Shown here: positions 1 through 64,000 of the stretch, one piece after another
Layout of the letters: every line of letters begins with the position of its first letter
Numbering within the stretch: position 1 is the first letter of the stretch
Source of the DNA: Streptomyces sp. NBC_00513
GTDB lineage: Bacteria; Actinomycetota; Actinomycetes; Streptomycetales; Streptomycetaceae
Assembly (NCBI RefSeq): GCF_041431415.1
Contig: NZ_CP107845.1
Coordinates: forward strand, 6,758,001-6,822,000
Length of the DNA stretch: 64,000 nucleotides
Reading direction: 5' to 3'
Translations under genes and position numbers: made by a program
Notes under the pieces: model-generated
Databases searched by the model: none
What the model saw: only the letters and a program-made list of their open reading frames with translations
What the model was told of the DNA's origin: nothing

Positions 1-755
1 AACACGGGCTGCGCCTGTGGCACCTGACCGTGTTGGCACTGCTGTCCGACCTCGGCCCGCAGTCCAAGGGCACCCTCGCGACGCGTCTCGACATGAACGC
101 CAGCGATCTCGTCAAGATCGTGAACGACCTGAACCGCGCCGGCCACGTCGACTGCACCCGCGACACCGAGGACCGCCGCCGGGTCGTCGTGGACCTCACG
201 GAGAACGGTCGCGCCGCGCTGAGTCGCCTCAACGCTGACATCGCGTCCGCCGACGAGGAGTTCCTGAGCCCCCTGAGCGCCCCCGAGCGCGCCCAACTCG
301 GCTCCCTGCTCCGCCGCGTGCACCGACACTTCGACACCACCCCGTCCCACACCGTCCACGAGGAATCCGGCGGCCCCGTCGCGAACCCCGCGGCGCCCCA
401 CCGGGCCGGCGTCCGGTCCGTCGAGGCCCTGCGCATCGACTGGAACCGGTCGGCCGAGGAGATCGGCGATCTCGTCCGGGCCCAGTCCCGTTCCTCCACG
501 GCCGCCTACACGCACCACGGCGGGCGCCGCCTGGAGATCCTGGCCGCCACCGTCACGCCGGACCGGTACGACGGCGCGCCCGGCCGCGTGGTGCGCTCGA
601 CCTCCGACGGTCCGGTGATCGTGGCGGGATCGGACGGGCGGTCCGCGCCGGGCCGGGGGCTGGCGCTGCGGCGGGTCCGGACCGAGGACGGTACCGAGAT
701 GTCGGCGAGCGAGTACTTCGATCCGCAGCCGGGTGGACTGACGACCGAGAGCTGA
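1..755 (+). CDS. MarR-family regulator fused to a formyltransferase C-terminal-like domain (5' truncated)
   Basis: The frame is open from the window edge, so the N-terminus is missing. Bases 3-330 encode the second half of a MarR winged helix: a recognition-helix stretch around GTLATRLDMNASDLVKIV and a wing with TRDTEDRRRVVVDLTENG. A normal MarR protein would end near base 340. This frame continues about 135 codons. From about base 411 the product resembles the C-terminal, tRNA-binding domain of methionyl-tRNA formyltransferase: RIDWNRSAEEI, LVRAQS, RRLEILAA, GAPGRVV, GPVIVAGSDG, ALRRVRTEDGTEMSASEYF. No formyltransferase catalytic domain is present. MarR proteins are usually dimeric ligand-responsive DNA-binding regulators. 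What the extra domain binds is unknown. The fold assignment of the tail is by pattern only. Confidence 0.8.
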   Translation, partial: HGLRLWHLTVLALLSDLGPQSKGTLATRLDMNASDLVKIVNDLNRAGHVDCTRDTEDRRRVVVDLTENGRAALSRLNADIASADEEFLSPLSAPERAQLGSLLRRVHRHFDTTPSHTVHEESGGPVANPAAPHRAGVRSVEALRIDWNRSAEEIGDLVRAQSRSSTAAYTHHGGRRLEILAATVTPDRYDGAPGRVVRSTSDGPVIVAGSDGRSAPGRGLALRRVRTEDGTEMSASEYFDPQPGGLTTES

Positions 756-896
756 ACCGGACCGACCCGGAGACTTCTCCAGGTCCACATCTGCGTGGCT
801 CTTGGCTGTTTGGACAAGCATATGCGGCTTGATGTACGAAACAGGATTGCACATGCAGTATGAAGGGAGGCGTGGTTCCCGGTACAGGAGGAGGCG

Positions 897-1718
897 GTGG
901 CGGTGGCGGTGGACGTCCGTGACGTGCGGGGCGGTGCGGGGGACGTGGACCGCGGCGACATCGGTGCGGGCCACGCGCCTCACCGGCGCCCGGACCCGAG
1001 GATCGCGCAGTTCGTGGCCGACGCCCTCGGCGGTGCGCGCAGGGTGGTCAACGTCGGCGCGGGGGCCGGTTCGTACGAGTCGGCGGCGCGGGCCGTGACG
1101 CCCGTGGAGCCCTCGGAGTCGATGCGGGCACGGCGCGCCGCGGGCCTGCCGCGGGCGGTGGACGCGGTCGCCGAGCACCTGCCCTTCGCCGACGGGGAGT
1201 TCGACGGGGCGATGACGCTGTTCAGCGTCCACCAGTGGTCGGACGTGGGGGCGGGCCTGCGCGAGATGCGGCGGGTCACCCGGGGCCCGGTCGTGGTGCT
1301 GACCTGTGATCCGGAACGGGTGCGCGACTTCTGGTTGTACGAGTACGCGCCCGAGGTCCTCGACACGGAGGCGCACCGGTATCCCTCCATCGGAATGATG
1401 GCCGCGGCTCTGGGCGGTTGTGGGAGTGTGCGGGCGGTGCCGATTCCGTGGGACTGCACGGACGGGTTCAACGAGGCGTACTTCGGGCGTCCGGAGATGT
1501 TGTTGGATCCGGCGGCACGGCAGGCGTGTTCGGCGTGGAGCTTCGTGGACGACGGGGTCCGAGAACGCTTCACGACACGGTTGCGGGCGGATCTGGATTC
1601 GGGGGTGTGGGACGAACGGTTCGGTCATCTGCGGCGTCGGTCGTTCCACGAGGGGTCGCTCGTGCTCGTGCGCGCGACACCGGAATCGGAAGAGGAACAG
1701 TTCCATGGGGGTACCTGA
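897..1718 (+). CDS. Class I SAM-dependent methyltransferase
   Basis: Methyltransf_11-type fold. Motif I reads VVNVGAGAGSYE, the acidic motif II region is VEPSESMRA, and motif III/IV is LPFADGEFDGAMTLFSVHQW. The C-terminal half (DFWLYEYAPEV, IPWDCTDGFNEAYFGRPE) matches small UbiE/COQ5-like methyltransferases of actinomycetes with unassigned substrates. A very strong Shine-Dalgarno, AGGAGGAGG, ends at 894. That is too close to the GTG at 897 and suits the in-frame GTG at 903 (8 nt) better, so translation may begin two codons later. The last 14 bases overlap the M24 peptidase-like gene at 1705, which suggests coupled translation. The substrate is not predictable from sequence. Confidence 0.86.
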   Translation: MAVAVDVRDVRGGAGDVDRGDIGAGHAPHRRPDPRIAQFVADALGGARRVVNVGAGAGSYESAARAVTPVEPSESMRARRAAGLPRAVDAVAEHLPFADGEFDGAMTLFSVHQWSDVGAGLREMRRVTRGPVVVLTCDPERVRDFWLYEYAPEVLDTEAHRYPSIGMMAAALGGCGSVRAVPIPWDCTDGFNEAYFGRPEMLLDPAARQACSAWSFVDDGVRERFTTRLRADLDSGVWDERFGHLRRRSFHEGSLVLVRATPESEEEQFHGGT

Positions 1719-2409
1719 TCGGATGGACGAGCAACTGCGCGCACTGGGCCTGGTGGAGGCGCAACGCAAGGCGGTGGCCCTGTTCGCGGAGGTCGAGGCG
1801 CGGGGTCTGGTCGTGCCCGGCGCCGGTGAACGGGAGGTCAGCGACGGCATCCGGGACCTGGCCAACGAGATGTTCGGAACCACGAAGCACTGGCACAAGC
1901 GGATCGTCCGCTCCGGCCCGCACACGATGTTCCCCTACCGGGAGAACCCGCCCGACCGGATCATCGGGGAGGACGACATCGCCTTCGCGGACTTCGGCCC
2001 GATCTTCGAGGAGTACGAGGCCGACTTCGGCCGCACCTTCGTCCTCGGCGACGACCCGGTCAAGCATCGGCTCCGGGACGACCTCGCCCGGGTGTTCGCG
2101 GAGGGCCGGCAGGCCTTCCGCGAGGATCCCCACATCACGGGCAAGCGGTTGTACGCGGCCGTGGAGCACTCGGCGGCCGAGGCCGGCTGGACGCTCGGCG
2201 GCTGGCACGCGGGACACCTGGTGGGGGAGTTCCCGCACGAGCTGATCGACGGCGCCAAGGTGGAGTCCTACGTGACCCCGGACAACGACCATCCGCTGCG
2301 CCGCACCGACCGGGCCGGGTGGCGCTGCCACTGGATCCTGGAGGTTCACCTGGTGCACGGGCCGGGCGGCTTCGGAGGCTTCCACGAACAGCTCCTCGAC
2401 CTCGCGTAG
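1705..2409 (+). CDS. M24 family metallopeptidase-like protein (aminopeptidase P/creatinase fold)
   Basis: A 234-residue single-domain pita-bread protein. All five dinuclear metal ligands of the family can be placed: D96 and D107 (FADFG, EADFGRTF), H171 (AGHLVG), E213 (WILEVHLVH) and E228 (FHEQLLDL). It lacks the N-terminal creatinase domain of full aminopeptidase P, so it resembles the short Xaa-Pro aminopeptidase-like actinobacterial proteins. ATG 1705 was chosen because GAGGA at 1693-1697 lies 7 nt upstream and the gene overlaps the methyltransferase by 14 bp. An alternative ATG is at 1723. Intact ligands suggest a catalytically competent hydrolase acting in the cytoplasm (no signal peptide). 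The substrate is unknown. Confidence 0.86.
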   Translation: MGVPDRMDEQLRALGLVEAQRKAVALFAEVEARGLVVPGAGEREVSDGIRDLANEMFGTTKHWHKRIVRSGPHTMFPYRENPPDRIIGEDDIAFADFGPIFEEYEADFGRTFVLGDDPVKHRLRDDLARVFAEGRQAFREDPHITGKRLYAAVEHSAAEAGWTLGGWHAGHLVGEFPHELIDGAKVESYVTPDNDHPLRRTDRAGWRCHWILEVHLVHGPGGFGGFHEQLLDLA

Positions 2410-2489
2410 GCCCCCTCGCGCGGTGGTGGTCATCGAGCTGACGCCCCTCGCGGACGGACCGCCGGGGCCGCCCACGGCGACGGAGGGGC

Positions 2490-2816
2490 TCAGGGACGCG
2501 GGGAGAGTTCGGCCATGGCGCTCCAGCCCTGGCCGGGCACCTCGACGTTGATGATCTCCGGGGTCGAGGCGATGGCACCGGCCAACGTCTCCATCCCGGC
2601 CTTGAAGTGCTCCGACGCCACGTGCGCGGCCCCCGCCTCGGCATCGGCGAAGGCCTCCAGCAGGGTGTACTTGTTCGGGTCGTCGACGCTGCGCGACCAG
2701 TCGTAGAACAGGTTGCCCGGCTCCGCGCGGGTGGCCCGGGTGAAGTCGTCGACGAGCGTGAGCCAGTCGTCGCTGTGCTCCGGACGGACGTCGAACCTGA
2801 CGGCTATGAAGATCAT
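2490..2816 (-). CDS. Antibiotic biosynthesis monooxygenase (ABM) domain protein
   Basis: 108 residues with the ABM dimeric alpha+beta barrel pattern: MIFIAVRFDVRPEHSDDWL, TRAEPGNLFYDWSRSVDDPNKYTLLEAFADAEAGAAHVASEHFKAG. The family includes quinol monooxygenases (YgiN type) and cofactor-free heme or polyketide oxygenases, and many members have no proven activity. The start is ATG at 2816, with an in-frame GTG two codons upstream. The gene converges on the M24 gene, and no clear terminator hairpin is visible in the 80-bp gap. The IclR gene upstream is on the same strand 169 bp away, so co-transcription is possible but not evident. Confidence 0.86.
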   Translation of the reverse strand: MIFIAVRFDVRPEHSDDWLTLVDDFTRATRAEPGNLFYDWSRSVDDPNKYTLLEAFADAEAGAAHVASEHFKAGMETLAGAIASTPEIINVEVPGQGWSAMAELSPRP

Positions 2817-2985
2817 GGGCACCAGCCTGGCACCCGATGCCCGCCACCGCACGCGGGACCGGCCCGCTTTCCGACAGGCTCGGAAAGCGGCGCCCCGACA
2901 GCCGCGGAACGAGACCCCGGCGCCGCCCGAGCCCCACGGCCCGGGAACCCGGCCGCCCGCGCCGCCCGCGAACCGGCCGGCAGCC

Positions 2986-3726
2986 TCAGAGCAGGCCCGC
3001 CGCGCGGGCGAGCGCGCCCCGGACCTCCTCGGGGCGCCGCCGGTACTCCCGGGTCGGCAACGACACCGACAGCGCGTGCACCGCGTCGTCACCCCGGGGC
3101 CGCTCCGCCGGCAGGGCGACGGCCACACAGGTGTACACGGGGTCGGCCTCGCCCACCGAGACGGCGTAACCCTGCCCCCGCACCCGGGACAGCTCCGCCT
3201 CCAGCGACTCCGCGCTGGTGATGGTGGCCGCGGTCAGGCGTGCCATGCCGTGTTCCGTGAGGTAGCGCCGGCGCAGCGTACGGGGGAGCTCGGCGAGCAG
3301 CGCCTTGCCGTGCGCGGTGGCGTGCGCACGCGTCTCCCGCCCCGGCGTGAAGGGGTTCTCGGTGTCCGTCACGGGAGCCGTCGTGTCGACCACGGTGATC
3401 AGCCCGCCGCGGTACGCGGTGTAGTACGCCTCCGCGCCGGTGGCCCGGCGCAGTCGCGCCAACACGTCGCCGACGCCCGGCGCCGGCTCCAGGTGCCGCA
3501 GGTAGCTGCGGTGCAGCCGGGGAATCAGCGGCCCCAGCGCGTAACCGCGCGCCGTCCTTACGAGGTGGCCGCGCTCCGTGAGCGGCGCCAGGAGGTGGTA
3601 GACGGTCGAGAGGGAGCACCCCGTCCGGCGGGCCAGTGCCTTGGCGCTGACCGGCCCGTCCGCGTCGGCCACCGCGTCGAGGAGGGCCAGCGCCCGATCG
3701 ACGGACTGCGGACCGTGGTGCGGCAT
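2986..3726 (-). CDS. IclR family transcriptional regulator
   Basis: 246 residues. The N-terminal winged helix (about 5-65) reads SVDRALALLDAVADADGPVSAKALARRTGCSLSTVYHLLAPLTERGHLVR, and the IclR effector domain follows (about 80-246: AYYTAYRGGLITVVD, HATAHGKALLAELP, LEAELSRVRGQGYAVSVGE, AVALPAERP). ATG at 3726. IclR proteins typically control aromatic or carbon-compound catabolism from nearby divergent promoters. Here the facing gene is the PP2C phosphatase 228 bp away, and the same-strand gene downstream is the ABM protein. The target is not determined. No inverted repeat stands out upstream. Confidence 0.92.
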   Translation of the reverse strand: MPHHGPQSVDRALALLDAVADADGPVSAKALARRTGCSLSTVYHLLAPLTERGHLVRTARGYALGPLIPRLHRSYLRHLEPAPGVGDVLARLRRATGAEAYYTAYRGGLITVVDTTAPVTDTENPFTPGRETRAHATAHGKALLAELPRTLRRRYLTEHGMARLTAATITSAESLEAELSRVRGQGYAVSVGEADPVYTCVAVALPAERPRGDDAVHALSVSLPTREYRRRPEEVRGALARAAGLL

Positions 3727-3954
3727 GGCGGGTTCCCCGGGGGCGAATGGCGACGTACGAGACCTCCCGACCCTACGCCGGCGGGCCCGCGCCCCCGCCG
3801 CCCCGTCGGAGGGCCCGGCCACCGGATCGGCGGACCAGCGGCTGCCGGTTCCGCGCGGTGGAGGGAGGATGGAACCCACCCGGCACGCGTGCGTGGGAAG
3901 GGAGCGGGCCCAACCGCTGACCTCCGGGCCAGGTGGTGGGAAGGAGCGGCCGGC

Positions 3955-6036
3955 ATGAGCAGTGCTGATGCCGTTCCCCCCGGTTCCGGCGAGTCCGGCG
4001 ACGCGTTCTTCGCGGAACCGGGCGGGCTCCTGGACGACCTCGGCGTCGCGGCGGTGCTGCTCGACGACATCGGGCGGATCGCGCTGTGGAGCCCACAGGC
4101 CGAGGAACTGTTCGGTTACACGGCGCAGGAGGCCCTGGGCCGCTTCGCCGCGCAGCTGCTCGTCGGCGAGGAGCAGCGCGACCACGTCGTGGCCCTGTTC
4201 GCGGCGGTGATGGCGGGCGGCGGGCCGTGGGCCGGCGTGTTCCCGGTGTCGCACAAGGACGGCAGCACCCGGTTGGCGGAGTTCCGCAACATGCGACTGG
4301 AAGACGCCCGGGGCAAGACGTACGCCCTGGGCATCGCCTCCGACCGGACCGTGCTGCGGCGCGTGGAGCGCAGTCTGGCGCTGTCCCTGGGGCTGGTCGA
4401 GCAGTCCCCGATAGGCCTCGCCGTCATGGACACGGACCTGCGCTACGTCCTGGTCAACCCGGCGCTCGCGCGGATCAACGGAATCCCGGCCGAGGAACAC
4501 CTCGGCCGGTACCTCCACGAGGCGCTCCCGCTCCTGGACTCGGGCCCCCTGGAGGCGGCCATGCGCGAGGTCCTCGACGACGGCGTCCCCCAGCTGAACC
4601 GGCTCACCACCGGCCACACCCCGGCCGACCCCGGCGACGAGCGCGCCTGGTCGGTCTCGCTCTACCGGCTGGGCGACTCGGTGGGCCGGGCGATCGGGGT
4701 CGCCGCCTCCGTCGTGGACGTCACCGAGCAGCACCGGACCTCCCGGGCCGTCGCCCTGGCCCGGCAACGCCTCGCCGTGATCGCCGACGCGTCCGTACGC
4801 ATCGGCACCACCCTCGACCTCGACGTGACGGCCCGCGAACTGGGCGACGTCGCCGTCCCGGAACTCGCGGACCTCGCCACCGTCGACGTGCTCGACAGCA
4901 TCCTCAGGACCGACAAACCCCCCGAGGACCCGCACGCCGACACCGTGCAGTTCCGCGCCCTCGCCGTCACCGCCGCCCGTCCCGGCCCGGCCACACTGGC
5001 CGTCGACCCGGTCGGTGAACTCGCCCGCTACGACGCCACCCGCCTGGTCACCCAGTGCGTGCTCACCGGCCGGGCCATCCTCGTGCGGCAGGTCACCGAC
5101 CAGGAGCTGGTCGGGATCGCCCGGAACCCCGAGGCCGCGGCCCTGCTCGTCGAGGCCGGGCTGCACTCCTACCTCGCGGTGCCCCTGACCGCCCGCGGGG
5201 AGGTCATCGGCGTCCTCGGCCTCCAGCGCACCAGCAACCCGACGCCCTTCGACCACGACGACGTCCTGCTCGCCGCCGAACTGGCCGCGCGGGCCGCCGT
5301 GTGCATCGACAACGCCCGCTGGTACCAGCGCCAGCGCCGGGCCGCCCTCACGCTCCAGCGCCACCTGCTGCCCCAGGAACCCACCGTCACCCCGGGCCTG
5401 GAGATCGCCTACCGCTACCAGCCCGCGGCTGCCGTCGGCGAGGTCGGCGGTGACTGGTTCGACGTCATCCCGTTGCCCGACGACAAGACCGCGCTCGTGG
5501 TCGGGGACGTCATGGGCAGCGGCATCAACGCGGCCGCGACCATGGGGCAGCTGCGCACCGCGGCCCGGACGCTGGCCGAGCTGGACCTCGACCCCGCCGC
5601 CGTGCTGACCCGACTCGACCACACCACGACCGGCCTCGGGCACACCATGGCCACCTGCGTCTTCGCGGTCTACGACCCGCACGCCAACCGTTGTCGGATC
5701 GCCACCGCCGGTCACCTGCCGCCCGTTCTCGTCCGCCCCGGCCGCGACCCCGAACTGCTCGACCTGCCCACCGGGGCACCGCTGGGCGTCGGCGGCGTGC
5801 AGTTCGAGGCCACCACGTTCGAACTCGGCTTCGGAGACGAGCTGGTCTTCTACACCGACGGGCTGGTCGAGACCCGGGACGAGGACATCGACGTGCGCCT
5901 GCGGGCCCTCACGGCCCTCCTCGCCGACCCGGAGCGCCCCCTGGAGGAGACCTGCGACGTGCTCCTGGGCGCCCTGCGCCACCCCGACGACCGCGACGAC
6001 GTGGCCCTGCTCATCGCCCGCACCCGCCCGCGCTGA
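3955..6036 (+). CDS. PAS-PAS-GAF-PP2C (SpoIIE/RsbU-type) serine phosphatase
   Basis: 693 residues. PAS 1 covers about 25-130 (LDDIGRIALWSPQAEELFGYTAQEALGR), PAS 2 about 145-255 (VMDTDLRYVLVNPALARINGIPAEEHLGR), GAF about 270-455 (LHSYLAVPLTARGEVIGVLGLQR) and the SpoIIE phosphatase about 475-690. Metal-binding aspartates are visible at D500 (GGDWFDV), D518 (GDVMGSG) and D682 (DDVALL), with ATAGHLPP and YTDGLVE between. Such proteins dephosphorylate anti-anti-sigma factors in partner-switching pathways. Streptomyces encode dozens, and the cognate anti-anti-sigma factor is not in this window. No HATPase_c kinase module is fused, unlike some paralogues. ATG 3955 is preceded by AAGGAG (3941-3946). 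No transmembrane segment is present. Confidence 0.95.
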   Translation: MSSADAVPPGSGESGDAFFAEPGGLLDDLGVAAVLLDDIGRIALWSPQAEELFGYTAQEALGRFAAQLLVGEEQRDHVVALFAAVMAGGGPWAGVFPVSHKDGSTRLAEFRNMRLEDARGKTYALGIASDRTVLRRVERSLALSLGLVEQSPIGLAVMDTDLRYVLVNPALARINGIPAEEHLGRYLHEALPLLDSGPLEAAMREVLDDGVPQLNRLTTGHTPADPGDERAWSVSLYRLGDSVGRAIGVAASVVDVTEQHRTSRAVALARQRLAVIADASVRIGTTLDLDVTARELGDVAVPELADLATVDVLDSILRTDKPPEDPHADTVQFRALAVTAARPGPATLAVDPVGELARYDATRLVTQCVLTGRAILVRQVTDQELVGIARNPEAAALLVEAGLHSYLAVPLTARGEVIGVLGLQRTSNPTPFDHDDVLLAAELAARAAVCIDNARWYQRQRRAALTLQRHLLPQEPTVTPGLEIAYRYQPAAAVGEVGGDWFDVIPLPDDKTALVVGDVMGSGINAAATMGQLRTAARTLAELDLDPAAVLTRLDHTTTGLGHTMATCVFAVYDPHANRCRIATAGHLPPVLVRPGRDPELLDLPTGAPLGVGGVQFEATTFELGFGDELVFYTDGLVETRDEDIDVRLRALTALLADPERPLEETCDVLLGALRHPDDRDDVALLIARTRPR

Positions 6037-6265
6037 CCCCGTCGCCCTCCCCGCCCCCGTCGCCCTCGCTCACGACCCCGCCTTTCCCGTTCGCGGAACT
6101 CGTCCCCCACCGAGAACACCCCGCCCCGGGGGCCGCCCGCCTCGCCCGGCCACGCGTACGTGAAGACCTGCTCGCACCTCATCGCGCGAGCATCGCCGCT
6201 TGAGCCGCGCGGGACCGGGCAGGTGCCAGGCCGGAGGACCGAAACGACGGCGAAGGAGTGGTTCC

Positions 6266-6625
6266 ATGTCCGGCGACGTATGGGGATACCGCGAGACGTC
6301 GGGCCGCTTGCGGGACATCGACCTCACCGGTTTCAAGGTCGAGGCGACCGACGGCCACATCGGCAAGGTGGACAAGCACTCCGACGTGGTGGGCGCGTCG
6401 TACCTCGTCGTCGACACCGGCCACTGGATCTTCGGCAAGGAGGTCCTGCTGCCCGCCGGCACGGTCACGCGGATCGACCAGGAGGAACAGCGGATCCACG
6501 TGGACCGCACCAAGGCGCAGATCAAGGACGCGCCCGAGTTCGTCAGCGACCGACACCTCACCGACGCGGAGTACCACCGTCAGGTCGGCGCCTACTACAC
6601 CGGCGGCCCGGAACACCGCGCCTGA
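6266..6625 (+). CDS. PRC-barrel domain protein
   Basis: 119 residues. The N-terminal two thirds matches the PRC-barrel beta fold: DIDLTGFKVEATDGHIGKVDKHSDVVGASYLVVDTGHWIFGKEVLLPAGTV, then DQEEQRIHVDRTKAQIKDAPEF. Stand-alone PRC-barrel proteins are common in Streptomyces stress regulons. Their role is mostly unassigned, with RNA- or protein-binding suggested. AAGGAG at 6253-6258 supports ATG 6266. The gene sits 230 bp behind the phosphatase gene, so it probably has its own promoter. No catalytic residues are expected. Confidence 0.82.
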   Translation: MSGDVWGYRETSGRLRDIDLTGFKVEATDGHIGKVDKHSDVVGASYLVVDTGHWIFGKEVLLPAGTVTRIDQEEQRIHVDRTKAQIKDAPEFVSDRHLTDAEYHRQVGAYYTGGPEHRA

Positions 6626-6688
6626 CCCGCCGGCGCGGCACACGCCGCATACCCGGGCCGCACGGCTCCTCGGAGCCCGTGTCGGGCC

Positions 6689-6922
6689 TCACTCCGGCCG
6701 GCGGGCCACCACGGGGTACTCGGGGTCCTGCTGACCGCCCGAGGCCAGCATCCTGACCTCGCCCTGATCGCTGATCTCCGCGCGAATGATCCCGGTCTCG
6801 TCGGCGTACACGGGATGACCACCCGGTCCCGCCTGCGAGGTCCGCGAGACGAGGACCTTGTCCTGCGCCCGCCCCCCGTCCTCGCCGCTCCGGAACACCA
6901 GCTCATACCGGTCCTCGTCCAC
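6689..6922 (-). CDS. Small conserved Streptomyces protein (probably DUF6296-like)
   Basis: 77 residues, acidic and soluble: begins MDEDRYELVFRSGEDGG and contains GPGGHPVYADETGIIRAEISDQGEVRMLASGG. I recall short Streptomyces proteins with the same YELVF...GGHPVY.D.TGI.RAEISD core, annotated DUF6296. That assignment is from memory. No function is known. It converges on the PRC-barrel gene. Confidence 0.72.
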   Translation of the reverse strand: MDEDRYELVFRSGEDGGRAQDKVLVSRTSQAGPGGHPVYADETGIIRAEISDQGEVRMLASGGQQDPEYPVVARRPE

Positions 6923-7027
6923 CGCACCTCCCGATCCGTGCCGCCGTCGGCCGTCCCTCCATGGGAAGTCCTCACCCCCGCCGCGTCCATTTCACTGCGG
7001 CGATTGGCCCAGAGGGACGCCCACCGA

Positions 7028-7066
7028 CCGGGGAAACGAGCCGGGGAAACGAGCCGGGGGAACGAC
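7028..7066. repeat. Three tandem 13-bp repeats
   Basis: Units CCGGGGAAACGAG, CCGGGGAAACGAG and CCGGGGGAACGAC lie head to tail between the 77-aa protein gene and the DUF5997 terminator. No function is apparent. Confidence 0.6.
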
Positions 7067-7100
7067 CGGAGATCCGGTCGCGGAACCGGCCCGACACGGA

Positions 7101-7130
7101 AACAGCCCCGGACCGTGGTCCGGGGCTGTT
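7101..7130 (-). terminator. Hairpin terminator downstream of the DUF5997 gene
   Basis: Perfect 14-bp inverted repeat AACAGCCCCGGACC / GGTCCGGGGCTGTT with a minimal centre, 26 bp past the stop codon of the DUF5997 gene. There is no long U tract, as is usual in Streptomyces. Confidence 0.7.
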
Positions 7131-7155
7131 CGAGGCGGTGCGGCGTGCCGGGGGC

Positions 7156-7560
7156 TCAGCCCTCCGGCTGCTCCTGCTGCGCCTGCTTCTGCGCGTTCTT
7201 CTCCTTGATGCGGACCGTCTCCTTGCGGACCTCGGCCTGCGTGGCACGCTCCTTCTGCAGCCACTCGGGGGCCTCGTTCTTCAGCGCCTCGATCTGCTCC
7301 GTGGTGAGGGCCTCGGTGACCCCACCCCGGGCGAGACCGGCGATGGAGACGCCCAGCTTGGCCGCGACCACCGGCCGGGGGTGCGGGCCGTTGCGGCGCA
7401 GCTCCTGGAGCCACTCGGGCGGATCGGTCTGCAGGGCACCCAACTCGCTGCGCGAAACGACACCCTCCTGGAACTCGGCGGGGGTGGCTTCGAGGTACAC
7501 ACCCAGCTTCTTCGCCGCGGTCGCGGGCTTCATGGTCTGGGCGGTCTTGTGCGACGTCAT
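7156..7560 (-). CDS. DUF5997 family protein
   Basis: 134 residues, highly charged C-terminus. The core KPATAAKKLGVYLEATPAEFQ, DPPEWLQELRRNGPHPRPVVAAKLGVSIAGLARGG, TEQIEALKNEAPEWLQKERATQAEVRKE matches DUF5997 as I remember it. Two similar segments (LGVYLEATP...DPPEWLQELRR and LGVSIAGLA...EAPEWLQKER) suggest an internal duplication. The ATG at 7560 faces the GTG of the LysR-type ligand-binding gene across 58 bp. This divergent pairing appears conserved in Streptomyces, so a functional link is plausible. The function is unknown. Confidence 0.86.
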   Translation of the reverse strand: MTSHKTAQTMKPATAAKKLGVYLEATPAEFQEGVVSRSELGALQTDPPEWLQELRRNGPHPRPVVAAKLGVSIAGLARGGVTEALTTEQIEALKNEAPEWLQKERATQAEVRKETVRIKEKNAQKQAQQEQPEG

Positions 7561-7606
7561 GGAGTCAAGAGTATCGAGCGTGTGCACCACCTCTGACCAC
7601 GGCCGG

Positions 7607-7612
7607 TAACCT
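7607..7612 (+). promoter_or_regulatory. Putative -10 box of a leaderless transcript
   Basis: TAACCT ends 6 nt before the GTG at 7619 and there is no Shine-Dalgarno, the arrangement expected when transcription starts at or next to the start codon. Confidence 0.45.
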
Positions 7613-7618
7613 GGCCCG

Positions 7619-8419
7619 GTGACAGGCTCGGAAGTACCTCCCTCGTTCCGGCTCGCCTACGTTCCGGGGGTGACACCCACCAAGTGGGTGCGGATCTGGA
7701 ACGAACGCCTGCCCGGCATCCCGCTGACCCTCGTCGCGGTCGCCCCCGCCGCCGCCCCCGACGCGCTGCGCGCCGGCGAGGCGGACGCCGGATTCGTCCG
7801 GCTGCCGATCGACCGCACGGACCTCAGCGCCATCCCGCTCTACACCGAGACCACGGTCGTCGTGATCCCCAAGGACCACCTGGTGGCGAGCGCCGAGGAG
7901 GTGTCCACCGGGGACCTGGCCGACGAGATCGTGCTGCACCCCCTCGACGACACCCTCGACTGGGACACCCTGCCGGGTCGGCCCGCGATCGAGCGACCCG
8001 CGACGACGGAGGACGCCGTCGAGCTGGTGGCCGCGGGCATCGGCGTACTGGTCGTCCCGCAGTCCCTCGCCCGCCTGTACCACCGCAAGGACCTCACCTA
8101 CCGGCCGCTGACGGGCGCCCCCGAGTCGCGGGTGGCGCTCTCCTGGCCCGAGGAGGAGACCACCGACCTGGTGGAGGAGTTCATCGGCATCGTCCGCGGA
8201 CGGACCGTGAACAGCTCCCGGGGCCGCTCCCTGGCAGCCCCCGCGCCCGCGCCGGCGCAGCCGAAGGGCAAGCGCCCGGCGCCCGGCGGAGGCGCACGGG
8301 GGGCCGGCGGCGGCAAGACCGGCGGCAAGAACCCGCGCGCTGGCGGCGCGCCCAAGGGCGGCAAGGGCGGCGCCGCGGGCAAGGGCGGCGGCAAGCGCGG
8401 CAAGCCGCGCGGCCGCTAG
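7619..8419 (+). CDS. LysR-type substrate-binding domain protein lacking the HTH
   Basis: 266 residues. It begins directly with the periplasmic-binding-like effector fold of LysR regulators ([76 protein letters not shown]). The usual 60-residue N-terminal HTH is absent, and upstream lies the divergent DUF5997 gene, not a lost HTH. Residues about 208-266 form a low-complexity Gly/Lys/Ala tail ([18 protein letters not shown]) with high positive charge that could contact nucleic acid or ribosomes. It may act as a ligand-sensing partner of DUF5997, which is inference from position only. GTG 7619 lacks a Shine-Dalgarno. Confidence 0.85.
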
Positions 8420-8433
8420 CAGCGGGCGCCCAC

Positions 8434-8766
8434 GTGCTCGTCGCCCGCTCGGTCGGCCTGTTCCTCGCGGCCGCCCTCTTCGAGATCGGCGGAGCCTGGC
8501 TGGTGTGGCAGGGCGTCCGGGAGCACCGGGGCTGGGCGTGGATCGGCGCGGGCGTGATCGCCCTCGGCGTCTACGGCTTCGTCGCCACCCTCCAGGAGGA
8601 CGCGAACTTCGGCAGGATCCTCGCCGCGTACGGCGGGGTCTTCGTCGCCGGCTCGCTGATCTGGGGCATGGTGCTCGACGGCTACCGGCCGGACCGGGCG
8701 GACCTGATCGGCGCCTGCCTCTGCCTCGCCGGCGTCGCCGTGATCATGTACGCCCCCCGGGGCTGA
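8434..8766 (+). CDS. UPF0060/YnfA family small membrane protein
   Basis: 110 residues with four predicted transmembrane helices: [98 protein letters not shown]. This is the YnfA/UPF0060 signature, related to small multidrug-resistance transporters. The transported substrate is unknown. GTG 8434 is 14 nt after the preceding stop, so the two genes are probably co-transcribed. Confidence 0.92.
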
Positions 8767-8872
8767 CCCGTACCGGTTCCCGCCCGGCCGCCGCCCCGCG
8801 GGCCGACGGCCCGGTGCGGCCCGCCGCGCCCGTCCGGTCACGCCGTGCCCACCCTGCCCGGCGCGCCCGGTG

Positions 8873-8895
8873 CCGGCCCCGTCAGGCGGGGCCGG
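8873..8895 (-). terminator. Hairpin at the end of the corrinoid-binding gene
   Basis: CCGGCCCCG, 5-nt loop, CGGGGCCGG. The loop contains the stop codon of the minus-strand gene, so it may end transcription of both converging units. Confidence 0.45.
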
Positions 8896-9802
8896 GCAGC
8901 CGGAAGGCCTCCGCCTCCGTCACCGGGTCCCCGACCCGGACTCCGTGCAGCACCCGCGCCAGGACCTCCGCGCCCCGCACCACCCGCGGGCCCGGCCGGT
9001 TGAAGTACGCGGGCCCGTCCAGCACCCACACCTCGCCGGACCGCACCGCCGGCAGCTCCGACCAGCCCGGCAGCGCGGTGAGCGCCCCGCGCTCGCGCAG
9101 CGTGCGCCGCGGGCTGAACCCGCACGGCAGCAGGAGCAGGACGTCCGGTCGGGCGGCCCGGACCGTGTCCCAGTCCATCGGCCGGGTGTGCTCGCCCGGG
9201 GCCGCGATCAACGGTTCCCCGCCCGCCGCGGTGATCTGCTCCGGCACCCAGTGCCCGGCGGGCCAGAGCGGATCCAGCCATTCGATGGCCACCACCCGGG
9301 GCCGGGGACGGCCCGCCACGGCGGCGCGTACCGCCTCCAGCCGGGCCCGCGCATGGGCCCGGCGGGCCCGTCCGACCTCGGGGACGCCCAGCAGCTCACC
9401 CACACGGACCAGACAGTCCAGTACGTCGTCGAGGGTGCGCGGCTCCAGGCTGAGCACCCTCGGCCCTCCGTCGAGCACGCGTACCGCCCGGCTCACGCCC
9501 GCGTAGGACACCGCGCACACGTCGCACAGGTCCTGGGTGAGGACCACCTCGGGCGCGAGCGCTCCCAGCGCCTCCACGTCCAGGCCGTAGAGCGAGGAGC
9601 CGCTGTGCGCCGCGCCCCCGACCGCCTCGGAGATCTCCCGACTGGACAGCTCGTCGGACGAGAACGCGGCGGAGGTCACCACCGGCACGCCGGCCACCGC
9701 CGCCGGCCAGTCGCACTCGTGCGTGCGGCCCACCAGATCGGCGAGCAGTCCGAGTTCGGCCACGATGTCGGTGGCGGCGGGCAGCAGGGAAACGATGCGC
9801 AT
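8882..9802 (-). CDS. Cobalamin/metal-binding protein (BtuF-like helical-backbone receptor)
   Basis: 306 residues of the class III solute-binding (BtuF/FhuD) fold: [42 protein letters not shown], the first lobe ending in [20 protein letters not shown], then a C-terminal lobe with [30 protein letters not shown] and [19 protein letters not shown]. The [15 protein letters not shown] and LCDVCAV pattern is typical of proteins annotated cobalamin-binding. There is no signal peptide or lipobox, so it is not an ordinary ABC receptor and may act inside the cell. No btuC or btuD gene adjoins it. A cobalamin riboswitch starts 124 bp upstream but on the opposite strand, so it does not control this gene. 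Confidence 0.85.
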
Positions 9803-9925
9803 CCCCCGAGCGTAGGCCGTCTCCGGGGGAACCTCGCCACGTCGGTTTCCGGCCACTCACGGTGGAGCGGCGCTCGCGCGACGCGCCCGGGACGACGGAC
9901 GGGGGTGGACTTACTAGGACGTCCA

Positions 9926-10098
9926 ACTATATGTTCCTGGGCAAGCCCGCGGTGCAGGGAAGTCGGTGTGAATCCGACGCGGTCCCGCCACTGTGACCGA
10001 GGAGTGTGCTCTTCCAGCAGGACAGGCCACTGACGGGGAAACCCGTTGGGAAGGCCGGAGAGCGCGCGTTGATCCGGGAGTCAGGATACCGGCCGCGG
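9926..10098 (+). promoter_or_regulatory. Cobalamin (AdoCbl) riboswitch
   Basis: Conserved elements in order: GGGAAGTCGGTGTGAATCC at about 9957-9974, the CCGCCACTGTGA core at about 9985-9996, GGCCACTGACGGGGAAACC further on, GGGAAGGCCGGAG, and the B12 box AGTCAGGATACCGGCC at 10079-10094 (consensus AGYCMGGAGACCKGCC). The arms flanking these can pair into the expected multi-helix core. The strand is plus, so the first downstream unit is a 25-codon ORF and then the mmsA operon, not the divergent corrinoid-binding gene. These elements usually reduce expression when cobalamin is plentiful. The outer limits are approximate. Confidence 0.93.
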
Positions 10099-10136
10099 GG
10101 TGTTCCGTGTTGTCCACGAGGATGGAGCAGACACGC

Positions 10137-10214
10137 ATGACACCGGTACGTGACCACGGCCCAGGTGATCCGGCGGAGTTCCCGAAGTACGCGGCCCTGT
10201 CCGCGCGTTCGTGA
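10137..10214 (+). CDS. 25-residue ORF behind the cobalamin riboswitch
   Basis: The first start codon after the riboswitch opens a 25-codon frame (MTPVRDHGPGDPAEFPKYAA...) with GGAG 9 nt upstream. I do not recognise the product: it lacks the membrane helix and His-rich tail of CbtB, the small cobalt-transport protein often found in this position. It could be a leader peptide, a genuine microprotein, or the stump of a lost cobalamin-related gene. In-frame starts further upstream lie inside the riboswitch. Confidence 0.35.
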   Translation: MTPVRDHGPGDPAEFPKYAALSARS

Positions 10215-10337
10215 CTCACCGAAGGCATCCACGCCTTCACTGTCCCGCGACCCGCCCCGCGCCGCGCACCCCGATCGGTGCCGCGCCGCCGGCTCGTCGC
10301 GCCCTCCTCGGACCTCACCTGACGAGAGCAGGCTTCG

Positions 10338-11837
<1,500 letters not shown>

Positions 11838-11842
11838 CCGTC

Positions 11843-12988
11843 ATGACCACGACCCTGCTCAGCAAGGACCAACTCGCCCTGGCCGAGGTCACCCTCGACT
11901 TCGCACAGGAGCAACTCGCCCCGCACGCCATCGCCTGGGACCAGGACAAGCACTTCCCCGTCGACGTGCTCCGCCGCGCCGCCGACCTCGGCCTCGCGGG
12001 GATCTACGTACGCGAGGAGTCCGGTGGCTCCGGGCTCACCCGCGCCGACGGGGTGCTCGTCCTGGAAGTGCTGGCCACCGGCTGCCCCTCGATCGCCGGC
12101 TACCTCTCCATCCACAACATGGTCGCCTGGATGCTCGACACGTACGGGGACCCCCACCAGCGCGAGCGCTGGCTGCCCGGGCTCTGCTCCGCCCGCACCC
12201 TCGGCAGCTACTGCCTCACCGAGCCCGGCGCCGGCTCGGACGCCGCCGCGCTGCGCACCCGCGCCGAACGCGACGGCGACCACTACGTGTTGACCGGCGT
12301 GAAGCAGTTCATCTCCGGCGCCGGAGCCTCCGACGTGTACGTGGTCCTGGCCCGCACCGGATCCGACGGGCCGCGCGGGATCTCCGCCTTCATCGTGGAA
12401 CGCGCCGACGCCGGGCTCTCCTTCGGCCCCGACGAGCGCAAGATGGGCTGGAACGCCCAACCCACCCGCCAGGTCGTCCTCGACGGGGTGCGGATCCCCG
12501 CCACGCGACGGCTCGGCTCGGAGGGCGACGGGTTCCGCATGGCCATGACGGCCCTCAACGGTGGCCGGCTCGGCATCGCCGCCTGTTCGCTCGGCGGCGC
12601 CCAGAGCGCACTGGACCGCAGCCTCGCCCACCTGGCCGACCGCGAGGCGTTCGGAGCGCGCCTGCTCGACGCGCAGGCGCTCCAGTTCCGCCTCGCCGAC
12701 ATGGCCACGGAACTCACCGCCGCCCGCGCCCTGGTCCGTACCGCCGCGCAGGCCCTGGACAACGGCGACCCGCAGGCCGCGCAGCTCTGCGCCATGGCCA
12801 AGCGCTTCGCCACCGACACGGGTTTCACGGTGGCCGACCGGGCGCTCCAACTACACGGCGGATACGGCTACTTGAGCGAGTACGGCATCGAGAAGATCGT
12901 CCGAGACCTCCGTGTGCACCAGATCCTGGAAGGGACCAACGAGATCATGCGCGTCATCGTCGCCCGCGGCCTGACGGAGAACCTGTGA
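11843..12988 (+). CDS. Acyl-CoA dehydrogenase, probably isobutyryl-CoA dehydrogenase
   Basis: 381 residues, full acyl-CoA dehydrogenase fold with the FAD/substrate motifs YCLTEPGAGSDAAALRTRAE and FISGAGASDVYVV, an LNGGRLGIAACSLGGAQ segment and the catalytic base E363 in ILEGTNEIMR. Position in the valine operon, immediately after mmsA and before the 3-hydroxyisobutyryl-CoA hydrolase gene, points to isobutyryl-CoA as substrate, giving methacrylyl-CoA. The ATG at 11843 is 5 nt after the mmsA stop. An overlapping in-frame GTG at 11834 is possible. A cytoplasmic flavoprotein passing electrons to ETF. Confidence 0.93.
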   Translation: MTTTLLSKDQLALAEVTLDFAQEQLAPHAIAWDQDKHFPVDVLRRAADLGLAGIYVREESGGSGLTRADGVLVLEVLATGCPSIAGYLSIHNMVAWMLDTYGDPHQRERWLPGLCSARTLGSYCLTEPGAGSDAAALRTRAERDGDHYVLTGVKQFISGAGASDVYVVLARTGSDGPRGISAFIVERADAGLSFGPDERKMGWNAQPTRQVVLDGVRIPATRRLGSEGDGFRMAMTALNGGRLGIAACSLGGAQSALDRSLAHLADREAFGARLLDAQALQFRLADMATELTAARALVRTAAQALDNGDPQAAQLCAMAKRFATDTGFTVADRALQLHGGYGYLSEYGIEKIVRDLRVHQILEGTNEIMRVIVARGLTENL

Positions 12989-14061
12989 TGACCGACGCAG
13001 CGGACGTCCTGGTCCACGTCGAGGGCCGCACGGGCCGCCTGACCCTCAACCGCCCGAAGGCCCTGAACGCGCTCAGTCACCCCATGGTGCTGCGCGTCGA
13101 GGAGGCCCTGACCGCCTGGCGCGGCGATCCCGCCGTGGAGGCGGTGGTCGTCTCCGGCGCCGGCGAGCGTGGGCTGTGTGCGGGCGGTGACATCCGGGCC
13201 ATCCACGACGATGCCAAGGCCGGCGGTACGGCCTCGGCGGACTTCTGGCGGGACGAGTACCGGTTGAACGCGCTCATCGCCCGCTATCCCAAGCCGTACG
13301 TGGCGTTGATGGACGGCATCGTGATGGGTGGCGGAGTCGGGATCTCGGCCCACGGCAACGTCCGCATCGTCACCGAACGCTCCCGCGTGGCGATGCCCGA
13401 GACCGGCATCGGCTTCGTCCCGGACGTCGGCGGCACCTACCTCCTGGCGCTCGCGCCCGGCGAACTGGGCACCCACCTGGCCCTGACGGGCGCACCGGTG
13501 GGCGCGGCCGACGCGCTGCTGTGCGGGCTCGCGGACCACTTCGTCCCGGCCGATCGGCTCGACCGACTGTCGGCGGACCTCGGACGCGCGCCCGTACACG
13601 AGGTCCTGGCCCGCCACGTCGGTCAGGCCCCTCCCGGGCTGTTGGCCGCGAGGCGCGGGTGGATCGACCACTGCTACGCCGCCGACACCGTCGAGGAGAT
13701 CGTCGAACGGCTCCTCACGAGCGGTGAACCCGAGGCCAAGGACGCGGCCGAGACCATCCTGACCAAGTCGCCCACCGCGCTCAAGGTCACCCTTTCCGCC
13801 CTCCGCCGCGCACGCGAAACGGGGCCGCTGGAAAGGGTCTTGGAACAGGAGTACAGGATCTCCTGCACGGCCCTGCGCTCTCCCGACCTGGTCGAGGGGA
13901 TCCGCGCCCAGGTCATCGACAAGGACCGCGCCCCCCGCTGGTCGCCCGCCACCCTCGAAGAGGTCACGGAATCCGACGTGGCCCGCTACTTCGCCCCCCT
14001 CGACGACGGGCGCGAACTGCGCCTCGCCGTCACCGACTCTCCTCAGGAGGTGCCCTGGTGA
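12988..14061 (+). CDS. 3-hydroxyisobutyryl-CoA hydrolase (crotonase family)
   Basis: 357 residues, longer than a simple enoyl-CoA hydratase and matching HIBYL-CoA hydrolases: [33 protein letters not shown] (oxyanion hole), [42 protein letters not shown] (catalytic E and D region), and a long C-terminal domain with [16 protein letters not shown] and the [30 protein letters not shown] segments. It releases free 3-hydroxyisobutyrate, which avoids accumulation of toxic methacrylyl-CoA. The start ATG overlaps the previous stop (TGATG). GTG 12985 is an alternative. Confidence 0.93.
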
Positions 14062-14972
14062 CCAGCGTCATCGCCTTCATCGGGCTGGGCCACATGGGCG
14101 GCCCGATGGCCGCCAACCTCGCCGCGACCGGCCGGCGCGTGATCGGTTTCGACCTCGTCCCCGCCGCGCTCGCCTCCGCCGCGGCGGCCGGCGTGGAGGC
14201 CGCGGACTCCGCCGCCCTGGCCGTCGCCGAGGCGGACGTGGTGATCACCATGCTGCCGGCCGGTCGCCACGTCCTGGCCCTCTACGGGGAGCAGGGGCTG
14301 CTCGCAGCGGCCAAGCCCGGCACCCTGTTCATCGACTGCTCCACCATCGACGTCGAGGACGCCGTCCGCGCCCACACCGCCGCCGGCGAGGCGGGCCACC
14401 GGGCGCTCGACGCGCCCGTCTCCGGCGGGGTGACGGGCGCCGAGGCCGCGACCCTGACCTTCATGGTCGGCGGCGCGGAGACCGAGTTCGCCGAGGCGAC
14501 CCCACTGTTGGACGCCATGGGCGGCAAGATCGTGCACTGCGGGGGAGCGGGCGCCGGACAGGCGGCGAAGATCTGCAACAACATGATCCTGGGCATCTCG
14601 ATGATCGCGGTCAGCGAGGCCTTCGTCCTGGGCGAGAGCCTGGGCCTGTCCCACCAGGCGCTGTACGACGTGGCCTCCACCGCGTCCGGCCAGTGCTGGG
14701 CCCTCACCACCAACTGCCCGGTACCCGGCCCGGTTCCGGCCAGTCCCGCCAACCGCGACTACCGCCCCGGCTTCGCCGCCCCGCTCATGGCGAAGGACCT
14801 GGGGCTCGCCGTCAACGCCCTGCGCGCGGGCGGCATCGACGCCGGACTCGGCGGGCGCGCCGCCGAAATGTACGCCGCGTTCGCCGAAGGGGAAGGGGCC
14901 ACACAGGACTTCTCCGGAATCGTCCACGCCCTGCGCGCCACCACCACGGACCGGAACGGACCCGCCTCGTGA
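14058..14972 (+). CDS. mmsB: 3-hydroxyisobutyrate dehydrogenase
   Basis: 304 residues. N-terminal Rossmann domain with [26 protein letters not shown], substrate-loop motif [22 protein letters not shown], catalytic lysine region [23 protein letters not shown] and all-helical C-terminal domain ([17 protein letters not shown]). It oxidises 3-hydroxyisobutyrate to methylmalonate semialdehyde, the substrate of MmsA. The GTG start overlaps the upstream stop by GTGA, implying translational coupling within the operon. Confidence 0.95.
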
Positions 14973-15763
14973 CCGACCACGTGACCGACACCGCCCACGA
15001 AACGATCCTCGTCGAGCGCACGGGGCGCACCGCGCTGCTCACCCTCAACCGCCCCGAGGCGCTCAACGCCCTCAACCTCACGGTCATGAACGAGGTCGTG
15101 GCCGCCACCGAGGCCCTCGACCGGGACCCCGACATCGGCTGCATCGTCCTCACCGGTTCGACGAAGGCCTTCGCGGCCGGCGCGGACATCAAGGAGATGC
15201 AGCCGCAGGGGTACATGGACATGTACCTCAGTGACTGGTTCACCGCCTGGGACCGGCTCGGCGACCTCCGCACGCCGACCGTCGCCGCCGTCTCCGGGTA
15301 CGCCCTCGGCGGCGGCTGCGAGCTGGCGATGCTCTGCGACATCCTGCTCGCCTCCGACACCGCCGTCTTCGGGCAGCCGGAGATCAAACTCGGCGTCATC
15401 CCCGGCATCGGCGGATCCCAGCGACTGACCCGAGCCGTCGGCAAGGCCAAGGCGATGGAGCTCTGCCTGACCGGCCGGACCATGGACGCCGTGGAGGCGG
15501 AGCGGGCCGGACTGGTCTCCCGCGTCGTCCCGGCCGCCGACCTCCTCACCGAGGCCCTCGCCGTCGCCGCGGCGGTGGCGGGAATGTCCGCGCCCGTCGC
15601 CATGATGGCGAAGGAGGCCGTGAACCGGGCCTTCGAGACCACCTTGGCCGAAGGCGTCCGCTTCGAACGGCGGCTGTTCCACGCGGTGTTCGCGACGGCC
15701 GATCAGAAGGAGGGCATGAGCGCCTTCGTGGACAAGCGCGCGGCCGGGTTCACCCACCGCTGA
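14969..15763 (+). CDS. Enoyl-CoA hydratase
   Basis: 264 residues, crotonase fold: [26 protein letters not shown] (first oxyanion segment), [20 protein letters not shown], and [37 protein letters not shown] with both catalytic glutamates (in GGGCELA and QPEIKLG). This is the pattern of active short-chain enoyl-CoA hydratases such as EchA8/PaaF. In this operon it would hydrate methacrylyl-CoA to 3-hydroxyisobutyryl-CoA. GTG at 14969 overlaps the mmsB stop by four bases. Last gene of the operon, followed by a hairpin. Confidence 0.93.
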
Positions 15764-15773
15764 CCCCGGGAGC

Positions 15774-15801
15774 GGGACCGGCCCGTCAGTGGGCCGGCCC
15801 C
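15774..15801 (+). terminator. Terminator of the valine catabolic operon
   Basis: CCGGCCC / GGGCCGG around a 6-nt loop, extended by GGG/CCC with one unpaired A, 11 bp past the last stop codon. Confidence 0.6.
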
Positions 15802-15903
15802 GTGCGGGCGCGCGGGCCTTCCGTGCGGGCGCGCGTCCGGGCCGAGGTCCGCCCGTGCCGACGCGCGGGGTCCGACGCGGGCCGGCAAGCCCCGACACGC
15901 TAT

Positions 15904-15919
15904 TCGAGCAGATGTTCGG
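15904..15919. promoter_or_regulatory. Putative LexA (SOS) box
   Basis: TCGAGC-AGAT-GTTCGG differs at one base per half-site from the actinobacterial SOS consensus TCGAAC-N4-GTTCGA and keeps the 4-bp spacing. It lies 10 bp before the putative -10 box of the AlkB-like gene, a position where bound LexA would block transcription. Confidence 0.65.
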
Positions 15920-15928
15920 TTCTGCGGG

Positions 15929-15934
15929 TACGCT
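15929..15934 (+). promoter_or_regulatory. Putative -10 box of a leaderless transcript
   Basis: TACGCT, 7 nt before the ATG at 15942, just downstream of the SOS-like palindrome. Confidence 0.4.
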
Positions 15935-15941
15935 GGAAACC

Positions 15942-16568
15942 ATGCACGCGCTCCAGGGCTCCCTCTTCGACCAGGCCGACGACATCCGGATCGGCCCGCT
16001 CACGGAACTGCGCCGCACGGAGCTGGGGGCCGGCGCCTGGGTCGATCACCTGCCCGGCTGGCTGTCCGGCTCCGACGCGCTGTTCGAGCGACTCGCCGCC
16101 GACGTTCCCTGGCGCGCCGAGCGCCGCCGGATGTACGAACGGGACGTGGACGTACCCCGGCTGCTCGCCTTCTACGGGGCCGGCGATCCACTCCCGCACC
16201 CCGTGCTCACCGACGCCCGCTCGGCACTGACCGGCCACTACGCCCCCGAACTGGGGGAACCGTTCGTGACGGCCGGGCTGTGCCTCTACCGGGACGGCAA
16301 GGACAGCGTCGCCTGGCACGGCGACCGGACCGGCCGCTCCGCGACCGAGGACACCATGGTCGCCATCGTCTCCGTGGGAGACCCCCGCGACCTGGTGCTG
16401 CGCCCGCGCGACGGCGGCCCGACCCTGCTGCGGCTGCCGCTGGGGCACGGCGACCTGGTGGTCATGGGCGGCTCCTGCCAGCGCACCATGGAGCACGCGG
16501 TGCCCAAGTCCACCCGCGCCGTCGGACCCCGCGTCAGCGTCCAGTTCCGTACCCGCGGCGTCATGTGA
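15942..16568 (+). CDS. AlkB-like 2-oxoglutarate/Fe(II) dioxygenase
   Basis: 208 residues. The iron-binding triad is visible as H126-x-D128 (AWHGDRTG) and H185 (TMEHAVPK), followed by the 2-oxoglutarate-binding arginines in GPRVSVQFRTR. LFDQADDIRIGPL at the N-terminus and LLAFYGAGDPLPHPVL match short AlkB homologues of actinobacteria. These enzymes directly reverse alkylation damage of DNA or RNA bases by oxidative demethylation. ATG 15942 is preferred because an earlier in-frame ATG at 15912 lies inside the SOS-like operator. The operator and the repair activity agree with each other. Substrate preference is not predictable. Confidence 0.9.
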   Translation: MHALQGSLFDQADDIRIGPLTELRRTELGAGAWVDHLPGWLSGSDALFERLAADVPWRAERRRMYERDVDVPRLLAFYGAGDPLPHPVLTDARSALTGHYAPELGEPFVTAGLCLYRDGKDSVAWHGDRTGRSATEDTMVAIVSVGDPRDLVLRPRDGGPTLLRLPLGHGDLVVMGGSCQRTMEHAVPKSTRAVGPRVSVQFRTRGVM

Positions 16569-16569
16569 C

Positions 16570-16601
16570 GCCGGGGCCCCGCCGACCGATGGGGCCCCGG
16601 C
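16570..16601. terminator. Bidirectional terminator
   Basis: GCCGGGGCCCC and GGGGCCCCGGC form an 11-bp perfect stem with a 10-nt loop between two converging genes. Confidence 0.7.
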
Positions 16602-16622
16602 TCGCCCGGTCGCCCGCCCGGC

Positions 16623-17297
16623 TCAGCCGCGCGGCCACTCGTACGTCGTGATCAGCCGCTCCAACACCGGCGAGGGCCCCGTGCCGAGCAGCAGGCAGGC
16701 CTCCAGTCCGGCGGCGAACGACGAGCGGGGCAGGCTCGTGACCCGGTCCAGCCGCGCCTTCGTGCTGATGCCGAGCAGGCCACCGTCGAGGACGTGGTGC
16801 CAGACCTCGGCGTACGGATCCGCCGGCACCACGATCGACACCGACGACCTGGTCGGGGCCGTCCGCGGGACCCGGAAGTCCAGCCGTAGCTTGACCACGG
16901 GTCTGACCCCGCCGAAGCCGGACCACGCGCACCCGACGTCCAGCCCCCGGCTCGTCTCCACCGCGCCCCGCGCGTCGAGCAGGGCGAACGCCTCCCGCAG
17001 CTCCGGCGCCGGTCCGTAGGTCCGTTCGTCCTCGTGGACGGTGATGACGAACAGCGAGGGCAACGTGTCCGCGTCCGGTGCGACGCCCACGGGGAGGATC
17101 ACGCAGGCGCCCGCCGCCGGGACCGTCCCGGTGAGGAACTCCTGCCGCTGCCGCTCCTCGTCGTGCGGGGCGAACGTCGGGGTCCGGATCGCCCGCCGCC
17201 GCGGGGGCGGTGCGTACGCCCCGTGCCCACCCGCCGAAGCGGAAGGTCGGACCTCGTGCCCGGTGTGCTGTGCCCGCTGCCGTTCCTCACGTTCCAT
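16623..17297 (-). CDS. Hypothetical Streptomyces protein
   Basis: 224 residues, no signal peptide or membrane segment. The N-terminal 50 residues are basic and disordered (MEREERQRAQHTGHEV, APPPRRRAIRTPTFAP). The rest looks like an alpha/beta domain: VILPVGVAPDADTLPSLFVITVHEDERTYGP, LDVGCAWSGFGGVRPVVKLRLDFRVP, SIVVPADPYAEVWHHVLDGGLLGISTKARLDRV. I do not recognise the family. ATG 17297 is the first good start; longer versions would extend through low-complexity sequence. It converges on the AlkB-like gene. Confidence 0.75.
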   Translation of the reverse strand: MEREERQRAQHTGHEVRPSASAGGHGAYAPPPRRRAIRTPTFAPHDEERQRQEFLTGTVPAAGACVILPVGVAPDADTLPSLFVITVHEDERTYGPAPELREAFALLDARGAVETSRGLDVGCAWSGFGGVRPVVKLRLDFRVPRTAPTRSSVSIVVPADPYAEVWHHVLDGGLLGISTKARLDRVTSLPRSSFAAGLEACLLLGTGPSPVLERLITTYEWPRG

Positions 17298-17485
17298 GGC
17301 CGGCCCCCAAGGTTGTGGTCCTCCCAGACTGGCACCCCGCCCGCCCCCGGGTACGGCACTCCGGCGCATTCCCCGGCCGAGGACGCGCCGGCGGCGCCGC
17401 CTCGCGGCGGGAGCGCCCCCGCACCACCCGGCACGCGGGCGGACGTGGGCTGGCGGGTCGCCGCCGACGGGTGTCCGCTGGAGGG

Positions 17486-18457
17486 GTGAGCCTCCTCCCC
17501 GGGCGCCTCGTGCGCGCAGACCGCTGGTGGACCGGACTCCCGCCCGCCGCCGGCTCCGCCGTCATGGCCGCCGGGATCCTCTCCATCGGTCTGGAGCTGA
17601 TCGGCCACGAGGTCCTGTCGCTGGCCGCGCTCGCCGTCGCCGGGGCGCTGTGGCTCGTACTGGCCGCCGACTTCGGCCTCCGCCTGATCGCCGACCGGGG
17701 CCGCTTCTGCTCCGAGGCCGACACCCCGTCCGCCCTGACGGCCGTCGCCGCCACCGCCGTGCTCGGCGCCCGGCTCGCCCAGTCCGGCCTGGAGACCGTG
17801 GCCGCCGCCCTGCTCGCCCTCGCCGCGGCGCTCTGGCCGCTGCTGCTGTACCACGTCCTGCGGCACTGGAGGCGGCGGATGCCCGGAGCGGTCTTCCTGG
17901 TCTGCGTGGCCACCCAGGGCCTGGCCGTCCTCGCGGCGACGCTGTGCGTCACCCTCCACCAGGACTGGCTGGGCCGGGTGGGACTCGCCTGCTTCTGCCT
18001 GGGCGTGCTGCTGTACGGCCTGGCCCTGGCCCGCTTCGACCTCCACGAGGTGACCGGCGGGGCGGGGGACCACTGGGTGGCGGGCGGGGCGCTGTCCATC
18101 ACCGCCCTCGCGGGCGCCAAGCTCACCGCCACGCCGATCTGGACGAGTGCGGTGCACACGACGCTGCGCACGACCACCCTCGTCGCCCTCGGCCTCTCAC
18201 TGGCCTGGTACGTCGTCCTGCTCACCGCCGAGCTGCGCCGCCCGCGCCCCCGCTACGACATCCGGCGCTGGTCCACGGTCTTCCCCCTCGGCATGACGGC
18301 CACCGCCTGCCTGTCGGCCGCCGCCCCGACGGGCGTGGCCTGGCTGCGCCCGGTGGGCGAGGTGCTGCTGTGGATCGCCGTGGCCGCCTGCGTGATGACC
18401 TGTGCGGCGTTCGCCCTGGACCGGCGCACCGCCGGCGCGCCGGCGCCCCGAGGGTGA
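17486..18457 (+). CDS. TehA/TDT-like multi-pass membrane transporter
   Basis: 323 residues with about ten hydrophobic helices. LPPAAGSAVMAAGILSIGLELIGHEVLSLAALAVAGALWLVL at the N-terminus and the regular helix-hairpin pattern are those of the tellurite-resistance/C4-dicarboxylate (TDT, SLAC1-fold) family. Substrates in the family range from dicarboxylates and sulfite to anions. GTG 17486 is used. An upstream in-frame GTG (17471) and a downstream one (17510) are alternatives, and none has a well-placed Shine-Dalgarno. It converges on the DUF1275 gene with only 32 bp between. Confidence 0.8.
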   Translation: MSLLPGRLVRADRWWTGLPPAAGSAVMAAGILSIGLELIGHEVLSLAALAVAGALWLVLAADFGLRLIADRGRFCSEADTPSALTAVAATAVLGARLAQSGLETVAAALLALAAALWPLLLYHVLRHWRRRMPGAVFLVCVATQGLAVLAATLCVTLHQDWLGRVGLACFCLGVLLYGLALARFDLHEVTGGAGDHWVAGGALSITALAGAKLTATPIWTSAVHTTLRTTTLVALGLSLAWYVVLLTAELRRPRPRYDIRRWSTVFPLGMTATACLSAAAPTGVAWLRPVGEVLLWIAVAACVMTCAAFALDRRTAGAPAPRG

Positions 18458-18489
18458 CGCACGATCCGGTCGGCGGCCGGTCCGCGCGG

Positions 18490-19227
18490 CTACGGGCCGG
18501 CGGACTCCGGACCGGGGCCGGCGCCGCGCAGGCCCAGCGCGGCCACCCACGCCAGCAGGACGAGCGCCGCCAGCAGCGCCCACCGCGCGCCGTGGTTCAA
18601 GGTCAGCAGCCCGCCGCACAGCGCCCCGCAGAGCAACGCCACCACCGAGACCACCCGCCGCACCGACGGCGGCCCCCAGGGGTCGACCGCCAGCCCGGTC
18701 AGCGTGCGGGTGACCACGGTGGTGGTGAGGTCGGGGACGGCCAGCCGGTGGACGACGGCGTTCTGCAAGCCCATGCCCAGCGCGAGCAGTGCGACCAGGA
18801 GCAGTTGCCCGCCGCCGGTCACCGACACGGCGAGCGCCCCCGCCACCAACACCGCCTGTACCGCCACCAGCGGACCGAACAGTGCCTTCCCGCCCCCGGC
18901 CCCGGACCGACGCAACCGGCCGGCGGCCCACGCCCCCAGCACGAACGCGGCAAGGGCCAGGATCGACGCGGCGCCGGACAGCTCCCGGTCACCGGCCAGG
19001 GCGAAACCGAGCAGGGCCACGTTCCCCGTCATGTTGGCGACGAACACGTGGTCGAGACCGAGATAGCTCACGGCGTCCACCAGACCGCTCACGAAGGTCA
19101 GCACGACGAGCAGCGGCGGCAGCAGCCCGTGCGGCCGGACGGCCCCGCCCCCCGCCGGCGGGAACAGCCGATCGGCGAACGCCCTCAGGATGCCGCCCCG
19201 GTCGTTCCCCGTGTGGTCGGATCCCAT
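18490..19227 (-). CDS. DUF1275 (YoaK-like) membrane protein
   Basis: 245 residues and about six helices. LLVVLTFVSGLVDAVSYLGLDHVFVANMTGNVALLGFALAG near the N-terminus is the DUF1275 signature, and ALGMGLQNAVVHRLAVPDLTTTVVTRTLTGL marks the second half. The function is unknown. ATG 19227 is supported by GGGGG in the upstream minus-strand leader. The gene faces the VOC gene across 154 bp. Confidence 0.9.
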   Translation of the reverse strand: MGSDHTGNDRGGILRAFADRLFPPAGGGAVRPHGLLPPLLVVLTFVSGLVDAVSYLGLDHVFVANMTGNVALLGFALAGDRELSGAASILALAAFVLGAWAAGRLRRSGAGGGKALFGPLVAVQAVLVAGALAVSVTGGGQLLLVALLALGMGLQNAVVHRLAVPDLTTTVVTRTLTGLAVDPWGPPSVRRVVSVVALLCGALCGGLLTLNHGARWALLAALVLLAWVAALGLRGAGPGPESAGP

Positions 19228-19369
19228 CCGGTGCCCCCATGAGGCGCAGTCGCCGATGACGTCCGGCGGACGAAGCCCGAACACGTGCCGGGAACGGTAC
19301 CGATCGCCGGGGCGACCGAGGCGAAACGACGCGGCTCACGTTCCTGTGGCGCGCCCGCGCGCCGCTCAG

Positions 19370-19375
19370 TAGGGT
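19370..19375 (+). promoter_or_regulatory. Putative -10 box of a leaderless transcript
   Basis: TAGGGT, 6 nt before the ATG at 19382. No Shine-Dalgarno is present. Confidence 0.4.
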
Positions 19376-19381
19376 CCCTGC

Positions 19382-19813
19382 ATGGCCTACACGTTTCAGG
19401 TGACCATCGACTCGACCGACCCGCACCCGCTCGCCGACTGGTGGGCCGACGCCCTCGGATGGGAAGTGGAGCCCAGCGACGAGGCGTTCATCCGCAGCAT
19501 GATCGAGGCCGGGCAGGCCACCGAAGACGACACCACCACCCACCGCGGCGTCCTCGTCTGGAAGGCCGGGGCGGGGATCCGCCACCCGGACGGGCTGGAG
19601 GTCGCGCCCCGGATCCTCTTCCAGCTCGTGCCCGAGGCCAAGACGGTCAAGAACCGCGTCCACTTGGACGTGCGCACCGGACCCGACCACGAGGCCGTGG
19701 TCGAGCGTCTCGTCGCCAAGGGCGCCAAGCGCCTCCACGAGGGCCGCCAGGGACCGAGCGTCTGGACCACCCTCACCGACCCGCAGGGCAACGAGCTCTG
19801 CATCTCGCGATAG
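19382..19813 (+). CDS. VOC superfamily (glyoxalase-like) protein
   Basis: 143 residues with two beta-alpha-beta3 modules: YTFQVTIDSTDPHPLADWWADALGWEVE and NRVHLDVRTGPDHEAVVERLVAKGAKRL, ending in TLTDPQGNELCIS. This is the Glyoxalase_6-like group of the vicinal oxygen chelate fold. Metal ligands are plausible (H and E in HLDV and NELC), but the activity cannot be named. Single-gene unit. Confidence 0.88.
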   Translation: MAYTFQVTIDSTDPHPLADWWADALGWEVEPSDEAFIRSMIEAGQATEDDTTTHRGVLVWKAGAGIRHPDGLEVAPRILFQLVPEAKTVKNRVHLDVRTGPDHEAVVERLVAKGAKRLHEGRQGPSVWTTLTDPQGNELCISR

Positions 19814-19933
19814 CCCGCGGAACCCGCACGCCACCGAGGAATCCCTGATCAGCCCGGGTATCCGGCCATAATTGACTATCGGCGCAGGTCTCCCGCACGA
19901 GAGAATGCGGCATCTCGAACCGGGAGGAACCCC

Positions 19934-22345
19934 ATGAGCCAGGATCACCTGACTCTTCACGCACTGCTGCCCGCCCAGGATCTCGCGGCGGCCATCGACG
20001 CCGGGTACGTGACGCGCAAGTCGCACCCCGAACTGCCGCTGTCCATCTACACGTACACGCGCACCGCGCAGTACGAGCAGGTCTGGAACCAGGTCACCAG
20101 GCGTTGCCGCGGTCTCGTCGCCGACGACACCACCGGGCGGATCGTCGCCCTGCCGCTGCCGAAGTTCTTCAACGTCGGCGAGCACGAGTCCGGCCAACCG
20201 TACGCCCCCGCGCTGCCCGACGAGCCGTTCGAGGTCTACGACAAGGTCGACGGCAGCCTGGCGGTGGTCTTCCACTACGCCGACCGTTGGCGGGTCGCGT
20301 CCAAGGGTTCCTTCATCAGCGCCCAGGCGACCTGGGCGCAGCGCCGGCTCGACGGCCTGGACACCTCGGCGCTCGTGCCGGGCGTGACCTACCTCGCCGA
20401 GATCCTGTACCCGCAGAACCGGATCGTCGTCGACTACGGCGAGCGCCGGGACCTCGTGCTCCTCGCCGCGTTCGGCGCGGACGGCATCGAGGTGCCCCTC
20501 GCCGAGGCCGCCGCGCACTGGGGGACCGTCGGCGCCGTCGTCAAGGTGTGGCCCGCCATGCCCCTCGCCGAACTCGTCGCACTGACCGAGGCCAACGCGC
20601 TGCTCGGAGGCGGCACGTCCACCGGCACCGACGCCGAGGGGTACGTGCTGCGCTTCGCGTCGGGCGTCCGGGCCAAGGCCAAGATCGCCGAGTACGTGCG
20701 CCTCCACAGGGTGCTCACCGGGGTCAACGAGCGGGACATCTGGCGCAACTACGGCGTCCAGCGCTTCGCCGGCCTGTCCGCGAAGGAGCTGGCCCAGGGC
20801 CTGCAGTGCACCGTCGCGGACCTCCAGGCCTGGGGCGGGAAGCCGCTCGACGCGCTGTTGGCGCAGGTACCGGACGAGTTCGACGCCTGGGTCCGCAAGG
20901 TGATCGACCGGCTGGAGGAGGCCGCGGCGGAGCGCGAGCGCACCATCGACGAGGCCTTCGCGAGCCTCGCCCACCTGGCCGCCGACCGGGGTGCCTTCGC
21001 GCGCGCCGCGAAGCAGCTGCCCGCCGGCATCCTGCGCTCCACCATGTTCCTGCGGCTCGACGGGAAGTCGACCGAACTGGTCACCTGGCGTTCCCTGCGA
21101 CCGGAGGCGTCCGTCCCCTTCCTGACGGACGAGGAGAGCGCGCCCCGGCCCGGTGACGGCGCACCGACCGTGCCCGCGCGGGCCGTGCCCGCGCAGGCCA
21201 GGTCGGCCACGGCGGGCAAGCCGGTCACCCCGACCACCGGGCGGCCGGCCACCGCCTCGCCGGCGCCCACGTCGTCGGCCGCGGGCCCCGCCGGCAGCGG
21301 GTCCCCCGTCATCGGGCCTACGGTCACCCGGCCTTCGGTCACCCGGCCTTCGGCCGGTGTGCCGTCGGCCGTCGGGCCCGGCCCGGCGGCGAGCGGGCCC
21401 CCGGCGGCCGACGCGCCGCCCGTGCGTCCCCTGCCCGTGGTCCACGTCATGACGGGCCTGCCCGCATCCGGCAAGACCACCGCCGCGCGCGCCCTGCAAG
21501 CGGAGTCCGGCGGCCGGATGCGACGCGTCAACCTGGACGACCTCCGGGGCATGCTCGACGGACACGACCACGGGCGCGGCCACTCGTACAAGCACGAGCA
21601 GACCGTCCTGGAGATCCAGGACGCGGCACTGCGCGCGGCGGTCGAGGGGGGCTTCGACGTGGTCGTGGACAACACCCACCTCACCCCGAACATCCCCAAG
21701 CGCCTCAAGGCCGCCGTCGGGGGCCGCGCCACCTTCGTCGTGCACGACTTCACCGACGTGCCGCTGGAGGAGTGCCTGCGTCGGGACGCGGCCCGCGAGC
21801 GGCAGGTCGGCGAGGAGATCATCCGGATCCTGGCCGACAAGCACGCCAAGTCCCGCAAGGGCGGCTGGAAGCTCACCGCCGAGTGGCTCAACGACCAGCC
21901 CCCCGTCGAGCCGTACGTGGCCGACCCGGAGCTGCCCTCCGCGGTGATGTGCGACATAGACGGCACGCTCGCCCTGATCGGGGATCGGGGGCCCTACGAC
22001 TTCACGCGCTGCGAACTCGACCGGCTCAACGAGTCCGTGCGGGGCGCGCTCGACGCCTTCCGACGGGCCCACGGGGACGTCATCGTGCTGCTGTCCGGAC
22101 GTGGCGAGGAGCACCGCCCGCAGACGGAGTCCTGGCTGCGGCGCCACCAGGTGCCTTACGACGAGCTGTGGATGCGTGCTGCCGGCGACACCCGCCGCGA
22201 CGACGTCGTCAAGGCCGAGCTGTTCGACGCGCACGTGCGCCACCGCTACGCGGTACGCGTCTCGCTCGACGACCGGGACCGGGTGGTCGCGGTCTGGCGG
22301 CGGATGGGCCTGCCCACCTGGCAGGTCAACTACGGCGATTTCTGA
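19934..22345 (+). CDS. Trifunctional RNA repair enzyme: T4 Rnl1-like ligase, polynucleotide kinase, HAD phosphatase
   Basis: 803 residues in three parts. The N-terminal nucleotidyltransferase (about 1-370) has motif I YDKVDGSL with K104 as the adenylated lysine, SKGSFIS (motif Ia-like), GVTYLAEILYPQNRIV (motif IIIa-like), DAEGYVLRFASGVRAKAKIAEY (motifs IV and V). A Pro/Ala/Thr linker (about 395-500) follows. A P-loop kinase comes next, with GLPASGKT (K514) and NLDDLRGM. A C-terminal HAD phosphatase has CDIDGTLALIG (D674, D676) and LLSGRGEEHR. Kinase-then-phosphatase is the order of T4 Pnkp. The whole can phosphorylate 5'-OH, remove 3'-phosphate and ligate, the reactions needed to mend cleaved RNA. 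A good GGGAGG Shine-Dalgarno precedes ATG 19934. Confidence 0.9.
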   Translation: MSQDHLTLHALLPAQDLAAAIDAGYVTRKSHPELPLSIYTYTRTAQYEQVWNQVTRRCRGLVADDTTGRIVALPLPKFFNVGEHESGQPYAPALPDEPFEVYDKVDGSLAVVFHYADRWRVASKGSFISAQATWAQRRLDGLDTSALVPGVTYLAEILYPQNRIVVDYGERRDLVLLAAFGADGIEVPLAEAAAHWGTVGAVVKVWPAMPLAELVALTEANALLGGGTSTGTDAEGYVLRFASGVRAKAKIAEYVRLHRVLTGVNERDIWRNYGVQRFAGLSAKELAQGLQCTVADLQAWGGKPLDALLAQVPDEFDAWVRKVIDRLEEAAAERERTIDEAFASLAHLAADRGAFARAAKQLPAGILRSTMFLRLDGKSTELVTWRSLRPEASVPFLTDEESAPRPGDGAPTVPARAVPAQARSATAGKPVTPTTGRPATASPAPTSSAAGPAGSGSPVIGPTVTRPSVTRPSAGVPSAVGPGPAASGPPAADAPPVRPLPVVHVMTGLPASGKTTAARALQAESGGRMRRVNLDDLRGMLDGHDHGRGHSYKHEQTVLEIQDAALRAAVEGGFDVVVDNTHLTPNIPKRLKAAVGGRATFVVHDFTDVPLEECLRRDAARERQVGEEIIRILADKHAKSRKGGWKLTAEWLNDQPPVEPYVADPELPSAVMCDIDGTLALIGDRGPYDFTRCELDRLNESVRGALDAFRRAHGDVIVLLSGRGEEHRPQTESWLRRHQVPYDELWMRAAGDTRRDDVVKAELFDAHVRHRYAVRVSLDDRDRVVAVWRRMGLPTWQVNYGDF

Positions 22346-22360
22346 CGGAGGGCGGCCACC

Positions 22361-22720
22361 GTGAACGCGACCGGCACCGTGTTGATCGTCGACGGCGCGA
22401 ACGTCGTCGGGTCCGTCCCCGACGGCTGGTGGCGCGACCGTCGGGGCGCCGCCGAGCGGCTGCGGGACCGGCTCGCGCAACGGGACGCCGGCGAGGAGAT
22501 CGTCCTGGTCGTCGAAGGCGCCGCCCGGGGCGTCGAGTCCGTGCCCGGGGTACGCGTGGACTCCGCGCCCGGGAGCGGCGACGACCGGATCGTGGAACTC
22601 GTCGCGGCCCACGCGGGGCGGGACCGCGTCGTGGTCACGGCCGACCGGGAACTGCGCTCGCGCGTCGAGGCGTACGGCGCGCGCTGCGCGGGACCGCGAA
22701 GCGTGCGCCCGGCGGACTGA
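22361..22720 (+). CDS. NYN/PIN-like nuclease-fold protein
   Basis: 119 residues. VLIVDGANVVGSVPDGWWRDRRGAAERLRDRL is the opening beta-alpha of NYN/YacP-type PIN domains with the first acidic residue in VDGAN. GSGDDRIVELVAAHAGRDRVVVTADRELRSRVEAYGA supplies the next aspartates. Such domains are metal-dependent ribonucleases. GTG 22361 follows the repair enzyme stop by 15 bp, with GGAGG 8 nt upstream, so the two are co-transcribed. A nuclease next to an RNA sealing enzyme suggests a shared RNA substrate. It could also be inactive or trim ends. Followed by a perfect hairpin. Confidence 0.85.
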   Translation: MNATGTVLIVDGANVVGSVPDGWWRDRRGAAERLRDRLAQRDAGEEIVLVVEGAARGVESVPGVRVDSAPGSGDDRIVELVAAHAGRDRVVVTADRELRSRVEAYGARCAGPRSVRPAD

Positions 22721-22737
22721 CCACGAGCGCCCGTACG

Positions 22738-22785
22738 ACGGCCGAGGGTCCGGCCCCCGCTCACGGGGGCCGGACCCTCGGCCGT
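22738..22785. terminator. Long perfect bidirectional terminator
   Basis: A 21-bp perfect inverted repeat (arms at 22738-22758 and 22765-22785) with a 6-nt loop between converging genes. Confidence 0.85.
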
Positions 22786-22805
22786 CAGGACGCGGACGTC
22801 ACCGA

Positions 22806-23291
22806 TCAGTTGCGGCACCACTCCACGGGGGAGAGGTTGTCGACGTAGCGGGCGGAGACCCAGCGGTCCTTGCGGTCCTTGTGGTTCATGCGCTCCGTGA
22901 GGTCCTCGTCCCCGTTCATGCCGTCGTTGACGTTCTCGCGGTCCCGGTCGGCCAGCAGGTACCAGATGTTGTTGCCGTCGACCCGCTCGCCGCGGGTCTT
23001 GCACTCCAGGGCGAGCTTCCGGTGCGGCTTGACCTTGCCCAGGACGTACGCGCGGGTGCTCGGCTTGCTGCGGACCTTCAGCGGGCCGCGCGAGACGACC
23101 TTGCCCCAGGCGTGGCGCGGCCGGTCGTAGTCACCGTCGTCGTAGTCGTCGTGACCGTCGAGGATGACCTTCTCGTGTCCCGACATGTCGTCCATCGGGC
23201 CCTCGTCGGCGATGGCGGTGCCCGCGCCGACCAGGCCGAGCACCAGGCCTCCGGTGGCGAGAGCGAGGATGGTCCTGGTTGGCTTCAGCAT
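22806..23291 (-). CDS. Secreted SH3-like domain protein
   Basis: 161 residues. Sec signal peptide MLKPTRTILALATGGLVLGLVGAGTAIAD with cleavage near AIA-DE, an acidic Asp/Tyr stretch (DGHDDYDDGDYD), then a bacterial SH3 pattern: GKVVSRGPLKVRSKPSTRAYVLGKVKPHRKLALECKTRGERVDGNNIWYLLAD, WVSARYVDNLSPVEWC. GAGGAG 7 nt before ATG 23291 fixes the start. Two cysteines (C in LECK and WC) may form a disulfide. Probably extracellular and cell-wall associated. The ligand is unknown. Confidence 0.87.
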   Translation of the reverse strand: MLKPTRTILALATGGLVLGLVGAGTAIADEGPMDDMSGHEKVILDGHDDYDDGDYDRPRHAWGKVVSRGPLKVRSKPSTRAYVLGKVKPHRKLALECKTRGERVDGNNIWYLLADRDRENVNDGMNGDEDLTERMNHKDRKDRWVSARYVDNLSPVEWCRN

Positions 23292-23471
23292 GAGCCGGCT
23301 CCTCTGCAAAGACATCCGCCCGACCGCGACGGGCGGGCCGGGCGGCAGCCTGGCGGCTGCCAGGGACGACTATGACCACGCGGCGCCCCCGGGCTCCGGC
23401 GACGCACCGCCGTTTAGCCCGAAATGCCCAATGTGTCGTCCGGGCCGCGTCGGGGCAACGCCCCCGCACCC

Positions 23472-23721
23472 CCGTACGCGGCCGAGGCCTACGACGCGGT
23501 CCACGTGCCGGCCCGGTGCGCCGAGGGCCTGGGGCGGCCGCGGATCGGCCGGGGCGATCTGCTGCCCACGGTGCGCACGACCACGTACCAGGGCGTGTCG
23601 AAGACGTACGCCTTCGACACCCGCGAACGGCACGTTCACGGGGGAGGGCCTGTCCTTCTACGAGGTCGCCTCGGGAAGGTTCCGGCTGCTGGGCGACCGG
23701 TGGACGCTCCGGCCCGCCTGA
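23472..23721 (+). pseudogene. Decayed 3' remnant of a branched-chain-type ABC substrate-binding protein
   Basis: Frame 3 encodes YAAEAYDAVHVPARCAEGLG...RGDLLPTVRTTTYQGVSKTYAFDT. The homology then jumps to frame 1 as NGTFTGEGLSFYEVASGRFRLLGDRW and ends at a TGA. Joined, this is the C-terminus of a Leu/Ile/Val-type substrate-binding domain (consensus YDAV...TTYQGVTKTYAFDP.TG.FTGEGL.FYEV..GRFR.LG), as in Streptomyces proteins that fuse it to a Ser/Thr kinase. A one-base frame change near 23621-23628 and the absent 5' part make it a pseudogene. It could also be a sequencing indel in an already truncated gene. Confidence 0.7.
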
Positions 23722-23768
23722 CGGCCGCCGGGATGCGCGGCTCGGCCCGCGGATCCAGAGTGGGACGC

Positions 23769-24140
23769 ATGGGAATCGAAGACTACGGCGGCGGCCCCGG
23801 CGCCGAGCAGACCGGTGTCATGGTGGTGACGACCAACGACGTCCCCGGCTACCGGGTGGAGCGGGTCATCGGCGAGGTCTTCGGCCTCACCGTGCGCTCC
23901 CGCCACCTGGGCAGCCAGATCGGCGCGGGCCTGAAGTCCATGATCGGGGGCGAGCTCAAGGGGCTGACCAAGACCCTGGTGGAGACCCGGAACCAGGCGA
24001 TGGAGCGGCTCATCGAACAGGCGAAGGCGCGGGGCGGCAACGCCGTGCTGATGATGCGGTTCGACGTGACCGAGGCCGCCGACATCGGCACTGAGGTGTG
24101 CGCGTACGGCACGGCCGTCGTCCTGGTACCCGCCGGCTGA
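23769..24140 (+). CDS. YbjQ/UPF0145 family protein
   Basis: 123 residues: VMVVTTNDVPGYRVERVIGEVFGLTVRSRHLGSQIGAGLKSMIGGELKGLTKTLVETRNQAMERLIEQAKARGGNAVLMMRFD is nearly the family consensus (YbjQ, heavy-metal-binding-like DUF74). The fold forms a pentameric ring in known structures; the cellular role is unclear. ATG 23769 lies 47 bp after the decayed gene, without a strong Shine-Dalgarno. Confidence 0.93.
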   Translation: MGIEDYGGGPGAEQTGVMVVTTNDVPGYRVERVIGEVFGLTVRSRHLGSQIGAGLKSMIGGELKGLTKTLVETRNQAMERLIEQAKARGGNAVLMMRFDVTEAADIGTEVCAYGTAVVLVPAG

Positions 24141-24205
24141 ACCGGCGTCGCGCTCCCGGTCGAGGCGCCGCGCCGACCCCGATGAGCGTGGCCCGGATGT
24201 CCCGC

Positions 24206-24268
24206 CCGGGCCATCACCGGGCATCTCCGGGCCATCACCGGGCATCTCCGGGGCATCACGGCGCATCT
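24206..24268. repeat. Three tandem 21-bp repeats
   Basis: Two identical units CCGGGCCATCACCGGGCATCT and a third with three changes, upstream of the strong promoter. Too short and unspaced for CRISPR. Could be a slippage product or a binding-site array. Confidence 0.7.
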
Positions 24269-24287
24269 CCGGAAACGATCTTCGGCG

Positions 24288-24316
24288 TTGACAGACGCGC
24301 GCCGCGTGCGTGTAAT
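24288..24316 (+). promoter_or_regulatory. Housekeeping-type promoter
   Basis: TTGACA, 17-bp spacer, TGTAAT: a near-consensus vegetative sigma (HrdB) promoter, unusual in its quality for this GC-rich sequence. It would produce a transcript with a leader of about 270 nt before the nitroreductase-hemerythrin gene. Confidence 0.65.
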
Positions 24317-24399
24317 GAGGACCGGTGTCGCGTGACGCCGGCCAAGAGCAGTGGGCCGGCCGGCAGTCGGGCGAACACCCTTCACTCAGGGGACACTCC

Positions 24400-24429
24400 A
24401 TGAGTTCGCACTCCGCGCTCCGCATCTGA
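24400..24429 (+). CDS. 9-codon upstream ORF
   Basis: MSSHSALRI-stop, with AGGGG 6-8 nt before the ATG, in the leader of the nitroreductase-hemerythrin gene. It could be a leader peptide acting by attenuation or simply chance; no attenuator stem with U-run is visible. Confidence 0.25.
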   Translation: MSSHSALRI

Positions 24430-24595
24430 CGCCGAGCAGCCCGAGGCGGTCGTCGATCCCTCGCGTCCCGCCTCGCGAGCCGCACCACGTGGCCGGCCTC
24501 CCGCCACGCACTTCACGCCGTACGCGCCGTGCACCGCTCACGCTCCTCCCGCGTCGCCGTGCCCGCCTCCACCACGTTCCGGAGAAGACATCCGC

Positions 24596-25510
24596 ATGCC
24601 CACACCGTTCAACCGATCCGTCATCGAGGAGTTCCGTACCCGCCACGGCAAGGTCGGCGGCCCCTTCGAAGGGGCGGACCTGCTGCTGCTGACCACCACC
24701 GGCGCCCGCACCGGGACCGAGCGGACCACCCCGCTCGGATACGTCCGCCAGGACGACGCCTTGCTGGTCGTCGCCTCCGACCTGGGCGGCCCTCGCCATC
24801 CCGACTGGTACCACAACCTGCTCGCCCACCCCGTGGTACGGGTGGAACTCGGGACCGACAGCTTCGAGGCCCTCGCCGTCCCCGCCGAGGAACCCCGGCG
24901 CGCCGAACTGTTCGCGTACGTGCAGAGCAGGTCCCCCGGGTACGCCGACTACCAGGCCCGTACCACCCGGATCCTGCCCGTCGTCGAACTGCGGCGGGCC
25001 GAACCCGACGGTTGGCAGGCGCCGCGCGAGATCGCGACCCTGGCCGACAAACTGCTGGAGACGCACACCTGGCTACGGGCGCAACTCCGGCACGTCGGCG
25101 CCGAGGTCGAGGCCCACTTCGCCGCACGGGCCGCGCACTCGGGGCCCGGGGACCCGCCGCCCCCGTCACTCGGGCTCCAGATCCGGCAGCGGTGCCTGGC
25201 CTTCTGCCAGTCCCTGGAGTTCCACCACACCACCGAGGACGCGCACCTGTTCCCGGGGATGGCCGCCCACCACCCCGGCCTGTCCCACGTGTTCGACCGG
25301 CTCCGCGAGGAGCACCGCACGGTCGCACGTCTCCAAGGCGCGCTGGTCGCCCTGTTGGGCGATCTCGCCCTCGCCGAACCGGAGCGCTTCCGCCGCGAGC
25401 TGCGACGGATGTCGGACGCCCTGAACGCGCACCTCGACCACGAAGAGGAGGTGCTGCTCCCGCTGTTGGCCGACGTCCCCTGGCCACCGGGGCCGCCCGG
25501 CGGAGCCTGA
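24596..25510 (+). CDS. F420-type nitroreductase (DDN) fused to a hemerythrin HHE domain
   Basis: 304 residues. The first about 135 match the deazaflavin-dependent nitroreductase/quinone reductase split-barrel family: LLLLTTTGARTGTERTTPLGYVRQDDALLVVASDLGGPRHPDWYHNLLAHPVVRVELG. Residues about 150-295 form a hemerythrin-like four-helix bundle with the expected His/Glu spacing (LETHTWLR, LEFHHTTEDAHLFPGM, REEHRTVAR, LDHEEEVLLPLL), suiting a di-iron or oxygen/NO-sensing site. Both families occur separately; the fusion suggests reduced F420 chemistry coupled to an iron site. GGAGAAG 8 nt before ATG 24596 sets the start. Cytoplasmic. Confidence 0.9.
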   Translation: MPTPFNRSVIEEFRTRHGKVGGPFEGADLLLLTTTGARTGTERTTPLGYVRQDDALLVVASDLGGPRHPDWYHNLLAHPVVRVELGTDSFEALAVPAEEPRRAELFAYVQSRSPGYADYQARTTRILPVVELRRAEPDGWQAPREIATLADKLLETHTWLRAQLRHVGAEVEAHFAARAAHSGPGDPPPPSLGLQIRQRCLAFCQSLEFHHTTEDAHLFPGMAAHHPGLSHVFDRLREEHRTVARLQGALVALLGDLALAEPERFRRELRRMSDALNAHLDHEEEVLLPLLADVPWPPGPPGGA

Positions 25511-25580
25511 CGGCGGGCCCCGGAACCGGCGGACGCGGAACACCTCACGGCACACGCGGAAAAGTTTTTCGGAAACGGCG

Positions 25581-25606
25581 GCAACCTCCGCGACGGTCGC
25601 GCGTCG
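25581..25606 (+). promoter_or_regulatory. Putative ECF-sigma promoter
   Basis: GGCAAC, 16-bp spacer, CGTC, resembling the general ECF pattern (GGAAC/GCAACC -35 and CGTC -10), 63 bp before the LAxTG protein gene. The operon encodes its own ECF factor, so autoregulation is possible. Confidence 0.4.
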
Positions 25607-25668
25607 TGCGGGGGTGAAGGGCGTGGTTCCGCGTCCTCGTCCCGACCGCACGACCGTGGAGTACCACC

Positions 25669-26166
25669 GTGAAGAACCTGAAGCGCGTCACCCTGTCCGC
25701 CCGCCGGGCGGCGACCGTCACCGCGGTCGCCGCCGGGGTGGCCGTCGCCCTGGGCGGCCCGGCCTTCGCCGCGCAGGGCGGGTCGAGTGCCGCCCCGGCG
25801 CCCGCCGTCAGCGCGATACCGTCCGCCTCGCCGACCGCCCCGACGAGCGCCAGGCCCACCCCCAGGCCCAGCACCCCCCCGACCGCGACCCCGTCCGTCC
25901 CGGGCGCCACGCCGCCCTCCGCCTCGCCCTCCGCTCCGACGAGCGCCAAGCCGAGCTCCCGCCCGACCAGCCCGGGCGGGACCCCGCCCACCGCCACGCC
26001 CAGCGCCGCCCCGGCCGCCCCGAGTTCCTCGCCCTCGCCCGACGGGGCCGAACTCGCGCATACTGGCTCCTCTTCGACCAACGTGGCGCTGGGCGCCGGG
26101 GCCGTCGGCCTCATGGCCGCCGGCGCCGGCGCCCTGTACGCCGTACGGCGCCGCGCCGCCAACTGA
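25669..26166 (+). CDS. Proline/serine-rich LAxTG sortase-anchored surface protein
   Basis: 165 residues. Signal peptide ending VALGGPAFAAQG, a central Pro/Ser/Thr/Ala region of nearly 90 residues without globular character, then a cell-wall sorting signal: LAHTG at 129-133, a hydrophobic helix (NVALGAGAVGLMAAGAGALYAV) and RRRAAN. LAxTG is the motif of class E sortases of Streptomyces. The mature part would be a stalk-like wall-linked peptide. The next gene, an ECF sigma factor, begins 9 bp downstream, so surface protein and regulator are co-transcribed. GTG 25669 follows GGAG at 25658-25661. Confidence 0.85.
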   Translation: MKNLKRVTLSARRAATVTAVAAGVAVALGGPAFAAQGGSSAAPAPAVSAIPSASPTAPTSARPTPRPSTPPTATPSVPGATPPSASPSAPTSAKPSSRPTSPGGTPPTATPSAAPAAPSSSPSPDGAELAHTGSSSTNVALGAGAVGLMAAGAGALYAVRRRAAN

Positions 26167-26174
26167 GGACCCCC

Positions 26175-26831
26175 GTGCTCCACCTCGCACCAACCGTCGG
26201 CCCCCTCACGCCCGGCTTCGGCCGGGCGTGGCGGGGCCTGTGGGCGTTGTTGCTCCGCCGCGACCGGCCCGCCCCCGCGGCGCCCGGGCGCGGGCACCTG
26301 TACACCGACGCCCGGGAGACCACCGGGTACGGCGACGCCCCGCCCCCGCCCACCGTCAGCGAGCTGTACCACGCGCACCGGCTGCGCATGGTCCGCCTCG
26401 CGGTGCTCCTCGTCGACGACCTGGCCACCGCCGAGGACGTGGTGCAGGACGCCTTCACCGCCCTCTACCGGCGGCACGGGGAGGAGATCAAGGAGGTGGA
26501 CAACGCGCTCGGCTACCTGCGCACCGCCGTCGTGAACACCTCCCGCTCCGTGCTGCGCCGCCGACGCACCGCCCGCGCCTGGAACCCGCCCGTGACGGCC
26601 GACATGCCGTCCGCCGAGGCCGCCGTCGTCCTCACCGAGTCGCACCGCGAGGTACTGGCCGCGCTCGGGCGGCTGACCCCACGTCGGCGGCAGGTCCTGG
26701 TACTGCGCTACTGGGAGGACCTCAGCGAGGCGGAGATCGCCGACACCCTCGGGATCAGCCGAGGCGCAGTGAAATCGAACGCGAGCCGCGCCCTGGACGC
26801 GCTGGAACGGATTCTGGAGGGACGGGTATGA
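26175..26831 (+). CDS. SigE-family ECF RNA polymerase sigma factor
   Basis: 218 residues. Region 2 (about 60-125): ELYHAHRLRMVRLAVLLVDDLATAEDVVQDAFTALYRRHG...NALGYLRTAVVNTSRSVLRRRR. Region 4 (about 150-215): REVLAALGRLTPRRRQVLVLRYWEDLSEAEIADTLGISRGAVKSNASRALDAL. The first 55 residues are a Pro-rich extension, so the true start could be later than GTG 26175. Typical of SigE-family ECF factors encoded next to a membrane protein. The downstream membrane protein overlaps by four bases (ATGA) and is the natural candidate regulator. Confidence 0.93.
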   Translation: MLHLAPTVGPLTPGFGRAWRGLWALLLRRDRPAPAAPGRGHLYTDARETTGYGDAPPPPTVSELYHAHRLRMVRLAVLLVDDLATAEDVVQDAFTALYRRHGEEIKEVDNALGYLRTAVVNTSRSVLRRRRTARAWNPPVTADMPSAEAAVVLTESHREVLAALGRLTPRRRQVLVLRYWEDLSEAEIADTLGISRGAVKSNASRALDALERILEGRV

Positions 26832-27361
26832 CGTACGACGCCGACGAACGCCAGGTCGAGCGGCGGCTGCGGCAGGCCCTGGCCGCGCGGGCGGACGAGG
26901 TGACCGTCGTGGCACTGCGCCCCGCCGCCCCTCCCGGCCCCCACCTGCGACGGCTCGCGCCGACCGCGCTGTGGCTGCGACGGCTGTCGTGGTCCGTCGC
27001 CGGCCTGGCGGCCGCCGCCGCGGCGGTGACCGCGTACGTCCTGCTCACCCCCGACACCGCCCCGCCGCGCCCGGTCCCGCCGGCCGCGCCGCCCGAGTTC
27101 ACCCCGTCCCCGTCGCAGCAGTCGCCCAGCCCCACCCCGCCCCGGACGCCCGGTCCGACCGGCGGCAGCGCGGAGCCTCCGGTGTCGCGACCTCCGGCCC
27201 CCGGCGCGACCCGGTCGGGAGCACCCAGGGCCACACCGAGCAGCCCGAAGGGCTCCCCGAGGCCCCCGTCCCGGTCGGCCTCGGTGCCCCCGCCGTCCCC
27301 GTCCCCGTCCGCCCCGCCCTCGTCCGCCCCGTCGTCCTCGCCCACCCCGAGCCGGGGCTAG
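26828..27361 (+). CDS. Single-pass membrane protein paired with the ECF sigma factor (possible anti-sigma)
   Basis: 177 residues. The N-terminal cytoplasmic part (about 1-55; DERQVERRLRQALAARADEV, HLRRLAPTALWLRRL) precedes one transmembrane helix (SWSVAGLAAAAAAVTAYVLL) and an extracellular Pro/Ser/Thr-rich tail. Topology and coupling to the sigma gene fit an anti-sigma factor, but no zinc-binding HxxxCxxC motif is present, so the role is inferred from position. Ends before a 29-bp hairpin. Confidence 0.8.
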   Translation: MTYDADERQVERRLRQALAARADEVTVVALRPAAPPGPHLRRLAPTALWLRRLSWSVAGLAAAAAAVTAYVLLTPDTAPPRPVPPAAPPEFTPSPSQQSPSPTPPRTPGPTGGSAEPPVSRPPAPGATRSGAPRATPSSPKGSPRPPSRSASVPPPSPSPSAPPSSAPSSSPTPSRG

Positions 27362-27422
27362 GCCCTGTCGGCCGGCTCTTCGGATCGTGCCGCCGCCGCG
27401 GCGCCCGCCGCCGCGGCCCGGC

Positions 27423-27484
27423 CCTGAACGACGAGACCCGGGAGAGACGGCCCATGCCGTCTCTCCCGGGTCTCGTCGTTCAGG
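27423..27484. terminator. 29-bp perfect bidirectional terminator
   Basis: Arms at 27423-27451 and 27456-27484 pair without mismatch around a 4-nt loop between the ECF operon and the converging marR gene. Unusually long for a terminator. Confidence 0.88.
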
Positions 27485-27486
27485 CG

Positions 27487-27948
27487 TTACGCGGAGACCG
27501 TGCGAATGTTCTCCACCGCCGCGACCAGCGGGGCGAGTTCCGGGTTGCGCGCGGCCTCGTCGAGGGCCTCGCGCAGGGCGGTGTCGTTCGTCGGTCGGGC
27601 CGCCGTCAGCAGGGTCAGTCCGGCTTCGCTCACGTCGGTGTAGATGCCCCGGCGGTCGGTGTCGCAGATGTAGCGGTTGAGCAGTCCGCGGTCCTCCAGC
27701 CGGCTGACCAGTCGGGTCGTGGCGCTCTGGCTGAGCACGACCGAGTCGGCCACCTGGTGCATCCGCAGGTGTCCGCCCGGGCCGCTGTGCTGGCGGCTGA
27801 GCACGTCCAGCAGCGAGTACTCCCGCACGCTCAGCTCATGGCCCGCCTGGAGGGCGCGTTCGATGTGGGCCTCGATCCGGCCGTGGAGGAGGGAGAGGGC
27901 GCACCAGCCCTGGGAGAGGGCGGTGAGTGCGCTGTCCGTGGCGGTCAT
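27487..27948 (-). CDS. MarR family regulator
   Basis: 153 residues with the MarR winged helix: LSVREYSLLDVLSRQHSGPGGHLRMHQVADSVVLSQSATTRLVSRLEDRGLLNRYICDTDRRGIYTDVSEAGLTLL. Divergent from an MFS exporter gene across 162 bp holding 17-bp-spaced direct repeats. Classical arrangement of a repressor of the exporter, relieved by an unknown ligand. ATG at 27948. Confidence 0.92.
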   Translation of the reverse strand: MTATDSALTALSQGWCALSLLHGRIEAHIERALQAGHELSVREYSLLDVLSRQHSGPGGHLRMHQVADSVVLSQSATTRLVSRLEDRGLLNRYICDTDRRGIYTDVSEAGLTLLTAARPTNDTALREALDEAARNPELAPLVAAVENIRTVSA

Positions 27949-28003
27949 GGGCGGGCTCCTCCTTCGAAGCGGGTCCCCCCAGGATAGGCCACAGCCGCAA
28001 TAG

Positions 28004-28040
28004 CCCGCGCTTGCAAATATCCCGCGTCTGCAATTAATGT
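28004..28040. promoter_or_regulatory. Likely MarR operator overlapping the exporter promoter
   Basis: Direct repeats CCCGCGCTTGCAAATA (28004-28019) and CCCGCGTCTGCAATTA (28021-28036), 13 of 16 bases shared. Within them TTGCA-N13-TGCAA is an inverted repeat. A candidate -35 TTGCAA (28011-28016) and -10 TAATGT (28035-28040), 18 bp apart, sit on the same bases, so a bound regulator would block the promoter. Confidence 0.55.
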
Positions 28041-28110
28041 GGACGCACGTAAGCCGCGACAGCAAGTGAAGCGGCAGTACAGGCAACCTCCCCCTGAAGG
28101 GCACCCCCTC

Positions 28111-29325
28111 ATGCCTCTCGCACTCCTGGCACTCGCCATCGGCGCCTTCGGGATCGGCACCACCGAATTCGTGATCATGGGCCTGCTCCCCGAGGTCGCC
28201 GGCGAGTACGGCGTCTCGATCCCCACCGCGGGCTTCCTGGTCACCGGCTACGCGCTCGGTGTCGTCCTCGGCGCCCCGCTGATGACCATCCTCGGCACCC
28301 GCATCCCCCGCAAGCGCATGCTGATGCTGCTCATGGGCCTGTTCGTCGTCGGCAACGTGATCTCCGCCCTCGCCCCGGCCTTCGGCGTCATGCTCGCCGG
28401 CCGCGTCGTCGCCTCCCTCGCCCACGGCGCCTTCTTCGGGATCGGCTCGGTGGTCGCCGCCGGACTGGTCGCCCCACAGAAGAAGGCCGGCGCCATCGCC
28501 ATGATGTTCACCGGCCTCACCGTCGCCAACGTGGTCGGCGTACCGCTCGGCACCCTCGTCGGCCAGACCCTCGGCTGGCGCGTCACCTTCCTGATCGTCG
28601 CCGGCCTCGGCGTGCTCGGTCTGCTCGGCATCGCCAAGATGGTCCCCGAACTGCCCCGCCCCGAGGGCGTCCGGATCCGCCACGAGCTGGCCGCCTTCCG
28701 CAACGTCCAAGTACTCCTGGCGATGGCCATGACCGTGCTCGGCTTCGGCGGGGTCTTCGCCGCCATCACCTACATCACCCCGATGATGACCAACGTCGCC
28801 GGATTCGCCGACACCTCCGTGACCTGGCTGCTCGTCCTCTTCGGCCTCGGCATGGTCGCGGGCAACCTCATCGGCGGAAAGTTCGCCGACCGGGCCCTCA
28901 TGCCGATGCTGTACGTGTCCCTGGGCGCGCTCGCCGTGGTCCTGGCCGTGTTCACCGTCACCGCCCACAACAGGTTCGGCGCCGCCGTCACCATCGCCTT
29001 GATCGGCGCCCTCGGCTTCGCCACCGTGCCCCCGCTGCAAAAGCGCGTCCTCGACCAGGCCGCCGGCGCCCCCACCCTGGCCTCCGCCGTCAACATCGGC
29101 GCCTTCAACCTCGGCAACGCCCTCGCCGCCTGGCTCGGCGGGCTCGTCCTCGCCGCCGGCCTCGGCTGGACCGCCCCGAACTGGGTCGGCGCCGCCCTCG
29201 CCGCCTCCGCGCTCGTCCTCGCCGTCGTCTCCGGCGCGCTGGAGCGCCGTACGAACGCCCGCGCGGCCGGCAGCCGGGTCGTCGCCACCGCGACCGCCGA
29301 GACGGCCGTCCCCGCACACCACTGA
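28111..29325 (+). CDS. MFS transporter, DHA1 (AraJ/YdhP-like) exporter
   Basis: 404 residues and 12 predicted helices. MPLALLALAIGAFGIGTTEFVIMGLLPEVA is the family opening, with GYALGVVLGAPLMTILGTRIPRKRMLM (motif A) and GRVVASLAHGAFFGIGSVVA. DHA1 family proton antiporters expel drugs or sugars. The marR gene is divergent and the HbpS-like gene follows 69 bp downstream. ATG 28111 follows GAAGGG. Confidence 0.93.
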   Translation: MPLALLALAIGAFGIGTTEFVIMGLLPEVAGEYGVSIPTAGFLVTGYALGVVLGAPLMTILGTRIPRKRMLMLLMGLFVVGNVISALAPAFGVMLAGRVVASLAHGAFFGIGSVVAAGLVAPQKKAGAIAMMFTGLTVANVVGVPLGTLVGQTLGWRVTFLIVAGLGVLGLLGIAKMVPELPRPEGVRIRHELAAFRNVQVLLAMAMTVLGFGGVFAAITYITPMMTNVAGFADTSVTWLLVLFGLGMVAGNLIGGKFADRALMPMLYVSLGALAVVLAVFTVTAHNRFGAAVTIALIGALGFATVPPLQKRVLDQAAGAPTLASAVNIGAFNLGNALAAWLGGLVLAAGLGWTAPNWVGAALAASALVLAVVSGALERRTNARAAGSRVVATATAETAVPAHH

Positions 29326-29394
29326 ACCCGCTTTCCCCGACCGGCCAGCCGACCGACCGGCCGACCGATTCCCGACACCCCAGGAGCACCCCCC

Positions 29395-29841
29395 ATGTCC
29401 GGCACCACCACCGCCACCCGTACCGCCGTCGCCCCGCTGACCACCGAGGACGCCGAACTGCTGCTCGGCGCCGCCCGCGCCGCGGCCGAGGAGGCCGGGG
29501 TCACCGTCAGCGTCACCGTTCTCGACGCGGGCGGGCACCCGCTGGCCTTCCGCCGCGACGACCGGGCCGTCCTGATCTCCGGCGAGACCAGCACCCGCAA
29601 GGCGTACACCGCCCTCCAGCTGAACGTCCCGACCGCCGACCTCATCGAGGCCGTCCAGCCCGGCGCCCCCTTCCACACCCTGCCGACCGCACTGGACCGG
29701 CCGCTGCTGTTCATCGCGGGAGGCCTTCCGGTGCACCGCGACGGTCGGCTGATCGGCGCCATAGGCGTGGGCGGCGGGGCCCCCGAGCAGGACCACGGCT
29801 TCGCCGTCGCCGCGCTGGAGACCCTCGCCGCGCTGGTCTGA
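29395..29841 (+). CDS. GlcG/HbpS family heme-binding-like protein
   Basis: 148 residues: VSVTVLDAGGHPLAFRRDDRAVLISGETSTRKAYTALQLNVPT...GGLPVHRDGRLIGAIGVGGGAPEQDHGFAVAALETL. The family includes extracellular HbpS of Streptomyces, which binds heme and signals oxidative stress; this copy has no signal peptide. AGGAG before ATG 29395. It ends in a hairpin, so it forms a unit with the exporter. Confidence 0.88.
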   Translation: MSGTTTATRTAVAPLTTEDAELLLGAARAAAEEAGVTVSVTVLDAGGHPLAFRRDDRAVLISGETSTRKAYTALQLNVPTADLIEAVQPGAPFHTLPTALDRPLLFIAGGLPVHRDGRLIGAIGVGGGAPEQDHGFAVAALETLAALV

Positions 29842-29862
29842 GCCCTCCCGGGTCGCGAGCCC

Positions 29863-29896
29863 GTGTCCCCCGTGCCAGGTTGGGTACGGGGGACAC
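29863..29896 (+). terminator. Terminator after the HbpS-like gene
   Basis: GTGTCCCCCGT / ACGGGGGACAC stem with further pairing near the loop. It ends 6 bp before the GH20 start codon, so the GH20 ribosome site lies in its right arm. Confidence 0.6.
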
Positions 29897-29902
29897 GAGC
29901 GC

Positions 29903-31540
29903 ATGATGCGGCAATCGACGAGGCACTGGAGAGGTCGGGCCATCGCGACGGCAACGGTCGCCGCCGTGGTCTCCCTGGTCCTGCCCGGATGCTCGGCCGG
30001 CTCGGACAGTGCCCGCGGGGCACAGACCCCGCCGGCCACCGGCACCACGCCCGGCGCACCGCCCCCGTCGGCGCCGCCCACCCCCGAACCGAGCCCCGAG
30101 CCGTCGTACCCGCTGTCCACGGCGCCCCGCACGGTCCCCGCCGTCCGGGAACACGCGCCGGCCCGCGGCCCCGGTTGGAAGCCCGCGCCGGCCGCCCGGG
30201 TCGTCGTACGGCCGGCCGACGCGGCAGCCCTGTCCGACGAGGGCCGGCTGCTCGCCGGCGAACTGAAGATGGGCTTCACGCAGACGGCCGCCCCGCGCCC
30301 CGGCGACGTGGAACTCGCGCTGGGCGCGAAGAACTCCGGAGCGCCCGAGTCGTACACCCTCACCGTCGGGGACGGCCGGGTACGCGTCACCGGGCCCGAC
30401 GAGGCCGGCGTCTTCTACGGCACGCGCACCCTCAAACAGGAGATACGCACGGCCGGCAAGGCCCCCGAGGGCACGGTGCGCGACGCCCCCGCCAAGCCGC
30501 AGCGCGGCCTCAACCTCGACATCGCGCGCAAGAACTTCACCCCCGACTGGATCGAGGACCGGCTGCGCGAGATGGGCGACCTCAAGCTCAACCAGCTCGG
30601 TCTGCACTTCTCCGACGACCAGGCCTTCCGGATCGAGTCCACCTCCCACCCGGAGATCGTCTCCACCCCGCACCTCACGAAGGCGGACGTACGCCGGATC
30701 ACCGCGCTCGCCGCCCGCCTGCACATCACCGTCGTCCCCGAGATCGACTCGCCCGGACACCTCGGCGCCGTACTGCGCGCCCACCCGGACCTTCAGCTGC
30801 GCGACGTGCGGGGGCGCCCGGTCAAGGGCGCCGTGGACATATCGAACCCGGCGTCGGCGAAGCTCGTGGACGAGCTCCTGCGCGAGTACATCCCGCTCTT
30901 CCCCGGCGGCGCCTGGCACCTGGGCGCCGACGAGTACCAGGCCCTGGTGGTCAAGGACCCGCAGGCCTCCTTCCCGCAGCTCGCCGCCGCCGCCCGACAG
31001 CGGTACGGGCCGTCCGCGCGGGTGCAGGACCTGGCCGCGGGCTGGCTCAACGACCGGGCCGCCGTCGTACGCCCCTCGGGCAAGACGCTCAAGGCCTGGA
31101 ACGACGGCTTCTTCGCCGGGGGAGTGGTCCCCGCCGCCAAGGACCTCCAGGTCGAGTACTGGACGGGCAAGGAGCTCGGCGCCCGACCTCCCCTCGCCTA
31201 CCTCCGCGAAGGCCGCAAGGTCGTCAACCTCAACGACGAGTACCTGTACTACGTCCTGGGTCAGCCGAACGACTTCGCCTACCCCACCGGCCGGCGGATC
31301 TACGAGCAGTGGACCCCGCTGGTCCTGCGCGGCACGACTCCCGTCCCCGCCTCGTACGACGACCAGATCCTCGGCGGCCGGCTCGCCGTCTGGGCCGACC
31401 TGGCCGGGTCCCAGACCCAGGCACAGGTGGCCGAGGGCATCCGGCTCCCGCTGGCCGCCGTGTCGCAGAAGCTCTGGGACTCCCGGACCCCGAGCCTCGA
31501 CTGGGCCGCGTTCCGCTCGCTCGCCGACGGGCTCCGCTGA
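29903..31540 (+). CDS. Glycoside hydrolase family 20 beta-N-acetylhexosaminidase, lipoprotein
   Basis: 545 residues. Lipoprotein signal with lipobox LVLPGC, then a Pro/Ser-rich stretch, then a GH20b-like domain and the catalytic TIM barrel: RGLNLDIARKNFTPDWIEDRLREMGDLKLNQLGLHFSDDQAFRIES, HITVVPEIDSPGHLGAVL, and WHLGADEYQ with the catalytic pair D343-E344. The D-E pair and SDDQAFRIE are typical. Cleaves terminal GlcNAc from chitooligosaccharides or glycans at the cell surface. No DasR site was seen upstream. Confidence 0.93.
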   Translation: MMRQSTRHWRGRAIATATVAAVVSLVLPGCSAGSDSARGAQTPPATGTTPGAPPPSAPPTPEPSPEPSYPLSTAPRTVPAVREHAPARGPGWKPAPAARVVVRPADAAALSDEGRLLAGELKMGFTQTAAPRPGDVELALGAKNSGAPESYTLTVGDGRVRVTGPDEAGVFYGTRTLKQEIRTAGKAPEGTVRDAPAKPQRGLNLDIARKNFTPDWIEDRLREMGDLKLNQLGLHFSDDQAFRIESTSHPEIVSTPHLTKADVRRITALAARLHITVVPEIDSPGHLGAVLRAHPDLQLRDVRGRPVKGAVDISNPASAKLVDELLREYIPLFPGGAWHLGADEYQALVVKDPQASFPQLAAAARQRYGPSARVQDLAAGWLNDRAAVVRPSGKTLKAWNDGFFAGGVVPAAKDLQVEYWTGKELGARPPLAYLREGRKVVNLNDEYLYYVLGQPNDFAYPTGRRIYEQWTPLVLRGTTPVPASYDDQILGGRLAVWADLAGSQTQAQVAEGIRLPLAAVSQKLWDSRTPSLDWAAFRSLADGLR

Positions 31541-31581
31541 ACCCGTTGGCCAACACCGGTCCGCGTTGATTGGATCGGTCC

Positions 31582-32034
31582 ATGAACGACGAACTCCGGA
31601 CCACGGACCAGGCCCTCGCGAGCGGCTTCGAGATATCCACCGACCCGGCCCGGCTCGACGCCGCGCTGATCCACCGCTGGCTGTCCGAGGACTCCTACTG
31701 GGCGCTCGGCCGCAGCCGCGAGAAGCAGGACGCGGCCATCGCGGGGTCGCTCAACTTCGGTCTGTACGACAGCGCCTCGGACGCCCAGCTGGGCTACGCC
31801 CGCGTCGTCACCGACCGGGCCACCTTCGGCTGGCTGTGCGACGTCTACATCGCCCCGGACGCCCGGGGCAAGGGCCTGGGCACCGCCCTGGCCGCCGCGG
31901 TCCGGGACCACCTGGAGCCGTACGGCCTGCGGCGGATCCTGCTGGCCACGGCCGACGCGCACGCGGTCTACGCGAAGGTCGGCTTCGCCCCCCTGGACCA
32001 CCCGGGGAAGTGGATGGCGCTCGGCAGCCAGTGA
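31582..32034 (+). CDS. GNAT family N-acetyltransferase
   Basis: 150 residues, GNAT fold: YWALGRSREKQDAAIAGSLNFGLYD, FGWLCDVYIAPDARGKGLGTALAAAVRDHLEPYGLRRILLATADAHAVYAKVGFAPLDHPGKWM. The acetyl-CoA pyrophosphate loop is RGKGLG. The substrate is unknown. The 3' end is part of an 18-bp direct duplication. Confidence 0.9.
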   Translation: MNDELRTTDQALASGFEISTDPARLDAALIHRWLSEDSYWALGRSREKQDAAIAGSLNFGLYDSASDAQLGYARVVTDRATFGWLCDVYIAPDARGKGLGTALAAAVRDHLEPYGLRRILLATADAHAVYAKVGFAPLDHPGKWMALGSQ

Positions 32035-32081
32035 ACTCGGCGGTCGGACGTTCGGGGACAGCAGCTCGGCAGTCAGTGAAC
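32019..32081. repeat. 18-bp direct duplication spanning two gene ends
   Basis: GCTCGGCAGCCAGTGAAC (32019-32036) and GCTCGGCAGTCAGTGAAC (32064-32081), 45 bp apart. The first holds the GNAT stop codon, the second covers the end of the converging DUF3040 gene. Confidence 0.65.
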
Positions 32082-32417
32082 AGGGCCCGAGCGGCTCTGC
32101 GGGTCCTGGGGCTCCCGCCGGGGCGTGTGGTCGCGCAGCTGCCATCGCCGCCGGGCCCACTGGCCGATCAGCGGCAGCGACATGACCACGGTGAGTATCC
32201 AGGCGGCCGCGAAGGACCAGATCAGCGGCTGTGCCACGGTGATGGCGGCCGCGATGAGGAGGGCCACGGTCAGCGCGCCCAGCCCGCAGGCGGCCACGAT
32301 CCGCTGCCTCAGGCTCGCGGAGCGCAGTCGACGGTTCAGTGACCGATCACCCTTGAGTTGGGCCTCGATCTCGGAGAGGGCGCGCTGTTCGTGATCGGAA
32401 AGTCCGGCTCCACCCAT
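32073..32417 (-). CDS. DUF3040 membrane protein
   Basis: 114 residues. LSDHEQRALSEIEAQLKGDRSLNRRLRS is the DUF3040 signature, followed by two hydrophobic helices (IVAACGLGALTVALLIAAAITVA, FAAAWILTVVMSLPLIG). Actinobacterial, function unknown. Shine-Dalgarno GGAGG before the ATG at 32417. Confidence 0.92.
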   Translation of the reverse strand: MGGAGLSDHEQRALSEIEAQLKGDRSLNRRLRSASLRQRIVAACGLGALTVALLIAAAITVAQPLIWSFAAAWILTVVMSLPLIGQWARRRWQLRDHTPRREPQDPQSRSGPVH

Positions 32418-32531
32418 GACGACGTACCTCCGTCGGCTGCCGCCGTCGGGCGCGGAACGCAGCCTGTGGCCTGCGAATACCCGGCCTGACGGGCGTCAAC
32501 CCCCGGAGGACGTCATGGTTGCCGGGATCGG

Positions 32532-33359
32532 TCACCAGATGGAGCCGACCCACTCCGGGTGGTCGATGAACGGGTTCCGGTTGTGCTGGTACGTGTCGAA
32601 GATGACCTGGTTGCGGCGCTGCTCGAAGGCGTCCGGCGGGTCCTGGAGGCTCCACTGCTTCAGCACGCTGATCCGGCCCATCGACGGGGCGGAGCCGTTG
32701 TTGACCTTGTCGTTGAGTTCGAGGTTCGCGAAGCCGTCCTCGCCGTCGTAGCGCACGGCCATGTAGAGCAGCATCCGGGCCACGTCGCCCTTGACCGCGT
32801 CGCGCGGCTCGAAGGAGTCGGAGTCCGTGAAGCTGCCGGAGGCCTCGGAGACCGGGCTGCCGCCCTTGTCGAAGTCCTTGTTGCCGCGGGTGCTGTTGAC
32901 CGTCACGTCCTCGGGACGCAGGTGGTGCAGGTCGGTGCCGGGGCCGGTCGCGGTGCCGAAATCGCCGTGGCTCTTGGCCCAGACGTGCTCGCGGTTCCAG
33001 TCGTTGGCGCCGCCCCCGTTGGAGGTCTTGGACTGCGAGCGGCCCGAGTAGACGAGGATGACGTTGTTCGGGTTGGCGGGGTCCTGGTCGGTGACCTTCA
33101 GGGCGTTCCACACGCCGTCGTACGACACCTTGGTCTGGGTCTTGATGATGCCGTGGAGCGCGGTCTTCAGCGCGGCGCCGGTCTTGCCCTGCGCCGGGGC
33201 GTAGTAGTCGTCGTAGGCCGCGGCGGCGCCGGCCGCGGCGGGCGCGTCGGCGTGGGGGGCCGCCGTCCGCTGCGAGCCGGCCGAGGCGGTGGCCGGTATG
33301 AGGACCAGCGAGGCGGCCGCGAGGCCGGCCGCACAGGGGGCGAATCGGGAGATTCTCAT
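32532..33359 (-). CDS. Secreted endonuclease I family nuclease
   Basis: 275 residues. Sec signal MRISRFAPCAAGLAAASLVLIPATASAGS. The EndA core has NREHVWAKSHGDF (beta-beta-alpha metal active site with catalytic His) and DLHHLRPEDVTVNSTRGNKDFD, then RDAVKGDVARMLLYMAVRY and NRNPFIDHPEWVGSIW at the C-terminus. Extracellular non-specific DNA/RNA cleavage for nutrition. Upstream a hairpin lies in the leader. Confidence 0.93.
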   Translation of the reverse strand: MRISRFAPCAAGLAAASLVLIPATASAGSQRTAAPHADAPAAAGAAAAYDDYYAPAQGKTGAALKTALHGIIKTQTKVSYDGVWNALKVTDQDPANPNNVILVYSGRSQSKTSNGGGANDWNREHVWAKSHGDFGTATGPGTDLHHLRPEDVTVNSTRGNKDFDKGGSPVSEASGSFTDSDSFEPRDAVKGDVARMLLYMAVRYDGEDGFANLELNDKVNNGSAPSMGRISVLKQWSLQDPPDAFEQRRNQVIFDTYQHNRNPFIDHPEWVGSIW

Positions 33360-33391
33360 GACGTGGGGGATGCCTCTCCATCACGCACCGT

Positions 33392-33414
33392 CCCCGCCAA
33401 GGCGGTTGGCGGGG
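33392..33414 (-). promoter_or_regulatory. Hairpin in the leader of the nuclease gene
   Basis: CCCCGCCAA, 5-nt loop, TTGGCGGGG, about 35 bp before the start codon. A second palindrome TGACA-T-TGTCA lies at 33436-33446. Either could be a regulator site; no PHO-box direct repeats were found. Confidence 0.35.
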
Positions 33415-33563
33415 TGTCAGGTGGCAGAGCGAGGCTGACATTGTCATGCGCCCAACAGGTTAAAGGGATGTGTCCGGCGTGCGGATCTTGTGTTTGTCCG
33501 CGGTGGGGCGAGGGCACGGTAGCGAGGGCCCGAACCGTGCGAAATCCCCACCGGGAGCAGCCC

Positions 33564-34130
33564 ATGCCAACGAAGATCCTCATCGTCACCGGCGACGCCG
33601 CGGAGTCGCTGGAGGTCCTCTACCCCTACCAGCGACTGCGCGAGGAGGGCTACGAGGTCCACATCGCGGCCCCGGCGGTCAAGAAACTCCGTTTCGTGGT
33701 GCACGACTTCGAGGACGGGTTCGACACCTACACGGAGAAGCCCGGCTACACCTGGCCCGCCGACATCGCCTTCGCCGACGTGGTGACGGAGGACTACGAG
33801 GCCGTCGTCGTCCCGGGCGGGCGCGCGCCCGAGTACCTGCGCAACGATCCCGAGGTGCGACGGATCCTGGCCGCCTTCGCCGAGGCGGACAAGCCGATCG
33901 CGCAGATCTGCCACGGTCCCCTGATCACCGCCGCCGCCGGGACCCTGGAGGGCCGCCGGGTCACCGCGTACCCGGCCCTGGAACTCGACATGAAGGCCGC
34001 GGGCGCGCACTTCGAGGACTCCGAGGCGGTGGTGGACGGCACCCTGGTGTCGGCCCGTGCCTGGCCGGACCACTCGGCCTGGATGAGGGAGTTCCTGACC
34101 GTGCTGCGCGGCAAGGCCCCGGTGGTCTGA
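33564..34130 (+). CDS. DJ-1/PfpI family protein
   Basis: 188 residues: KILIVTGDAAESLEVLYPYQRLREEGYEVHIAAP, YEAVVVPGGRAPEYLRNDPEVRRILAAFAEADKPIAQICHGPLITAAAG with the nucleophile Cys in the elbow QICHGP, VSARAWPDHSAWMREFL. The family includes class I glutamine amidotransferase-like proteases and glyoxalases/deglycases. Which activity is present is unclear. Well-placed GGGAG before ATG 33564. Confidence 0.92.
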   Translation: MPTKILIVTGDAAESLEVLYPYQRLREEGYEVHIAAPAVKKLRFVVHDFEDGFDTYTEKPGYTWPADIAFADVVTEDYEAVVVPGGRAPEYLRNDPEVRRILAAFAEADKPIAQICHGPLITAAAGTLEGRRVTAYPALELDMKAAGAHFEDSEAVVDGTLVSARAWPDHSAWMREFLTVLRGKAPVV

Positions 34131-34257
34131 GGCACGGGAGCGCCCGGTCCGACGCACGGGAGCGCCGGCCCCCGCATCCCGGCCCGCCGTGGGCGGCTCG
34201 GGCCGGGCCGGCCGCGCGTGATCGGCCAGTGATCGGCCGTGCGCGGGCCACACCTTT

Positions 34258-34284
34258 CGGCGCCGGGGTCCCGCCCCGGCGCCG
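34258..34284. terminator. Bidirectional terminator
   Basis: CGGCGCCGGGG / CCCCGGCGCCG, 11-bp stem and 5-nt loop between the DJ-1 gene and the converging solute-binding gene. Confidence 0.75.
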
Positions 34285-34291
34285 CCGCGTG

Positions 34292-35104
34292 TCAGTTGCC
34301 CGAGGTGACCCGCGGGGCGGGCTCGCTCTTGTAGTTCGCGGGGCCGAAGTTCTTCTTCACGGCCGCGTCCCAGGAGCCGTCCGAGACCATCTTCGTCAGC
34401 GCGCTGTTGATCTTGCGCTGAAGGTCCGCGTTGCCCTTCTTGATGCCGATGCCGTAGTTCTCGTTGCTGAGGTTCAACCCGATCAGCTTGAACTTGCCCG
34501 CGTACTCCTTCCGGGCCCCGTACCCGGCCAGGATGGAGTTGTCGGTGGTCATGGCGTCGGCCTCGCGCGCCTGAAGGGCGACGACGCACTCCGAGTAGCT
34601 GCCGAGCTCCAGCAGGCTCGCCTTCGGGGCGAGGTTCTTCTTGACGTTCTCGGCGGAGGTCGAGCCGGTGACCGAACAGAGCTTCTTGGAGTTCAGGTCC
34701 TCGGCCTTGGTGATGCTGTTGTCGTCGGCCCGGACCATCAGGTCCTGGTGTGCGATGAAGTACGGGCCGGCGAAGTCGACCTTCTCCTTGCGCTTGTCGC
34801 TGATCGAGTAGCTCGCGGCGACGAACTGGACCTCGTTGTACTGGATCAGCAGTTCCCGGTCGGAGCTGAAGACCTGCTTGAACTCGATCTCGCTCGGCTT
34901 GTAGCCGAGCTCCTTCGCTATGTACGTGGCGACGTCGACGTCGAAACCGGTGAAGGTGCCGTCGGGCTCGCGCATGCCGATCCCCGGCTGGTCGAACTTG
35001 ATCCCGATGCCGATGGGCTCCTTGGGGTCGTCACCGCCACACCCGGAGGCGGTGACGGCGAGGGCGATCACTGCGGCGACCGCACCGGCCTTGGGAACCT
35101 TCAT
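34292..35104 (-). CDS. ABC transporter solute-binding lipoprotein (glutamate-binding type)
   Basis: 270 residues. Lipobox ALAVTASGCGGDD, then SBP_bac_3 fold: IGIGIKFDQPGIGMREPDGTFTGFDVDVATYIAKELGY, FVAASYSISDKRKEKVDFAGPYFIAHQDLMV, SVTGSTSAENVKK, GYGIGIKKGN-like segment NYGIGIKKGNADLQRKIN. Closest in pattern to GluB. No permease or ATPase gene is adjacent, so it is an orphan receptor that would share a transporter encoded elsewhere. Confidence 0.92.
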   Translation of the reverse strand: MKVPKAGAVAAVIALAVTASGCGGDDPKEPIGIGIKFDQPGIGMREPDGTFTGFDVDVATYIAKELGYKPSEIEFKQVFSSDRELLIQYNEVQFVAASYSISDKRKEKVDFAGPYFIAHQDLMVRADDNSITKAEDLNSKKLCSVTGSTSAENVKKNLAPKASLLELGSYSECVVALQAREADAMTTDNSILAGYGARKEYAGKFKLIGLNLSNENYGIGIKKGNADLQRKINSALTKMVSDGSWDAAVKKNFGPANYKSEPAPRVTSGN

Positions 35105-35377
35105 GCTGCACTCTTTCCTCGGGAACGCGGATCACGCGGGAACGGGGGCGAACGGTGTCGTGCGGAGTACCTGGGTCGGTACGGGGTGGCGGGGGAGCGG
35201 AGCCGGTAAGGGTCCGGGCACGCGCGGAACCGCGGGGTCGTCGCGCACGTGTATGAGGAAGCTAGGAAGGTGGCGGGCACACCGTCACTACATCTGAGGA
35301 AAACTTGAGGGTAACAATCCGGTTCGGCCAAAGATTTACCGGTCGATCCGGGGCGTAGCCGGACAAGGGGGATCGGC

Positions 35378-36421
35378 GTGGCGAACGGTTCGGTAAGGAT
35401 CAACGGGAACGCGCTGCAGCTCGGTGACGGCGCGCAGATCAGGTTCATCCGAACCCTGCGCCTCCCGGAATCGGGTACCCACGGGCTCCCTCCGGGCCTC
35501 GGCGAGTTCCCGCTGCGACGGGTCGAGGACCACCCGGACACGGTTCCGCCCGAGTGGCTCGCCAAGGGCGGGGTGATGCTGCCGGTTTACCTGCGCGAGG
35601 CGATGTGGCTGAGCTTCGCGGGGACCCGGGAGCCCGCGGCGCTCCAGGTCGGCGTCGGCAAGGTCTGCGCCGTCTCGGGCGAGCGCTGGACGGGACGGCT
35701 CGCGCACCGCCCGCAGAACTACGTGGTGCTCCCGCGCCAGCCGTGGCTGGACGGGATCAACTCGGGCAAGGGGACGGTGCGTCAGTTCGTCGCCGTGCCG
35801 CTCGGCCTCGGCGCCACGGTCGAGGGACAGGTCACCGGCGAGGAGACCACGGGCGGCGTGCAGCTCCAGGCGTTCCCGCTCGGCCCCGAGCCGTTGCGGC
35901 TCTGGCGGGAGCAGGAGCGCGCCCGGCTCATCCCGCCGCCGATGCCGTCCTCCTTCGGCGGGTACGCGGGCGCTCCGGCGGCCCCGGGGAGCGCGCCCAT
36001 GGCCCCTCGGGCCGCGGCCCCGGCGCGATCGGCTCCCGCGATGGGCCTGGGAGTGGGCGGTTCCATGCGCCAGGAGGTGTACGAGGACACGCGGCCCCTG
36101 TCGGACTGGGCCGAGGAGCCGGCCGCGCGCGTCTTCGTCCACCTGGTGACCCCGCCCGAGTGGCGGCGCATCACCGGCGAGCCCGCCCCGCCCTCGCCGG
36201 TCGACCGGGCCGCCTACACCAGGGCCGGGCTGCCGTGGTTCGACCACTACGACGAGAGCGGCACCGACCTGCCCGCCACCGACACCCTCGGCGCGGTCAA
36301 GCCGGTCGGCGACTGGATCGGCGACGACCACGCCCCGTGGGTCCCCCCGACCCCGTCCCAGACCCATCCGCTCGGCAACGCACCCGGCCCGGGCAAGCCC
36401 GTGCAGGACGGCGACTGGTAG
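35378..36421 (+). CDS. Conserved hypothetical actinobacterial protein
   Basis: 347 residues, no signal or membrane segment. The N-terminal about 180 residues look globular (LQLGDGAQIRFIRTLRLPESG, MLPVYLREAMWLSFAG, VGVGKVCAVSGERWTG, NYVVLPRQPWLDGINSGKGTVRQFVAVPLG, GGVQLQAFPL), then a Pro/Ala-rich linker and a C-terminal region with MRQEVYEDTRPLSDWAEEPAARVFVHLVTPPEWRRITG. I have seen similar proteins across Streptomyces but cannot name a function. GTG 35378 is used. Confidence 0.8.
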   Translation: MANGSVRINGNALQLGDGAQIRFIRTLRLPESGTHGLPPGLGEFPLRRVEDHPDTVPPEWLAKGGVMLPVYLREAMWLSFAGTREPAALQVGVGKVCAVSGERWTGRLAHRPQNYVVLPRQPWLDGINSGKGTVRQFVAVPLGLGATVEGQVTGEETTGGVQLQAFPLGPEPLRLWREQERARLIPPPMPSSFGGYAGAPAAPGSAPMAPRAAAPARSAPAMGLGVGGSMRQEVYEDTRPLSDWAEEPAARVFVHLVTPPEWRRITGEPAPPSPVDRAAYTRAGLPWFDHYDESGTDLPATDTLGAVKPVGDWIGDDHAPWVPPTPSQTHPLGNAPGPGKPVQDGDW

Positions 36422-36574
36422 CGAGCCGGCACGGGCGGCGGGGGCCGACCGGCCGCCCCGACCGCCCGCCGCCGGCGGAGCCCGACTGGCCTGGAACGTT
36501 CGGTCGTCGACGCGGTGATCGCGGCCGCGTGACAGCATGGCCGGGCAATGCCCGGTGCGCGGAGGGGGAGTTCG

Positions 36575-37117
36575 ATGAGCGGAATACGCAAGAGCCTGGC
36601 CAAGGTGGAGATCGCGTTGCGGTGGGACCCCAGCCCGACCGGTGCGCCCGCGCACGACCTCGACATACTGGCCGCGGTCTACGGGGCGACGGATCCGTAC
36701 GGCGACCCCGTCTACCTGGTCCACTTCGGCAGCCGCGCACCCGACGGCACCATCACCCTCGACCGGGACAGCGACACCGGGCAGGGCTTCGGCTTCGACG
36801 AGGTGATGACCGTCGAACTGAACCGCATGTCGACCGAGTTGGTGCGGGTGGTGGTGGGGGTCGTGATCCAGGACCCCGGCCCGCAGGGCGCCCGCACGAA
36901 GACCTTCGCCTCCGTGGCCGGTACCGGACTGCGGATCCGCGAGGGCTACACCGAACTCGCCGAGTCCGACTTCGAGGGTGTCGCCGGATCCACCGCGGCC
37001 ACGGTCGCGGAGTTCGTCCGCGACACCTCGGGCGGCTGGTCGCTGGATGCGCGCGAGTACGGGTTCGACACCGAGCCGGAGGAGTTCACCCGCATCATGG
37101 GCGCCGCCCGCTCCTGA
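36575..37117 (+). CDS. TerD family protein
   Basis: 180 residues of the TerD/TerZ calcium-binding beta-sandwich: VEIALRWDPSPTGAPAHDLDILAAVYG, VHFGSRAPDGTITLDRDSDTGQGFGFDEVMTVEL (acidic Ca-binding residues), VVVGVVIQDPGPQGARTKTFASVAGTGLRIREGYTELAESDFEGVAGSTAATVAEFVRDTSGGW. Linked to tellurite/stress resistance and surface or vesicle functions. Single gene, GGAGGGGG before ATG 36575. Confidence 0.9.
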   Translation: MSGIRKSLAKVEIALRWDPSPTGAPAHDLDILAAVYGATDPYGDPVYLVHFGSRAPDGTITLDRDSDTGQGFGFDEVMTVELNRMSTELVRVVVGVVIQDPGPQGARTKTFASVAGTGLRIREGYTELAESDFEGVAGSTAATVAEFVRDTSGGWSLDAREYGFDTEPEEFTRIMGAARS

Positions 37118-37135
37118 CGTGAATCGGCCGCTCAG

Positions 37136-37178
37136 ACCGGGCGGCGGTCACTCGTCGTGCGAGTGCCCGCCGCCCGGT
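37136..37178. terminator. Terminator after the TerD gene
   Basis: 19-bp inverted repeat with a single mismatch (arms 37136-37154 and 37160-37178, loop 5 nt). Confidence 0.8.
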
Positions 37179-37260
37179 CCGGCCGGCGCGCTGCCGCCGT
37201 CCCCACGTGGCAGCGCGGGCGGGTCGCCGCCCGGTCATCGGGGACGGCGGCCCGCCTGTC

Positions 37261-37893
37261 TCAGGGGGTGGTGCCGGGTGCGGTCGCCGCGTCGGCGGGG
37301 GTGATGCCGAGCGCGGGCAGCAGGGCCGCGTCGACGAACCGCACCAGATAGTCCGCGTCGGCGTACCGCCCCTCCAGTACCGGCCGGATCCGCAGGACGC
37401 CCATCAGCTGGGCCGGCAGGAACTCCACGGCCGGATGGTTCGCGGTGACCTCGCCCCGCGCCACCGCCCGCGCCACCATCGCGTCGAACGCCGCGAGTTC
37501 GGGTTCCACCAGGGCCTCGCGCAGGGCGGCCTGGAGTTCCTCGTCGCCGAGCACGGCGTGGCCGAGCGCCTGGGAGAGCCTGGTGTCCCGGCCGGAGGTG
37601 CCGGCCGCGATCCGGGCGGCCTCGCGCAGGTCGCCCGCGAGGGTCCCGGTGTCCACGGCCGCCAGGGTGCCCTGCCGGTTCGCGCGCAGCGCGGCGGCGA
37701 CGAGCCGCGGCTTGGTCTTCCACTGCCGGTAGAGCGTGGACTTTCCGCAGCAGGCGCGCGCGGCGACGCCCTCCATGGTCAGGGCCTCGTACCCGTGCTC
37801 GCGTAGCTGCTCCAGCACGGCGTCGTAGAACTCCTGCACCCGCTCCGGGCTGATCTTGGAACGACGCGCGGTGGTCGACGGGGTCGACGTCAT
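37261..37893 (-). CDS. TetR family transcriptional regulator
   Basis: 210 residues. HTH about 15-60: RVQEFYDAVLEQLREHGYEALTMEGVAARACCGKSTLYRQWKTKPRLVAAALRANR. The C-terminal helices (about 70-205) are the ligand domain (TetR_C_16-like region with RPVLEGRYADADYLVRFVDAALLPAL). ATG 37893. It faces the PAP2 gene across 213 bp holding five operator-like palindromes, so it very likely controls that operon and itself. Confidence 0.94.
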   Translation of the reverse strand: MTSTPSTTARRSKISPERVQEFYDAVLEQLREHGYEALTMEGVAARACCGKSTLYRQWKTKPRLVAAALRANRQGTLAAVDTGTLAGDLREAARIAAGTSGRDTRLSQALGHAVLGDEELQAALREALVEPELAAFDAMVARAVARGEVTANHPAVEFLPAQLMGVLRIRPVLEGRYADADYLVRFVDAALLPALGITPADAATAPGTTP

Positions 37894-37963
37894 GGATGCG
37901 GCCCTCCTCGGCGGCGTGCTGCGGGCCCGGGCGGCTCGCTCTGCCGTCCGGCGTGGTTCGAGT

Positions 37964-38039
37964 GTACGGCTACGCCGGCGTATCGGTACACCGGCGTATC
38001 GATACGCGAATGTATCGATACACTGGCGTGTCGATGTAC
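37964..38039. promoter_or_regulatory. Array of five 10-bp palindromes at 16-bp intervals (TetR operators)
   Basis: Half-site pairs at 37964-37973 (GTACGGCTAC), 37980-37989 (GTATCGGTAC), 37996-38005 (GTATCGATAC), 38012-38021 (GTATCGATAC) and 38028-38037 (GTGTCGATGT). Each is separated by exactly 6 bp. The two central units are perfect palindromes, with increasing divergence outward. Located between the TetR gene and the PAP2 operon. Confidence 0.8.
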
Positions 38040-38106
38040 GGCGAGGCCCTGACCGGACGAGCCCCGAACCCAGCCGTGCGCCGAGGACAGGAAGCGAGAC
38101 CGGGGG

Positions 38107-39024
38107 ATGACCTCCCACACCACACCCGCGGACCCACCACCGGCAGGTTCGAGAGCGGCACGACGCAGACTCGTACGCGAACTGCTGCTCGTCGCGGGCC
38201 TCTTCGCCGTCTACAAGGCGGGCCGGACACTCTCGACGGGCCGCACCGACGAGGCCTTCCGCAACGCCACGTGGATCTGGGACGCCGAACGCGTCCTGCA
38301 CCTGCCCGGTGAGGGCGCGATACAGCGGCTGCTCCTGCACGGCGACGCCCTGATACACGTCGCGAACACCTACTACGCCGCCGTGCACTTCCCGGCGACC
38401 GCGCTCTTCCTCGTCTGGCTCTACCTCCGCCGCCCCGGCCACTACCTGTGGACCCGCCGAGTGCTCGCGGTTCTCACCGGGGCCGCCCTCGCGATCCACC
38501 TGAGCTTCCCGTTGGCGCCGCCGAGGATGCTCGACGCCGCGCACCTCGTGGACACCGGGCAGGTGTACGGGCCCACCGTCTACCGGGCCGCGCCCGCCGC
38601 CGACACCATGGCCAACCAGTTCGCGGCCATGCCCTCGCTGCACTTCGGCTGGGCGCTGATGCTCGCCCTCGGGATGATCGCCGCCACCCGGTCGCGGTGG
38701 CGGATCCTCTGGCTGCTGCACCCCCTGGCCACCCTGCTCGTGGTCGTCGGTACGGCCAACCACTACTGGCTCGACGCGATCGTCGCCACCCTGCTGCTGG
38801 GGGCCGCGCTGCTGGTCGTCCCGCGACCGGTCCCCGAGCCGCACGCGCTGTCGGCGCGGGAGCCGGCGTCGGAACCGGGCCCGGTGTCGGCGGGTCCGTC
38901 GGCACCGCGACCCGTCCGGCGTCCCGCCGCGGCGGCCCGGGCCGCCGCCGGCCCGGACCTCCCCGCCCGCGCGGACGGGGACCCGGCCGTGAACGTCCCC
39001 GCGACCGCGGGAGCCGGACGATGA
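38107..39024 (+). CDS. PAP2-family (inositol-phosphotransferase-like) membrane protein
   Basis: 305 residues, about six helices. Catalytic motifs are visible: MPSLHFGWA and GTANHYWLDAIVA (His and Asp of the phosphatase core), with WDAERVLHLPGEGAIQ near the N-terminus, as in bacterial Aur1/Ipt1-like PAP2 proteins. The C-terminal 60 residues are Pro/Ala-rich and cytoplasmic. Probably acts on a lipid phosphate in the membrane. Translationally coupled (ATGA) to the next gene. TetR operator array upstream. Confidence 0.9.
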   Translation: MTSHTTPADPPPAGSRAARRRLVRELLLVAGLFAVYKAGRTLSTGRTDEAFRNATWIWDAERVLHLPGEGAIQRLLLHGDALIHVANTYYAAVHFPATALFLVWLYLRRPGHYLWTRRVLAVLTGAALAIHLSFPLAPPRMLDAAHLVDTGQVYGPTVYRAAPAADTMANQFAAMPSLHFGWALMLALGMIAATRSRWRILWLLHPLATLLVVVGTANHYWLDAIVATLLLGAALLVVPRPVPEPHALSAREPASEPGPVSAGPSAPRPVRRPAAAARAAAGPDLPARADGDPAVNVPATAGAGR

Positions 39025-39890
39025 ACGCCACCGCCCTCGCCGTCGCGCTCTGCCTGGCCTCCGCCGTGACCTACGCGGCCGCCGCGGTCGCCCAGGAACG
39101 CCTCGCCCGCGCCGCCGTCGCCCGCAGCGCCGGCGCGCTCCTCGGCAACGGTGCCTGGTGGTGGTCGGCCGGACTCAACGCCGCCGCGGCGCTGCTGCAC
39201 GCCGCCGCGCTGCGGTACGGGCCGCTGACCCTCGTCCAGCCGCTCGGCGCCCTCACCCTCGTCGCCGCCGTACCGCTCGGGGCGCGCGGCGCCGGCCGGC
39301 GGGTGGCGGCCACCGAATGGCGGGGCACCCTCGCCACCGTCGCGGGACTCGGCCTGCTGCTCCTCCCGGCCTCCGGCCCGGCCCCCGACGACACGCTCAC
39401 CCTGACCGAGGCGCTGGCCGTCTCGGGCGCCACCGCCGCCGTGATCATGCTGCTGACGGTCCGCGGCGACGTGCGCTCGGGGCTGCGGCACGCGACGGCG
39501 TCCGGGCTGGCCTCCGCCGCCGCCTCGGCCCTGACCCAGACGGTCACCGTCGCGGGAGGCCGCGGGGGAGCCCTGTTCAGCGTCCGGGTGATCGCGGTCG
39601 CCCTGCTCGTCGTGGTGTTCGCGGTCGGCGGGATGCTGCTGTCCCAACGCGCCTACCGGGGCGGGCTCGGGGCGCCGCTGGCCGTGGTCAACCTCGCCAA
39701 CCCGCTCGCCGCCGCCGCGATCGGCATGGTCCTGCTCGGCGAGCGCCTCCAGGGCGGGGCCGCGGGCATCGTCCTCGCCGTGGCCGGCGCCTTCGCGGCC
39801 GGCCGCGGGGTGATGCTGCTCACCAGGACGACGCCCGGCACACAGGCTTCCGCGCCCACCGCCCTGCCGAGCCGGCATGTGGCAGCATGA
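39021..39890 (+). CDS. DMT/EamA-like membrane transporter
   Basis: 289 residues and about ten hydrophobic helices: ALAVALCLASAVTYAAAAVAQERLA at the N-terminus, ALRYGPLTLVQPLGALTLVAAVPLGAR and GGLGAPLAVVNLANPLAAAAIGMVLLGERLQGG at the repeat ends, the pattern of DMT (EamA-like, DUF606-like) permeases. Overlaps the PAP2 stop by four bases and the next gene start by four. The substrate is unknown; coupling to a lipid phosphatase hints at lipid or precursor transport (inference). Confidence 0.88.
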   Translation: MNATALAVALCLASAVTYAAAAVAQERLARAAVARSAGALLGNGAWWWSAGLNAAAALLHAAALRYGPLTLVQPLGALTLVAAVPLGARGAGRRVAATEWRGTLATVAGLGLLLLPASGPAPDDTLTLTEALAVSGATAAVIMLLTVRGDVRSGLRHATASGLASAAASALTQTVTVAGGRGGALFSVRVIAVALLVVVFAVGGMLLSQRAYRGGLGAPLAVVNLANPLAAAAIGMVLLGERLQGGAAGIVLAVAGAFAAGRGVMLLTRTTPGTQASAPTALPSRHVAA

Positions 39891-40216
39891 CCGGCATGAT
39901 CGAGCGGTCGTTCCTCTCCCTGTGGTCCAAGGACTCGGTGCTGTCGATCGGTTCGGTGGACTCGGTGCTCTCCATCGGCTCCGTCGGCAGTGTGCTGTCG
40001 GTCGCCTCGATCGGCTCGGCGCTCTCGGGCGCGTCGATCGGCTCGGCCCTGTCACTGGGTTCGTCGGGATCCTGGCTCAGCGTCGGTTCGGCGCTCTCCG
40101 CGTGCTCGACCTTCTCCGTCCTCTCCTACCGCTCCCGCGGCGGCCTCATGACGCTGGGCGCCGCCGCGGCCGCCGTCGTCACCGTCGCGTGCGCGGCCCG
40201 GGTGCGGCGTGGCTGA
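39887..40216 (+). CDS. Membrane protein with nonapeptide repeats
   Basis: 109 residues. Residues about 14-72 consist of near-perfect nine-residue repeats of the form S(V/I)GS(V/A)LS(I/V)G (SVDSVLSIG, SVGSVLSVA, SIGSALSGA, SIGSALSLG, SSGSWLSVG), then one C-terminal helix (GGLMTLGAAAAAVVTVACAARV). The periodicity suggests a small beta-solenoid or amyloid-like stack on the membrane surface. ATG 39887 overlaps the previous stop (ATGA); ATG 39896 is an alternative. The family is unknown to me. Confidence 0.8.
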   Translation: MTGMIERSFLSLWSKDSVLSIGSVDSVLSIGSVGSVLSVASIGSALSGASIGSALSLGSSGSWLSVGSALSACSTFSVLSYRSRGGLMTLGAAAAAVVTVACAARVRRG

Positions 40217-40309
40217 CCAGCGGAGAACCGTTTCGGCCGGCGGTGCGTCCTCCCTCGTGAGAAACGCGTACGCACGCGTCATCGCGCGACCGGAGCGGAG
40301 TGAACGACC

Positions 40310-40576
40310 ATGGGCATCGTCGGATGGATCATCCTGGGGCTGCTCGCCGGAGGCATAGCCAAGCTGCTGCTGCCCGGACGCGACCCCGGCGGCCTCATCA
40401 TCACCACCCTCATCGGCATCGCGGGCGCCTTCACCGGCGGCTGGCTCTCCGCGAGGTTCCTGGACCGGCCGATCCAGAACGAGTTCTTCGACGCGGCCAC
40501 CTGGGGCTCCGCCATCGCGGGCTCGTTCGTGCTGCTCGTCGCCTACCGGATCCTCTTCGGACACTCCCGCCGCTGA
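40310..40576 (+). CDS. GlsB/YeaQ/YmgE family stress membrane protein
   Basis: 88 residues with three helices: MGIVGWIILGLLAGGIAKLLLPGRDPGGLIITTLIGIAGAFTGGWLSARF, SAIAGSFVLLVAYRILF. This is the transglycosylase-associated (GlsB/YeaQ) signature. Typically induced under stress in Gram-positives; molecular role unclear. GGAGTGA before ATG 40310. Confidence 0.94.
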   Translation: MGIVGWIILGLLAGGIAKLLLPGRDPGGLIITTLIGIAGAFTGGWLSARFLDRPIQNEFFDAATWGSAIAGSFVLLVAYRILFGHSRR

Positions 40577-40752
40577 CGCCCGTCCGGCCGCCGCCTACGC
40601 CGGGCCCCGCACGGCGCGACGTACTGCCCGCACCAGGCCTGACCGCACCCGGCCGGGACCCCCCGTGCCGTGCGGGGCGAGGGCGAGAACCGGCCACCAT
40701 CGGGCCGGCGGCCCTGGCGGCGCCCGGTCGGGCCGGGCTTCACTTCGGGCCC

Positions 40753-42438
40753 ATGAGACGACACAGGATCACGGGCCTGCTCGGCGCGTTCGCGCTCGCC
40801 GCGGCCGGCCTGGCCGCCGCCGGGACACCGGCGGCAGCGGCCCCGCCCCCGGCGCCCGCATCCCTCGGCGCACCCGCCTCCCCGGCCACACCCGCCTCCG
40901 CGCCCGTACCCGCGGGGGCCGAGCCTCCCGCCGAGTTCGGGACCGACTGGCACGACCCGCTCACACCCGGGCCGCCCATCACCCGGCCGTCGACCCGGTC
41001 CTGCCGGGTGACCCTGGCACAGGCCCGGTTCGTCGACTTCACCCCCTACCGGGGCGACTACACGCCCCCGAGCGGCTGTGGCCGCGGCGACTGGGCCAAG
41101 GTGGTGCTCCGCCTCGACGGCAAGGTCAAGGGCCGCCAGTACGACCGCCTGGGCAACCTCACCGTCGGCGGAGTGGAGATCCTGCGCACCTCCACTCCCG
41201 AGCCCTCGCCCGACGGCATCACCTGGTCCGTGGAGAAGGACGTCACCCACTACCGGGACACCCTCAGCCGTCCGCAGCCCGTCGAGATGCTGATCGGCAA
41301 CGTGGTCAACGACACCTACACCGGCGTCATCGACGTCGAGGTCACCCTCACCTTCCACGCCTCCGACGGCCACACCCGACCCGCCTCCGACACCCCGGAC
41401 CGCGTCCTCCCGCTCACCACCCCCACCGTCACCACCCCGCGCAACACCGAACGCCTGCTCGCGGAGGTGTACGCGACAGGCTCGGGCGGGGGCTGCGAGG
41501 AGTACTGGTACCTGACCGTCCCGGACGCGGCCCCCTACTCCTGCAAGGCCGCCGGCGGCCCCCACCGCGAGGTCCGCGTCCTCGTCGACGGACAGCTCGC
41601 CGGTCTCGCCGCCCCCTTTCCGACCGTCTGGACCGGCGGCTGGTCCAACCCCTTCCTCTGGTACGTGACCCCCGGCCCCCGCGCCTTCGACGTGCAGCCG
41701 ATCCGCTACGACCTGACGCCCTACGCGGCGCTCCTCAACGACGGTCGCCCGCACCGGATCGAGGTGTCCGTGGCGGGCGTCCCGGCCGGGCAGGCCGGCT
41801 GGAGCACCCCCACCAACCTGCTGCTCTGGCAGGACGCCGGCCGGGCCGTCGTCACCGGCGCCCTCACCCGGCACGAGGAGGTCGCCCCCACGGGCTCCTC
41901 CCGCTGGACCCCCGGCGCCGAACACCGGCTGGACACCGACGGCGGCCACGGCCTGACCGTCGCCGGGCACCTCGACACCTCCCACGGCCGGGTCGTCACC
42001 ACCGTCACCCGCACCGTCCGGCACGCCTCCACGCACCGCTGGACCGAGGGGGAGAGCCGTGACGCCCTCACCGCCGAGTGGACCGACCGGGAGAGCGTGA
42101 CCCGCGGCCCGACGACCACCCGCACGGCACGCGCGTACACGATGGACGGCGAGACCACTTTGGGTGCCGGGGACCGGTTGCGCACGGTCCTCTCCCTCGG
42201 CGACCGCGCCGACACCGTCGTCCTGCGCGGCGGCCGGGAGATCGACCGTTCACGGCTCGACGACCGGTACACGGGCGACGCGAGCTACACCGCGAACGTC
42301 CCGCGCGAGGAGCGCCACGCGGTGGCCACCACCACGGCGCGGTACCGGCTGTACGGATCGCAGACGCCCGGGGGCTGTTACGACCGTACGCTCACGACGG
42401 TGCAGGGCATGCTGACGGTGGACCGGCGGGGCTGCTGA
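40753..42438 (+). CDS. Secreted peptide-N4-asparagine amidase A (PNGase A)-like protein
   Basis: 561 residues. Signal peptide through AAAGTPAAAA, a Pro/Ala stretch, then a PNGase A-type beta-sandwich: RSCRVTLAQARFVDFTPYRGDYTPPSGCGRGDWAKVVLRLDGKVKGRQYDRLGNLTVGGVEILRTSTPEPSPDGITWSVEKDVTHY, IGNVVNDTYTGVIDVEVTLTFH. Asp and Glu residues in these strands are candidates for the catalytic set. Releases N-glycans from glycoproteins in plants and fungi; bacterial homologues presumably do so for nutrition. Single gene. Confidence 0.85.
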   Translation: MRRHRITGLLGAFALAAAGLAAAGTPAAAAPPPAPASLGAPASPATPASAPVPAGAEPPAEFGTDWHDPLTPGPPITRPSTRSCRVTLAQARFVDFTPYRGDYTPPSGCGRGDWAKVVLRLDGKVKGRQYDRLGNLTVGGVEILRTSTPEPSPDGITWSVEKDVTHYRDTLSRPQPVEMLIGNVVNDTYTGVIDVEVTLTFHASDGHTRPASDTPDRVLPLTTPTVTTPRNTERLLAEVYATGSGGGCEEYWYLTVPDAAPYSCKAAGGPHREVRVLVDGQLAGLAAPFPTVWTGGWSNPFLWYVTPGPRAFDVQPIRYDLTPYAALLNDGRPHRIEVSVAGVPAGQAGWSTPTNLLLWQDAGRAVVTGALTRHEEVAPTGSSRWTPGAEHRLDTDGGHGLTVAGHLDTSHGRVVTTVTRTVRHASTHRWTEGESRDALTAEWTDRESVTRGPTTTRTARAYTMDGETTLGAGDRLRTVLSLGDRADTVVLRGGREIDRSRLDDRYTGDASYTANVPREERHAVATTTARYRLYGSQTPGGCYDRTLTTVQGMLTVDRRGC

Positions 42439-42451
42439 CACCGACGCCGCC

Positions 42452-42457
42452 TACGAT
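42452..42457 (+). promoter_or_regulatory. Putative -10 box of a leaderless transcript
   Basis: TACGAT, 8 nt before the kinase ATG. It lies only 14 nt beyond the previous stop, so readthrough from the glycoamidase gene is also possible. Confidence 0.35.
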
Positions 42458-42465
42458 GACCGCCC

Positions 42466-44163
42466 ATGGACACGAGTGAGGCCGGCGGACAGCTGGTCGA
42501 CGGCCGCTTCGAACTGATCGACCCCCTGGGCGCCGGAGGCATGGGCACGGTGTGGCGCGCCCGCGACATCGCGTTGCACCGCGACGTCGCCCTGAAAGAG
42601 GTGCGCCCGCCGGACCCGGCGACCGCCGCCGCGCAGCCCGGCCTCGTCGTCCAACTGCGCGAACGGGCGGTGCGCGAGGCCCGAGCGCTCGCCCGGCTCA
42701 CGCACCCGAACGTGGTGACGATCCACCACATCGTGGAGCCCGCGCCGGACGGCGAGGGGCATCCGTGGATCGTGATGGAGCTGGTCAAGGGCGGCTCGCT
42801 GCACGACCGGCTGGAGTCCGGCCCGATGCCCGTCGCGGACGTCCTGCGCATCGGGCTCGACGTGTTGTCGGCGCTGCGGGCCGCGCACGCCGAAGGGGTG
42901 CTCCACCGTGACGTGAAACCGGCCAACGTCCTGCTGCGGCCGGAGGGCTCGGCCGTGCTCACCGACTTCGGCATCGCCGCGCTGCACGGATCGACCGCGC
43001 TCACCTCGACGGGCGCGCTGATCGGCTCGCCCGAGTACATCGCGCCCGAACGGGTGCGCGGCGCGGAGGGCCTGGCCGCCTCCGACCTGTGGTCGCTCGG
43101 CATGATGCTGTACGTGGCCTCCGAAGGGGTCCACCCGCTGCGCCGCGCCACGACCATGGCCACCATGGTCGCCACGCTGGAGGACCCGATCCCGGCGCCG
43201 ACGCGGTCCGGACCGCTGGGGCCCGTACTGGAACGGCTGTTGGTGCGGGACCCGGCCGCGAGGCCCGACTCCGAGCAGCTGGGACAACTGCTCCGCGACG
43301 CGAGCAGTGCTCTCCAGGGGACGCCGCCCCCACCGGCCCCCGCACCGCCGCCCTCGCCCGGATTCGGGCCCTACGGGCCGCCCCCGACGGCCGTGAACGC
43401 ACCTGGCGCGCCCTTCGGCCCGCCGGGCGGCAACCCGTACGCGGTGACCGCCCCCGTGTCCGCCGCCCGGACCCCGCGCCGCCGGCCCGCACTGCTCGCC
43501 GCACTGGTCGCGCTGCTCCTCGCGGGTGGCGCGACCCTGGCCGTGAACCTGCTGGGCGACGGCGACGACGGCACCCGTGACGACGCGAAGGGAGGCCCGA
43601 CGGCCACCCGTTCCGCCGATCCCTCGTCCGCCGCCGGCCCGGCGGGTGCGAAGCCCGCCACCGGCAAGCCGTCCGCCTCCACCCCCGCCGGGCGGACCAA
43701 CTCCGCTCCGCCCGCCGCCTCCCGCGCCGACCTGCTCACCCCCGACGGCGCCCGCGCCGGCCTGGCGGCCCTGAAACAAGGCACCGGAACCACGACGTTC
43801 GTGAGACTGGCGGTCTACCCGGAGTACATGCTGGCCGGCGTGCCCACCGCGCCCGGGGCGAAGACGTACGACAACTGGCAGTACCGCGACGGCACCGCCC
43901 GGCGCCTCGCCCCGGGCGGGACGATCCCCGCCGGCGGGCGGCTGATGGACATGTCCGCGGTCAAGTGGGACGTGCTGCCGACCCTCCTGAACGAGTCCAG
44001 GGAACGCCTGGCGGTCGCCGTGCCCAGCCAGCGCTACCTCATCCTCGACGTGTGGTCGGACGGCACCCCGGCCGTCCGCCCCTACATCAGCGACCCCTAC
44101 GGCCAAGGCGGCTACGTCCTGGCGGGCGTCGACGGCACGATCAAGAAGGTGGTCGGCGGCTGA
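42466..44163 (+). CDS. Membrane-anchored Ser/Thr protein kinase (Hanks type)
   Basis: 565 residues. Kinase domain about 15-275: glycine loop LGAGGMGTVW, K44 in VALKEV, D149 in HRDVKPAN, D167 in TDFGIAA, APE-like APER. A Pro-rich juxtamembrane linker (about 285-335) leads to one transmembrane helix (about 341-363). The extracellular about 200 residues after a Pro/Thr/Ser spacer form a globular domain (TTFVRLAVYPEYMLAGVPTAPGAKTYDNWQYRDG, YLILDVWSDGTPAVRPYISDPYGQGGYVLAG) of unknown ligand and without PASTA repeats. The kinase has all invariant residues, so activity is expected. Confidence 0.95.
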   Translation: MDTSEAGGQLVDGRFELIDPLGAGGMGTVWRARDIALHRDVALKEVRPPDPATAAAQPGLVVQLRERAVREARALARLTHPNVVTIHHIVEPAPDGEGHPWIVMELVKGGSLHDRLESGPMPVADVLRIGLDVLSALRAAHAEGVLHRDVKPANVLLRPEGSAVLTDFGIAALHGSTALTSTGALIGSPEYIAPERVRGAEGLAASDLWSLGMMLYVASEGVHPLRRATTMATMVATLEDPIPAPTRSGPLGPVLERLLVRDPAARPDSEQLGQLLRDASSALQGTPPPPAPAPPPSPGFGPYGPPPTAVNAPGAPFGPPGGNPYAVTAPVSAARTPRRRPALLAALVALLLAGGATLAVNLLGDGDDGTRDDAKGGPTATRSADPSSAAGPAGAKPATGKPSASTPAGRTNSAPPAASRADLLTPDGARAGLAALKQGTGTTTFVRLAVYPEYMLAGVPTAPGAKTYDNWQYRDGTARRLAPGGTIPAGGRLMDMSAVKWDVLPTLLNESRERLAVAVPSQRYLILDVWSDGTPAVRPYISDPYGQGGYVLAGVDGTIKKVVGG

Positions 44164-44211
44164 CGCCCCGCCGGCCGCGCTCGCGCGGATCCCGCAACGG
44201 GGCGCGGCCAC

Positions 44212-44229
44212 GGTCCGGCGGGCCGGACC
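44212..44229. terminator. Short hairpin between converging genes
   Basis: GGTCCGGC / GCCGGACC, 8-bp stem with a 2-nt centre, 14 bp before the transglycosylase stop codon. Confidence 0.5.
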
Positions 44230-44242
44230 TGCGGGGACGTGC

Positions 44243-44902
44243 TCAGTACGCCCCGTTGACGTTGTCGATCGAACCGTAGCGGGCGGCCGCGTAGTTGCAG
44301 GCGGCGGTGATGTTCGCGACCGGGTCGTAGGAGTCCTCGGACGTGCCCGGCACGTGGTAGGCGCGGAAGGTCGGGTCGATGACCTGGAGCAGACCCTTGG
44401 AGGGAATGCCGGCGGCGGCGTTGGAGTCCCAGTTGTTGATCGCCAGCGGATTGCCCGAGGACTCCCGCATCACATTGCGGTGAATTCCCTCGTAGGTTCC
44501 GGGAATGCCGTGTTGGGCCATCACGTCCAGCGACTCGCGTATCCAGCCGTCCAGGTTGTTCGTGTACGCGGTCGCCGGTCTCGCCGCCGCCGCGGTCTTC
44601 GCCGCCGCGCCGAGGGACAGCTTGAGCCCGGGCCGGATGACCGCCGGGTCGGCGCCGACGACCCCGCGGTTCGCCTCGTAGAGCTGCGCCCAGCCGCCGG
44701 TCAGCGCGTGCTTGGCCGCGATCGTGGACAGCGTGTCGCCCGCGACCACTGAGTACGTGGTGGGAGCGATGCTCTCGGCCGCTCCGGCGGTGCCCGCGCC
44801 GATCAGCGGGAGGGCCAGGGCGACACCGCCCGTCCCGGCGATGGCCAGCTTGCGGACGATCGAGTGCTGCTTCGGGCGGCGGTGCTTTCCCTTTGCGGGC
44901 AT
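44243..44902 (-). CDS. LysM + lytic transglycosylase (SLT-like) cell-wall enzyme
   Basis: 219 residues. Signal peptide around KLAIAGTGGVALALPLIGAGTAGAAES. LysM: TTYSVVAGDTLSTIAAKHALTGGWAQLYEANRGVVGADPAVIRPGLKLSL. SLT core: GIHRNVMRESSGNPLAINNWDSNAAAGIPSKGLLQVIDPTFRAYHVPGTSEDSYDPVANITAACNYAAARYGSIDNVNGAY, with the catalytic Glu in MRESSGNP. Binds and cleaves peptidoglycan. A Crp-like palindrome lies 250 bp upstream. ATG 44902 begins the signal peptide. Confidence 0.92.
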   Translation of the reverse strand: MPAKGKHRRPKQHSIVRKLAIAGTGGVALALPLIGAGTAGAAESIAPTTYSVVAGDTLSTIAAKHALTGGWAQLYEANRGVVGADPAVIRPGLKLSLGAAAKTAAAARPATAYTNNLDGWIRESLDVMAQHGIPGTYEGIHRNVMRESSGNPLAINNWDSNAAAGIPSKGLLQVIDPTFRAYHVPGTSEDSYDPVANITAACNYAAARYGSIDNVNGAY

Positions 44903-45358
44903 GGCGGAATTCCTCACGTGGGGGTGCGGGGAGCGTCCCTGGCGGTGAGGGGAATGAACGCCGGGCCACCGGGAACGAGGTGACCGTAAGACAGCCTGTG
45001 GGGGCCGAACAAGCCTGGAATTGCGTCGGGTGATCGACATCCCGCATTCGGTCCGGTTAATGACCTTGGGAATGGGAAGCGGGGAATGTCGATTTCCTTT
45101 CCGGGGAAAGGGAATCCGGCTCTTTCGTGGAATTGATGTTGAAGGGCCCCGCGTGACTCACATCACGGGTGGGCGGCCTCGTGCGGAAAGCAGGGCAAGT
45201 CGCACCTCTGCCTACCGAATTCGGGCGACCTGCCCGTTGGCGGCGAATCGCCCATCAAGGTGCCTTTCCGGCGTGAATTCCGACCCGACCGGCGCCGTCC
45301 CCCGGCGCAGCCTTTCCCGGGTCATGCCCCGCCGTCTCCCGGGGTCCCGTGTCCCGGG
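44903..45358. other. 456-bp intergenic region, AT-richer than its surroundings
   Basis: Holds the Crp-like palindrome and long AT-rich stretches upstream of the transglycosylase gene. No credible small gene: the plus frame starting at 45021 runs into the antisense of the dapA-like gene. I could not place the conserved parts of a c-di-AMP (ydaO-type) riboswitch, which precedes some such genes. Confidence 0.6.
45152..45167. promoter_or_regulatory. Putative Crp binding site
   Basis: CGTGA-CTCACA-TCACG matches the GTGA-N6-TCAC core recognised by Crp/Fnr proteins, including Streptomyces Crp. Confidence 0.5.
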
Positions 45359-46342
45359 TCACGCCCCGCCGGCCCCCACCGGGTCGGTCGCGAGTTCCGC
45401 CAACGCCTTCAGGGCGACGGCCACCGACTTCTCGGACGCGGGCAGCAGGGGCAGCCGTACGTCGGGGGTCGGGATCCGGCCGAGGGCGTGCAGCGCCCCC
45501 TTGACCACCGCCGGGTTCGGCTCCGCGAAGACCGCCGCCGACAGTCGGGCCAGCGCGTGGCCCAGCGCCCGCGCGCGCGACACCTCGCCCGCCTCCCAGG
45601 CCGCCGCCAGCTCCACGAAACGCTCCGTCGCCAGGTGGGCCGAGGCGAGGATCGCGCCCTGCGCGCCGACCGCCAACAGGGGTGACACGTAGGCGTCGTC
45701 GCCCGCCAGCACCGCGAAACCGTCCGGCCGGTCACCGAGCAGTGCCACGACGTCCTGGTCGATGCCGCCGGCCGCGTACTTGACCCCGACCACCCCCGGC
45801 AGCTTTCCGAGCGCGCGGAGCGCGGCGGCGTCCAGAGGCTGCCCGGTCCGGTAGGGGACGTGATAGACGACCAGCGGTACGGGGCTCACCTCGGCCAGGC
45901 GCTCGAAGTGCGCCAGCACCCCCGCCGCCGAGGGCCTCACGAACGACGGGACCGTCACCAGAGCCGCCCGTACCGGCTGCCGGTGCGCGAGCCGGGTCAG
46001 CGCGGCCTCGCTCGCCCGGGTCCCGCTCGCCCCCGCGCCGACGGTGAGCGGCGCCCCGCGCTCCCGACAGACCCGGGCGCAGACGTCGGTGACCAGATCC
46101 CGTTCCGCCGCGTCGAGGCCGGCGCTCTCCCCGGTGGTGCCGAGGGCGACGATCCCGCGGGCGCCCGCGTCGAGCACCTCGTGGGCGAGGGCCTCCAGGG
46201 CGTCGACCGCGACCTCCCCGGCAGCGGTGAAGGGGGTGACGAGCGGGACGTGGATCCCGCCCGGGAAGGGCCGCGTGTCCCGGTCCCGGTTCGGAGCCGC
46301 GTGCGGCGGCGTTGCCGTGTCCTGCGGGGCGTCCTGTGTCAT
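45359..46342 (-). CDS. Dihydrodipicolinate synthase/N-acetylneuraminate lyase family aldolase
   Basis: 327 residues, TIM barrel: GGIHVPLVTPFTAAGEVAVDALEALAHEVLDAGARGIVALGTTGESAGLDAAERDLV with the GTTGES phosphate/pyruvate motif, VYHVPYRTG, and the Schiff-base lysine K188 in VGVKYAAGG. YHVP in place of YNVP and the genetic context (divergent LysR, no lysine-pathway genes) argue against a dedicated lysine role; a catabolic aldolase is more likely. ATG 46342. Confidence 0.88.
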   Translation of the reverse strand: MTQDAPQDTATPPHAAPNRDRDTRPFPGGIHVPLVTPFTAAGEVAVDALEALAHEVLDAGARGIVALGTTGESAGLDAAERDLVTDVCARVCRERGAPLTVGAGASGTRASEAALTRLAHRQPVRAALVTVPSFVRPSAAGVLAHFERLAEVSPVPLVVYHVPYRTGQPLDAAALRALGKLPGVVGVKYAAGGIDQDVVALLGDRPDGFAVLAGDDAYVSPLLAVGAQGAILASAHLATERFVELAAAWEAGEVSRARALGHALARLSAAVFAEPNPAVVKGALHALGRIPTPDVRLPLLPASEKSVAVALKALAELATDPVGAGGA

Positions 46343-46388
46343 GGCGACCAGCCTGCCCCGCCCCGGTCATCGAATCCAGTTCGCATTT

Positions 46389-46405
46389 CTTACTCGAAGC
46401 GTAAG
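46389..46405. promoter_or_regulatory. LysR-type operator overlapping a -10 box
   Basis: CTTAC-N7-GTAAG inverted repeat containing a T-N11-A motif. TAAGCT (46402-46407), the putative -10 of the lysR gene 6 nt before its ATG, shares the right half-site. Autorepression and divergent control of the aldolase gene are plausible. Confidence 0.5.
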
Positions 46406-46413
46406 CTGAGCCG

Positions 46414-47355
46414 ATGCTCGATGTACGACGCCTGCGCCTGCTGCGCGAACTGGCCCGCCGCGGCACCATCGCCGCCGTGGCCGAAGCGCTCGCCTTCAGC
46501 CCTTCGGCGGTCTCCCAACAGCTCGGTGTCCTGGAACGCGAGGCGGGCCTGCCCCTGCTGGAGCGCACCGGCCGTCGGGTCCGTCTCACCCCCGCCGGCG
46601 AGGACCTCGTCCGCCACGCCGAGGCCGTCCTGGAGCGGCTGGAGCGGGCCGAAGCCGACCTCGCCGAGGCGCGCGGCGGCCTCGCCGGCGTCCTGCGCGT
46701 CGGGTCCTTCCCCACCGCGACCCGCGCCATCGTCCCGGCCGCCCTGGTCACCCTCGCCCGCCGCCACCCGCGCCTGGAGCCGATGGTCTCCGAGACCGAC
46801 CCGGCGGCGGTCGCGCACGCGCTGCGCGCCGGCGACCTGGACGTGGCGCTGGTCCACGAGTACGACTTCGTCCCCACGCCCGAGGAGCCCGGCGTCACCA
46901 CCGAGCCCCTGTTCGGCGAGGTGATGTACCTGGCCGTCCCCGAGGGCGCCGAGGTGGACGCCGGACCCGACCAGGGCGCGGTCCTGCGGACGAGAGCCGA
47001 CGCCCCCTGGATCACCGCCACGCCGGGCACCCTCTGCCACGCCATGACGGTGCGGGCCTGCCAGGCGGCCGGGTTCACCCCCCGGGTGCGGCACCAGGTG
47101 GACGAGTTCGCCACCGTCCTCGCCCTGGTCGCTGCGGGACAGGGCGTGGCCGTCGTGCCCCAGCTCGGGATCCGCGGCGCCGAACCGGGGGTCTCCCTGA
47201 CCCGGCTCCTCATGCAGCGCCGAACCAAGATCGCCTTCCGGGACGGCGCGGCCGGGCACCCCGCGGTGGCCGCGTTCGGCGCGGCGCTGCGGGCCGCCGT
47301 GCCACCTGAACTGGCCAGTCCACCGGAACTGGCCAGTCCGCGCGCCGAAGGGTGA
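46414..47355 (+). CDS. LysR family transcriptional regulator
   Basis: 313 residues. N-terminal [68 protein letters not shown]. Effector domain: [51 protein letters not shown]. The C-terminus carries a tandem duplication (PPELAS twice, 18-bp DNA repeat at about 47302-47337). Divergent from the aldolase gene, likely its regulator; ligand unknown. Confidence 0.94.
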
Positions 47356-47428
47356 CACGGCTCCCGCACCGCGTGCCGCCCGTGTACGTTCGATGATCCA
47401 GACGGATCCGATCAGAGCGGGGTACGAC

Positions 47429-48514
47429 GTGACACATCGCGTACGAGGGGTCATCGCCCGGAGCAAGGGCGCACCGGTGGAGACGACGACGATCCTCGTG
47501 CCCGACCCGGGGCCCGGCGAGGCCCTGGTCAAGGTCCAGGCCTGCGGGGTCTGCCACACCGACCTGCACTACCGCGAGGGCGGCATCAACGACGAGTTCC
47601 CCTTCCTCCTCGGCCACGAGGCGGCGGGCGTCGTCGAATCGGTCGGACCGGACGTGACGTCCGTCGCGCCCGGTGACTTCGTCGTCCTCAACTGGCGCGC
47701 GGTGTGCGGGACATGTCGGGCCTGCAAGCGCGGCCGTCCCTGGTACTGCTTCGCCACGCACAACGCCACCCAGCCCATGACCCTGGAGGACGGCACGCCG
47801 CTCTCCCCGGCCCTGGGCATCGGCGCGTTCGCCGAGAAGACGCTGGTCGCCGCCGGTCAGTGCACGAAGGTGGACCCGGCCGCCTCGCCCGCCGCCGCCG
47901 GCCTGCTGGGCTGCGGCGTGATGGCCGGCCTCGGCGCGGCCCTGAACACGGGCAACGTCGGACGGGGGGACTCCGTCGCGGTCATCGGCTGCGGGGGAGT
48001 GGGCAACGCGGCCGTCGCGGGCGCCCGGTTGGCCGGCGCCTCGAAGATCATCGCCGTGGACCTGGACGACCGGAAGCTGGAGTGGGCGCGGGGCCTGGGC
48101 GCCACCCACACCGTCAACGGCGGCAAGGACGACGTGGTCGAGGCCATCCGGGCGCTGACCGACGGCAACGGCGCGGACGTGGTCATCGAGGCCGTCGGCC
48201 GGCCCGAGACGTACCGGCAGGCCTTCTACGCCCGCGACCTCGCCGGGACGGTCGTCCTGGTCGGCGTGCCGACCCCGGACATGAAGCTGGAACTCCCGCT
48301 CATCGACGTGTTCGGACGCGGCGGCGCCCTCAAGTCCTCCTGGTACGGGGACTGTCTGCCCGAACGCGACTTCCCGCTGCTCGTCGACCTCTACCTCCAG
48401 GGCCGGTTGGACCTGGACGCCTTCGTCTCGGAGACCATCGCGCTCGACGGGGTCGAGGAGGCCTTCGGTCGCATGGAGCGCGGCGAGGTGCTGCGGTCGG
48501 TGGTCGAGTTCTGA
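47429..48514 (+). CDS. mscR: S-(hydroxymethyl)mycothiol dehydrogenase (mycothiol-dependent formaldehyde dehydrogenase)
   Basis: 361 residues from GTG 47429, the usual MscR length. Class III-like zinc alcohol dehydrogenase: catalytic zinc Cys in [14 protein letters not shown] and His in LGHEAAGV, the structural zinc set C-x2-C-x2-C-x7-C in [15 protein letters not shown], and Rossmann [19 protein letters not shown]. Oxidises formaldehyde bound to mycothiol; also denitrosylates S-nitrosomycothiol. A longer start at 47393 exists, but AGCGGGG upstream of 47429 supports the GTG. Confidence 0.92.
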
Positions 48515-48527
48515 TCCCGCTCCGCCT

Positions 48528-48572
48528 CCCGCGCCCCGATCCCCCGGACCACACCCGGTGATCGGGCGCGGG
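48528..48572 (+). terminator. Terminator after mscR
   Basis: CCCGCGCCCCGATC / GATCGGGCGCGGG with a single bulged C, 14 bp after the mscR stop; loop 18 nt. Confidence 0.55.
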
Positions 48573-48883
48573 TTCGCGGCGGGACGGGCGCGGGAGGCGG
48601 TCCCGTCCGCCGCACCGCTCCGCGGCCGGTCCGGGGCGACCCTGCGGCCCGTCCGAGGCGCGGGCGCGCCCGTCCGGGCCCCGCGTCCCGCCGGCCGTGC
48701 CCGTCTCCGGGCCCGCTTCGTGCCCACCGTGCCCGTACCGCCCGGCCGCCGCTTCGCGCCTACCGCGCCCACCGGGCCCACCGGGCCCAGGGGCCCGGTG
48801 CGCGCTGCGTAGACTCGGGAGACCGATCCTCCCGTCCCCGGCCGCGACCCGGCCGGGGCGACCGCACACACCAGGGACCGTTC
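48573..48883. other. Non-coding stretch with CCCACCGGG-type short repeats
   Basis: No gene seen. Near 48770-48800 CCACCGGGCCCACCGGGCCC repeats directly. TAGACT at 48811-48816 could be the -10 of the S33 peptidase gene. Otherwise nothing recognised. Confidence 0.5.
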
Positions 48884-50194
48884 GTGACCCACGACCGCAG
48901 CCACCGTCAGCCCGGTGTCGTCGTCACCGACCACCACTTCACCGTGCCGCTCGACCACACGCGTCCGCACGGCGAGCAGGTGGAGCTGTACGCGCGCGAG
49001 GTCGTGGCCACCGGCAAGGACCCCGAGACCCTGCCCTGGCTGCTGTACCTGGAAGGCGGCCCCGGCTTCGGCGCCCGCCGGTTCATCGGGCGCCAGGCCT
49101 GGCTGGAGCGGGCCCTCACCGAATACCGGGTGCTGCTCCTCGACCAGCGCGGGACCGGCCGCTCCGGCCCGCTCAACCGCCAGACCCTGCCGCTGCGCGG
49201 CACCCCGGCCGAACAGGCCGCCCACCTGGCGCACTTCCGCGCCGACTCCATCGTGCGCGACTGCGAGGCCATCCGCCCCGGCCTGACCGCAGGCGCGCCC
49301 TGGACCGTGCTCGGCCAGAGCTTCGGCGGGTTCTGCGTCACCCGCTACCTCTCCACCGCCCCGCAGGGCCTGACCGCCGCCCTGATCACCGGCGGGCTGC
49401 CGTCCCTCGACGCCACCGCCGACGAGGTGTATGAGGCCGCGTACACCCGCGTCGAACGCAAGAACCGGTCCCACTACGCGCGCTACCCGATGGACGTCGA
49501 GCGGGCCCGGCGCATCGCCGCGGCGCTCGTCGAACGACCGGTCGAACTCCCCGGCGGCTACCGGCTCACCCCCGAGGCGTTCCAGTCCCTGGGCCTGCTC
49601 CTCGGCACCGGCGACGGCAGCCACCAACTGCACCACCTGCTGGAGGACGCCTTCGTCCCCACCCTCGACGGACCGGCCCTCTCCGACGCCTTCCTGGAAG
49701 CCGTCCACGGCCACCTGTCCTTCGCCGGGCACCCCCTCTACGCCCTGATCCACGAGGCGATCTACGCGCAGGACCCGGCGGCGCCGACCGGCTGGGCCGC
49801 CGAACGGGCGCGCGCGGCGCACCCCCTCTTCGACGCCGCCACGACCCTCGCCGGCGACGAGCCCCTGCTGTTCTCCGGCGAGACCATCCACCCCTGGCAC
49901 TTCACCGTCGACCCGGCCCTCGCCCCGCTGCGCGAGACCGCCGAACTGCTGGCCGCCCGGACCGGCTGGGAGCCCCTGTACGACCCGGTGCGGCTCGCCG
50001 CGAACGAGGTGCCGGTCGCCGCCCTCGTCTACCACGACGACATGTACGTGGACACCGCGCACTCACTGCGCACCGCGCGGGCGATCCGGGGCCTGCGGAC
50101 CTGGGTGACGGACGAGTTCGAGCACGACGGCCTGCGCGCCGGCGGGCCCCGGGTCCTGGACCGGCTGCTGGCCCTCGTACGCGACGAGCTCTGA
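48884..50194 (+). CDS. Alpha/beta hydrolase, S33 (prolyl aminopeptidase-like) family
   Basis: 436 residues. LYLEGGPGFGARR (oxyanion hole), LLLDQRGTGRSGPL, the nucleophile elbow GQSFGG, and late YHDDMYVD (Asp) and FEHDGLRA (His) outline the catalytic triad. Length and motifs fit proline iminopeptidases of the SCO-type group. No signal peptide: a cytoplasmic peptidase releasing N-terminal proline is likely. GTG 48884. Confidence 0.9.
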   Translation: MTHDRSHRQPGVVVTDHHFTVPLDHTRPHGEQVELYAREVVATGKDPETLPWLLYLEGGPGFGARRFIGRQAWLERALTEYRVLLLDQRGTGRSGPLNRQTLPLRGTPAEQAAHLAHFRADSIVRDCEAIRPGLTAGAPWTVLGQSFGGFCVTRYLSTAPQGLTAALITGGLPSLDATADEVYEAAYTRVERKNRSHYARYPMDVERARRIAAALVERPVELPGGYRLTPEAFQSLGLLLGTGDGSHQLHHLLEDAFVPTLDGPALSDAFLEAVHGHLSFAGHPLYALIHEAIYAQDPAAPTGWAAERARAAHPLFDAATTLAGDEPLLFSGETIHPWHFTVDPALAPLRETAELLAARTGWEPLYDPVRLAANEVPVAALVYHDDMYVDTAHSLRTARAIRGLRTWVTDEFEHDGLRAGGPRVLDRLLALVRDEL

Positions 50195-50249
50195 GCACCC
50201 GCCCCCGGACAACCGCGGGCCGTACCGGCGCCACTGCGACGACAGGGCC

Positions 50250-50255
50250 TAGGGT
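50250..50255 (+). promoter_or_regulatory. Putative -10 box of a leaderless transcript
   Basis: TAGGGT, 7 nt before ATG 50263. Confidence 0.4.
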
Positions 50256-50262
50256 GCGGAAC

Positions 50263-51027
50263 ATGACCGAACAACAGTCACAGCCCGCCCCGTTGCAGCC
50301 GATGCCCACCGATTGGCGGCGCGCCCTCGCGGTGGTCGCCCACCCCGACGACCTGGAGTACGGCTGCGCCGCCGCCATCGCGGAATGGACCGACGGCGAC
50401 CGGGAGGTCGCCTACGTGCTGGCCACGCGCGGCGAGGCGGGCATCGACACCCTCGCCCCCGCCGAGTGCGCACCGCTGCGGGAGGCGGAGCAGCGCGCGA
50501 GCGCGGCCGTCGTCGGCGTGTCGACGGTGGAGTTCCTCGACCACCGCGACGGGGTCGTCGAGTACGGCCTCGACCTGCGCCGGGACATCGCCGCGGCCAT
50601 CCGCAGGCACCGCCCCGAGCTGATCGTCACCCTCAACCACCGGGACACCTGGGGCGGCGCGGACGGCGGCGGCTTCTGGAACACCCCCGACCACAAGGCC
50701 GTCGGACGCGCCGTACTGGACGCGGCCGGCGACGCGGGCAACCGTTGGATCTTCCCCGAGCTGATCTCCGTACAGGGCCTGGAGCCCTGGAACGGGGTGC
50801 GCTGGGTCGCGGTGGCCGGTTCCGCCACTCCGACGCACGCCGTCGACGCCACCGCCGGTCTGGAGCGGTCCATCGCGTCCCTGCTGGAGCACAAGGCCTA
50901 CATCGAGGTGCTCACCGACCAGGACCCCGAGGAGTACGTGCGGACCTTCCTCACCGGCAACGCCCAGCAGGCCTCGGCACGCTTCGGGGGCCGCCCGGCG
51001 ATTCCGTTCGAGCTCTTCCCGCGCTGA
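50263..51027 (+). CDS. PIG-L family deacetylase
   Basis: 254 residues, LmbE fold: ALAVVAHPDDLEYGCAAAIAEW (zinc motif HPDD), REAEQRASAAVVGVSTVEFLDHRDG, NTPDHKAVGRAVLDAA (third zinc His). Family members deacetylate N-acetylglucosamine-bearing molecules, including mycothiol precursors, but this one is shorter and has no clear MshB/Mca features. GTG 50254 is an alternative start. Confidence 0.9.
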   Translation: MTEQQSQPAPLQPMPTDWRRALAVVAHPDDLEYGCAAAIAEWTDGDREVAYVLATRGEAGIDTLAPAECAPLREAEQRASAAVVGVSTVEFLDHRDGVVEYGLDLRRDIAAAIRRHRPELIVTLNHRDTWGGADGGGFWNTPDHKAVGRAVLDAAGDAGNRWIFPELISVQGLEPWNGVRWVAVAGSATPTHAVDATAGLERSIASLLEHKAYIEVLTDQDPEEYVRTFLTGNAQQASARFGGRPAIPFELFPR

Positions 51028-51041
51028 TCGGACCCCCCTAA

Positions 51042-51058
51042 ACTGACGGTCCGTCAGT
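51042..51058. promoter_or_regulatory. Perfect palindromic operator overlapping the -10 region
   Basis: ACTGACGG-T-CCGTCAGT, 8-1-8 perfect. TAAACT at 51039-51044 (a -10 candidate for the following gene) overlaps its left edge. Likely a TetR-family site. Confidence 0.6.
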
Positions 51059-51074
51059 GACGAGGGGGCATCGG

Positions 51075-51908
51075 GTGATCGACACCATCACCACGGAGAT
51101 CGCGGAGGGGGAGGAGCGCATCCGCCTCGAAGTCGAGGGCGGGGTCGCGTTCCTCACCCTCTGCCGGCCGGACCAACTCAACGGCTGGAGTTGGGAGTCC
51201 ACCCGCCAACTGGGCCTGCTGGCCGACCGGATCCGCTTCGATCCGACGGTGCGGGTGGTCCTGCTGAGGGCCGACGGGCGCGCCTTCTGTGCCGGGATCG
51301 ACGTCACGGCCCCCGGCGGTGCGATCACCGGACGCACTCCCGCCGAGCGGACCCGGAACTACCACGAGGGCATCCGCTGGGTGCACGAGCGCTTCGCGGT
51401 CCTCGCCCGGCTCCCGCAACCCGTGGTGGCCGCCGTCCAGGGCTACTGCCTCGGCTTCGGCTTCGAACTCGCGCTGATGGCGGACGTGCGGTTGGCGGCC
51501 GAGGACGCCGTCTTCGCCCTGCCGGAAGCCCGGCTGGGCGTGGCGGTGGACGCCGGCGGGGACCTGCGCATCGCCCGCGAGGCCGGCGCCGGCTGGGCGA
51601 AGTACCTGGCTCTGACCGGACGGCGCATCGACGCCCGTACGGCGGAACGCCTCAACCTGGTCCAACAAGTCCTCCCTCCGGACGAGTTGGAGACGTCCGC
51701 CCGTGCGTTGGCGGCCGAGATCGCCGCCAACGCGCCACTCGCCGTCCAGGGCATCAAGCGCGGGATCGACGCCTATGCGGACGCCGCCCTCCCGGCCGCC
51801 CTCGACGGTGTCGCGATGACCGCCGCACTCACCCTCACCTCGGAGGACGCCCGGGAGGGGTACGCCGCCCAGGCCGCCCGACGCCCGCCGCACTTCGCGG
51901 GAGGATGA
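51075..51908 (+). CDS. Enoyl-CoA hydratase/isomerase family protein
   Basis: 277 residues, crotonase fold: RLEVEGGVAFLTLCRPDQLNGWSW, RAFCAGIDVTAPGG (oxyanion), VVAAVQGYCLGFGFELALMADVRLAAEDAVFALPEARLGVAVDAGGDLRIAR. Replaces one usual active-site Glu region with a form seen in enoyl-CoA hydratase-like isomerases, so the reaction is not certain. GTG 51075 with GAGGGGG upstream is preferred over GTG 51057. Confidence 0.88.
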   Translation: MIDTITTEIAEGEERIRLEVEGGVAFLTLCRPDQLNGWSWESTRQLGLLADRIRFDPTVRVVLLRADGRAFCAGIDVTAPGGAITGRTPAERTRNYHEGIRWVHERFAVLARLPQPVVAAVQGYCLGFGFELALMADVRLAAEDAVFALPEARLGVAVDAGGDLRIAREAGAGWAKYLALTGRRIDARTAERLNLVQQVLPPDELETSARALAAEIAANAPLAVQGIKRGIDAYADAALPAALDGVAMTAALTLTSEDAREGYAAQAARRPPHFAGG

Positions 51909-51970
51909 CGGGTGCGCGCGGCCGGCGGGCGCCGGCGACCCGACCGGCCGAGGCCGTCGGTGCCGATCGG

Positions 51971-52059
51971 TTCACGGCCTGAACGGCCCGCGCCCCAACC
52001 GGGTCCGGACCGAAAGTTCACGGCCTGAACGGCCCGCGCCCCAACTGGGTCCGGACCGA
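51971..52059. repeat. 43-bp direct duplication with 46-bp period
   Basis: Copies at 51971-52013 and 52017-52059 differ at one base. The second encodes the last residues and stop codon of the SDR gene (minus strand), the first the sequence after the stop. Confidence 0.8.
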
Positions 52060-52914
52060 GACCACTTCGGGGTTCACCAGCGAGCGCCGCTGCCAGTTCG
52101 CACCGTCGACCACCAGGGTGTGACCGGTGACGAAGCGGGCGTAAGGCGAGGCCAGGAAGGTCGCCGCCCAGCCCAGCTCGCGCGGCGCGCCGACCCGCAG
52201 CGCGGGCTGCCGGCCGTCCCTGTCATCCGGAGCGGCGGCGTCCAGCCCGCCCCGGATGTCCTCGGTCATGTCCGCGTGCGGGAACAGCCCGGGGACCAGG
52301 CCGTTGATCTGGATGCCGTACGGACCCCACTCGACGGCCAGCGTCTCCACGAGGTTCTTCACACCGGCCTTGGCGGCGGCGCTGTGGGCGAAGCCCGGGC
52401 CGCCGGTCCACGCGTACGAGGCGCCGATGTTCACGATCGAGCCGGGGGTGCCCGCCGCCAGGTGGCGGCGGGCGAACTCGCGGGTCATGAACCAGGTGCC
52501 GGTCAGGGTGATGTCGACCACCGCCCGCCACGCGTTCGGCGACAGGTCCTCCGCCGGACAGGGGAAGTTGGCGGCGGCGTTGTTGACCAGGACGTCCGGC
52601 GGACCGAACGCGGCCTCGGCCGCGTCGAAGACATCCGAGACCCGCTCCGGGTCCCGGATGTCGCAGACGGCGGCCGCCACCCGGCCCGCACCGGCAACGG
52701 CCGCCAACTCACCGCAAGCAGCGTCGAGTTGCACGGCGCGCCGACCGGCGATCACCACGTCGGCGCCGAGCCGGGCGAACTCGGCGGCGATGGCCTTGCC
52801 CAGCCCGGTGCCGCCGCCGGTCACCAGGACCACCCGCCCCGCGTAGGTCCCGGGGGGCAGGGCGGCGGCGCCGAGCGGCGGCGGCGCGGGCAGACCGCGC
52901 AGAGGGTTCTCCAT
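52018..52914 (-). CDS. SDR family oxidoreductase, 2,4-dienoyl-CoA reductase-like
   Basis: 298 residues. Rossmann VVLVTGGGTGLGKAIAAEFARLGADVVIAGRR, NNAAANFPCPAEDLSPNAWRAVVDITLTGTWFMTREFAR, and HSAAAKAGVKNLVETLAVEWGPYGIQINGLVPGLF. The usual catalytic YxxxK is replaced by HSAAAK, as in dienoyl-CoA reductases of the mitochondrial DECR type, consistent with fatty-acid catabolism. Ends in the 43-bp duplication; ATG 52914. Confidence 0.88.
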   Translation of the reverse strand: MENPLRGLPAPPPLGAAALPPGTYAGRVVLVTGGGTGLGKAIAAEFARLGADVVIAGRRAVQLDAACGELAAVAGAGRVAAAVCDIRDPERVSDVFDAAEAAFGPPDVLVNNAAANFPCPAEDLSPNAWRAVVDITLTGTWFMTREFARRHLAAGTPGSIVNIGASYAWTGGPGFAHSAAAKAGVKNLVETLAVEWGPYGIQINGLVPGLFPHADMTEDIRGGLDAAAPDDRDGRQPALRVGAPRELGWAATFLASPYARFVTGHTLVVDGANWQRRSLVNPEVVSVRTQLGRGPFRP

Positions 52915-52964
52915 GCGCCCATCGATAGCGTGTGGACGCCCAGATCACCATGCCCGGGGCAGGC

Positions 52965-54101
52965 CTACCGCGCGGGTGCGTACGCCTGCTTGCTCGCGCA
53001 GGTCCAGATGACCGGCTTGAGCCTGCCCTTCGCGTTCACGGCCGCTCCGCCGACCCGGTCGTCGTCGGTGACCGCGTCGGCCGTGCTCGGCGCGTCCTTG
53101 GCGAGCCGGGGCAGCGCGAGGACCGGGCCGGAGCCGGGCCACCACTGCGCCTGGTCCTGGAGGGTCATCGACTCCGGGTGGAACCTGGCCGTGCCGACGC
53201 TCACGTTCGTCGTCGCGCTGATCGCCTCGAAGGTGCCGTACGGGTGCGTGCTCAGGACGCCGGGGGAGGAGCCGGGGCCGGTGTGCGGGGGCGTCCAGAC
53301 GAACGGCTTGTACTCGTGCCAGGGTCCCCGCCAGTCGTAGCCGACGATCCGACCGCTCTCGTCGATGTCCTGGACGTGGCTCGACTCCGGCGTGCCGCCG
53401 CCGCTGGGCGCCAGCGTGCGCGCCGGGCTTCCGTCCCCCGGCCACAGCACGGGGTGGCTGCCCCGGAGGTGCTCTCCGGTCTCGGGCACCTCGTAGTCCT
53501 GCTCGGACATGCCGAGGACGTCCCCGCGGCCGTTGATGCCGGTGACCATCTCGATGCGCGTGCCCGGGCCCGCGTCCGCCGGCACGGGAAGGTCCCGCAC
53601 CTTCACGCCGTCCTTCCACACGACGCCGCCCGGCGTGCCCCGCGAGACGATGTACCCGGCGTCGTTGACGTCGGCCTCCATGTCGTACCCGTGGCCGCCG
53701 GGCAGCGTGGTGATCGCCGCGGCCCCCTTCCGGTACGAGAACAGCGAGGTTCCCGCGGCGTCGTGGAGCACGCCCACCATCAGGCCGTGCCGGTTGACGG
53801 CGAGCACCCGTCCGCCGGCGTTCGGGTCGGCGAGCGGCACCTTGTGGAGGGTGGTGCCCGTCCAGTACACGGGCTTGCCGCCGGACACGCCGACGCTGAG
53901 GTTCCCCGCCCCGAAGTCCAGCACCCCCTGCGTCTGAACGGAATCCGGGTAGTGGGTGTCGGGCGTCAGCGCGCCCAGGACCTGGATCTTCGGCGTGCAC
54001 GGGGCGGCCGCGGCGGCCGGTCCGGCGGCCGTCACGAGGCCGGCCACGACCATGGCCGCCGCTGCCGCCGCCGTACCCCGTCTGATGCGCACGTTGTTCA
54101 T
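52965..54101 (-). CDS. Secreted extracellular-repeat (HAF-like) beta-propeller-like protein
   Basis: 378 residues. Signal peptide MNNVRIRRGTAAAAAAMVVAGLVTAAGPAAAAAP. Repeating units of about 45-50 residues with N-x-x-G-x-V/I-x-G cores (VNRHGLMVGVL, VNDAGYIVSRG, INGRGDVLGMSE, IDESGRIVGYDW), each followed by P-x-x-W segments (PVYWTG, GVVWKDG, PVLWPGDG, PFVWTPP), as in HAF-repeat propellers. Probably extracellular. The ligand is unknown. A 9-bp inverted repeat lies just upstream. Confidence 0.82.
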   Translation of the reverse strand: MNNVRIRRGTAAAAAAMVVAGLVTAAGPAAAAAPCTPKIQVLGALTPDTHYPDSVQTQGVLDFGAGNLSVGVSGGKPVYWTGTTLHKVPLADPNAGGRVLAVNRHGLMVGVLHDAAGTSLFSYRKGAAAITTLPGGHGYDMEADVNDAGYIVSRGTPGGVVWKDGVKVRDLPVPADAGPGTRIEMVTGINGRGDVLGMSEQDYEVPETGEHLRGSHPVLWPGDGSPARTLAPSGGGTPESSHVQDIDESGRIVGYDWRGPWHEYKPFVWTPPHTGPGSSPGVLSTHPYGTFEAISATTNVSVGTARFHPESMTLQDQAQWWPGSGPVLALPRLAKDAPSTADAVTDDDRVGGAAVNAKGRLKPVIWTCASKQAYAPAR

Positions 54102-54155
54102 CGGTGGAGTCCCCCTGGTGATGACGGTGTGGCGCCGCCGCGCACACGGCGGCGA

Positions 54156-54182
54156 CAGGTGTCATGTCCCCTGTGACACCTG
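54156..54182 (-). promoter_or_regulatory. Inverted repeat upstream of the HAF-like gene
   Basis: CAGGTGTCA-N9-TGACACCTG, 9-bp perfect arms, 55-81 bp before the start codon. TAGCAT on the minus strand lies just beyond, so the repeat sits near the transcription start: operator or 5' hairpin. Confidence 0.5.
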
Positions 54183-54306
54183 CTTGTTGATGCTATCTCC
54201 GAGGGCCGGTCCGTCGGCTGCCCTCGCGGGTACGGATCTCCGGGTGTGGGCCGAGCGGGACCCGGGTCCCCGGGGAGAGACCGGCGGAAGTGGTTCCCAG
54301 ATCCAC

Positions 54307-54323
54307 AAGCGACCGCTTAGTAT
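54307..54323 (+). promoter_or_regulatory. Palindromic operator and -10 box of the acyl-CoA dehydrogenase operon
   Basis: AAGCG-AC-CGCTT (54307-54318) abuts TAGTAT (54318-54323). The arrangement places a regulator across the promoter; it resembles AGCGNNCGCT-type sites found before acyl-CoA catabolism genes. Confidence 0.5.
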
Positions 54324-54365
54324 GCCCGCGGAGCGTGGTTCCTCGACGGCGGCTGGAGGCCCCGG

Positions 54366-55343
54366 ATGCAGGCATGGCGAGTACATACACCCGGCGAGCC
54401 CCGCGAGGCCATGCGCCTCGAAGAGGTTCCCGAACCGATTCCGGGCGAGGGCGAGGTGCGCCTCAGGGTGCTCGCCGCCAACGTCAACTTCCCCGACGCC
54501 CTGCTCGTCCGCGGGCAGTACCAGATCACGCCGCCGCTGCCCTTCACCCCGGGCGTGGAGATCTGCGGCGAGACCGAGGACGGGCGCCGCGTCATCGCCA
54601 ACCCGAGCCTGCCCCACGGCGGCTTCGCCGAGTACGTCACCGCGCCCGCCCGCGCCCTGCTGCCCGCCCCGGACACCCTCGACGACGCCGAGGCCGCCGC
54701 CCTGCACATCGGCTACCAGACCGGCTGGTTCGGCCTGCACCGCAGGGCCCGCCTCCAGGCGGGGGAGACCCTGCTCGTCCACGCCGCCGCCGGTGGCGTC
54801 GGCAGCGCCGCCGTACAGCTCGGCAAGGCCGCCGGGGCCACCGTCATCGGCGTGGTCGGCGGCAAGGCGAAGGTCCGCACCGCCGAGGAACTGGGCTGCG
54901 ACCTCGTGATCGACCGCACGGCCGAGGACCTCGTCTCCCGCGTCAAGGAATTCACCGGCGGACGCGGCGCCGACGTCGTCTACGACCCGGTCGGCGGCGA
55001 CGCCTACACCGCCTCCACCAAGTGCGTGGCCTTCGAGGGACGGATCGTCGTCGTCGGCTTCGCGAGCGGAACGATCCCCACCCCCGCCCTCAACCACGCC
55101 CTGGTGAAGAACTACGCGGTCCTCGGCCTGCACTGGGGGCTCTACGCCATCAAGGAACCCGCCTCCATCCTCGCCTGCCACACCGAACTCACCCGACTGG
55201 CCGCCGAGGGCGCCATCGCCCCGCTCGTCAGCGAACGCGTCCCACTCGCCGACGCCGCCGACGCCGTGCAGCGCCTCGCCGACGGCGCCACCACCGGCCG
55301 CATCGTCGTGCTGCCCGCCCTGGACGGAGGCACCTCCCGATGA
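54366..55343 (+). CDS. Zinc-independent MDR oxidoreductase (NADPH:quinone reductase-like)
   Basis: 325 residues. NVNFPDALLVRGQYQITPPLPFTPGVEICGETEDGRRV and LHIGYQTGWFGLHRRARLQAGETLLVHAAAGGVGSAAVQLGKAAGATVIGVVGG (NADPH-binding) mark the quinone oxidoreductase branch, also called NADPH:quinone reductase/zeta-crystallin-like; the cysteines needed for zinc are missing. Reduces an enone, possibly an acyl-CoA-linked intermediate. Next gene overlaps by four bases (ATGA). First gene of the operon. Confidence 0.92.
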   Translation: MQAWRVHTPGEPREAMRLEEVPEPIPGEGEVRLRVLAANVNFPDALLVRGQYQITPPLPFTPGVEICGETEDGRRVIANPSLPHGGFAEYVTAPARALLPAPDTLDDAEAAALHIGYQTGWFGLHRRARLQAGETLLVHAAAGGVGSAAVQLGKAAGATVIGVVGGKAKVRTAEELGCDLVIDRTAEDLVSRVKEFTGGRGADVVYDPVGGDAYTASTKCVAFEGRIVVVGFASGTIPTPALNHALVKNYAVLGLHWGLYAIKEPASILACHTELTRLAAEGAIAPLVSERVPLADAADAVQRLADGATTGRIVVLPALDGGTSR

Positions 55344-56527
55344 CCACCGCCGACGAACTGCGCGTACGCGTGGCCGAGCTGCTCGCCGCGCATCCGCCCG
55401 CCGACACCCCCCGGGGCGACTTCCTGCGCGCCCGCTTCGACGCCGGGCTGGCCTGGGTCCACTACCCCGAAGGCCTCGGCGGCCTCGGAGCTCCCCGCTC
55501 CCTCCAAGTGCTCGTCGACAGCGAACTCGAAGCCGCCGGAGCCCCCGACAACGACCCGCGCCGGATCGGCATCGGCCTCGGCATGGCCGCCCCCACGATC
55601 CTCGCGTACGGCACCGAGGAGCAGAAACGCCGCTTCCTGCGCCCCCTGTGGGTGGGTGAGGAGGTCTGGTGCCAGCTCTTCAGCGAACCCGGCGCCGGCT
55701 CCGACCTCGCCGCGCTCGGGACCCGGGCGGTCCTCGACGAGGCCGCCGGCGAATGGGTGGTCGACGGCCAGAAGGTGTGGACCTCCAGCGCCCACACCGC
55801 CCGTTGGGCCATCCTGATCGCCCGCACCGACCCCGACCTGCCCAAGCACCAGGGCATCACCTACTTCCTCTGCGACATGCACGCCCCCGGCGTCGAGGTC
55901 CGGCCCCTGCGCCAGATCACCGGCGAGGCCGAGTTCAACGAGGTGTTCCTGACCGGCGTCCGCATCCCCGACGGCCACCGCCTCGGGGCCGTCGGCCAGG
56001 GGTGGGCCGTCGCCCGCACCACCCTCATGAACGAACGCGTCTCCATCGGCGGCATGCGGATCCCGCGCGAGGGCGGCATGATCGCCCCGGTCGCCGCCAC
56101 CTGGCGCGAACGCCCCGACCTGCGCACCCACGACCTCCACCAAAGGCTCCTGGAACTGTGGGTCGAGGCCGAGGTCGCCCGCCTCACCGGCGAGCGACTG
56201 CGCCAACAACTCGTCGCCGGCCAACCCGGCCCCGAGGGCAGCGGCATGAAGCTCACCTTCGCCCGCCTCAACCAGGAGATCAGCGCCCTGGAAGTGGAAC
56301 TCCTCGGCGAGGAAGGCCTGTTGTACGAGGACTGGACCATGCGCCGGCCCGAGATCGTCGACTTCACCGGCCGCGACGCCGGATACCGCTACCTGCGCGC
56401 CAAGGGCAACAGCATCGAGGGCGGCACCAGCGAAATCCTCCTCAACATCGTCGCCGAACGCGTCCTCGGCCTGCCCGCCGAACCGCGCGACGACAAGGAA
56501 CTCGCCTGGAAGGACCTGGCCCGATGA
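55340..56527 (+). CDS. Acyl-CoA dehydrogenase (first of a pair)
   Basis: 395 residues. LFSEPGAGSDLAALGTRAVLDEAAGEWVVDGQKVWTSSAHTARWAILIARTD, EVFLTGVRIPDGHRLGAVGQGWAVARTTLMNERVSIGG, and RYLRAKGNSIEGGTSEILLNIVAERVLGLP; the Glu of SIEGGTSEI is the probable catalytic base. Overlaps both neighbours by ATGA. The partner gene lacks an equivalent base, which suggests a heterotetramer with this as the catalytic subunit. Confidence 0.93.
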   Translation: MTTADELRVRVAELLAAHPPADTPRGDFLRARFDAGLAWVHYPEGLGGLGAPRSLQVLVDSELEAAGAPDNDPRRIGIGLGMAAPTILAYGTEEQKRRFLRPLWVGEEVWCQLFSEPGAGSDLAALGTRAVLDEAAGEWVVDGQKVWTSSAHTARWAILIARTDPDLPKHQGITYFLCDMHAPGVEVRPLRQITGEAEFNEVFLTGVRIPDGHRLGAVGQGWAVARTTLMNERVSIGGMRIPREGGMIAPVAATWRERPDLRTHDLHQRLLELWVEAEVARLTGERLRQQLVAGQPGPEGSGMKLTFARLNQEISALEVELLGEEGLLYEDWTMRRPEIVDFTGRDAGYRYLRAKGNSIEGGTSEILLNIVAERVLGLPAEPRDDKELAWKDLAR

Positions 56528-57684
56528 CCAGCCCGCGCGCCCCCTTCGACCTGCTCTACTCCGAGACCGAGGAAGAGCTGAGGTCCGCCGTACGCTCCCT
56601 GCTCGCCGACCGCTGCGCCCCCGCGAGCATCCTCGCGCGCGTCGAGACGGACCAGCCCCACGACCCGCGGACCTGGCAGACCCTCGCCGCCGGGATCGGC
56701 GCGGCCGGACTGCTGGTACCGGAGAAGCTCGGCGGTCAGGGCGCGAGCCACCGCGAGGCGGCCGTGGTCCTGGAGGAACTCGGCCGGGCCGTCGCCCCCG
56801 TCCCCTATCTGACCGCCGGGGTCCTCGCCGCGGAGATCCTGCTCGGCTGCGACCCCTCCTCGGCCGAGGTGTCCGACCTGCTGCGGCAGGTGGCCTCCGG
56901 TGGGCGGCTCTGCGTCCCCGCCGTGCCGCTGACCCTGGCCCCCGGGGCGCCCCTGCCCACCGGCGTGCGTGACGTCGGAGCGGGCACCCTGACCGGCTCC
57001 GTCACCTCCGTCGCCGACGCGGCCGCCGCCGACGTGCTGCTCGTCCTCGCCGACACCGGGCTGTACGCCGTCCCCGCCTCCGAGGTCACGCTGACCCCGC
57101 TGGTCCCGCTCGACCTGACCCGCCCACTGGCCCGCGTCACCCTCGACGGGGCCGCCGGCACCCGCCTGGCCGACGCCGCCACCGCACGCGCCGCCGTCGC
57201 GGGCGCCCTGCTCACCGGCGCCGGACTGCTGGCCTCCGAGCAACTCGGCCTCGCGGAATGGTGCCTGACGGAGACCGTCGCCCATGTCCGCGGCCGACAC
57301 CAGTTCAACCGTCCCATCGGATCCTTCCAGGCCCTCAAACACCGCCTCGCCCGCCTCTGGCTCGACGTGGCCTCCGCCCGCGCCGCGGCCCGCGCCGCCG
57401 CCGACGCCCTCGCCACGGGCGCCCCGGACGCACCGCTCACCGTGGCCGTCGCCCAGGCGTACTGCTCGGGCGTCGCCGTCCGGGCGGCCGAGGAGTGCGT
57501 GCAACTGCACGGCGGCATCGGCATGACCTGGGAGCATCCCGCGCACCTCTACCTCAAGCGGGCCAAGGCGGACTCCCTGGCCCTGGGTACGGCGGGCCAC
57601 CACCGCGGCCTGGTCGCGGAGTTCGCGGAACTCCCGGCTCCCGGCACCCGCCCCGGGACGGCGGTCGCCGGCCCGACCCCGTGA
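56524..57684 (+). CDS. Acyl-CoA dehydrogenase-like partner subunit
   Basis: 386 residues. Acyl-CoA dehydrogenase fold recognisable from ETEEELRSAVRSLLADRCAP, GIGAAGLLVPEKLGGQGASHREAAVVLEELGRAVAPVPYL, GRHQFNRPIGSFQALKHRLARLWLDVASARAAARAAADAL and CVQLHGGIGMTWEHPAHLYLKRAKADSLALGTAG. The usual E of a GTNEI motif is not present at the C-terminus. Pairs such as this in actinobacteria form alpha2beta2 dehydrogenases acting on bulky (steroid-side-chain) substrates. Start ATG 56524 overlaps the previous stop. Confidence 0.9.
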   Translation: MTSPRAPFDLLYSETEEELRSAVRSLLADRCAPASILARVETDQPHDPRTWQTLAAGIGAAGLLVPEKLGGQGASHREAAVVLEELGRAVAPVPYLTAGVLAAEILLGCDPSSAEVSDLLRQVASGGRLCVPAVPLTLAPGAPLPTGVRDVGAGTLTGSVTSVADAAAADVLLVLADTGLYAVPASEVTLTPLVPLDLTRPLARVTLDGAAGTRLADAATARAAVAGALLTGAGLLASEQLGLAEWCLTETVAHVRGRHQFNRPIGSFQALKHRLARLWLDVASARAAARAAADALATGAPDAPLTVAVAQAYCSGVAVRAAEECVQLHGGIGMTWEHPAHLYLKRAKADSLALGTAGHHRGLVAEFAELPAPGTRPGTAVAGPTP

Positions 57685-57705
57685 CGTGATCCCCGTCCTC
57701 CCGGC

Positions 57706-57831
57706 ATGATCGGAGCCGTCTCCCCGCCCACCCCCGCCGACCCGGCCGTGTACCGCGACGAGCTCGCCGTTCCGCTCGTCGCGGTCGTCGCCGGGGGATC
57801 CGGGGTGACCTCGCCCCTCGGGCCGCGTTAG
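57706..57831 (+). CDS. Small ORF of uncertain reality
   Basis: 41 codons (MIGAVSPPTPADPAVYRDE...VAVVAGGSG...), no Shine-Dalgarno, unusual Pro/Ala/Val composition, between the acyl-CoA dehydrogenase operon and melC1. Possibly a remnant or chance frame. Confidence 0.2.
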   Translation: MIGAVSPPTPADPAVYRDELAVPLVAVVAGGSGVTSPLGPR

Positions 57832-57869
57832 TCCCCGTAGCCGCGGGACCACCGAGCGAGGGAGACCGT

Positions 57870-58232
57870 ATGTACGCCGTACCGCCCGCACCACTCACCC
57901 GGCGCGCGCTCCTGCGTTCGGCCTTCACCGCGGCCGTGCTCGCCGGCACCGCCGCGGCCCTGGCCCCCGTCCTGCGTGCCCGGCGTCCCCGTCAGACGGT
58001 GACCCCGGCCCCGCTCGCCGAGGAGACCTACCGGGGCCGGCACATCGCCGTGGACCTCGCCGGCGTCCGCATCGACGGGCGCCCGCTCCACGTCATGCGC
58101 CGCGCGGACGGCAGCTACCTGAGCGGCGTCAACCACTTCCAGTCGTACGGGACCCCCATGGAACTGGCCCGCGCGGCCGTCGACGAACTCGGCACCAACC
58201 AGCTGGCGATGGCCGCCCCCCACCACGGCTGA
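57870..58232 (+). CDS. melC1: Tyrosinase co-factor (copper chaperone) MelC1
   Basis: 120 residues. Tat-like signal LTRRALLRSAFTAAVLAGTAAALAP, then the MelC1 core EETYRGRHIAVDLAGVRIDGRPLHVMRRADGSYLSGVNHFQSYGTPMELARAAVDEL. MelC1 binds apo-tyrosinase, delivers copper and carries the enzyme across the membrane, since MelC2 has no signal peptide of its own. First gene of the melC operon; GGGAG upstream of ATG 57870. Confidence 0.95.
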   Translation: MYAVPPAPLTRRALLRSAFTAAVLAGTAAALAPVLRARRPRQTVTPAPLAEETYRGRHIAVDLAGVRIDGRPLHVMRRADGSYLSGVNHFQSYGTPMELARAAVDELGTNQLAMAAPHHG

Positions 58233-58248
58233 CGGCAGGAGCCCCGCG

Positions 58249-59112
58249 TTGTACACCCGGCAGAACCAGAAGAACCTGACCAGCGCCCAGAAGAAGCGGT
58301 TCACGGCGGCCGTGCTGGAACTCAAGCGCAACGGCACCTACGACCAGTTCGTGCGGACCCACGAGAAGTACTTCGTGCCCGACCGCGATCGAAAGCTCCG
58401 CGTCGGCCACATGTCCCCGTCGTTCTTCCCCTGGCACCGCCGCTACCTCCTCGAATTCGAGCGGCAGTTGAGGGCCGTCGACCCGGGCGTGTCCGTTCCG
58501 TACTGGGACTGGACCACCGACACCAGCCCCGTGTCCTCCCTCTGGGCCGACGACTTCCTCGGCGGTACCGGGCGTGAGGGCGACCGGCGGGTGACGACCG
58601 GCCCCTTCGCCCACGCCAAGGGGAACTGGACGGTCACCGTCGGCATCACCGAGGCCGCCTACCTCACCCGCAACCTCGGGCGCCCGCAGAACCCGATCGC
58701 CCTGCCCACCCCCGCCGAACTCCGCTGGGCGATCGACGACCCCACCTACGACACCTCGCCCTGGGACTCCACGGCGAGCGCGGGCGGCTTCCGCAACAAG
58801 CTGGAGGGCTGGGCCGCCCCGAAGAGCGAACGCTGGCGCAACCACAACAAGGTCCACCAGTGGATCGGCGGCCACATGACCGGCGGCACGGCCCCCAACG
58901 ACCCGGCGTTCTGGCTCCACCACGCCTTCGTGGACCTCATCTGGGACCGCTGGCAGCAGCGGCACCCGAACTCCGGCTACCTGCCCGCCGCCCCGCTCGC
59001 CCTGGGCGACCTCCAACGCGGCCGGGTGATCGCCCTCGACGAGCCGATGCCCCCGTGGGACGTCACCCCGCGCGAGATGCTCGGCCACCAGGGCCTGTAC
59101 CGCTACGAATGA
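58249..59112 (+). CDS. melC2: Tyrosinase MelC2
   Basis: 287 residues. Type-3 copper ligands are all seen: CuA H38, H54, H63 (THEKY, GHMSPSFFPWH) and CuB H199, H203 (HNKVH), H225 (FWLHHAF), in the spacing of the S. antibioticus-type enzymes. Oxidises tyrosine to L-DOPA and dopaquinone, starting melanin synthesis outside the cell after export with MelC1. TTG at 58249 is supported by AGGAG 7 nt upstream; the next gene hairpin at 59130 ends the operon. Confidence 0.95.
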   Translation: MYTRQNQKNLTSAQKKRFTAAVLELKRNGTYDQFVRTHEKYFVPDRDRKLRVGHMSPSFFPWHRRYLLEFERQLRAVDPGVSVPYWDWTTDTSPVSSLWADDFLGGTGREGDRRVTTGPFAHAKGNWTVTVGITEAAYLTRNLGRPQNPIALPTPAELRWAIDDPTYDTSPWDSTASAGGFRNKLEGWAAPKSERWRNHNKVHQWIGGHMTGGTAPNDPAFWLHHAFVDLIWDRWQQRHPNSGYLPAAPLALGDLQRGRVIALDEPMPPWDVTPREMLGHQGLYRYE

Positions 59113-59129
59113 CCGCCCGGCCCCACGGG

Positions 59130-59161
59130 GAAGGGCCCCCGCCACACGGCGGGGGCCCTTC
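59130..59161. terminator. Bidirectional terminator between melC2 and the chaplin gene
   Basis: GAAGGGCCCCCGCC / GGCGGGGGCCCTTC, 14-bp perfect stem and ACAC loop. Confidence 0.85.
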
Positions 59162-59186
59162 GTCACTCGGCCGTCAGGGCAGGCGA

Positions 59187-59468
59187 TCAGCCGCCGTAGC
59201 CCGCGGTGTGGTGCTGGGCGCCGCCACCCGACTGGTTGATGCAGGTGTTGCCGAACGCCGGGTTCAGCAGACCGATCACGTTGATCGTGTTGCCGCAGAC
59301 GTTGACGGGGACGTGCACCGGGACCTGGACCAGGTTGCCCGACAGGACACCGGGGGAGCCGACAGCCGCACCGTGCGCTCCGGCATCGGCGACTGCCAGA
59401 CCCGCACCGGCAGCGATGCTGCTACCAGCGACAGCGGTGATGGCGAATGCCTTCGCGATACGCGACAT
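59187..59468 (-). CDS. Short chaplin (hydrophobic aerial-mycelium protein)
   Basis: 93 residues. Signal peptide MSRIAKAFAITAVAGSSIAAGAGLAVADAG, then one chaplin domain: GAAVGSPGVLSGNLVQVPVHVPVNVCGNTINVIGLLNPAFGNTCIN with two cysteines, as in ChpF/G/H-type short chaplins. Chaplins assemble amyloid fibrils that lower surface tension and coat aerial hyphae. GAGGAG Shine-Dalgarno before ATG 59468; sigma-BldN-like promoter upstream. Which chp paralogue it is cannot be told. Confidence 0.95.
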   Translation of the reverse strand: MSRIAKAFAITAVAGSSIAAGAGLAVADAGAHGAAVGSPGVLSGNLVQVPVHVPVNVCGNTINVIGLLNPAFGNTCINQSGGGAQHHTAGYGG

Positions 59469-59817
59469 CAAGATCTCCTCGTGGGAAATGGGGGTGCCAC
59501 GCAATCCGTGGCCTTTGACATGGCGTACAACGCGGAGAGGGCCGCGGGGTCACGGGCGTGGCACCCACCCGGTGGCCGAACATCGCACGGACGCACCCGT
59601 GTGGTCCCTCACGGACGGGGCGAACCGACCCGATCCCGCACCGGTCCGCACGCCCGCGCGTCCGCCCGCGCACTCCCCGCGCGCGCAGTCGTTCGGCCGG
59701 CCGGAGGAGCCGGGCCGTGCCGGCCGGGTCACGCCTTGTCTCTCGTCGCGAGGCTGTGCGACCGTGCCCCGGAGGACGGAGTCCGGTGGCCGGCGCACGT
59801 CACCCCAGGAGGACACG
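59469..59817. other. 349-bp intergenic region between the chaplin and esterase genes
   Basis: Contains the sigma-BldN-like promoter for the chaplin gene and, near 59795-59814, the esterase ribosome site. Nothing else recognised; open frames in between have no coding character. Confidence 0.5.
59527..59554 (-). promoter_or_regulatory. Sigma-BldN-type promoter of the chaplin gene
   Basis: On the minus strand CGTGAC, 16-bp spacer, CGTTGT. The sigma-BldN consensus as I recall it is CGTAAC-N16-CGTTGA, so each hexamer differs at one base and the spacing is exact. It lies about 58 bp before the chaplin start codon. Confidence 0.65.
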
Positions 59818-61263
59818 ATGAGCTCAGCGGGCGGTGCCCGACCCCGGGTCACGATCGGCGGCGGTGTGCTCGAAGGCCGCGTGGAGAGCGACGGGAGCGC
59901 CGTCTTCCGGGGCATCCCGTACGCCGCGCCGCCGGTGGGAGCCCTGCGCTTCGCGGCGCCCGCGCCCCCGGCCGGCCGGGCCGGCGTCCGTGACGCGGGC
60001 GCGTTCGGACCCACCGCGCCGAAGGTCCCCTACCCGGGACGCTTCGCGGCCCTGCTGCCCGACCCGGACATCCCCGGCGACGACTGCCTGAACCTCAACG
60101 TGTGGACCCCCGAGCCGGCGGCCGGGGCCCGGCTGCCGGTCATGGTGTGGATCCACGGCGGCGCCCTCACCCGGGGATCCACCGCGGTACCCGTCTACGA
60201 CGGCGCTGCCTTCGCCCGGGACGGCGTCGTGCTGGTCTCGGTCAACTACCGGCTCGGTGTCCTCGGGTACGGGCTCTTCCCCGACGCCCCCGCCAACCGC
60301 GGCCTGCTCGACCAGATCGCCGCCCTGACCTGGGTCCGGGACAACATCTCGGCCTTCGGCGGGGACCCCGACCGGGTCACGGTGTTCGGCGAGTCCGCCG
60401 GGGCGATCAGCGTCGGAGCCCTGCTCGCCGCGCCCCGCGCGGCGGGGCTGTTCGCCCGGGCCGTCCTGCAGAGCGGCGCACCCGAGGTGATGCCCCGGGA
60501 CCGGGTCCGCCCGATGGTCCGCAGGATGGCCTCGCTGCTCAAGGTGCCCGCCACCGCGCGGGCCTTCGCCGACGTCGCCCTGCCCGATCTGCTCGCCGCC
60601 CAGGAGGCGGTGTCGCGCAGGTCGAGCCCGGTCACCGGCGGTCCCGCCTTCGGGCTGGTCGCCGACCCGGACACGCTCCCCGAGGACCCCCTCGCCGCCG
60701 TCGCCCCCGACGTGCCGCTGCTGCTGGGCTGGACCGCCGAGGAGCACCGGCTCTGGCTGGCGCCCACCGGGGCCATGCGGGCCCTGGACCGGATGGGTCC
60801 GCTCGCCGTGGAGCTGGCGCGCGTCCGCGCCGGCAAGGGTCGGGACGCGGTACGGGCCCTGCGCGCGGAACGCCCCGACGCCGGCCCCGCCGACCTCGCC
60901 GGGCACCTGCTCACGGACCGGCTCCTGCGGGACCCGCTGCGGCGCCTCGCCGGATCCCGTCGGAAGGCCCCGAGCCACCTCTACGAGTTCCGGTGGCCCA
61001 GCGGCGTCCCCGGGCTCGGTGCCTGCCACGCCCTGGAGCTGGGCTTCGTGTTCGACACCCTCCACAAGCCGGAGTCCTCCTGGCTGGCCGGGCCCGACGC
61101 GCCCCAGGCCCTCGCGGACGAGATGCACGCGGCCTGGGTCCGCTTCGCCGTCACGGGCGATCCGGGCTGGGAGCCGTGGGACGGCGACGGCCCGCCGAAG
61201 GTGTTCGGCGGGCCGGAGCACGAGGAGCGGGCGTCGGAGCGGGCCGTGGGCGTCGCTCCGTAG
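59818..61263 (+). CDS. Type B carboxylesterase
   Basis: 481 residues. GIPYAAPPVGALRFAAP, CLNLNVWTPEP, VMVWIHGGALTRGS (oxyanion hole), and the nucleophile S193 in GESAGAISV; the His is likely in ACHALELGFVF and the acid in between (E or D in AEEHR). No signal peptide, so intracellular. Substrate: a carboxylic ester, unspecified. AGGAGGAC Shine-Dalgarno before ATG 59818. Confidence 0.92.
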   Translation: MSSAGGARPRVTIGGGVLEGRVESDGSAVFRGIPYAAPPVGALRFAAPAPPAGRAGVRDAGAFGPTAPKVPYPGRFAALLPDPDIPGDDCLNLNVWTPEPAAGARLPVMVWIHGGALTRGSTAVPVYDGAAFARDGVVLVSVNYRLGVLGYGLFPDAPANRGLLDQIAALTWVRDNISAFGGDPDRVTVFGESAGAISVGALLAAPRAAGLFARAVLQSGAPEVMPRDRVRPMVRRMASLLKVPATARAFADVALPDLLAAQEAVSRRSSPVTGGPAFGLVADPDTLPEDPLAAVAPDVPLLLGWTAEEHRLWLAPTGAMRALDRMGPLAVELARVRAGKGRDAVRALRAERPDAGPADLAGHLLTDRLLRDPLRRLAGSRRKAPSHLYEFRWPSGVPGLGACHALELGFVFDTLHKPESSWLAGPDAPQALADEMHAAWVRFAVTGDPGWEPWDGDGPPKVFGGPEHEERASERAVGVAP

Positions 61264-61272
61264 GTCCCGTCG

Positions 61273-62691
61273 TTACTCGACCGGTCCCTCCATCACCTTG
61301 CTGATGAACTGGATCGGTCCCTCGCCCATGTTCGGGACGTACGTCTTGGCGTTGTGCTGACCGTTGGGGATGACCCTCAGGCTGGTGTGGATGGGCCCCT
61401 TGCCGTAGGTGGCGATGAACTTCTTCACGTCCGGCAGGGTCTTCTTGTTGTTCTCGTTGTCGCCGACCTGGAACGCCAGGTAGACGTCCGGGCCCTTCTT
61501 GTCGATGAGCTGCTTGGCGAGCAGCTCCGGGTTGTTCTCCGCCTTCTCCTTCTCGTGGCCCCTCCACAGCGAGGAGTCGGGAACGATGTCCGGGCCGGAG
61601 CAGATCGCGGCCTTGAACTTCTCCGGGTACTTGAGCACGGCCTTGAGGCTGGCGAAGCCGCCGGTGGAGGAACCCATGTAGGCCCAGCCGTCCCTCGACT
61701 TGACGGTGCGGAAGTTCTGCCGCATCAGGTCCGGGACGTCATCGGTGAGCCAGGTGCCCATCTTGGGCTGGGCGGGGATGTCCGACCCGTCCCAGTAGAT
61801 GCCCTTGTCGTCGGGGCCCGGGTTCAGCACGGGCATGGCGAGGATGAAGGGCTTGCTCTTCCCCTCGCTGTACCACTTGCTGACGCTGTTCTGGAGGCCG
61901 AGGTCGGTGCCCATCCAGTAGTTGGTCGGGTAGCCGGCGCCGCCGGGCAGGGCGATCATGACGGGGAAGCCGCTCTTGGCGAACTTGGGGTCGTTGTACT
62001 CCTTCGGAGCCCAGACCCACACCTTGCCCTTGAAACCGGACTTCTTGCCGTCCAGCGTGGTGACGGCCACGTGCGTGCCGTCGGCCAGCGTCATGGAGTT
62101 CTTGAACTGCGCCTTCGGGCCCGTGGGCATGGACATCTTCGAGGTCGCTGGCGGCTTGGCGGCTTCCTCGTTCTTGCCGTCGGGAGTGCCTCCGAAGGAG
62201 ACGTCCTTGCCCTTGTCGCTGAAGGGCGGTATGTCGAAGTGGCTCATCACGAGCGCCGCGACGCCCGCGAGCGCGAGGACGGTGGTCCCCGCTATCAGCC
62301 AACGCTTGACCTTGGACTTGCGCCGGGGCGGCTCGTCGTACGGGGGTTCGTCGTACTGCTGCCCGTACTGCTGCCCGTACTGCGGATCGGGTCCGCCGTA
62401 GGGAGGCTGCTGGGCGCCGTACTGACCGTTGTGCGGGGCGCCGCCCTGGTCACCGTAGGGACCACCCTGCGAGCCGTACGGGCCACCCTGGCCGCCGTAG
62501 GCGCCGCCCTGCCCGCCCTGAGGCCGGCCCTGCGCGTCGTACTGCGGCTGCCCGTACGGCTGCCCGTACTGCGGCTGCCGGCCGGGACCGCCGCCCTGCT
62601 GCTGGCCGCGGGACGGCCGGGGCTGCTGCGGCGGCTGCCCTTCCGGCCGATACGGCGGCTGGTACTGCGGCCCGTCGGGTGCGTACGACAT
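61273..62691 (-). CDS. Membrane-anchored alpha/beta hydrolase (esterase D-like) with Gly/Gln/Tyr repeat tail
   Basis: 472 residues. N-terminal about 125 residues are disordered with QYG/GQGGPYG repeats (QPQYGQPYGQPQYD, GGPYGSQGGPYGDQGG), followed by one helix (WLIAGTTVLALAGVAALVM) and an extracellular esterase domain: LPGGAGYPTNYWMG, MGSSTGGFASLKAVLKYPEKFKAAICSG (nucleophile Ser), and late NGQHNAKTY (His). Resembles the mycobacterial antigen 85/esterase D fold. Its tail may interact with polymers at the cell surface. Confidence 0.87.
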   Translation of the reverse strand: MSYAPDGPQYQPPYRPEGQPPQQPRPSRGQQQGGGPGRQPQYGQPYGQPQYDAQGRPQGGQGGAYGGQGGPYGSQGGPYGDQGGAPHNGQYGAQQPPYGGPDPQYGQQYGQQYDEPPYDEPPRRKSKVKRWLIAGTTVLALAGVAALVMSHFDIPPFSDKGKDVSFGGTPDGKNEEAAKPPATSKMSMPTGPKAQFKNSMTLADGTHVAVTTLDGKKSGFKGKVWVWAPKEYNDPKFAKSGFPVMIALPGGAGYPTNYWMGTDLGLQNSVSKWYSEGKSKPFILAMPVLNPGPDDKGIYWDGSDIPAQPKMGTWLTDDVPDLMRQNFRTVKSRDGWAYMGSSTGGFASLKAVLKYPEKFKAAICSGPDIVPDSSLWRGHEKEKAENNPELLAKQLIDKKGPDVYLAFQVGDNENNKKTLPDVKKFIATYGKGPIHTSLRVIPNGQHNAKTYVPNMGEGPIQFISKVMEGPVE

Positions 62692-62945
62692 GTGCGGTGG
62701 CTCTCCGGCTGCTGCTGCCCCGTCGGGGCAAGTTTGACTGCTTCCGTTCGAATGATGAACGAAATGGCTCCGAGGTTCCGCATTTTAACTTCTCTTGACA
62801 CTCCGTAGAGACGTGCATTGCCCGTCTCCAGGAAGGTGCGCGGAGTTCCCGTTCCGTTCGCCGGCCATCCCTGGCCCATGCACATGCCGCTGGGTATGGT
62901 GCGTCCGCGCCGCCGCCAGCCCCCCCATGCCCGGAGGTATGTCCC

Positions 62946-63836
62946 GTGTTTGGCATGTCCCTTTCACATCCTCGCCGCAAGACCGCCCTGGCCTCCGCCT
63001 TCGGCGCGACCGTCGCGGTCGCCGCCGCATGGGCGGGCATCGCAGCCGCCCAACCCGCGCACGCGGCCGCCCTGCCCGCCCCCGACCACGTCGTCGTCGT
63101 GGTCTTCGAGAACCACGCCTACAACCAGGTCATCGGCAGCTCCAGCGCCCCCTACATCAACTCGCTGAAGACAGGAGGCGCCAACCTCACCCAGTCCTAC
63201 GGCATCACCCACCCCAGCCAACCGAACTACCTCCAGCTCTTCTCGGGCTCGAACCAGGGAGTCACCGGCGACAGCTGCTACACCCCCGGCTTCAGCTCCG
63301 CACCCAACCTGGCCTCCGAACTGATCGCCGCCGGCAAGAGCTGGGCCAGCTACAACGAGACCCTCCCCGCCCAGGGCTCCACCACGTGCAGCAGCGGCGA
63401 CTACGCCCGCAAGCACAACCCCTGGTTCGCGTTCTCCAACGTGCCGACCACCACCGCCAAGACCATGACCCGGTTCCCGACGGACTTCACCACCCTGCCC
63501 AAGGTGTCCTTCGTCGTCCCGAACCTCTGCAACGACATGCACGACTGCTCCGTCGGCACCGGCGACACCTGGCTCAAGAACAAGCTCAAGCCCTACGCGG
63601 ACTGGGCCAAGACCCACAACAGCCTCCTCGTCGTCACCTTCGACGAGGACAACAGGCTCGCCGGAAACAAGATCCCGACCGTGCTCTACGGCCAACCCGT
63701 CACCCCCGGCAGCACCTCCGCCACCACCTACAACCACTACGACGTGCTGCGCACCCTGGAGGGCCTGGCCGGGCTGACCACCCACGCCGGGAACGCCGCC
63801 GGCGCCCAGGACATCACCGGGATCTGGGCCTCCTGA
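62946..63836 (+). CDS. Secreted phosphoesterase (acid phosphatase/alkaline phosphatase superfamily)
   Basis: 296 residues. Signal peptide up to AAAQPAHAAA. Phosphoesterase (phospholipase C/AcpA-like) core: HVVVVVFENHAYNQVIGSSSAPYINSL, LTQSYGITHPSQPNYLQLFSG (probable nucleophile region), VVPNLCNDMHDCSVGTGDTWLKNKL and VVTFDEDNRLAGNKIPTVLYG with metal-binding residues. Releases phosphate outside the cell. GTG 62946 follows GGAGG 7 nt upstream; ATG 62955 is an alternative. Confidence 0.9.
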   Translation: MFGMSLSHPRRKTALASAFGATVAVAAAWAGIAAAQPAHAAALPAPDHVVVVVFENHAYNQVIGSSSAPYINSLKTGGANLTQSYGITHPSQPNYLQLFSGSNQGVTGDSCYTPGFSSAPNLASELIAAGKSWASYNETLPAQGSTTCSSGDYARKHNPWFAFSNVPTTTAKTMTRFPTDFTTLPKVSFVVPNLCNDMHDCSVGTGDTWLKNKLKPYADWAKTHNSLLVVTFDEDNRLAGNKIPTVLYGQPVTPGSTSATTYNHYDVLRTLEGLAGLTTHAGNAAGAQDITGIWAS

Positions 63837-63838
63837 CC

Positions 63839-64000
63839 ATGTACGTCGCGGACAGTCGCGGAACCCCCGCGCCCGCCGTGCCCCCCGAGTCGCCGGCCGT
63901 CGCCCCGGGCACCCGCCCGGGGCGGCGCGCCGCGCTCGCCCCCACGGTGCTCGCCCTCGGCACGGTCAGCCTGATCACCGACGTCTCCTCCGAGATGGTC
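63839..64000 (+). CDS. MFS transporter, N-terminus only (3' truncated by the window)
   Basis: 54 residues to the window edge: a cytoplasmic stretch rich in Pro/Gly, then LAPTVLALGTVSLITDVSSEMV, the first helix and SLITDVSSEMV motif of a group of MFS permeases. Starts 2 bp after the phosphoesterase stop, so probably in its operon. Confidence 0.8.
   Translation, partial: MYVADSRGTPAPAVPPESPAVAPGTRPGRRAALAPTVLALGTVSLITDVSSEMV

Follow-up and report, generated by a model that had tools for sequence, protein, structure and literature searches.

The cobalamin riboswitches of nrdAB and metE are found before genes whose products can stand in for a B12-dependent enzyme without requiring B12. When nrdAB is preceded by such a riboswitch, it is repressed by B12. 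Similarly, passages of two reports describe how B12 shuts off the B12-independent alternative encoded by metE (PMC9600662, PMC4428469). In Mycobacterium tuberculosis, the B12 riboswitch of ppe2 is described, in part of one study, as having a hairpin that spans the region around the start of uPPE2, a short uORF that is translated and located 5′ of the main gene; uORF and gene overlap (AUGA), and their coupling relies mainly on termination–reinitiation (PMC11260477). Outside bacteria, excerpts of a study on Caenorhabditis elegans present a propionate shunt (acdh-1, ech-6, hach-1, hphd-1, and alh-8) that is used at low vitamin B12 (PMC10167481).

Here, we describe a cobalamin riboswitch of Streptomyces sp. 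NBC_00513, located in a 64-kb window (the whole stretch of DNA analyzed, 64,000 nucleotides). We propose that this riboswitch probably makes the downstream mmsA operon a B12-independent bypass of the AdoCbl-dependent isobutyryl-CoA mutase, with AdoCbl switching the operon off, on the pattern of metE and metH. In the literature, for which coverage of subscription papers is incomplete, we found neither a cobalamin riboswitch before a valine/isobutyryl-CoA operon nor the letters ACTAGGACGTCC.

The Cobalamin Riboswitch

A preliminary description of this DNA had claimed a complete AdoCbl riboswitch, and a scan with the Rfam cobalamin model bears this out. The aptamer (positions 9933..10111, plus strand) matches the RF00174 covariance model over its full length (1–189) with 93.2 bits, compared to a gathering score of 31.5 bits (E 7.3e-22), and it is the sole Rfam match above gathering score within the window. 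The Streptomyces sp. NBC_00513 genome contains 11 RF00174 matches, eight of which are above the cut-off. The idea that the leader is a general Streptomyces B12 leader was ruled out, as the motif of the small ORF that follows the aptamer (the uORF) was found at none of the other ten matches (seven above the cut-off), with nine mismatches allowed. Two back-to-back cobalamin riboswitch matches on opposite strands were also observed, at G000:C1:6619657-6619787 (minus) and 6619865-6620003 (plus) (L009 and L008), one above the cut-off and the other slightly below it.

The corrinoid-binding gene beside the riboswitch does point the opposite way, as had been stated: a gene for a periplasmic-binding-type protein (PF01497, 52.9 bits) occupies positions 8882-9805 on the minus strand. 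Control of this divergent gene by the riboswitch was ruled out because the aptamer points the other way and because a match to the gene adjoins the leader at just 6 of 46 loci, window counted.

The Leader ORF and the Spacer

The uORF consists of 25 codons plus TGA (MTPVRDHGPGDPAEFPKYAALSARS; 10137..10214, plus strand). Its ATG is kept at 45 of 46 loci, and the encoded peptide starts with MAPV in 41 of 45 uORFs (L111 excluded), while the length ranges from 14 to 30 codons, with one uORF of 100 codons (L131, where the distance to mmsA is also odd). In codons 2–13 of 33 distinct sequences (without L111, L116, and L140), pN/pS is 0.49 in frame versus 1.33 and 1.09 in the other frames; values as low were obtained in 1 of 300 column shuffles, a count that is not a probability since the sequences are related. 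This substitution pattern supports a translated leader ORF, the N-terminal end of which appears conserved under weak purifying selection. Because its C-terminal part and its length vary, the small ORF looks like a leader ORF rather than a cobalamin protein. The earlier suggestion of a real small cobalamin-related product is thus upheld for the conserved N-terminal frame and not for the link to cobalamin.

Located 3′ of the aptamer, a P13-like hairpin with the loop CGAGGA (10106..10135, plus strand) encloses the Shine–Dalgarno region of the uORF (GAGGATGGAG, 10118..10127, plus strand), and the presence of a ribosome-binding site in this position is that of a putative expression platform. An alignment was made of 39 leaders (all 46 loci minus L110, L111, L116, L131, L132, L141, and L151). 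In it, the Shine–Dalgarno region has no variable column, and the ten base pairs of the hairpin are each standard in 38 or 39 of the 39 sequences. No covariation was detected in the hairpin across the 39 leaders, the sequence of which hardly varies. A second hairpin covers the same Shine–Dalgarno region and competes with the first. In addition, the consensus fold of the alignment is not that of the ligand-bound aptamer, as, for most of the 39 sequences, it pairs a strand of the latter with the start of the uORF, and the 413-nt leader folds no more stably than shuffled sequences (z −0.52). The sequence alone therefore does not reveal the direction of the switch. Two other structures were considered and set aside: the pairing between aptamer and uORF start as the switch itself, which is broken in a few sequences and was given no weight either way, and a kissing contact of the loop CGAGGA with the aptamer, which amounts to about three Watson–Crick pairs by eye and was not used.

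The mmsA start, at 10338, is found 123 nt past the uORF stop. Across the loci, this spacer measures 83–174 nt (median 126, n = 42; L110, L111, L116, and L131 were excluded from the spacer counts). C exceeds G in 42/42 spacers (mean C 0.45, G 0.29), with a mean skew that 7% of mmsA coding windows of equal length reach. This composition fits Rho-dependent coupling, and the C-rich spacer (10215..10337, plus strand) might be a Rho-entry region. Right before the mmsA start, the consensus of 42 leaders contains a conserved short hairpin (CCTGACGAGAGCAGG, 10318..10332, plus strand).

The mmsA Operon

Behind the leader, five tightly packed genes follow on the plus strand. The first, mmsA (10338..11837), encodes a CoA-acylating methylmalonate-semialdehyde dehydrogenase (TIGR01722, 637.7 bits, cut-off 448.5). 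It is followed by genes for an ACAD8-type acyl-CoA dehydrogenase, a putative isobutyryl-CoA dehydrogenase (11843..12988), a 3-hydroxyisobutyryl-CoA hydrolase (HIBCH, 12988..14061; NF004127, 461.2 bits, cut-off 274; PF16113, 421.8), a 3-hydroxyisobutyrate dehydrogenase (HIBADH, mmsB, 14058..14972; TIGR01692, 377.9 bits, cut-off 291.6), and an enoyl-CoA hydratase (14969..15763, start at 14969 or 14981; NF004517, 435.6 bits, cut-off 396). Among solved structures, the acyl-CoA dehydrogenase is closest to human ACAD8 (1rx0, 459.6 bits; runner-up 299.1), and its best NCBIfam match is acryloyl-CoA reductase, far under the cut-off (347.6 vs 640). The activities of the C. elegans shunt genes correspond to the five of the operon. 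That no recognizable cobalamin gene lies downstream, as had been pointed out, is literally true, but the conserved target is the downstream operon itself.

In Streptomyces albus, the text of one report mentions five consecutively numbered genes leading from isobutyryl-CoA to methylmalonate semialdehyde that are upregulated with valine, as is the isobutyryl-CoA mutase (log2 5.2; PMC8176718). From this description, XNRR2_0150–0154 are likely the counterpart of the mmsA operon. A MmsA paralogue with 55% identity in the Streptomyces sp. NBC_00513 genome looks like the enzyme of the inositol pathway rather than part of a second valine operon, because it adjoins iolD (TIGR04377, 858.7 bits, cut-off 715). 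Directly 3′ of the operon, the window contains a 2OG-Fe(II) oxygenase gene (PF13532, 15789-16568, plus strand), for which the same search gave no match in the other loci among the 46.

Association of the Leader with the Operon

A search for a 33-base leader motif with up to three mismatches gave hits in 44 of 392 Streptomyces genomes. Among 296 genomes drawn from the whole class, the five that contained the motif were Streptomyces, versus 0 of 268 genomes from other genera, the pattern being strict enough that diverged forms could escape. The 45 leader loci (these 44 plus that of G638) all have an RF00174 match above the cut-off, the weakest of which (47.2 bits, G173, L072) is a compact form. 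This locus (L072/L193) is a natural variant with an aptamer of 118 nt. Given these frequencies (44/392 genomes, RF00174 at 45/45 loci), the arrangement of leader and operon is far beyond chance.

Gene order was examined at 46 loci, i.e., the 45 RF00174 loci and that of G010. A full mmsA stands behind the leader at 43 of the 45 Rfam-scanned loci, a conservation that supports the earlier option of mmsA being truly under B12 control. With G010 included, full mmsA is present at 44 of 46 loci, and at 42 of these 44 the genes for MmsA, the ACAD8-type dehydrogenase, HIBCH, HIBADH, and the enoyl-CoA hydratase occur in this order (the 42 include L124, with a hydratase match to no more than 29% of the query). 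The two exceptions are L125, without an enoyl-CoA hydratase match in the stretch, and L129, which stops at a contig end.

The same association is seen from the side of the enzymes. In a draw of 150 genomes, MmsA with at least 85% identity was found in 19, namely 18 leader-bearing genomes and G010, which has a degenerate leader; the draw contained 20 leader-bearing genomes, two of which (G012 and G126) do not have the operon. Similarly, the operon dehydrogenase is present with at least 77% identity in 12 of 61 genomes, exactly the operon-bearing ones, and the remaining matches listed in these 61 genomes (E up to 1e-90) are 43–47% identical. In the genomes sampled, leader and intact operon occur together.

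Several genomes show decayed or divergent states. In G126 (L110), the aptamer and uORF remain with none of the operon genes; in G012 (L111), there is only an mmsA fragment, and the uORF start is now ACG. G010 (L116) keeps the operon and the uORF behind a degenerate leader, the aptamer of which gives no RF00174 match. Two genomes fall outside the rule: G022, with a 75–76% identical MmsA, the other four genes not nearby and no riboswitch match, and G149 (L112), with a truncated mmsA and no riboswitch match in the stretch. The option that a target gene was lost is not borne out for Streptomyces sp. NBC_00513 and was rejected, as the leader travels with the operon across genomes; such a loss is seen only in G126 and G012.

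An Operator Shared with Isobutyryl-CoA Mutase

Directly 5′ of the riboswitch lies a putative promoter/operator (GGACTTACTAGGACGTCCAACTATAT, 9907..9932, plus strand), the 22-base core of which is found upstream of the leader at 46/46 loci (up to four mismatches). When up to three mismatches are allowed, the 20-mer GGACTTACTAGGACGTCCAA recurs once in the genome, 5′ of icmA. This second site is a palindrome (TTTACTAGGACGTCCTAGTAAA) and lies about 30 bp upstream of the gene for a 566-residue AdoCbl-type mutase large subunit; icmA is thus present in the same genome as the operon, with an operator that has the same core. Neither of the two sites (up to three mismatches) is found at methylmalonyl-CoA mutase genes.

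More generally, the exact 14-mer operator core TTACTAGGACGTCC was found in 92 of 101 Streptomyces genomes, whereas a reversed control pattern gave one hit overall. Among 30 core-site loci that were fetched, the site precedes icmA in 24, mmsA in 3, an IcmF-like gene in 2, and an operon scar in 1, and the second operator sites of nine operon-bearing genomes precede icmA in 9/9 cases. The two IcmF-like genes match the IcmF family with 728.9 and 722.3 bits (partial sequences); they encode fused mutases in L183 (G003), where an acyl-CoA dehydrogenase gene is divergent, and L168 (G022). The scar, in L175 (G007), is that of a deletion: the riboswitch and mmsA are missing, as is most of the ACAD gene, the remaining end of which is joined to the mmsA-type promoter and followed by HIBCH. 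Upstream of icmA and on the same strand, L161 carries a MarR-type regulator gene (PF01047, 50.3 bits; 7231-7758, plus strand), and similar ORFs are found beside icmA in L162, L169, L170, and L191. The MarR-type protein is a candidate binder of the shared operator.

Among solved structures, the icmA product is closest to 2-hydroxyisobutyryl-CoA mutase (479.4 bits), followed by methylmalonyl-CoA mutase (429.5 bits). In methylmalonyl-CoA mutase, a Tyr and an Arg bind the methylmalonyl carboxylate. The icmA product has Phe80 and Gln198 in their positions, which we take to be marks of isobutyryl-CoA mutase. A separate methylmalonyl-CoA mutase pair is encoded in the genome (large subunit 927.6 bits; small subunit 607.7 bits, just below the cut-off of 617.25), and the genome gave no PrpD match. 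Both the operator partner and the type of the dehydrogenase point to isobutyryl-CoA as the substrate of the operon.

Neighboring B12 Genes and Possible Origin

Other genes connected with B12 are found near the leader. Within about 10 kb, metE is present at 16 of 46 loci, always on the opposite strand, and nrdA at 1 of 46 (the stretches differ in length). The metE copy of L146 encodes a B12-independent methionine synthase (TIGR01371, 1034.4 bits). The mmsA riboswitch adjoins a divergent one at three loci, that of metE in G147 and G158 and that of nrdAB in G233. In Kribbella antibiotica, a 106-bit cobalamin riboswitch (L207, 6674-6886, minus strand) precedes a metE-like gene that is divergent from the mmsA operon, and this operon has no riboswitch on its own strand. 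It is possible that this arrangement pictures the state before the gain of the riboswitch.

The valine operons of Rhodococcus, Nocardia, Kribbella, and others have the same gene order (mmsA–ACAD–HIBCH–HIBADH–ECH). However, in five outgroup loci scanned with Rfam, no riboswitch was found on the mmsA strand, and a B12-box pattern, which also missed the compact riboswitch of L193, had no match up to 1.2 kb upstream of mmsA in 75 non-Streptomyces loci. An operator-like site is located 42–127 nt before mmsA in 10 of these 75 outgroup loci (L210, L218, L227, L234, L241, L244, L249, L250, L254, and L267), whereas chance alone would give about 0.3 in 80 loci. The genomes with such sites, e.g., TTAGTAGGAAGTCC, TTACTAGGATGTCC, and TTACTAGGATATCC, belong to Mycobacterium and to relatives of Arthrobacter, and this suggests that the mmsA operon has long been under an actinobacterial regulator. 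Because these sites are so close to mmsA, the riboswitch seems to have been inserted between the old promoter and mmsA. In the likely history, the valine operon was long controlled by the operator, and the riboswitch and leader ORF were added later, in Streptomyces.

Proposed Mechanism and Alternatives

In the mechanism that we propose, transcription would start at the promoter with the operator common to icmA, so that both routes are induced together, presumably in response to valine/isobutyryl-CoA breakdown. When AdoCbl is present, it would bind the aptamer, and the 3′ hairpin would hide the Shine–Dalgarno region of the leader ORF, which would remain untranslated; as a result, mmsA expression would fall. 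Across the 123-nt untranslated C-rich gap, this effect would probably involve lost translation and Rho-dependent termination. Isobutyryl-CoA would then be converted to butyryl-CoA by the mutase. When AdoCbl is scarce, the leader ORF would be translated and the operon expressed, and isobutyryl-CoA would be degraded via methacrylyl-CoA, 3-hydroxyisobutyryl-CoA, 3-hydroxyisobutyrate, and methylmalonate semialdehyde to propionyl-CoA. We infer the OFF direction from known cobalamin riboswitches, from the neighboring genes and from metabolic logic.

The preliminary description had considered that repression of mmsA by cobalamin would be backwards. This presumes that the relevant enzyme is methylmalonyl-CoA mutase, whereas the operator and the ACAD8-type dehydrogenase indicate isobutyryl-CoA mutase. 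At this point, one step upstream, repression by AdoCbl would make sense, and the apparently backwards regulation would be explained. A first point against the bypass is that its product, propionyl-CoA, still needs the B12-dependent methylmalonyl-CoA mutase to enter the TCA cycle, and it could pile up without B12, since this mutase is present but PrpD gave no match. Other points also weigh against the bypass, namely the unremarkable stability of the leader, the absence of covariation in P13, the pairing of the aptamer strand with the uORF start, which in this predicted fold could argue for the other switching direction, and the exceptions G010 (operon kept without an RF00174 match) and G126 (aptamer and uORF kept without the operon).

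A wider role of the same enzymes has also been considered. In a dual-use pathway, a fall in AdoCbl would release five enzymes that oxidize isobutyryl-CoA and then convert propionyl-CoA to acetyl-CoA, as an RNA-gated counterpart of the worm shunt that acts via a translated leader ORF; we regard this extension as doubtful.

It is unlikely that the operon is instead a bacterial B12-independent propionate shunt, shut by the riboswitch when methylmalonyl-CoA mutase can work. This was our first favorite: the same five activities could lead from propionyl-CoA via acrylyl-CoA, 3-hydroxypropionyl-CoA, 3-hydroxypropionate, and malonate semialdehyde to acetyl-CoA, all five being those of the C. elegans shunt, and alh-8, the worm counterpart of MmsA, is annotated for both semialdehydes in the part of the study cited (PMC10167481). 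In addition, the lack of a PrpD match means that no methylcitrate route was found in the genome, and the best NCBIfam match of the dehydrogenase, albeit at 347.6 against a cut-off of 640, is acryloyl-CoA reductase. However, the solved structure closest to the dehydrogenase is that of isobutyryl-CoA dehydrogenase ACAD8, and the operator is found at the isobutyryl-CoA mutase gene, not at the methylmalonyl-CoA mutase genes; these two results demoted the propionate route to a rival.

Considerably less probable is a riboswitch that controls the leader ORF only, or is a relic, with mmsA transcribed from its own B12-insensitive promoter in the spacer. The 83–174 nt that separate the uORF stop from mmsA in 42 loci offer room for a promoter, and G010 keeps its operon despite a degenerate leader without an RF00174 match. 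Against this, leader and operon co-occur in nearly all genomes sampled, the operator-like sites of the ten outgroup loci stand 42–127 nt before mmsA, and 0 of 44 spacers contain an operator-like site (up to three mismatches).

About as improbable is an ON switch, in which AdoCbl represses only the leader ORF, whose translation holds mmsA down, so that valine would be oxidized in the presence of B12, when the cell can deal with propionyl-CoA: this would fit the earlier worry over propionyl-CoA, the alternative pairing of uORF start and aptamer in the consensus fold, and the uORF of the M. tuberculosis metE B12 riboswitch, which suppresses MetE according to the passages cited (PMC11260477), but ppe2 expression in the same account needs uORF translation (PMC11260477), the sole genome with a lost uORF start (ACG, L111) has a decayed mmsA too, and the metE and nrdAB genes next to the leader in three loci have their own cobalamin riboswitches and are of a kind that is B12-repressed in known cases.

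Comparison with Known Systems

The bypass of isobutyryl-CoA mutase resembles the metE and nrdAB systems in that the riboswitch would precede a B12-independent substitute for an enzyme that needs B12, and a riboswitch-preceded nrdAB is found beside the leader in L121. However, the alternative is an isozyme in those systems, whereas here it is a five-enzyme pathway that, by homology, removes the same substrate, isobutyryl-CoA; moreover, a short leader ORF stands between the switch and the pathway genes. If our proposal is correct, a whole pathway bypassing an AdoCbl-dependent carbon-skeleton mutase would be a third kind of target beside metE and nrdAB. B12 status would then be tied to the pools of branched-chain acyl-CoA, a source of Streptomyces polyketide building blocks, and added cobalt or B12 may alter the building blocks that are available.

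The likeness to ppe2 of M. tuberculosis concerns the leader: a conserved uORF, apparently coding, has its Shine–Dalgarno region in the putative switch hairpin, in the same way as the ppe2 hairpin is described to cover the start region of uPPE2 (PMC11260477). The targets are unrelated, and the stop–start overlap described for ppe2 is replaced here by a gap of 83–174 nt in 42 loci, which makes a coupling other than termination–reinitiation likely. The leader ORF offers a clear opportunity to study, in bacteria other than mycobacteria, riboswitches whose first target is a short ORF.

Finally, the C. elegans propionate shunt and the mmsA operon have five corresponding activities, and the use of the former at low B12, as described in the excerpts cited (PMC10167481), parallels the role that we propose for the latter. 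The two differ in that the worm shunt is an animal pathway under transcriptional control with propionyl-CoA as its substrate, whereas the Streptomyces dehydrogenase is of the ACAD8 type.
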